A DNA stretch of 20,669 nt from the IMG/VR virus record IMGVR_UViG_3300031539_000383, positions 1 through 20,669 of that record; one strand, given 5' to 3'. Shown here piece by piece: positions 1 to 20,669 of the stretch. The notes beneath the pieces are model-generated. The model saw nothing but the letters and a program-made list of their open reading frames with translations. It had not been told where the DNA came from and made no database searches. Position numbers and translations under genes: made by a program. Numbering within the stretch: the stretch's first letter is position 1; each line of letters begins with the position of its first letter. This DNA comes from a virus.

Positions 1-590
1 GCTTTGTCGCGCTCGACGATGAGCTGGTTCGCCAATGGGAGCGGGAGCAAGTCGGCACCCGATCCCACCGCGAAACCGGAGCTCGCATCGGGCGCACCCT
101 CGAGGAGTGGCGCACGGCCGTATCCCATGGCCGCGCAATACTCGTCGTTCATGCGCTCGCACAAGAGGTGCTGACCATGCACGTTCTTTGAAGCGACCGC
201 CCTTGCCCACTCTTTGGCGAGGTCGTCCATTCCGGGGTTACGAGAGGCCCGAAGGTCCTCGATGTCCTCCCACGAGCGGCCCCGTTCCATGCGCCGGTAG
301 AGTGGCGCCCGAGCATCGCCGACCACCCGGAACTCGCGAGCATAGGCGAGGCTACCGAAGCTCCGGCCCTTCTCGGTGGTGTCCGGCGTGGGCGCTGCTT
401 TGCGCTCTTCGCGAGCTTGTACCGGGGCGGTGCGAGAGCGAGCGCCCTCGACCTGCTCGGCGAATTGCTCGACGACGGCAAGCGCTCGGCCGTTGGTCTG
501 GTCTTGGAGTGAGTTGAGAGCGCGGCCGAGCGTGGCCTGCATTGCCTCGAGCGGATCGGCGGCCGGCGTGGCTTCGTCTTTGATGGTCAT
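1..590 (-). CDS. Major capsid protein, N-terminal part (HK97 fold), runs off the window edge
   Basis: ATG at 590, two bases after the TAA of the prohead protease gene; 196 codons are present before the sequence ends. Residues 1 to about 110 look like a delta-domain/scaffold region: acidic and helical, with Gln- and Glu-rich stretches (EQFAEQVEGARSRT). This region is removed by the protease during head maturation in the HK97 family. The part nearest the edge reads GSGADLLPLPLANQLIVERD, the usual start of the N-arm and E-loop region of HK97-type capsid proteins (Gly-rich, then LxPxPL, then a long helix). Position directly after portal and protease is the classical order. The matching C-terminal part lies at 20437-20669. 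The identification is inference from motifs and gene order, but the order makes it strong. Confidence 0.85.
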   Translation of the reverse strand, partial: MTIKDEATPAADPLEAMQATLGRALNSLQDQTNGRALAVVEQFAEQVEGARSRTAPVQAREERKAAPTPDTTEKGRSFGSLAYAREFRVVGDARAPLYRRMERGRSWEDIEDLRASRNPGMDDLAKEWARAVASKNVHGQHLLCERMNDEYCAAMGYGRAPLLEGAPDASSGFAVGSGADLLPLPLANQLIVERDK

Positions 591-593
591 ATG

Positions 594-1424
594 TTACCCC
601 GTGAGGCGTCTACGAATACCCTCGAGCGCCTCGGTTAGCTCTTCGTTCTGCTTGAGGTTCCACGCCCCGATTTGGGTCGCGAATGCCTCCATAAGCATTT
701 CGATCGTTGGTAGCGTTGGCGCCGGGGTGGTGTCGCTAGGGCCTTGGTCGGGCTCTGCTTCCCGTAGTCGCTCCTCGAGCTCTGTTACCTCGAGCTCTAG
801 GGCGTCGATAATCTCGACCTCTCGGCTCATTGGAGCTTCGTCGAGGTTCCGGGCGATAGAATGCCACATCCATCGCGTGAGGTCATCCGAGGCCGCTTCC
901 GAGCGGCCAATCACGGCCTTTTTGTCTGCGTGGATGCCGACGATGCTGTGCTCGATGGCCTCGGCGGATTCGAAGTAGAGCCCGAAGCGTTTGCGTGGGT
1001 TCTTTTCAGAGCGCTCGACGTGAGCTCGATGGCCAGCCGGGAGAGCTCGGCGCTCTTGGTGCTTCTCAGACTCCCACCATAGGGAAGTACCCACAATATC
1101 GCCGACGGCGATGGCGTCGACGAGGTCTCGCCGAGCGGCCAATGGCTCACCGTCGCCCGTCAATCTGATTCGGCCGGTGCCTCGGTAGACCTTGGAGCCG
1201 CCATGTGTACCCCGGCGGATATTGGTCACCGAGCCGAGATTCGAAATAGCCGTCTTGCCGTGGTCGAGCTGTAGCGGGAGCTTCTCTGGAAAGCGTAGGC
1301 CGTCGATGTTGATGATATGACCGTCGGTGGCCTCGCCGTCGGTGGCCATTACCATATCAAACTCGCCGGTATCGGTGTCGATGGCCTGGTCGATCTCTGC
1401 GCTACGGCCGTATCGGGTTTGCAT
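594..1424 (-). CDS. Prohead maturation protease (HK97/U35 type) with C-terminal coiled coil
   Basis: 276 residues from an ATG four bases after the portal stop. The protease core lies at about residues 20-180. It has a candidate catalytic His55 in LQLDHGK, a candidate Ser114 in IVGTSLWWE (equivalent to the GLSIGF-type segment of the family), and the typical closing strand EHSIVGIHADKKAVI at 158-172. After residue 200 comes a strongly helical, acidic stretch (about 202-224, heptad Leu/Ile) and a Pro/Thr linker, then a second short helix to the end. This resembles a fused scaffold segment. In this family the enzyme cleaves the capsid delta domain and itself inside the prohead. It sits between portal and major capsid gene, as expected. 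Catalytic residue assignment is by motif position only. Confidence 0.85.
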   Translation of the reverse strand: MQTRYGRSAEIDQAIDTDTGEFDMVMATDGEATDGHIINIDGLRFPEKLPLQLDHGKTAISNLGSVTNIRRGTHGGSKVYRGTGRIRLTGDGEPLAARRDLVDAIAVGDIVGTSLWWESEKHQERRALPAGHRAHVERSEKNPRKRFGLYFESAEAIEHSIVGIHADKKAVIGRSEAASDDLTRWMWHSIARNLDEAPMSREVEIIDALELEVTELEERLREAEPDQGPSDTTPAPTLPTIEMLMEAFATQIGAWNLKQNEELTEALEGIRRRLTG

Positions 1425-1427
1425 CGT

Positions 1428-3653
1428 CTACTCCTCCACCACCGGCGTCGAGAAACACCGGCAATTAATTCCGTTGTGAGCCGAGAGGCGACCACCGCCC
1501 ACCGCTACTTTTGGCGCCATGGCCTTTTCGCCGTCTAGGAGCGTGAAGGCGCTTGCTACGTCGACCTGGACGCCGTCGAGTAGGTGGCCCGGCCCGCCGT
1601 GGGTATCACGCACCCGATCGTCAAGCGCGGTATTCCATTGCTTCCGAGCGACCACGCCCGACGCTTCGTAGCCGGCGAGCTGGCCGCTTGATATGGCGTG
1701 GCCGACCTCGGTGCGTGCGATCGTTCGGGATCGGCTCTTGCTCGCGACCGAATAGACCTTGCGAACTCGAGCCGCCATCTTCTCGGCGTTCTCACCGAGG
1801 GCGATACCCTTGGCGAGCGTGGTGCGAATAGACCTCTTCGTCGTCGCGTTGGCGAGTGTGACGAGCTCGGCGCCCTGAGCTCGCATCGTCTTGATAGCCG
1901 CCTCATCGAACGAGAGAATCGGTTTATGCTCGAGGCCGAGCAACACGTTCTCGCCGGCTCTCTTGTAGACCTCTTCTCTGATCGGAGTGACGAGAAAGTC
2001 GAAGAGCTTCGTAAACTCGACACCCTCGAAGAGCGCATCGACGAAGTCGGCCCGGCCGAAGCCCTCAACGGCCCAAGCTCGGGCGAGGTCCGGCTCTTTG
2101 GCGAGAGCGTCGAGCGTGAGGGCGCGTTGCCCGGCGAATACCTTGCGAAGCCCTGAGACCATGCGCGGCACGTTCTGAGACTCGAGCTGTAGAGCTCGGC
2201 CCCATGCCCGCGCCGGCGTGAAGTTAGCCGTAATGCGCTTGTGAGCTCGAGCCACGATAAGGGCGCGGCCCTCTTCGGGCTCGAGCTCTTCTGAGTCGTC
2301 GTCGGGTTCGTCGTCGGGTTCGGGTTCGTCGGGGTCGTCGCCGGTCTCGAAGGGATTAGCGCCGGGGTCTGAGGTCGAGTCGAATGGGTTTGGCTCGGGG
2401 TCGTCGTCTTGGGCGCCATCATAGGGCGTGTCTGCGAATGAACCAACCGGAAGCTCGCCCCACTCCACATCGTCGATGCCCCGATCGGCTCGCACCTGGT
2501 TTACGCTACGGACCTTGAGCGAGAGGTCCTGTGCCTCTTCGCGTAGCCGTAGATCCTCGTCCTCTGAGATAAACTCGGTAAACGCGATGCGTGTATCGGT
2601 GCCGAAGAGCGGCACCGCTAGTTGGTGCGTGAGGGCGTCGGCAATGAGCCCGGCCTGAGGTTTGATGGTGTGCCTATCGAATACGAGCCGGTTGGTATCG
2701 GCGGCCGCTCGGTTGGCGTCGACCACATCGCCGAGAATCGAGCGCGGCACACCGTTGGCCATGAGGAGGTTATTGCGTAGAAACTCCATCATAGCCCGCG
2801 CCTCTTCGACGTTGCTTGCGCCGGCGAGCTCTTGCACGTCGAAGCCCGTAGGCGTGAAAGCCGGCAAGCCCTGGTCTTGGCCGCTGCGTCGATTGAAGCG
2901 GTTTATCCAGTCGGCGTAGAATGCGTCCTTCTGCTTGGCGTCGGGCGCCATCGCGTCCCCGGTGGCCTTGAGTACGATCTTGGGCGTGGCGTCGTTCTTG
3001 TAGTGTTGCCGCACCGTATCCGAGGCGAATGTGCTCGAGTCAAAGTCGCGAGCTTGAGGGCCCACGATGCCCACGCCGGCGAACGGGTCTGCGGGATCTG
3101 GGTCGTAAATCCAAACCACCTCGCTCGGGCTGTAGAGCACCTCACCGCCCTGGCCATGGAAGATATAGCCGGACACCGGGAGCGCATCGCTCGCGAGCTT
3201 CTCTATGAATCTCGGGCTCATCGGCCAGAGCTCGCGAGCCGCGCCGGCGCCGTTGGTGATGATGAGCCAAAAGGCCTCACCGCTTTGCGTGAGCCAGTAG
3301 CTCGTCAGCTTGAGGAGCTGGCGCCTCGAGAGCAGCGGGTTGGGTCGCTCGAGCGGTGCGAGTAGGGGGTGCTCATCGTTATCTTCCCACTCGGTTGTGC
3401 CTGCTATGGCCCGCGTTCTCTCTTGTACCTTAAACTCTAGGTCCCCTACTCGGTTGGCGATGGCTCGGGCGGCCGTCGCTTGGATGCCTGTAAAGCCGTC
3501 GGTCACGAGCTGCGCGGCGCTGGGTTGCTGCTCGCTGCTCGAGATTCCGGTCCGAAATTGGCCGAACTTGTAGACTGGCGGTGTCATGGCCCGGCCGTGG
3601 TCGGTTTCGTCTGAGACCTCGGGCGCTCGCTTGAATCGGTCTAGCCACCCCAT
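1428..3653 (-). CDS. Portal protein fused to a MuF-like head morphogenesis domain
   Basis: 741 residues, ATG start directly after the TAA of the upstream gene. Residues about 30-400 match the HK97-type portal family: conserved-looking segments include LLKLTSYWLTQSGEAFW, VVWIYDPDPADPFAGVG and ARAMMEFLRNNLLMANGVPRSILG. Residues 415-462 are a very acidic Asp/Glu/Pro linker. Residues about 640-735 match the C-terminal part of the Mu F-like minor head family: ARTEVGHAISSGQ, WNTALDDRVRDTHGG, then HNGINCRCF at the end, the Cys-containing closing motif of that family. The portal forms the DNA entry ring; MuF-like proteins sit inside the head near the portal. A usual portal alone is about 400-450 residues, so this is a true two-module protein with no stop or frame break visible between the modules. 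Confidence 0.88.
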   Translation of the reverse strand: MGWLDRFKRAPEVSDETDHGRAMTPPVYKFGQFRTGISSSEQQPSAAQLVTDGFTGIQATAARAIANRVGDLEFKVQERTRAIAGTTEWEDNDEHPLLAPLERPNPLLSRRQLLKLTSYWLTQSGEAFWLIITNGAGAARELWPMSPRFIEKLASDALPVSGYIFHGQGGEVLYSPSEVVWIYDPDPADPFAGVGIVGPQARDFDSSTFASDTVRQHYKNDATPKIVLKATGDAMAPDAKQKDAFYADWINRFNRRSGQDQGLPAFTPTGFDVQELAGASNVEEARAMMEFLRNNLLMANGVPRSILGDVVDANRAAADTNRLVFDRHTIKPQAGLIADALTHQLAVPLFGTDTRIAFTEFISEDEDLRLREEAQDLSLKVRSVNQVRADRGIDDVEWGELPVGSFADTPYDGAQDDDPEPNPFDSTSDPGANPFETGDDPDEPEPDDEPDDDSEELEPEEGRALIVARAHKRITANFTPARAWGRALQLESQNVPRMVSGLRKVFAGQRALTLDALAKEPDLARAWAVEGFGRADFVDALFEGVEFTKLFDFLVTPIREEVYKRAGENVLLGLEHKPILSFDEAAIKTMRAQGAELVTLANATTKRSIRTTLAKGIALGENAEKMAARVRKVYSVASKSRSRTIARTEVGHAISSGQLAGYEASGVVARKQWNTALDDRVRDTHGGPGHLLDGVQVDVASAFTLLDGEKAMAPKVAVGGGRLSAHNGINCRCFSTPVVEE
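2268..2411 (-). repeat. Low-complexity acidic linker between portal and MuF domains
   Basis: This stretch encodes portal-MuF residues 415-462, made almost only of Asp, Glu, Pro and Ser with two NPF motifs. On the plus strand the DNA is an imperfect TCGTCG/GGGTTC run at about 2295-2340. Such a run can expand or contract by replication slippage, which may vary the linker length between relatives. The function of the linker as a flexible tether is inference. Confidence 0.7.
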
Positions 3654-4202
3654 TTACGACCACCCCTCGACCGTTTCGAAAACTCGGTCTCGTAGTTTGA
3701 GCCCGGCGCCACCGTCGAGCTCGATCTGGATTCGGATGTTTTGGCCGATCTCGATGTCGGCCTGTGTGTCGGGTATCGTCCCACGCCATCCCCAGAACGT
3801 CGAAGTCGGCGAGGGCGGACTCTCTGGGGTTCCGAAAGCCGCCATGGTAATCGGTGCGCCGAGTAGAACATGCACCGAGGCGCCGAGCGTCGTCGGAGAG
3901 GTGAGGCCGGCCGTAATGGTGATGGTTCCGGCGGCGTGGTCGATCGAAACGATGTCCGAGGTGTGATATGTCCCATCGTCGAGCTCGATGTAGAGCGCAT
4001 CGCCTACCACGAAAGCGTGGTTCTTTCCCTGCGTATGCTCGACCGAGAGAATCGTTTGAGCGGCGGCTGGGGTGGCGCTAAGCCGCGTGTCTTTTCGATC
4101 GTCGAATAGGAGCGCCACACACGTTCCGGTTGTGATTGCTGCTTGGGTACTGTCGTTGATGGTCGCGAGCTCTTCGACGAGCCAATCGGTCTTATACTTC
4201 AT
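3654..4202 (-). CDS. Phage structural protein of unknown role (between terminase and portal)
   Basis: 182 residues if translated from the ATG at 4202, which shares ATGA with the stop of the gene upstream. That junction matches the style used throughout this genome and is why I chose it. The frame is open for another 100 codons upstream, across the 60-bp repeat (see findings). The protein is rich in beta-strand patterns. The middle (about residues 60-110: VVGDALYIELDDGTYHTSDIV, then TITITAGL and ASVHVLLG) looks like a small beta-barrel of the type found in phage tail and head decoration proteins. No signal peptide or membrane segment is present. I do not recognise a named family. Position directly before the portal suggests a virion component. 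Confidence 0.7.
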   Translation of the reverse strand: MKYKTDWLVEELATINDSTQAAITTGTCVALLFDDRKDTRLSATPAAAQTILSVEHTQGKNHAFVVGDALYIELDDGTYHTSDIVSIDHAAGTITITAGLTSPTTLGASVHVLLGAPITMAAFGTPESPPSPTSTFWGWRGTIPDTQADIEIGQNIRIQIELDGGAGLKLRDRVFETVEGWS

Positions 4203-5086
4203 TGGTTCCCACCCGAGCGAGGCCGGCCCGTTACGGCCGCTCGCGTGCGAAGGGTAGCCGATACGGCGGCCACCGTAGATGGCCTCGACGATACGGCCGG
4301 CCTCGAGCGCGAGACACCCAACACGGCGGCCCCGGTCGATGGCCTCGACGATACGGCCGGCCTCGAGCGCGGCACCCCTCGCGGTGGCCCTGAGTCGGTA
4401 ATTATCCCGGTCCAATCCACATAGAGCTTCGGCCGATGCGCCGGAGTCGAATTGCCGTTCATCTTGAGATATAGGTAAGCCACGTTGTTGATGCCGGCCC
4501 ACGTTCGGAATAGATGGAAAGCGACCGGGGGGTCGGATAGACCGGATTCGTCGAAGGCTAGTTGGAAATGGGCCGTCATTCCGGCGATCGTCGTATCCGG
4601 TGCAACACCTGTTCCGTCGCCGAACGAATGCGTCGTGTCGATCGTCATCGCGGGCATGTTGGCGAGGGTCCCGGCCGGCCCGAGGCCGTCAATCCACACC
4701 GCGAGGTTAGACGATGCGCCGCCGGCCCATTCTGCAAACGGCATCGTCGCGTCGGTTGGATAGTTGGCATTACCAAACCCGCCGCCGTCCGACCATATCC
4801 CGTCGTCGGCAAGGTTCCCGATCTGCATACCGAAGCCCGTTTGCGCCGGGCGTGATCGGTAGTGAGTGAACTCGAGCATAACGCCGTTGATGGTCGCCCC
4901 GGCCGGTATCCCCGTCAGAGGAAAGACGTGGAACGTGGCCCAATAGGTATCGTTGCGCTTGGCCCCGGCGTCGGTCGATCCCATGATCTCGGCGAGTCCG
5001 ATCTCGAAATTGGTGTTTCCGATCTTCTGCTCTTCGATTTCCGTGTCTAGCTGGTCGTCTGATAGCTGGAATGTCGAGAGCGTCAC
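4199..5086 (-). CDS. Probable virion surface/decoration protein with DNRLRE-like jelly-roll domain and repeat tail
   Basis: 295 residues from a GTG that overlaps the TGA of the upstream gene (GTGA). Residues about 15-225 form one beta-rich domain: GNTNFEIG, TYWATFHVFPL, TINGVMLEFTHYR and, at the end, NVAYLYLKMNGN followed by KLYVDWT. This pattern resembles DNRLRE-type jelly-roll modules that bind polymers on cell or virion surfaces. Residues after about 230 are Arg/Ser/Pro/Ala-rich and carry two 20-residue repeats (SRPAVSSRPST). That composition looks like out-of-frame translation of GC-rich DNA, so the real C-terminus may be different (see the repeat entry). CTCGAG-type words are scarcer in the body of this gene than in its neighbours, which hints at separate origin. 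Function is inference. Confidence 0.65.
   Translation of the reverse strand: MTLSTFQLSDDQLDTEIEEQKIGNTNFEIGLAEIMGSTDAGAKRNDTYWATFHVFPLTGIPAGATINGVMLEFTHYRSRPAQTGFGMQIGNLADDGIWSDGGGFGNANYPTDATMPFAEWAGGASSNLAVWIDGLGPAGTLANMPAMTIDTTHSFGDGTGVAPDTTIAGMTAHFQLAFDESGLSDPPVAFHLFRTWAGINNVAYLYLKMNGNSTPAHRPKLYVDWTGIITDSGPPRGVPRSRPAVSSRPSTGAAVLGVSRSRPAVSSRPSTVAAVSATLRTRAAVTGRPRSGGNQ
4252..4371 (-). repeat. Tandem repeat, 2 x 60 bp, coding
   Basis: Two head-to-tail units of exactly 60 bp. A 34-base core is identical in both (4278-4311 and 4338-4371), and the rest of the unit is diverged. The period is 20 codons, so it stays in frame. It is open in two minus-strand frames. One gives SRPAVSSRPST repeats at the end of the upstream protein. 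The other gives ALEAGRIVEAI followed by GRR repeats and runs straight into the downstream 182-residue protein. Codons in the second frame (CTC GAG GCC GGC CGT ATC GTC) look more like the rest of this genome. Base differences between the copies do not clearly favour either frame. Confidence 0.85.
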
Positions 5087-5748
5087 TCCAAGACCTCACG
5101 AGGTGGTAGCGAAGAGTCCCGCTCTAGCTTCGTGTCGGTTTCTCTTTGTCTTGGAGCGTCGAGGCGTCTAATCCGGCTCGGGATTATCTCGCCGAGCTCG
5201 AGCGGTGCATGGCTGAGGCCGATTCGCTTGGATGTCTCGAACCACGGCCCAAGATCGACCACCCTCCCGCTGCGTAGATTCGAATCGAAAGCGAGCTCCC
5301 ACTCCACGATGTCTAGGACGCGGCCGGTTTCTAGCCTGAGGTCGTTGTCGAGGAAATACGAGCAGACGAGGGCGCTTTCGGCGAGCATGTCTCGCGGGTT
5401 TCGGGAGCGAGAAGCATAGAGGCCGAAGCCCGTAGCCTCGATCCGTCGCGGTGTTTCCGTCTCAAAGACCATGTTAGAAATTGTGAAGCGACCCCACCCG
5501 ACGCCGTTACGAATCACACACATGAGCATTAGTGGCTTGAGAGGGTCCACGGTGCCTGGCTTGTCGATCGGAATAGGCCCGCAGAACGTGTCGGAGTTGA
5601 AGGCGAGAGGTTTGTCGACCGCCTCGATCCACCGCGCCAATCCTCGACCGTAGTTGATGTCGGCCTGGTTTGATTGCGCTCGAGTGGCGGCCGAAGCGTC
5701 GATTATCGTCAGCTCACCGATCGTTACCGGCTTGATTCTCGGGTTCAC
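5083..5748 (-). CDS. Phage protein of unknown function downstream of large terminase
   Basis: 221 residues from a GTG at 5748, overlapping the end of the large terminase gene by 35 bases. No nearer in-frame ATG exists in the first 70 codons, so the GTG is the likely start. The protein has a mixed alpha/beta look with ordered segments (RGLARWIEAVDKPLAFNSDTF, LMLMCVIRNGVGWGRFTISNMVFE, LDIVEWELAFDSN). Its C-terminal 45 residues are charged and probably disordered. No signal peptide, membrane segment or known motif was found. Its stop overlaps the next start (GTGA), so it belongs to the same transcript as terminase and portal. Its place among virion genes suggests a structural or assembly part, but I cannot name it. 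Confidence 0.7.
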   Translation of the reverse strand: MNPRIKPVTIGELTIIDASAATRAQSNQADINYGRGLARWIEAVDKPLAFNSDTFCGPIPIDKPGTVDPLKPLMLMCVIRNGVGWGRFTISNMVFETETPRRIEATGFGLYASRSRNPRDMLAESALVCSYFLDNDLRLETGRVLDIVEWELAFDSNLRSGRVVDLGPWFETSKRIGLSHAPLELGEIIPSRIRRLDAPRQRETDTKLERDSSLPPREVLE

Positions 5749-7102
5749 TATCGGCGCCGCTTTGCGGGTAGAGGTCGTCCCATGATACCCCCGGCGCTAG
5801 TGCGAGCTCGGCGTATGCGCCATCGGCGGAGTCGACCTGGTCGTCGTGAGCATCGTCCACTCCCGAGAATTGCTCGAGCTCGCGAAGATGGTCGGTGAGC
5901 CAAACACCACGCAAACACCCGACCCGGCCCTGAGAAGCGGCCGAAGCATAGGGCCCGGCTCGTACTGGCTTCGAGCCCGTAGGCCGCTCGAATCGTACCC
6001 GATAGCCCTCGAGTGCGCGACCGAGAGCCCGCGCTGCGATCTTGCCGGCGCTGCCTGGCTCGTGTTCTATCACCTGGAGTGTGCCCGGCGGATCGCTCTC
6101 GACCACCGCTCGCAGCCGGAGCTCGAGCGGCCCCGGCTCGAGTTGGAAGCGCTCAACGTCCTCTACCAGATAGTCGACCGGGGCGTCGGTGAGCTTGGCC
6201 ATGAGCGTCCCTACGGTCCAATCGGGGTCTCGGCCTGGCTTGGCCTCGGTGGCCGCGAGGTCCCAATACCGCACCCGGCGCCGCACCTTGCCGGGAATGA
6301 AGTCGAAGAGCTGAAACCACTCACGGCGGAATAGCGCACCCGGCGGCCTCACGTCCCAATTACCCTCCATGAGCATGGCCCGCTCGTAGGGGTGAAGCTG
6401 CATCAGGCTCTTTTCGTAGTCGTCGGCGTCGAGGTGCGGGTTGTCTCGGATCTTTGACGGCACAAAAGCCCGGCCCGGAGTGACGAAAGCGGCCGTATCC
6501 TCGGGCCCGATCTCGTCGGCGTTGACCTTGAATCGTTGCCTAACCCACTCATGGCCCGAGCCGCCGGGGTTCGAAGTCGCTCGCACTCGAATCGGGAGCT
6601 TCGAAACCACGGTGCGCCGCTGCCTTGAAAACGCGATGTAGACGTACTGCGCCTCGAGAAATTGCGTGAGCTCGTCAAAGCCCGTGTAATGCCAGCCGCC
6701 GCCTTGATAGCTCTCTCGGTCTTTGAGGTGTTGGCAATGGCCGAAGTTGAGCTGAGCGCCACTCGGAAACACCCACCGAGTCGGATAGCCGTCGCGGCTC
6801 TCGGCGCCGATGGCCTGGCCTGAGAGCCACTCATTGGCGAGCTCGAGGAGCCCGAGCGCTATTTTGAGCTGTGGAAACGTGCGGCGTAGAATGAGGGCCC
6901 GGTATTCTTTGAAGTCGACGAGCTGAAGCGCCGCAAGCAAGAGGTATACGCTCTTCCCACCGCCGGCGGCGCCACCGAATAGGGCTTCTCGCTTCCAATC
7001 CATCGAGAGCGCGAGCGCTTGCCGGTGCGTCGGCTCCACCGGTAGCTTGATGGAGGTCGGCCACACAATATCGCCGAGGCGCCATGCCGGGGCGGCACTC
7101 AC
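5714..7102 (-). CDS. terL: Terminase large subunit (DNA-packaging ATPase/nuclease)
   Basis: 462 residues; ATG at 7102 overlaps the small terminase stop (ATGA). N-terminal ATPase: Walker A GGAAGGGKS at 43-51, Walker B with the catalytic acid pair WHYTGFDEL at 137-145, and coupling motif ATSNPGG at 175-181. C-terminal RNase H-like nuclease: first acidic residue in RYWDLAATE (Asp281), a central EHEPGSAGK at 346-354, and the closing acidic cluster VDDAHDDQVD at 415-424. These are the landmarks of the terminase 6 N/C families. The enzyme pumps DNA into proheads through the portal and cuts the concatemer. Length and order of motifs are complete, so it is probably active. The packaging mode (cos, pac) cannot be told from this alone. 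Confidence 0.96.
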   Translation of the reverse strand: MSAAPAWRLGDIVWPTSIKLPVEPTHRQALALSMDWKREALFGGAAGGGKSVYLLLAALQLVDFKEYRALILRRTFPQLKIALGLLELANEWLSGQAIGAESRDGYPTRWVFPSGAQLNFGHCQHLKDRESYQGGGWHYTGFDELTQFLEAQYVYIAFSRQRRTVVSKLPIRVRATSNPGGSGHEWVRQRFKVNADEIGPEDTAAFVTPGRAFVPSKIRDNPHLDADDYEKSLMQLHPYERAMLMEGNWDVRPPGALFRREWFQLFDFIPGKVRRRVRYWDLAATEAKPGRDPDWTVGTLMAKLTDAPVDYLVEDVERFQLEPGPLELRLRAVVESDPPGTLQVIEHEPGSAGKIAARALGRALEGYRVRFERPTGSKPVRAGPYASAASQGRVGCLRGVWLTDHLRELEQFSGVDDAHDDQVDSADGAYAELALAPGVSWDDLYPQSGADSEPENQAGNDR

Positions 7103-7581
7103 TTCTTGGCCCTCTTCTTGCGTGGCCTCTTCTTGGCGGCCTTCTTCTTGGTTGGCTTGCGGCGCTTGACGAGCCCGAGCTGCTCGGCGATGGCCAGCCG
7201 GCGAGCTTCGGTGGTCGGAAGCATCGGCGGCGTTCTCTCATCGGGCGGCGCCATCATATCGGGGCGAGCTTGGGCGCTGAGAATGAGGGCGGCCGAAGCG
7301 ATAATCTGCTCGAGCTTCGGAGCTCGGGCGGCGAGAATCACCACCCTGAGCGCGATTAGCTCGGCGAATGTGATGCCCGGCGGCAATAGGTCGGCCATGT
7401 CGGGGGGGAGCTCGAGTAGAAGCGTCTCGGGTACTTCGTTCTCGAGTATCACATCGAGGGCGGTGCGTAGCTTGGTGGCCACCCGGCGGCCGTTTGAGTA
7501 GCCGCCGGGGTTGCCCGTCTCGCCTGGTTTCCATGGGGGGTGGAGGTTCTCGGGGTGTGGCTTTGGCGTTGGGTTGGGCAT
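7099..7581 (-). CDS. terS: Probable terminase small subunit (DUF5681-like N-terminus, Lys-rich tail)
   Basis: 160 residues from the ATG at 7581, five bases after the nuclease gene. An upstream in-frame extension overlaps that gene and looks like shadow sequence. Residues 17-33 read WKPGETGNPGGYSNGRR, the signature of the DUF5681 group (KPGxSGNPxGR), common in phage genes just before the large terminase. The middle is helical. The last 25 residues are almost only Lys, Arg and Ala (KRRKPTKKKAAKKRPRKKR), a clear nucleic-acid-binding tail. Small terminases recognise phage DNA and load it on the large subunit. Its ATGA overlap with that gene supports this role. The assignment is by position and composition, since small terminases have weak sequence signatures. 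Confidence 0.75.
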   Translation of the reverse strand: MPNPTPKPHPENLHPPWKPGETGNPGGYSNGRRVATKLRTALDVILENEVPETLLLELPPDMADLLPPGITFAELIALRVVILAARAPKLEQIIASAALILSAQARPDMMAPPDERTPPMLPTTEARRLAIAEQLGLVKRRKPTKKKAAKKRPRKKRAKK

Positions 7582-7586
7582 GATGT

Positions 7587-7892
7587 TTATCCGGTGCTTT
7601 GCCCGGTGCTTGTGACCGTATCTGACACAAGAGCGAGGGCTCGCTCGACCGTGTAGACCACCTCGAGCGGCCCACCGCGCCACTCGGCGAGGAGCTCTCT
7701 TTGTGAGTCGCGTAATGAGCCGCCCTTGCTCTTGCACTCGATGAGAAAGGTTCGGCCCCGGTAGCCGACGATGAGGTCGGGGTGGTCGGATAATACCACC
7801 GTGGCGCCGATGCGACGTAGGGCCGCTACGATGGAGGGCTCGCTACGGTCTCGCTGCTTAGCCCACCTGGCGGCCACCTCACCGCTCCCCAT
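7587..7892 (-). CDS. VRR-NUC-like nuclease (PD-(D/E)xK fold)
   Basis: 101 residues; ATG at 7892 overlaps the methyltransferase end by 14 bases. The pattern fits small phage VRR-NUC proteins: an N-terminal helix with RSEPSIVAALRRIGA, then SDHPDLIVGYRGRTFLIECKSKGG with Asp39 and the ExK motif Glu52-Cys-Lys54, then RDSQRELL with the helix-borne Gln64. These are the metal-binding and catalytic positions of the PD-(D/E)xK superfamily. Family members cut branched DNA structures such as Holliday junctions or flaps. Position right before the terminases suggests it resolves replication or recombination branches before packaging; that role is inference. Confidence 0.85.
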   Translation of the reverse strand: MGSGEVAARWAKQRDRSEPSIVAALRRIGATVVLSDHPDLIVGYRGRTFLIECKSKGGSLRDSQRELLAEWRGGPLEVVYTVERALALVSDTVTSTGQSTG

Positions 7893-8553
7893 GAGCGCTT
7901 AAACGGCCGAATGCCAACACCTCTTGTTGCATCCGTTTCGCGGCGATCTCGCAATACTTCTCTTCGATTTCGATACCGATGGCTTTGCGGCCAAGATCCT
8001 TTGCGGCTCTGAGCGTAGTACCGCTGCCCATGAATGGGTCAAGGATTACGTCTGTCGAATCGGGCGACACACGAGCCACAACACGGGACCATTCGTCCTC
8101 GTTCTTTGGGCATGGGTGGCCGCGTTCCGCCTTGTATGAGCGCCGTTTGATTGTCCACGAATCTGGGCGGCAACCTCTACCACGCGAAAGATAAGGGTCT
8201 TTTCCGTAGGCGAAAAGCATCGTCCACGTACAGAATCCCCACGAACTTCGTCCCTCTCCGGCTGGTTTGATCGACGCGAGAACCCACGTCGGCGCTGGAT
8301 AGAATCCAGTTGAGGCTATACCTGGAGAAAGAATCACACAATGGGCCGCATCCATGAGCATCGGCATGATCTCGGCGATGAGCTGCCCGACATTCTCGGG
8401 AGTGTCGTCGAATGATAAGTACGGCATGCCGATTCCGAACGGCGGATCTGTCACCACGGCATCGACCTTCGACAGCGTCGGCAATATATCGCGACAGTCG
8501 CCATGGTATATCGTGACCGCATCGTCTTCGTAGTACGGCGCAAGCAGGCTCAT
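7879..8553 (-). CDS. Beta-class DNA methyltransferase, probably N6-adenine
   Basis: 224 residues from ATG at 8553, which overlaps the upstream TGA (ATGA); an upstream extension to 8679 is shadow sequence. Motif order is catalytic first, SAM-binding last, as in the beta class: VVTDPPFG (motif IV) at 33-40, an HPCPKN segment at 146-151 corresponding to the HPxxKP of related enzymes, and LDPFMGSGTTLRAA (motif I) at 171-184, followed by GIEIEEKYCEIAAKR. The target-recognition region is the stretch between about 60 and 140. DPPF favours adenine-N6 over cytosine-N4, but this is not certain. No partner endonuclease with R-M features is visible, so it is best seen as an orphan phage methylase that protects or marks phage DNA. 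Confidence 0.93.
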   Translation of the reverse strand: MSLLAPYYEDDAVTIYHGDCRDILPTLSKVDAVVTDPPFGIGMPYLSFDDTPENVGQLIAEIMPMLMDAAHCVILSPGIASTGFYPAPTWVLASIKPAGEGRSSWGFCTWTMLFAYGKDPYLSRGRGCRPDSWTIKRRSYKAERGHPCPKNEDEWSRVVARVSPDSTDVILDPFMGSGTTLRAAKDLGRKAIGIEIEEKYCEIAAKRMQQEVLAFGRLSAHGER

Positions 8554-8741
8554 CGACCCCACACCCGCCCCACATCGCCCTCGAGCTTTCGAATCGTCTC
8601 GGCCTGGCGAGCCACCGTGTCGCGTAACTTGGCGACCTCTCGCTCGAGCTGATTGGCGCGAGTCTGCTCGATGGCCCACCGCTCTTTATGGCTGAAACCT
8701 CCCGAGGCGCCCGTGGTTCCGGTTTCCTGCTTCTTTTCCAT
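8550..8741 (-). CDS. Small coiled-coil protein upstream of the methyltransferase
   Basis: 63 residues from the ATG at 8741, preceded by a good ribosome site (AAGGA, about 7 bases upstream). A longer frame to 8831 lacks such support. After a Gly/Thr-rich, charged N-terminus, residues about 33-57 form a regular heptad helix (NQLEREVAKLRDTVARQAET). The stop overlaps the methyltransferase start (ATGA), so both are translated together. It is the first gene of the leftward transcript after a candidate promoter at 8895-8924. No family recognised; a dimerising accessory or regulatory protein is possible. Confidence 0.7.
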   Translation of the reverse strand: MEKKQETGTTGASGGFSHKERWAIEQTRANQLEREVAKLRDTVARQAETIRKLEGDVGRVWGR

Positions 8742-8894
8742 GCTCTTTTCCTTCTGGTTCTGGTCCCGTGTCGGTTGGTGAGTCGCTGCGCGCCTCAGTC
8801 TCGAGTCGTCGGGCCCTTGAAGTGGGCCCACTCATCGAGCCAACCGGAAAGGGAAGAGAGACCGCCTACGCTCTGCTCCGGCTCACTGTACGAA

Positions 8895-8924
8895 GCTATA
8901 ATGAGCAAGAGGGCTCGGCGTCAA
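8895..8924 (-). promoter_or_regulatory. Candidate sigma-70 promoter for the leftward early/packaging transcript
   Basis: On the minus strand, TTGACG (8924-8919) matches five of six -35 bases. After 18 bases comes TATAGC (8900-8895), matching four of six -10 bases. Transcription would start near 8888 and leave about 145 bases before the coiled-coil gene. The surrounding gap, 8742-8975, holds no gene I can support and is more AT-rich around 8890-8970 than its neighbours, as promoters often are. Prediction only. Confidence 0.4.
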
Positions 8925-8975
8925 TAGGGTTTGCGAGAGACAGAGCATTATGGAGCAAATGGGCGATAAACAGAG

Positions 8976-9209
8976 CTATGAAACCGCCTCGGCGCCGGCC
9001 GCTTGCGCTTCCGTTACGGTTTCCATGAGCCGCCATCGGTGCCGCTGCCTCACGCCAAGCGCCTTGGCGAGCTTCACGAGCGTGAAGTCTTGAGGCGGCC
9101 GCTTTTGGAGCTCGATCGCGCAAATGGTTGTAAAGCTCATGCCGGACCGAGCCGCGAGCGCTTCCTGGCTGTAGCCGAGCTCGAGCCGGCGTCGTTTTAA
9201 TTCGATCAA
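8976..9209 (-). CDS. Cro/CI-type helix-turn-helix repressor
   Basis: 77 residues. The start is a TTG at 9209, backed by a strong ribosome site (AAGGGGGAA, about 5 bases upstream). Residues 1-60 form an XRE-family domain: LKRRRLELGYSQEALAARSG, with the helix-turn-helix at about 14-33 (SQEALAARSGMSFTTICAIE) and a closing FTLVKLAKALGV. The protein is only a DNA-binding domain, like Cro, with no peptidase or oligomerisation part like lambda CI. The gene diverges from the rightward cluster starting at 9316, so it probably controls both directions from the 106-bp gap. Whether it acts as a lysogeny repressor or an early/late switch cannot be decided; no integrase is visible. Confidence 0.9.
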   Translation of the reverse strand: MIELKRRRLELGYSQEALAARSGMSFTTICAIELQKRPPQDFTLVKLAKALGVRQRHRWRLMETVTEAQAAGAEAVS

Positions 9210-9315
9210 GTCGTTTCCCCCTTGCGGCGTTATAGCGTCTGTGCCAATTAGATAGGGCCCTGCGTCGGGGCTACGCTATAGGACCCACCATTAAAACGAA
9301 AGAGAGCGCGACAAT
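9210..9315. promoter_or_regulatory. Divergent control region with inverted repeat, likely operators
   Basis: This is the 106-bp gap between the leftward HTH gene and the rightward 204-residue gene. It holds an 8-bp perfect inverted repeat, TATAGCGT at 9231-9238 and ACGCTATA at 9273-9280, with 34 bases between the arms. Divergent genes, an XRE regulator next door and paired symmetric sites fit an operator region of a phage switch. No clean -35/-10 pair stands out for the rightward direction. Binding by the neighbouring HTH protein is inference. Confidence 0.5.
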
Positions 9316-9930
9316 ATGGCCCGAAGAATGTCTGAGATAAACAAAAAGACCGGGAAGTATTTCAAAACTCCCGACCTCGAGGAGCTCACCGGGAGGCCTT
9401 GGCAAACGGCTCGAATCAATGTGACTATTACGAGAGCCTACGAGGGCGCCTACGCTGCGTCGTCGAATGGCCCCGAGGAGCCGGCCTTTTTCATCGAGCT
9501 GGCCGGCATCGCAAAGCCGATGGGCGTCAACTACACCAACCGGTGTGTGCTCGAGCAAATGCTTGGCAGCGATGCCGAGTGGGATTCGGCGTGGCTCGCT
9601 GGGCTTCGGCTCACGATCTCGGCTCACATGACCAATAACGGCAAGGTCGGGCTCAAACTCGACCCGGTGGCCGACACCGCGCAAGCCGAGTCGGCGGCCG
9701 CTCGGGCGAAGATCGAGGCGACCATGCGAGAGCGTGGCGAACAGCCCCGGCGGCCGGCGTACCGTGAGGCGCCGCGTGGGCCCCGTAGCGAGACCATCGC
9801 ACCCGAGGCCCTCAACGGCTCACCCCCTGAGAGCGCGACCGAGTGGGGCGACCCTGTGAGGTCTCACGAGCCGATCGAGCCGGCGGATAGGTTCCCCGAC
9901 GACGACCCCGGCCCGATGGAGGTTCGATAG
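9316..9930 (+). CDS. Unknown early protein with ordered N-terminal domain and acidic disordered tail
   Basis: 204 residues from ATG at 9316 (a second ATG at 9328 is possible; the ribosome site GAAAGAGAG is weak for both). It is the first gene of the only rightward cluster, facing the repressor. Residues about 1-120 look folded (WQTARINVTITRAYEG, PAFFIELAGIAKPMGVNYTNR, LAGLRLTISAHMTNNGKVGLKLDP). Residues about 125-204 are charged and Pro-rich and end in an acidic stretch (DRFPDDDPGP). A folded core with an acidic disordered tail is the plan of single-strand DNA-binding proteins, but I see no OB-fold motif, so this is only a possibility. Since no replication gene is recognised elsewhere, this is the main candidate for an early DNA function. 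Confidence 0.8.
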   Translation: MARRMSEINKKTGKYFKTPDLEELTGRPWQTARINVTITRAYEGAYAASSNGPEEPAFFIELAGIAKPMGVNYTNRCVLEQMLGSDAEWDSAWLAGLRLTISAHMTNNGKVGLKLDPVADTAQAESAAARAKIEATMRERGEQPRRPAYREAPRGPRSETIAPEALNGSPPESATEWGDPVRSHEPIEPADRFPDDDPGPMEVR

Positions 9931-10094
9931 TGGCCGGCCTCGCCTCCGAGATTAGCGAGCTCGAGGAGTCACTCGCCGAGGCCTTGCTCGAGGTAGAGCG
10001 GCTCACGAGCGAGGTGCTCTCTTTGAAACAAGCCGTCGAGGAGCTCCAATCGGTGGCCGGTGGCTACCACCGGCGCGAGCAGACTCGCGAATAG
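9930..10094 (+). CDS. 54-residue coiled-coil peptide
   Basis: Starts with GTG at 9930, sharing one base with the previous stop (TAGTG), and ends in TAG at 10092-10094. Residues 4-43 are a continuous heptad helix (SEISELEESLAEALLEVERL, then SEVLSLKQAVEELQ), followed by a short basic end (YHRREQTRE). The codon use (GAG, CTC, GCC) matches neighbouring genes, and the one-base coupling recurs at 19613, so I treat it as real. No known family; it may multimerise or pair with the 82-residue coiled-coil protein downstream. Confidence 0.65.
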   Translation: MAGLASEISELEESLAEALLEVERLTSEVLSLKQAVEELQSVAGGYHRREQTRE

Positions 10095-10158
10095 GGCCGA
10101 TGGGTAGGTGGCCTCGGCACGGTGCCGGGGTCGCCTGCTCGTCATTCTTGAGGTGACT

Positions 10159-10407
10159 ATGCGACACCAGAACAAGACCCGAGAGCGGATTCTCGACCAT
10201 GCCGAGAAGCTCGAGGCCGAGCGCGAGCGGTTAGACGAACAGTGCCGAAGACTCCACGGCGAGAATCGGCGGCTCCGAGCCAAGCTCGCGGTGGCCGAGG
10301 CCGCTCTACGAGCGTCCAATCCCGCCGCGTTTACAGCTTGCGCCGATTGTGGCGAGACCGGCGAACTTACGGGACACATGACGTGTCAATATCCACAAGA
10401 CCGATAG
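10159..10407 (+). CDS. Coiled-coil protein with C-terminal Cys (zinc-ribbon-like) motif
   Basis: 82 residues from ATG at 10159, with GAGGTG ribosome site about 5 bases upstream; the frame is open back to 10108 but that start has no such support. Residues about 8-50 form a highly charged coiled coil (ILDHAEKLEAERERLDEQ, GENRRLRAKLAVAEAAL). The last 25 residues carry CADCGETGELTGHMTC: a CxxC pair and a third Cys plus His, suggesting metal binding in the style of small zinc ribbons or DksA-like tips. Function unknown; binding to nucleic acid or RNA polymerase would fit an early phage protein but is only an idea. Confidence 0.72.
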   Translation: MRHQNKTRERILDHAEKLEAERERLDEQCRRLHGENRRLRAKLAVAEAALRASNPAAFTACADCGETGELTGHMTCQYPQDR

Positions 10408-10417
10408 AGGGCCGACC

Positions 10418-10510
10418 ATGAGTAAACCGGTAATGCGGTTCCCTTGGTTGCCGTTTGGCTTTGCCGTCACGGTCTGGCTCGCGCTTGGCTACCTCTACTC
10501 GATCGTCTGA
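10418..10510 (+). CDS. Tiny single-pass membrane peptide (30 residues)
   Basis: ATG at 10418, ten bases after the previous stop, with a weak GAGG site. It reads MSKPVMRFPWLPFGFAVTVW and ends LALGYLYSIV, with a basic start and one hydrophobic helix from about residue 8 to 30. It is the last gene of the rightward cluster, and its last 44 bases overlap the 3' end of the PEP-CTERM-like gene on the other strand. Such peptides occur as phage membrane or anti-holin factors, but no function can be assigned. Confidence 0.5.
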   Translation: MSKPVMRFPWLPFGFAVTVWLALGYLYSIV

Positions 10511-10856
10511 GTCGGGGCGTGAGGGCCAGCACGAGGCCGCCGAGGGCGAGCGCTATGGGTAGGGCCGGCTCGGGTACGGGTTGGCATTCTGGGTTAGATG
10601 AGCCCTCCACCACCTCGCTCGATACCCCGGCCTCGGTGTAGTGCCGGAGCGCTACGAAAACGCACGGCGTGAGCACCTGGTCGGCGGTGAGGTAGGTCCC
10701 GCACGGCCCGAGCCGCACGTTGACCGGCTCGAAGCTCGTAGGTCTGAGGTGGACCTCCCAACCGAGCTCGAGGCCGCAAACGGTAGCGAGCGGCACCGGC
10801 GCCGGCGCTGGGCACTCGGGAAGGGTCGCGAAGAGCGCCGCGAAGTCAATCGGCAT
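10467..10856 (-). CDS. Small protein with PEP-CTERM-like C-terminal sorting signal
   Basis: 129 residues from the ATG at 10856, which overlaps the end of the upstream gene by 11 bases. Residues 1-90 are Cys- and Pro-containing and not recognised (five Cys at 15, 27, 52, 65 and 91). The C-terminus has the three-part layout of PEP-CTERM signals: PVPEP at 93-97, a hydrophobic helix at 98-113 (ALPIALALGGLVLALT), then Arg-rich PRLRRSSRG and a basic tail. In bacteria this tail is cut by exosortase on export of envelope or biofilm proteins. No N-terminal signal peptide is visible, which is odd for such a cargo. It is the last gene of the lysis cassette. The C-terminal pattern is seen directly; sorting is inferred. 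Confidence 0.75.
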   Translation of the reverse strand: MPIDFAALFATLPECPAPAPVPLATVCGLELGWEVHLRPTSFEPVNVRLGPCGTYLTADQVLTPCVFVALRHYTEAGVSSEVVEGSSNPECQPVPEPALPIALALGGLVLALTPRLRRSSRGSQARARP

Positions 10857-11058
10857 CGTTGACGGCGGCCGGCCAACAGTAGCCAATCAGCCGGCGGTAG
10901 TGCGGGAGGTCGTGGCCGGCGGATTGCGCGGCCTCGAGCCGGGCGGCGTCCCCCTTTGAGGGCTCGGGGCAGCTATGTTGCGTCGGTAGGGTGGCTTCGG
11001 CGGTGCAACACCCGAACGGCGTCAGACTCGTCAGGGATAGGGCTAAGCAGAGCCACAA
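10846..11058 (-). CDS. Candidate outer-membrane spanin (Rz1-like lipoprotein), partly nested in the upstream gene
   Basis: 70 residues from a TTG at 11058 with a GAGG site six bases before it. The frame is open to an ATG at 11142, which would add a 28-residue basic lead. The first 86 bases overlap the i-spanin candidate in another frame, the well-known Rz/Rz1 arrangement. The start is a hydrophobic LCLALSLTSLT followed by PFGCC, a possible but imperfect lipobox. Then comes a short Pro/Cys-containing periplasmic part (LPTQHSCPEP). Outer-membrane spanins join the inner-membrane spanin to fuse the two membranes at lysis. Position after holin and endolysin supports this, while the weak lipobox and short n-region argue for caution. 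Confidence 0.5.
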   Translation of the reverse strand: MWLCLALSLTSLTPFGCCTAEATLPTQHSCPEPSKGDAARLEAAQSAGHDLPHYRRLIGYCWPAAVNDAD

Positions 11059-11215
11059 TCTCGCCCTCGAGCTCGAGCGCTTCTCGGCGTAGCTCTTCGA
11101 CCACCGCGCCGAGGGCGCCAAGGTCTTGCGCGTTGGCTGCATTGGCTCGACCGTAGCCGACGGCGTAGCCTATCGCGAGGCCCACCGGGAAGAGCGCCAC
11201 GAGGGCCAAGGTCAA
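10973..11215 (-). CDS. Candidate inner-membrane spanin (Rz-like)
   Basis: 80 residues from a TTG at 11215 that shares TTGA with the holin stop, the junction type used elsewhere here. A GTG at 11290 in the same frame would add 25 basic residues. One membrane helix covers about residues 2-22 (LALVALFPVGLAIGYAVGY), then a periplasmic helix with heptads (LGALGAVVEELRREALELEG) and a polar end. This is the plan of Rz-type inner-membrane spanins: N-terminal anchor plus coiled coil. It lies after the peptidase and holin-like genes and overlaps an Rz1-like candidate in a second frame. Length (80-105 residues) is on the short side for the class. Confidence 0.6.
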   Translation of the reverse strand: MTLALVALFPVGLAIGYAVGYGRANAANAQDLGALGAVVEELRREALELEGEIVALLSPIPDESDAVRVLHRRSHPTDAT

Positions 11216-11391
11216 GCGATAGGCTCTGCGGTGAGCTTCCTTAGAAACGCGATTAGCGCACCGAGGCCCATTCCGATTGGCCCGATCCACTCGGCCGGAA
11301 GCGGTGAGGTCGCGAGCGCCGTCTGGATCGTTCCGAGTAAGCCGACGCTAATCCCGAGCCACATCGTCTTTGATTTATACCAATCCTTCAT
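11212..11391 (-). CDS. Holin-like small membrane protein
   Basis: 59 residues; ATG at 11391 overlaps the endolysin stop (ATGA). It starts MKDWYKSKTMW with a basic n-region, followed by two hydrophobic segments at about 11-28 (LGISVGLLGTIQTALA) and 35-50 (WIGPIGMGLGALIAFL), split by a short polar loop, and ends in a basic tail. Small two-pass proteins beginning with KSKT are common beside phage endolysins and act as holins that open the inner membrane at a set time. The adjacency to an M15 peptidase makes this likely; pore formation is not shown by sequence. Confidence 0.72.
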   Translation of the reverse strand: MKDWYKSKTMWLGISVGLLGTIQTALATSPLPAEWIGPIGMGLGALIAFLRKLTAEPIA

Positions 11392-11750
11392 GTCAAACCC
11401 CCCCCTTGATGAAGCTCGCTCCAATCGGCCGGAATTGGCCCCGGCGCGAGCCCTTGAATGTGTAAATGAATGCCGCCGCCCTTGTCGACCGTGTGGACGA
11501 CGTACCAAAGCCCGAGCTCGAAAGCGGTTGTGGCCATCGCCTGGAGCTCATGGTGCGTCGGTGCGGCGTAGTCGTCGGCCATGCACGGGAGAATTGCGTG
11601 TTTGCTTCGGGCATCGCCACCCACCGCGATATTGTGTGTCGGCGAGCGGTAGCCCGAGGTGTGCCAACAGCCTGGATGTCTGGTCTCGAGCTCGCGCTTG
11701 GCGGCGTCGTATTCGGCCGGCGAGAGCGGCCGGCGTCGGTCGTTTACCAT
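11388..11750 (-). CDS. M15-family peptidase endolysin
   Basis: 120 residues; ATG at 11750 overlaps the upstream TAA by seven bases. The M15 (VanY/peptidase M15A-like) pattern is clear: TSGYRSPTHNIAVGG at 31-45, SKHAILPCMADDY at 49-61 with zinc ligands His51 and Asp59 or Asp60, and GGGIHLHIQG at 91-100 with His95 or His97 as the third ligand. These enzymes cut peptide bonds in the peptidoglycan stem. No signal peptide or cell-wall-binding domain is present, so it would need a holin, which is encoded next. A run of eight G on the coding strand (11405-11398) lies seven codons before the stop and is a possible error or slippage site. Confidence 0.88.
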   Translation of the reverse strand: MVNDRRRPLSPAEYDAAKRELETRHPGCWHTSGYRSPTHNIAVGGDARSKHAILPCMADDYAAPTHHELQAMATTAFELGLWYVVHTVDKGGGIHLHIQGLAPGPIPADWSELHQGGGLT

Positions 11751-11965
11751 AGGTCTGCGCCGGTGATATGCTTGCCGATCTTCCCGATACCGACCTCGAG
11801 CCGCCTCATTCTAACTTCGGTGTCTGCTCTGAAGTCGGTGAGCTCTTGCTCGATGCGGCCCTGGCGGTTGCTCGTCTTGAGGGCCCACCCGGCAAGAGCG
11901 CTGCTAACCAATCCCACCGCGGTGTGAATCTCTATCATCCATCCACCTGCCTCTTGCTCGGCCAC
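11744..11965 (-). CDS. Small membrane-anchored coiled-coil protein of the lysis cassette
   Basis: 73 residues from a GTG at 11965 (ribosome site GAGG ten bases upstream). An ATG at 11938 with AGGTGG before it would give 64 residues and looks almost as good. One hydrophobic helix (about 12-30, IHTAVGLVSSALAGWAL) is followed by a charged helix with heptads (IEQELTDFRADTEVRMRRLE). This is the reverse order of XhlA-type proteins, which have the coil first. Lying between the tail hub and the peptidase, it may be a second holin-like or lysis-timing protein. No firm family. Confidence 0.65.
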   Translation of the reverse strand: MAEQEAGGWMIEIHTAVGLVSSALAGWALKTSNRQGRIEQELTDFRADTEVRMRRLEVGIGKIGKHITGADLW

Positions 11966-11967
11966 AA

Positions 11968-14964
11968 CTACACCACCTCTTCAAGCACGAGCTCGATCGC
12001 GGGCGCATCGAACGGAAACAGCACCTCGAGCACGCGGCACTTGATAACCCCGGCTTGCCACGGCGGCACGAAGTCGAGAATGTCGCCGGCCTCTAGATCA
12101 TAGCCGAAACGGTAGTCGGTTCTGAGTGTGAAGCGCTTGGCCGTGCCGCGAAGGGTTTCGGCCACGTAATACGACCACACCTCGATCGCGCTCGCGAGGT
12201 CGGGCACAAGCAGGAACGGCATCGGGTCGGTTGGGCGCACACCCACGAGCGCTTGCTGCGCGGTGATGGTGGCGGTGGCGACCCTCGCCGATATGTCGTT
12301 GGTCGTTGCGTTGGCTTGGATGAGCGCCCGATAGCCCTCGAGGTCGGTGTCGGAAAGGTCGTTTCGAAAGTCGTATACCGCCATGAAGTCGGTTGTTCGT
12401 TCGTCGAGCTGGCGGCTACGTGTGATGAGGCCACGGTAGTTAGTGCCGAGACTCCGGGCGGCCGCCGTGAATGCGAAGGTCGTGAGGGCGTTGTAGGCCT
12501 TGACCACCGAGCCCGAGGCGCCCTCGCCCATTATGAAGTTGGTCCGGCTCTCGAGGCCGATTCTGGCCAGCACGTCGCCGAGTGTGGCGCCCGCGTTGCG
12601 TAGGTCGCCGGCGAAGTTAACAGCGGGTAGGTTCGTTCTGGCCGTCGCGAAGGTAGCCACGTCGGCGGATAGACCCGCGTTTTCCTCTATCACCCATTTG
12701 GCCACGTCGATCGGGTTGGTCGGATGCGTCCTCGCTTCGAACGAAAGATTTCGAAAGCCCATCTGACCGCCGTAGATAGCCTGTTCAGCCGTCCAAGCAA
12801 GATTAACTTGGACGATGTCTGTTACGTCGAGCGATCCCACCGCCGAGCGGATTTGCGTACCGGTTCCCGATGAATCAAACACGAACTCATGCCACTGAGC
12901 ATCGTCGTGGAAACACGATCGAGGCCATTGCCAAAAGATATTATTTCCACCCGAGTCAGATAGCGCGATGAGAAAGAAGTCGACCGCCTGAGAGGCGATT
13001 GCATACATGCCGGGAAAGATTTTATACTCGAACTTCATTCGTGACCCGCTCACATCAGCGACAACAGCCTTAAACCCACTCCGTATGAACCCGGTGCCGT
13101 TTCCGTTGATCTGGAAACCGTCGGCCGGACCTGGTGCTATGCTTGTGATAGTACAACTATCCGGTGTCCATCCTGTTGCGTCGTCAAACTCGGTCCTCGG
13201 TGTTTCCGTTCCGAGCGTGGCGACCCCGATTAGGTCGGCGTATAGGTCGACGTTAAAACCGATTTCCTGGGCGCCCGTTGTTATTGCGGCGAATGTCTGC
13301 ACGATCACCGCCGCCGGTGTCTCCATCTCGAGCACGATCGACGATATGTCAACCTCGAACCAAGTATTGGGATTCGACCCGCCGGTGCCGATCCCTAGCC
13401 CGATTTCAATATGTGGCTGAAACTCAGAGAATCCGGCTACCCCGTTCGAAGCATCGCCGACCACCGTACCGACGGGACAATTCGTCCAAGCGGTTGCGGC
13501 GCCAACCACGGTATCAGAAACGAATATCGGGCTAAGCTGGAAGCTATGGCTGGAGTCTGCATTAAGGAAATCGTCGGTAAACATGAACTTTCCGACGGTC
13601 GTGTTTATGCTGTTCGTGTGTATCACGTAGTTAAAGACGGCCCGGTATCTCGTCACCGTTGAGCCAATCGACGCTAGATCCCCGTCGAGCCAGAATATGA
13701 AGCCCCGTTCATCGACCGTAGTATTTCGAATCGCTTTGTATAAACTTCCGCTGAGAAACATGTCGGTGTCGATGGATATGACCGGCTCGATCCACGTCGT
13801 ATTGCGCGTCGGGGTGTCGCTGAGCACCGTCGGCGGCCCACCTGCGTACGCCGGTTGCTGAGTGACCTTGGCCTCGTTGTTGAGAAGCCGTATCACGTTG
13901 GCCCAAAGCTGCGCCGTAAACGAAACCACGCCGAGCTCGTAGCCTGGATCGAGCACGGGGTCGGATTGCTGAAAGCCGTACCACCCGTTCGGAATAAACA
14001 AGAGCTCCCCGCTCGATGGGCTCTTCGCGTAGAGCCGGTCTAATCCGATAGTCGGCACTCCCGAGGTCACAAACCGAGCCGATTCTATCTCCTCGATGAG
14101 CACCTGGCCGGATTTGTGCGCCACCGAGGTTGTTAGGGTGGTTCCCGATGATTGGCCGCGCCCGATTATGTCGAGCACGTTCTGGCTCACCTTGGTTGCG
14201 GTTAGCTTCTCGGTGCCGATCCATAAATTAAGCACCGCCGGATCGGCCGCGAAGCCGGACGCATCCGATACGAGCACGTATCCGAGCTGCGCCGGGGCGA
14301 GGTCTGTAATCAAGGTCGTCACCCAACCGACCTGGCGCTGTACGAGCGGCACGCGCTTTGCGCTCCCGATCGGTAGCGGGTAGAGCTTTCCGAGGTCCTT
14401 CTCGCTCACCTCGGTAGCCGCGAGGGCTTGGCCGAAGTTAATCGGCGGCTCCACCGAGTCGGCCACGAGCTGGAACGTCGTAGCCTCGGCGGCGTATTCT
14501 GGGATCTGCGTTACCTCGCCCCGAAACCTCACGATGTGGTCGGCCGTGGTGGCGCTCTGGTCGATCCAAGACCCGTCGCTCGAGTCTTGCCAATCGAGCA
14601 AGAGTGTGGCGACCTCGATCTTCGCGCCTACTAGATTGGCCTCGGTGAGTAGCCACCATATATTTAGCGTTCCCCACTCGTCGGCGGCGAAGTTGACGCG
14701 AAGGCCGTCACGGGTCGAGAGCTCGGCGTCGGTTGGAATATGCGAGAAGCCGCGAGCGAGCGGCCCCACGCTTTCGACGAAGCCTCGCCAATGGTTGACG
14801 GTGGCCCCGTCCCACCGATAGAGGAGCGGGAGCGTGGCGAAGTAAAGCACCTCGTCGACCGTCTTTGCCGCGTGGTCGGTATAGGTCTCGATTCGCACGA
14901 GCGTTACGCTTTGAGGCGTGGCCGAATAGGCCTTTTTCTTCTGGGCATCGGTGAGGGAAAGCAC
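11968..14964 (-). CDS. Tail hub/tip protein with inserted jelly-roll modules (host recognition)
   Basis: 998 residues, GTG start. The N-terminal 340 residues are beta-rich and read like baseplate hub domains (VTLVRIETYTDHAAKTVDEV, HIVRFRGEVTQIPEYAAEAT, then YPLPIGSAKRVPLVQRQVG). Residues about 370-745 differ: two sandwich-like blocks rich in Asn, Ser, Thr and aromatic residues (TWFEVDISSIVLEMETPA; MKFEYKIFPGMYA; WHEFVFDSSG), typical of carbohydrate-binding or receptor-binding modules. From about 746 (THPTNPIDVAKWVIEENAG) the hub-like part resumes with helical and strand segments to the end (FRFG-like RTDYRFGYDLEAGDILDFVPP). It follows the distal tail gene, where tip proteins lie in siphophages. 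The function is by position and architecture; I recognise no exact family. Confidence 0.75.
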   Translation of the reverse strand: MLSLTDAQKKKAYSATPQSVTLVRIETYTDHAAKTVDEVLYFATLPLLYRWDGATVNHWRGFVESVGPLARGFSHIPTDAELSTRDGLRVNFAADEWGTLNIWWLLTEANLVGAKIEVATLLLDWQDSSDGSWIDQSATTADHIVRFRGEVTQIPEYAAEATTFQLVADSVEPPINFGQALAATEVSEKDLGKLYPLPIGSAKRVPLVQRQVGWVTTLITDLAPAQLGYVLVSDASGFAADPAVLNLWIGTEKLTATKVSQNVLDIIGRGQSSGTTLTTSVAHKSGQVLIEEIESARFVTSGVPTIGLDRLYAKSPSSGELLFIPNGWYGFQQSDPVLDPGYELGVVSFTAQLWANVIRLLNNEAKVTQQPAYAGGPPTVLSDTPTRNTTWIEPVISIDTDMFLSGSLYKAIRNTTVDERGFIFWLDGDLASIGSTVTRYRAVFNYVIHTNSINTTVGKFMFTDDFLNADSSHSFQLSPIFVSDTVVGAATAWTNCPVGTVVGDASNGVAGFSEFQPHIEIGLGIGTGGSNPNTWFEVDISSIVLEMETPAAVIVQTFAAITTGAQEIGFNVDLYADLIGVATLGTETPRTEFDDATGWTPDSCTITSIAPGPADGFQINGNGTGFIRSGFKAVVADVSGSRMKFEYKIFPGMYAIASQAVDFFLIALSDSGGNNIFWQWPRSCFHDDAQWHEFVFDSSGTGTQIRSAVGSLDVTDIVQVNLAWTAEQAIYGGQMGFRNLSFEARTHPTNPIDVAKWVIEENAGLSADVATFATARTNLPAVNFAGDLRNAGATLGDVLARIGLESRTNFIMGEGASGSVVKAYNALTTFAFTAAARSLGTNYRGLITRSRQLDERTTDFMAVYDFRNDLSDTDLEGYRALIQANATTNDISARVATATITAQQALVGVRPTDPMPFLLVPDLASAIEVWSYYVAETLRGTAKRFTLRTDYRFGYDLEAGDILDFVPPWQAGVIKCRVLEVLFPFDAPAIELVLEEVV

Positions 14965-14967
14965 CCT

Positions 14968-15777
14968 CTAGCTCGTCTGCTCGGTCATCGAGAGCCGCAC
15001 CGAGTAATGGATGCCCGAGCGCGGCACCACGTTCTCTTGCGCTCTACTACCCTCGGCGTCGAGCTTGACCAAGTAGGGCCCGGGGTCGGTGGAGTCCGGC
15101 GGCCAATACCAAAACGGCGTGGTACGGCCGAGCCGTAGCACCTCTTCGAGAATGTCCCAATCGGCCGAGCCCGGCTCGACGTAGCGAATCCCGAGCGTGA
15201 ATTGCTTCCGGGGTGGCGTGAGCTCGAGGGCTACGTCGCGGCCGCCGATAACGTCGGTGGCCACGTTCCGTGTGTAATCCTGCTTGAATAACGGTTGCAC
15301 GTCGGCGGCCGAGAGCGCCACCCGCTCGCCGAGCCAGAGCTCGCCTAGACTGAAAACGTCGGCGGCGATCGACCCCGGAGCGCGTAGCAGCCAGAATAGC
15401 TCGGTCGTTGTCGGGGTGGCCATCGCCTGGTCAATCACACCGGCGCCGGTGATTGGGTTTATGTCGAATTGCGTGATGGCCGACGCGAAACCGATGTTGT
15501 CGTCTGAAAATAGCTGTAGCCGGTAGGTGTCGTATGTATGGCCGGCCGGTATCACACACCGGTTGACGATGAACGTCGTAAACACCGCCGAGAAGTCGAC
15601 GATAAACCCTGCGTCGGGACCGCTTGCGGTGTATTGCGCGAGCTCGCCCTGCCTCGAATCGCCGAGCGCTCGTTTCGAATCGTCTGATAGGCCGGTTGCG
15701 GCCACGAGCGAGAAGGCCGAGAGCGCGAGCTCGCTCAACGGATGGGCGACCATGAAGGCCGGTTGCGTATAGGCCAT
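14968..15777 (-). CDS. Distal tail / minor tail protein
   Basis: 269 residues from ATG at 15777, two bases after the tape measure stop. All beta-rich, no membrane segment. Segments such as AFMVAHPLSELALSAFSL, RCVIPAGHTYDTYRLQLFSDD, LWLGERVALSAADVQPLFKQ, RKQFTLGIRYVEPGS and the C-terminal FWYWPPDSTDPGPYLVKLD suit a Dit-like or DUF2163/2460-neighbour role. The gene sits between tape measure and tip protein, the place of distal tail proteins that form the ring joining tail tube and tip. The name rests on position more than on sequence. Confidence 0.7.
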   Translation of the reverse strand: MAYTQPAFMVAHPLSELALSAFSLVAATGLSDDSKRALGDSRQGELAQYTASGPDAGFIVDFSAVFTTFIVNRCVIPAGHTYDTYRLQLFSDDNIGFASAITQFDINPITGAGVIDQAMATPTTTELFWLLRAPGSIAADVFSLGELWLGERVALSAADVQPLFKQDYTRNVATDVIGGRDVALELTPPRKQFTLGIRYVEPGSADWDILEEVLRLGRTTPFWYWPPDSTDPGPYLVKLDAEGSRAQENVVPRSGIHYSVRLSMTEQTS

Positions 15778-15779
15778 GA

Positions 15780-17261
15780 CTAGCCAATCCTCTCGAGTCG
15801 CCCGTTGACCCTCGTTCCACCGAGTACCGTTTGGCGCTTGTCTAGCTTGTTTCCGAAGGATCTCGAGGCCGTCGAGCTCGAGCTCGAGCGGAGTGGCGAG
15901 GCGTTGTTGGCCGTGGTGAGCCGAGAGGTGGCTACGGTAGCCGAGTCGATTGCGCCGGCGTAGTTGGTGGCCTGCGTTGCGGCCTCATCGAAGCCCGAGC
16001 CGAGCTCGCCGAGCGCTTCGGTGCCGTCCCTAAAGCCGGCCGCCAGCTCTTGATCTGCGACCATAACAGCCCGCGTGATGGCCTCGAAGTCGTTTCGCGT
16101 GATGAGGCCCTCGCGGAGTCGGTCGTTTGATTCGTCGAGAAGCGCGTTGTTCTTCTCGATCGCGGCGTTGACCTCGTCCTCGAGTACGACGCCGAGCAGC
16201 TTGACCGATTCTAGAAATGCGTTCTCGGCCTCTTGCACACCCGAGAATGCCGCCACCTGCTCGTTTAAAGAGGCCACCGTAGCCTTGATGGCCTGAGCTA
16301 TGAAGGCCTCACCGTCGGCCACGAGCTTGGCCTTGGCGGCCGATTCGTCGCGTTGTGCGTTAAGGATCTTGGTGGCCGCTGCGGTGTCGGCGAGAATGTC
16401 CTTTTCTGATTTCAATAGGTGAAGGAATTGCCCGAGCGCCACGGTGTTGTCGATGAGCTGAGCGGTGTTGACTATCGCGACCTCTTTCAGCTCACTAAAG
16501 AAAGCTACGAGGTTCGAGCCGCTCGTCGCGGCCGCTGCCTCTTGAATCGAGGCCGTCCACCGATTGAGTGACGCCACCACGCCGGCGTCGGTTTGGCCCT
16601 CGCCGAGCGCTTCGTTTAGGTCGCCCATCGCGCTCGCGTTGCGGGTGATTGCGGCCGTGTATGTGTCGATCTGGCCGGCGGCCGCGCCGGTGAACTTCTG
16701 ATTGATAAACTCGATCCCTTGGCCGGCGAGTGTGCCGGCCTCTTGCATACCGCGAAGCTCGGGTATCAGCTCACCGAGCTCGCCCGATAGGCCGCCGATC
16801 GTCTTTCCTACGTTCCGGGCGGCGTTCTCGAGTGTGATACCGAAAGCGGCCGAGAGGTTGACGGCGGCCTCGGTGGCTACGGCGAGGCGCTCGGGAGCGA
16901 CACCCATTTCGGCCAGGAGGGCTTGTGTTGATATGATAACTTCGTCGCCGGCTTGGCCGAGCTTCTGAAGCTCGGCCGCTTGAGCCTGTAGCGCTTTCGA
17001 ATACGCCTCGACCGACCCGGTACGGCCGAGGGCGATGTTGAGCTTGGTGACGGCCTTCTCTTGGACCCCGGCGGCCACGGCGGCGTCGTTGAGAATCCGC
17101 ACGAACTTCCGCACCACGAGCCCGACGCCTACGAATGCAGCCCCTATCGCGAGGGCGCTCTTCTTGAGGCTCGCGAACTTCCCTTCGATCTTGTCGGTCT
17201 TATCAGAGGCTTCATCCTTGACCCTGAATATGACCCTCTGAACGTAGTCGGCCAACGCCAT
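15780..17261 (-). CDS. Tape measure protein (short)
   Basis: 493 residues, ATG at 17261, with AGAGGAG ribosome site reaching into the tail tube stop. Mostly helical, Ala-rich, with one hydrophobic stretch at about 34-52 (ALAIGAAFVGVGLVV) and the common tape-measure N-terminus (VIFRVKDEASDKTDKIEGKF). NLSAAFGITLENAARNVGK and GLSGELGELIPELRG are typical of the family. Long Ala/Glu/Asn-rich repeats fill the rest. The protein sets tail length; at about 1.5 angstrom per residue it predicts a tail near 70-75 nm, short for a siphovirus. It also guides DNA ejection. No lytic domain is visible. Confidence 0.9.
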   Translation of the reverse strand: MALADYVQRVIFRVKDEASDKTDKIEGKFASLKKSALAIGAAFVGVGLVVRKFVRILNDAAVAAGVQEKAVTKLNIALGRTGSVEAYSKALQAQAAELQKLGQAGDEVIISTQALLAEMGVAPERLAVATEAAVNLSAAFGITLENAARNVGKTIGGLSGELGELIPELRGMQEAGTLAGQGIEFINQKFTGAAAGQIDTYTAAITRNASAMGDLNEALGEGQTDAGVVASLNRWTASIQEAAAATSGSNLVAFFSELKEVAIVNTAQLIDNTVALGQFLHLLKSEKDILADTAAATKILNAQRDESAAKAKLVADGEAFIAQAIKATVASLNEQVAAFSGVQEAENAFLESVKLLGVVLEDEVNAAIEKNNALLDESNDRLREGLITRNDFEAITRAVMVADQELAAGFRDGTEALGELGSGFDEAATQATNYAGAIDSATVATSRLTTANNASPLRSSSSSTASRSFGNKLDKRQTVLGGTRVNGRLERIG

Positions 17262-17275
17262 CGCGTAGCGCTCCT

Positions 17276-18370
17276 CTATAGGTAGACGAGCTCGAATTCA
17301 CTGTTGGCGGTGGCGCCTCGAGCCGTTAGCTCGACGTTCCAAGCGTCGGAGCTCCCGAGCGGGTCGGCCTTCTCGAGCTTGGTTAGCTCCGGGGTTGGCA
17401 TCGTTATCCGGTAGGCGTTGGCCGTCTGGGCTGCCCCGGCTGGGGTGCCTACCGTGAACGTCAACGGGTCGGCGTTGGCTATTAGATCCTCGCCGAGCTG
17501 GTCGAGCTCGTAGAGCACCTCGGCGGCCGCCGAGTCAATCACACCGGTGGCTACGATGGTGCGATCGGTTTGGCGTGGTGCAAAGCCGGTGAGAGAATTG
17601 GAGCTCGGCACGTTGTCTTGTGCGTTGTCGATCGTAATGCTGAGCTCCGAGAAGCCGAGCGCCCGCGTCGTCGGCGCACTCGGGCCCCACGTGAAAGCGA
17701 CGTTGACCACGGCCGGCGCCGAGAGGGTCGATTGGTTTCCGTATTGGAACGGTTCCGCCGGCCATGAGCCCGCCTCGTCGTACGACTCAAAGACACCACC
17801 GAGCGCGACCTCGAGCGAGGCCGGCTCGCCGGGCGTGAAGTTGAAGGTTCCCGAAGCGGCCTCGAGGTCCATAGCTCGGATTCGGCCGCCGTTATTGGAT
17901 GCGTTGCCGAAATAGAAGTCGGCCGTGATGAGGCCCACCGAGGCCGGTTTATATCGCCACGTCGCACCGTTAGCAGCTCCGGTGAGCCCGATCGAGCGTA
18001 GCAAGGCCGCCACGCCAAGATCGGGGCGGAACTCGACCGCTAACGGGGTAGATGTTGTAAAGCCGTTCCCTTTGAGCGGGATTGTGATGGAGGCCGAGTC
18101 GATTGCATAGGACACGAAGTTGGCGAAATTTCTTGTAAAGCTCCCGGTGGCCGGCGCCTTCTCACTCGAATTTTTGGCGAAGCCGAACGAAATACCGCTC
18201 GACCCGACACCGGCGTCGGGGTCGCCGAGCACGGCGCCGTCGGCGATATTGTTGATTGCACCGCCGGTGCCCGAGCCGGCGCCGATTGCTACGCCGGGCT
18301 CGATGGTGCCTCGCACCGCTTGATTGATAAACGCGGCGCCAAGCAAGAACGGCACTTCGGTTGTGGCCAT
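17276..18370 (-). CDS. Major tail tube protein
   Basis: 364 residues, ATG at 18370, with GAGGAG about eight bases upstream. The protein is Gly/Ala/Ser/Thr-rich, without Cys, and made of beta segments (SYAIDSASITIPLKGNGF, AVVNVAFTWGPSA, FSELSITIDNAQDN, DPLTFTVGTPAG), ending NVELTARGATANSEFELVYL, the usual kind of tube-protein end. It precedes the tape measure by 14 bases. Size is larger than lambda V (246) but fits tube proteins with an extra surface domain. No tail-assembly chaperone or slippery frameshift region lies between it and the tape measure, which is unusual. Confidence 0.8.
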   Translation of the reverse strand: MATTEVPFLLGAAFINQAVRGTIEPGVAIGAGSGTGGAINNIADGAVLGDPDAGVGSSGISFGFAKNSSEKAPATGSFTRNFANFVSYAIDSASITIPLKGNGFTTSTPLAVEFRPDLGVAALLRSIGLTGAANGATWRYKPASVGLITADFYFGNASNNGGRIRAMDLEAASGTFNFTPGEPASLEVALGGVFESYDEAGSWPAEPFQYGNQSTLSAPAVVNVAFTWGPSAPTTRALGFSELSITIDNAQDNVPSSNSLTGFAPRQTDRTIVATGVIDSAAAEVLYELDQLGEDLIANADPLTFTVGTPAGAAQTANAYRITMPTPELTKLEKADPLGSSDAWNVELTARGATANSEFELVYL

Positions 18371-18374
18371 GGTT

Positions 18375-18779
18375 CTACTCCTCGAGCGCCATGTTGGCGC
18401 TCACTGTAAATGTAATGCAAAGCCCCACCCGCTCGGGGTCGCCTGTAATCTCGATCTCCGGCGTCGGCGAGGCCCTCACGGCCGCGAGTGCCGACCACCA
18501 TCCCGGCGCCGTATAGGTCTCGAGGTTAGCATTGACGGCCGTCTCGAGGGCTACGAAGCTCGCGGCCGAGGCGTCGGCGGCTCTTTGAGTGAGTTGGAGC
18601 TCGGCCGTCGCGAAGCGCATCGTGGCATTGGAACTCGGGTTCGTTATGACCGTGTCGGCCACTCGTACCCGGCCGGCGAGACTCGTGCCCACAAGTACCG
18701 AGGGCTTTGACCATGAGGCCTCGGCGGCGCCACCGAGCGCGGCTCGCACCTGGTCGGCGAGGTCTTCGGCGGTGGCCAT
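18375..18779 (-). CDS. Small tail-associated protein
   Basis: 134 residues, ATG at 18779, one base after the stop of the upstream gene. N-terminal helix (ATAEDLADQVRAALGG), then beta-rich segments (KPSVLVGTSLAGRVRVADTV, NATMRFATAELQLT) and a strand-like end (LCITFTVSANMAL). Length matches its neighbour (also 134 residues), but I see no close sequence likeness. It lies just before the tail tube gene, where tail-terminator or tail-completion proteins are found. No named family recognised. Confidence 0.65.
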   Translation of the reverse strand: MATAEDLADQVRAALGGAAEASWSKPSVLVGTSLAGRVRVADTVITNPSSNATMRFATAELQLTQRAADASAASFVALETAVNANLETYTAPGWWSALAAVRASPTPEIEITGDPERVGLCITFTVSANMALEE

Positions 18780-18780
18780 C

Positions 18781-19185
18781 CTACTCGACCCTCTCGATCG
18801 TTACGTCTGCTTGCATGGTCCGATGTGGCGCGTCGTGAGCCTCGCCCCATGCCGTCGTCGAAACGTAGGCGTCTGTTACGCCGGTGTGCGTGTCGCCGAG
18901 CTGAGGGTCGGCAATGAGCGCGGCGCGGAACGTGGCCCACTCGGTGAATACGTCGCCTCGGGCGATGAGCTTCGACCAATAGACCGTGAGCCGGTAGTTT
19001 TCGGCGATCTCGCTTTGTCCGAACTCGATGCGAGTGGCCGAGGCGTCGGTTTGGCGCACCGAGGCGAAGCGGGTAGAGCCCTCGAGCACCGGCACCGGTT
19101 TCGGGCCAATGGTGGCCTCGAGGCCGAGAATCGCCTTCGAGAGCATGTCGGCGAGCGCTTGCTCGATGCCGGATTGTAGGCTCAC
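18781..19185 (-). CDS. Probable tail terminator/completion protein
   Basis: 134 residues from a GTG that overlaps the upstream stop (GTGA). An N-terminal helix (LQSGIEQALADMLSKAILG) precedes an alternating strand pattern (PVLEGSTRFASVRQT, RIEFGQSEIAENYRLTVYWSKL, AYVSTTAWGEAH, MQADVTIERVE). This helix-plus-sheet layout and the gene place, after the HK97 gp10-like gene and before the tube gene, fit the tail-terminator group that caps the tube. Sequence conservation in this group is low, so the call leans on order and secondary-structure pattern. Confidence 0.65.
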   Translation of the reverse strand: MSLQSGIEQALADMLSKAILGLEATIGPKPVPVLEGSTRFASVRQTDASATRIEFGQSEIAENYRLTVYWSKLIARGDVFTEWATFRAALIADPQLGDTHTGVTDAYVSTTAWGEAHDAPHRTMQADVTIERVE

Positions 19186-19613
19186 GGTTTCTGACCTGCT
19201 CGAAGCCGCTCGAGAGCCCGGCGAAAGTACTTCGGCGCCTTCGTTTTCACCACGAAGACGGCGGCCGGCTCGAAGTAGGGGCGGCGCTTAAACGGCCGGA
19301 TGCCTTGCTCGTGTACGGCGGCATATTCCATGCGAGAGCCTACGATCTGGCGAGTCGGCCCACCGCTCGGGTCTACGGCAATGGAATTAGTCAAGTCGCC
19401 CGAGCGCCATGTGAGCTTATTCGGGAGCGCCTTGGCGGTGAGTGGCCGGCCTCGAACGATGCGATTTAGCTTGGCGTCGGCGGCCGTCGCGTTGGCTATT
19501 TTCTCGAGTACGACGGCCGAAACGCTCGCCTGGGTTCTGGGATCGAGGCCCTCGAGAAACCGGCGGATCTCCTTCGAGTCGGCCACGTTGAATTGCACAC
19601 CTTGGATGGCCAC
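19182..19613 (-). CDS. HK97 gp10-like head-tail/tail-completion protein
   Basis: 143 residues from GTG at 19613, sharing one base with the upstream TAG (TAGTG). A longer frame to 19865 lies wholly over the neighbour and is shadow. Typical parts of the HK97 gp10 family are visible: an N-terminal helix (SKEIRRFLEGLD), a central SGDLTNSI (as in the RSGxLxxSI motif), VGSRMEYAAVHEQG (the YaxxvExG strand) and RRPYFEPA (the RPF-xPA turn). The C-terminus is a basic helix (KYFRRALERLRAGQ). The family joins head and tail or completes the tail. The order supports it. Confidence 0.85.
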   Translation of the reverse strand: MAIQGVQFNVADSKEIRRFLEGLDPRTQASVSAVVLEKIANATAADAKLNRIVRGRPLTAKALPNKLTWRSGDLTNSIAVDPSGGPTRQIVGSRMEYAAVHEQGIRPFKRRPYFEPAAVFVVKTKAPKYFRRALERLRAGQKP

Positions 19614-20176
19614 TACGCGAAGCTCTGATATTTCGAAAGCACCATGGTCGCAAAGGGAAGTTGACGCACGGTCTGTGCGAAGTATTCGGCCGAGCCGGTG
19701 TCGCCGTTGGCCTGGCCTGAGAGCCCGAGCCGCGCCGAGCCGACCCCGAGAGCGCTCTGCTTGACCATGAAGGCGCACACCTCGGTTGAGGCTAGCTCGA
19801 GGTCTGAGGGCACCTCGCCGGTCGTGGTGTAGTCGATTGCGATATTCCGGCGCCCGAGTAGCCACTCGGCCGAGACCCCGCCGGCCAGCCGGTAGAGAAT
19901 CCGCTCGTCGACGAGTTGGTAATCGGTTGGCGCCAGCGTGGTGCCGGCCTCGCGCACCGCTTCAATCGAGGCCGCCGGTTTGCGTAGAACAAGCGCCGAG
20001 CTTGGCGGCCACGAGTGGAGCTCGCCAGTAATGACGGCGCCGTCGAAGTCGTGGCCCACGAGCGTCGAGAGCATGGCCGAAACGGCGCCGATAATGCTTG
20101 CGATTGAAGCATCGTCGGCGCCGCTCGTAATGCCGGCATACTCTTTGACGAGCGCCGAGGTGGTGAAGTCGGCCAC
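19613..20176 (-). CDS. Head-tail connector (gp6/gp15-like)
   Basis: 187 residues from GTG at 20176, three bases after the previous stop. It begins with a helical region (TTSALVKEYAGITSGADDAS, then IASIIGAVSAMLSTLVGHDF) and goes on with the hallmark strand-loop pattern of adaptor proteins (ELHSWPPSSALVLRKPAASI, then TDYQLVDERILYRLAGG and NIAIDYTTTGE). It ends in a helix with LGLSGQANGD and SKYQSF. This is the usual make-up of the ring that docks under the portal. It is the first large gene after the capsid gene, as in HK97-like phages. Confidence 0.82.
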   Translation of the reverse strand: MADFTTSALVKEYAGITSGADDASIASIIGAVSAMLSTLVGHDFDGAVITGELHSWPPSSALVLRKPAASIEAVREAGTTLAPTDYQLVDERILYRLAGGVSAEWLLGRRNIAIDYTTTGEVPSDLELASTEVCAFMVKQSALGVGSARLGLSGQANGDTGSAEYFAQTVRQLPFATMVLSKYQSFA

Positions 20177-20179
20177 CGC

Positions 20180-20419
20180 CTAGGCCTTGCCTTTTCCCTT
20201 CGCCCTCGGCTCGGGCATTGCCTCGGCCTTGGGCTCGGGTTGGGCTGGGGTTGCGAGGGCGGCGTACTTCTCGAGCCATGCCGATACAGCCGGCGGCACC
20301 TTACCGCCGGCGGCCTTGCACTTCTCGAGCATCGGCGCCAAGCGAGCCCACGCACGGCTCGGCGTGGTCTCGTCGCCGATAATCGTTTGCAGCTTCCGCT
20401 CGTAGCTCGAAGCGTCCAT
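20180..20419 (-). CDS. Small protein between capsid and connector genes
   Basis: 79 residues from ATG at 20419, with a GAGAGG ribosome site about seven bases upstream. A longer frame to 20596 overlaps the capsid gene and has Arg-rich shadow composition. Residues 1-50 are helical (SSYERKLQTIIGDETTPSRAW, VSAWLEKYAAL), followed by a Pro/Ala/Glu tail and a basic GKGKA end. This place in HK97-like phages is often held by a small head accessory or Rho-like N-terminal protein. I see no family match. Confidence 0.65.
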   Translation of the reverse strand: MDASSYERKLQTIIGDETTPSRAWARLAPMLEKCKAAGGKVPPAVSAWLEKYAALATPAQPEPKAEAMPEPRAKGKGKA

Positions 20420-20436
20420 GCGTCGCCCTCTCTCGT

Positions 20437-20669
20437 CTAGTAGACGGTCTTGCGCCAAGAGTTGTTGACGTTGATTGCCGAGGTCGGTATCAGCCGGCCG
20501 TCGATGCGCTCGTCGACCACCCACGTCGTAAGCCCGGTGGTGACGGCCCGATCGGCATCCACCCGGATTCCGGCACGGTTGCCGAGCGCGTACCACATCG
20601 GATCTCCGAAGTAGACCACATCGTCGGCCACCGGCACTTCATAGATGGGCTTGTTGAGAATCATACCCA
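20437..20669 (-). CDS. Major capsid protein, C-terminal part (HK97 fold), runs off the window edge
   Basis: The last 77 codons to a TAG at 20437. The reading frame is open to the edge, so the ATG at 20664 is internal (it reads ...GMILNKPIYEV). The sequence has the C-terminal signature of HK97-type capsid proteins: a Leu/Pro turn (LNKPIYEVPVADDV), the strand VVYFGDPMWYALGNRAGIRV, then the closing A-domain strands and a short end (INVNNSWRKTVY). It matches the N-terminal part at 1-590, and the two are almost certainly the same gene. Together they make 273 codons against about 400 in the family, so a middle part (E-loop, P-domain) is outside the window. Confidence 0.85.
   Translation of the reverse strand, partial: GMILNKPIYEVPVADDVVYFGDPMWYALGNRAGIRVDADRAVTTGLTTWVVDERIDGRLIPTSAINVNNSWRKTVY

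Follow-up and report, generated by a model that had tools for sequence, protein, structure and literature searches.

We describe a gene at the end of a phage lysis block (10467..10856, minus strand, ATG start) encoding a 129-aa protein, which combines an acidic, cysteine-containing N-terminal part with a C-terminal membrane anchor that resembles a PEP-CTERM sorting tail. At a probability of about one half, we read it as a genuine accessory gene, expressed late as part of the lysis operon, that encodes a small inner-membrane protein with a single N-out/C-in pass, located beside the spanins. Among known kinds of protein, it comes closest to signal-less membrane proteins anchored by their C-terminus. 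The tail resembles PEP-CTERM in its type of anchor and is probably an ordinary membrane anchor. The ORF, the tail, the missing signal peptide, the operon position and the charge distribution are seen directly; we infer the membrane topology of the protein, its timing and its role at lysis.

Position of the gene within the lysis cassette

The window, that is, the whole stretch of DNA analyzed, is an IMG/VR record of 20,669 bases. It appears to cover nearly the entire genome of a small tailed phage (about 21 kb): the major capsid gene is split between the two window ends (its N-terminal half falls at 1-594 and its C-terminal one at 20437-20664, within the end segment 20437-20669), and about 0.55 kb is apparently missing between them when the capsid gene of a relative, L009, is taken as a guide. 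The capsid, tail and lysis genes succeed one another on the minus strand; a short convergent block on the plus strand (9316-10510) comes next, followed by the regulator, methyltransferase, terminase and portal genes. Among annotated phages, the methanogen viruses psiM100/psiM2 have the closest terminase (46%). A search of genome contigs with terminase and portal profiles returned no prophage relative and no host assignment.

The lysis block lies on the minus strand and comprises an endolysin with profile matches to Peptidase_M15_3 (11388..11750), a holin-like small membrane protein (11212..11391, with an ATG at 11391 and a strong Shine-Dalgarno), an i-spanin-like (Rz) protein with an N-terminal helix and a charged periplasmic part (10973..11290), and an o-spanin-like (Rz1) lipoprotein frame (10846..11142). 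The i-spanin-like product weakly matches DUF7423 and an Rz-like spanin PHROG. The o-spanin-like frame has a TTG start at 11058, which is preceded by GAGGGCGAG and yields MWLCLALSLTSLTPFGC, and it runs past the end of the Rz frame, so that the pair fits the "overlapped" spanin architecture as defined in PMC6139136. The gene under study directly follows these two spanin-like genes, as the first-pass annotation had it. At its 5' end it shares 11 nt with the o-spanin-like gene, and its Shine-Dalgarno is not clear; from the overlap, translational coupling to the o-spanin-like gene is possible, as is an alternative start (TTG at 10886). On the opposite strand, a small convergent ORF of uncertain gene status (30 aa with one hydrophobic stretch, MSKPVMRFPWLPFGFAVTVWLALGYLYSIV; 10418..10510, plus strand) has GAGGG in front of it and overlaps the target gene over its final 14 codons.

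The target frame is probably a real coding gene. Its GC content by codon position (0.71/0.56/0.78) resembles that of the phage's clear genes, and it has the top codon score among the six frames over most of the stretch. This support is moderate and not decisive because 2 of 44 spurious ORFs of 90 or more aa outscore it in codon usage. Those two ORFs, together with the unclear ribosome-binding site and the empty homologue searches (none found among viral contigs, annotated phages or PDB sequences), are what one would expect if this were not a gene but an open frame that carries its motif by chance, in GC-rich sequence separating the o-spanin gene from the convergent early genes. We consider this quite unlikely in view of the third-position GC, the lead over the other frames, an overlap with the upstream stop that is typical of operons, and a three-part C-terminus that is itself improbable. 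It is also conceivable that the target frame is one half of a unimolecular spanin, joined to the o-spanin frame by a +1 shift, either programmed or due to a sequence error, to give a lipoprotein with a C-terminal helix. The two frames do overlap, from 10886 to 10846, and unimolecular spanins combine a lipobox at the N-terminus with a helix at the C-terminus (PMC6139136). Like those of the T1 gp11 type (PMC6139136), the target is a lysis-cassette protein with a C-terminal membrane helix (residues 98-113, by hydropathy), but its own frame has no lipobox, and a lipobox-like stretch is found only in the upstream frame. Moreover, a two-component spanin pair already stands beside it, no slippery site was seen in the overlap, and none of 58 unimolecular spanins has a periplasmic cysteine (PMC6139136), against five cysteines here. 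The cysteine content and the presence of an i-spanin gene lead us to judge such a fusion very unlikely.

Searching with portal and terminase yielded about 20 relatives, of which three cover the lysis region (L009, L221 and L223). Searches with endolysin and tail profiles for further relatives of the lysis cassette returned only these three again, plus L231, which stops short of the lysis genes. A homologue at the same locus, which the first-pass annotation had suggested seeking in related phages, is found in none of the three. The lysis cassette of L009 (terminase 64-65%) differs in make-up, with a lipoprotein among its products and nothing resembling the target at the site; that of L221 (terminase 75%, endolysin 55%) contains a holin-lipoprotein frame and no counterpart of the target; and L223 (terminase 66%, endolysin 50%) likewise lacks a target-like gene at its lysis site. 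Because the same site is without such a gene in all three, the target gene is accessory and is tied to lysis by association only.

The C-terminal tail and the missing signal peptide

The protein ends in NPECQPVPEPALPIALALGGLVLALTPRLRRSSRGSQARARP. An N-terminal part with five cysteines and no signal peptide (residues 1-92; 10581..10856) is followed by PVPEP (residues 93-97; 10566..10580), a hydrophobic helix of 16 residues by hydropathy (ALPIALALGGLVLALT, residues 98-113; 10518..10565) and a basic C-terminus with six Arg and no acidic residue (PRLRRSSRGSQARARP, residues 114-129; 10470..10517), all on the minus strand. The three-part tail described in the first-pass annotation is thus present in the translated ORF. 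The stretch PRLRRSSRG is there as well, although it is not the terminus that it was taken for, since seven more residues (SQARARP) follow. A single-sequence AlphaFold2 model computed without an alignment is uninformative (mean pLDDT 38.9); it places a helix at residues 98-115 with low confidence. A fibronectin-III-like reading of the N-terminal part, made by eye, found no support in Pfam or PDB searches.

The expectation that PEP-CTERM models would respond to the tail was borne out in that three NCBIfam models match the protein, NF038129 (E=0.0056, over 50 residues), PEP-cistern (0.15) and TIGR02595 (0.22), but all of them score below cut-off; for TIGR02595, the score is 12.4-12.5 bits against a curated cut-off of 16 bits. 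A six-frame search of the window record gives TIGR02595 at 14 bits (E=0.0033). Across 50 related viral records, TIGR02595 matches at E<=1 in a single one, L077, where it hits a true PEP-CTERM gene. For 9,152 ORFs from related loci, shuffling of the C-terminal 45 residues gives an expectation of 0.15 such tails, against two present in the actual sequences (in L077 and L223); shuffling the target's own last 45 residues rebuilt the motif in 2.6e-4 (0.026%) of the shuffles. Chance alone is therefore a poor account of the tail, which is moderately but not overwhelmingly improbable; we grade it no higher because any feature of the window was open to selection in the first-pass annotation.

The absence of an N-terminal signal peptide, which the first-pass annotation had remarked on, holds: a hydropathy heuristic finds no candidate segment from any start. 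Once start sites are corrected, a signal peptide is present in 97% of PEP-CTERM proteins (Haft et al. 2006, PMC1569441). We also scanned IMG/VR for frames in which VPEP is followed by 17 codons lacking A in second position and then by RxRR. Among 83 frames in the fetched loci, 57 resemble true PEP-CTERM tails, and 49 of these pass a simple signal-peptide score. The other eight comprise four that are cut by the end of the locus or contig, three with an evident signal peptide by eye, and L092, whose tail frame has 57 codons and no start. The complete, assessable examples from viral contigs thus carry a signal peptide, and its absence is the main reason for which we do not file the target protein as PEP-CTERM cargo. 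Like the proteins of the PEP-CTERM (TIGR02595)/exosortase system (PMC1569441), it has a PEP motif, a hydrophobic helix of about 14-16 residues and a basic C-terminal end. Unlike them, it scores below the cut-off, has no N-terminal signal peptide, and stands as a single copy in the lysis cassette of a phage.

Proposed topology and role at lysis

Residues 1-97, through PVPEP, hold 3 K/R against 11 D/E (net -8), whereas six Arg and no acidic residue come after the helix; by the positive-inside rule, this charge distribution argues for an N-out/C-in topology. Cysteine is enriched in the protein (5/129 against 33/6532 in the other ORFs of the window, p=0.0008), which suits a periplasmic location of the N-terminal part. 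Signal-less bacterial proteins with one C-terminal helix exist (PMC3087755), and one of them has been read as N-out on account of four positive residues after its helix (PMC3087755). The target shares with these proteins the lack of a signal sequence, the single C-terminal helix and the basic residues after it that indicate an N-out orientation; the experimentally supported ones are cellular, and the likeness is one of layout features. The N-tail of ProW, 100 residues long, is reported to be translocated with no signal peptide (Whitley 1994, as cited in PMC6110835).

Under the reading that we favor, the gene, as the last of the lysis operon, would be transcribed late and its product made alongside the holin, the endolysin and the spanins. 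The C-terminal helix would be the sole membrane-targeting element. The Arg-rich end would remain in the cytoplasm while the short, acidic, cysteine-containing N-terminal part would be pushed into the periplasm without a signal peptide, so that, at lysis, the protein would most likely be located in the envelope next to the spanin complex. That it acts at lysis is suggested by its operon position. Handling by an exosortase is possible as well, because PVPEP would face the periplasm in the predicted N-out topology.

Two other accounts of the membrane protein must be weighed against this one. If it were genuine PEP-CTERM cargo, its N-tail would be translocated and the host exosortase would cleave or relocate it at PVPEP, the tail having possibly been captured from a host gene with loss of the signal peptide. 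The spacing of PVPEP, helix and Arg cluster fits, three PEP-CTERM models respond, NF038129 doing so across 50 residues, such matches are rare among related viral records (1/50), and bona fide PEP-CTERM genes are present in other phages. Set against this are a TIGR02595 score of 12.4 bits where 16 are needed and a missing signal peptide that is found in 97% of known cargo and in the complete, assessable viral examples, and we regard the cargo reading as unlikely. The lack of a signal peptide would also suit a tail-anchored protein whose N-terminal part stays in the cytoplasm, for instance as a regulator of holin timing, with the PEP arising by chance in a Pro-rich linker. The N-terminal part is indeed Pro-rich, and regulators of lysis are often located in the lysis cassette. 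This arrangement is doubtful, however, as it would require translocation of the six Arg that follow the helix, contrary to the positive-inside rule, and the N-terminal part is rich in cysteine.

PEP-like tails elsewhere in phages

A second signal-less protein with a PEP-like tail is encoded by the relative L223 (L223:5041-5316, plus strand), outside the lysis cassette and directly after a gene for an HTH regulator. It has 91 aa and an LPEP-helix-RSTRR end (CEWVTLPEPGFGLLLAVGVLMIIHLSRSTRR), its start at 5041 is preceded by a good Shine-Dalgarno (GGGGAGGTTTGAG), and its N-tail is acidic, with 4 K/R against 12 D/E (net -8). This charge pattern matches that of the target and likewise fits a single-pass N-out/C-in protein that inserts with no signal peptide. 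No TIGR02595 or other HMM score was obtained for it. It resembles the target protein in the tail only (BLASTP E=0.002; segment-shuffle p=0.01, against p=0.74 for the N-terminal parts). That one phage group has two such tails is suggestive, though convergence could account for it. A more speculative view, which we hold to be improbable, would see the window and L223 as two independent examples of a wider arrangement, in which some phages make signal-less proteins with a self-translocated acidic N-tail and a PEP-type C-terminus that engages the host exosortase, so that a phage protein enters, or saturates, envelope sorting when lysis takes place.

PEP-CTERM proteins above the TIGR02595 cut-off are encoded on viral contigs near a phage DNA polymerase gene (L113:194-1060, plus strand) and near a gene for a phage DNA-binding protein (L165:714-1535, plus strand). 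In L077 (IMGVR_UViG_3300006358_000038; 11736-12347, plus strand), the terminase and portal genes of the phage contig flank the gene for a 203-aa PEP-CTERM protein, which has a signal peptide and scores 16.8-21.1 bits with TIGR02595. L128 (3389-4141, minus strand) has an insertion place of the same kind, where the gene for a 250-aa PEPxxWA-CTERM protein with a signal peptide (44 bits, cut-off 35) lies between terminase-like and portal genes. Genuine PEP-CTERM genes thus do occur within the structural (head) modules of phages, a point that is firmer than the one concerning the target gene. In the parts of the literature that our search reached, nothing was found on phage-encoded PEP-CTERM proteins or exosortases, including PEP-CTERM genes in phage structural modules.

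As it stands, the target is one orphan accessory gene of a lysis module with a suggestive anchor. If its tail were a working sorting signal, the phage would be using the exosortase of its host, and the host would be marked as exosortase-bearing. The wider point is the presence of PEP-CTERM genes in phage structural modules, which deserves separate attention.
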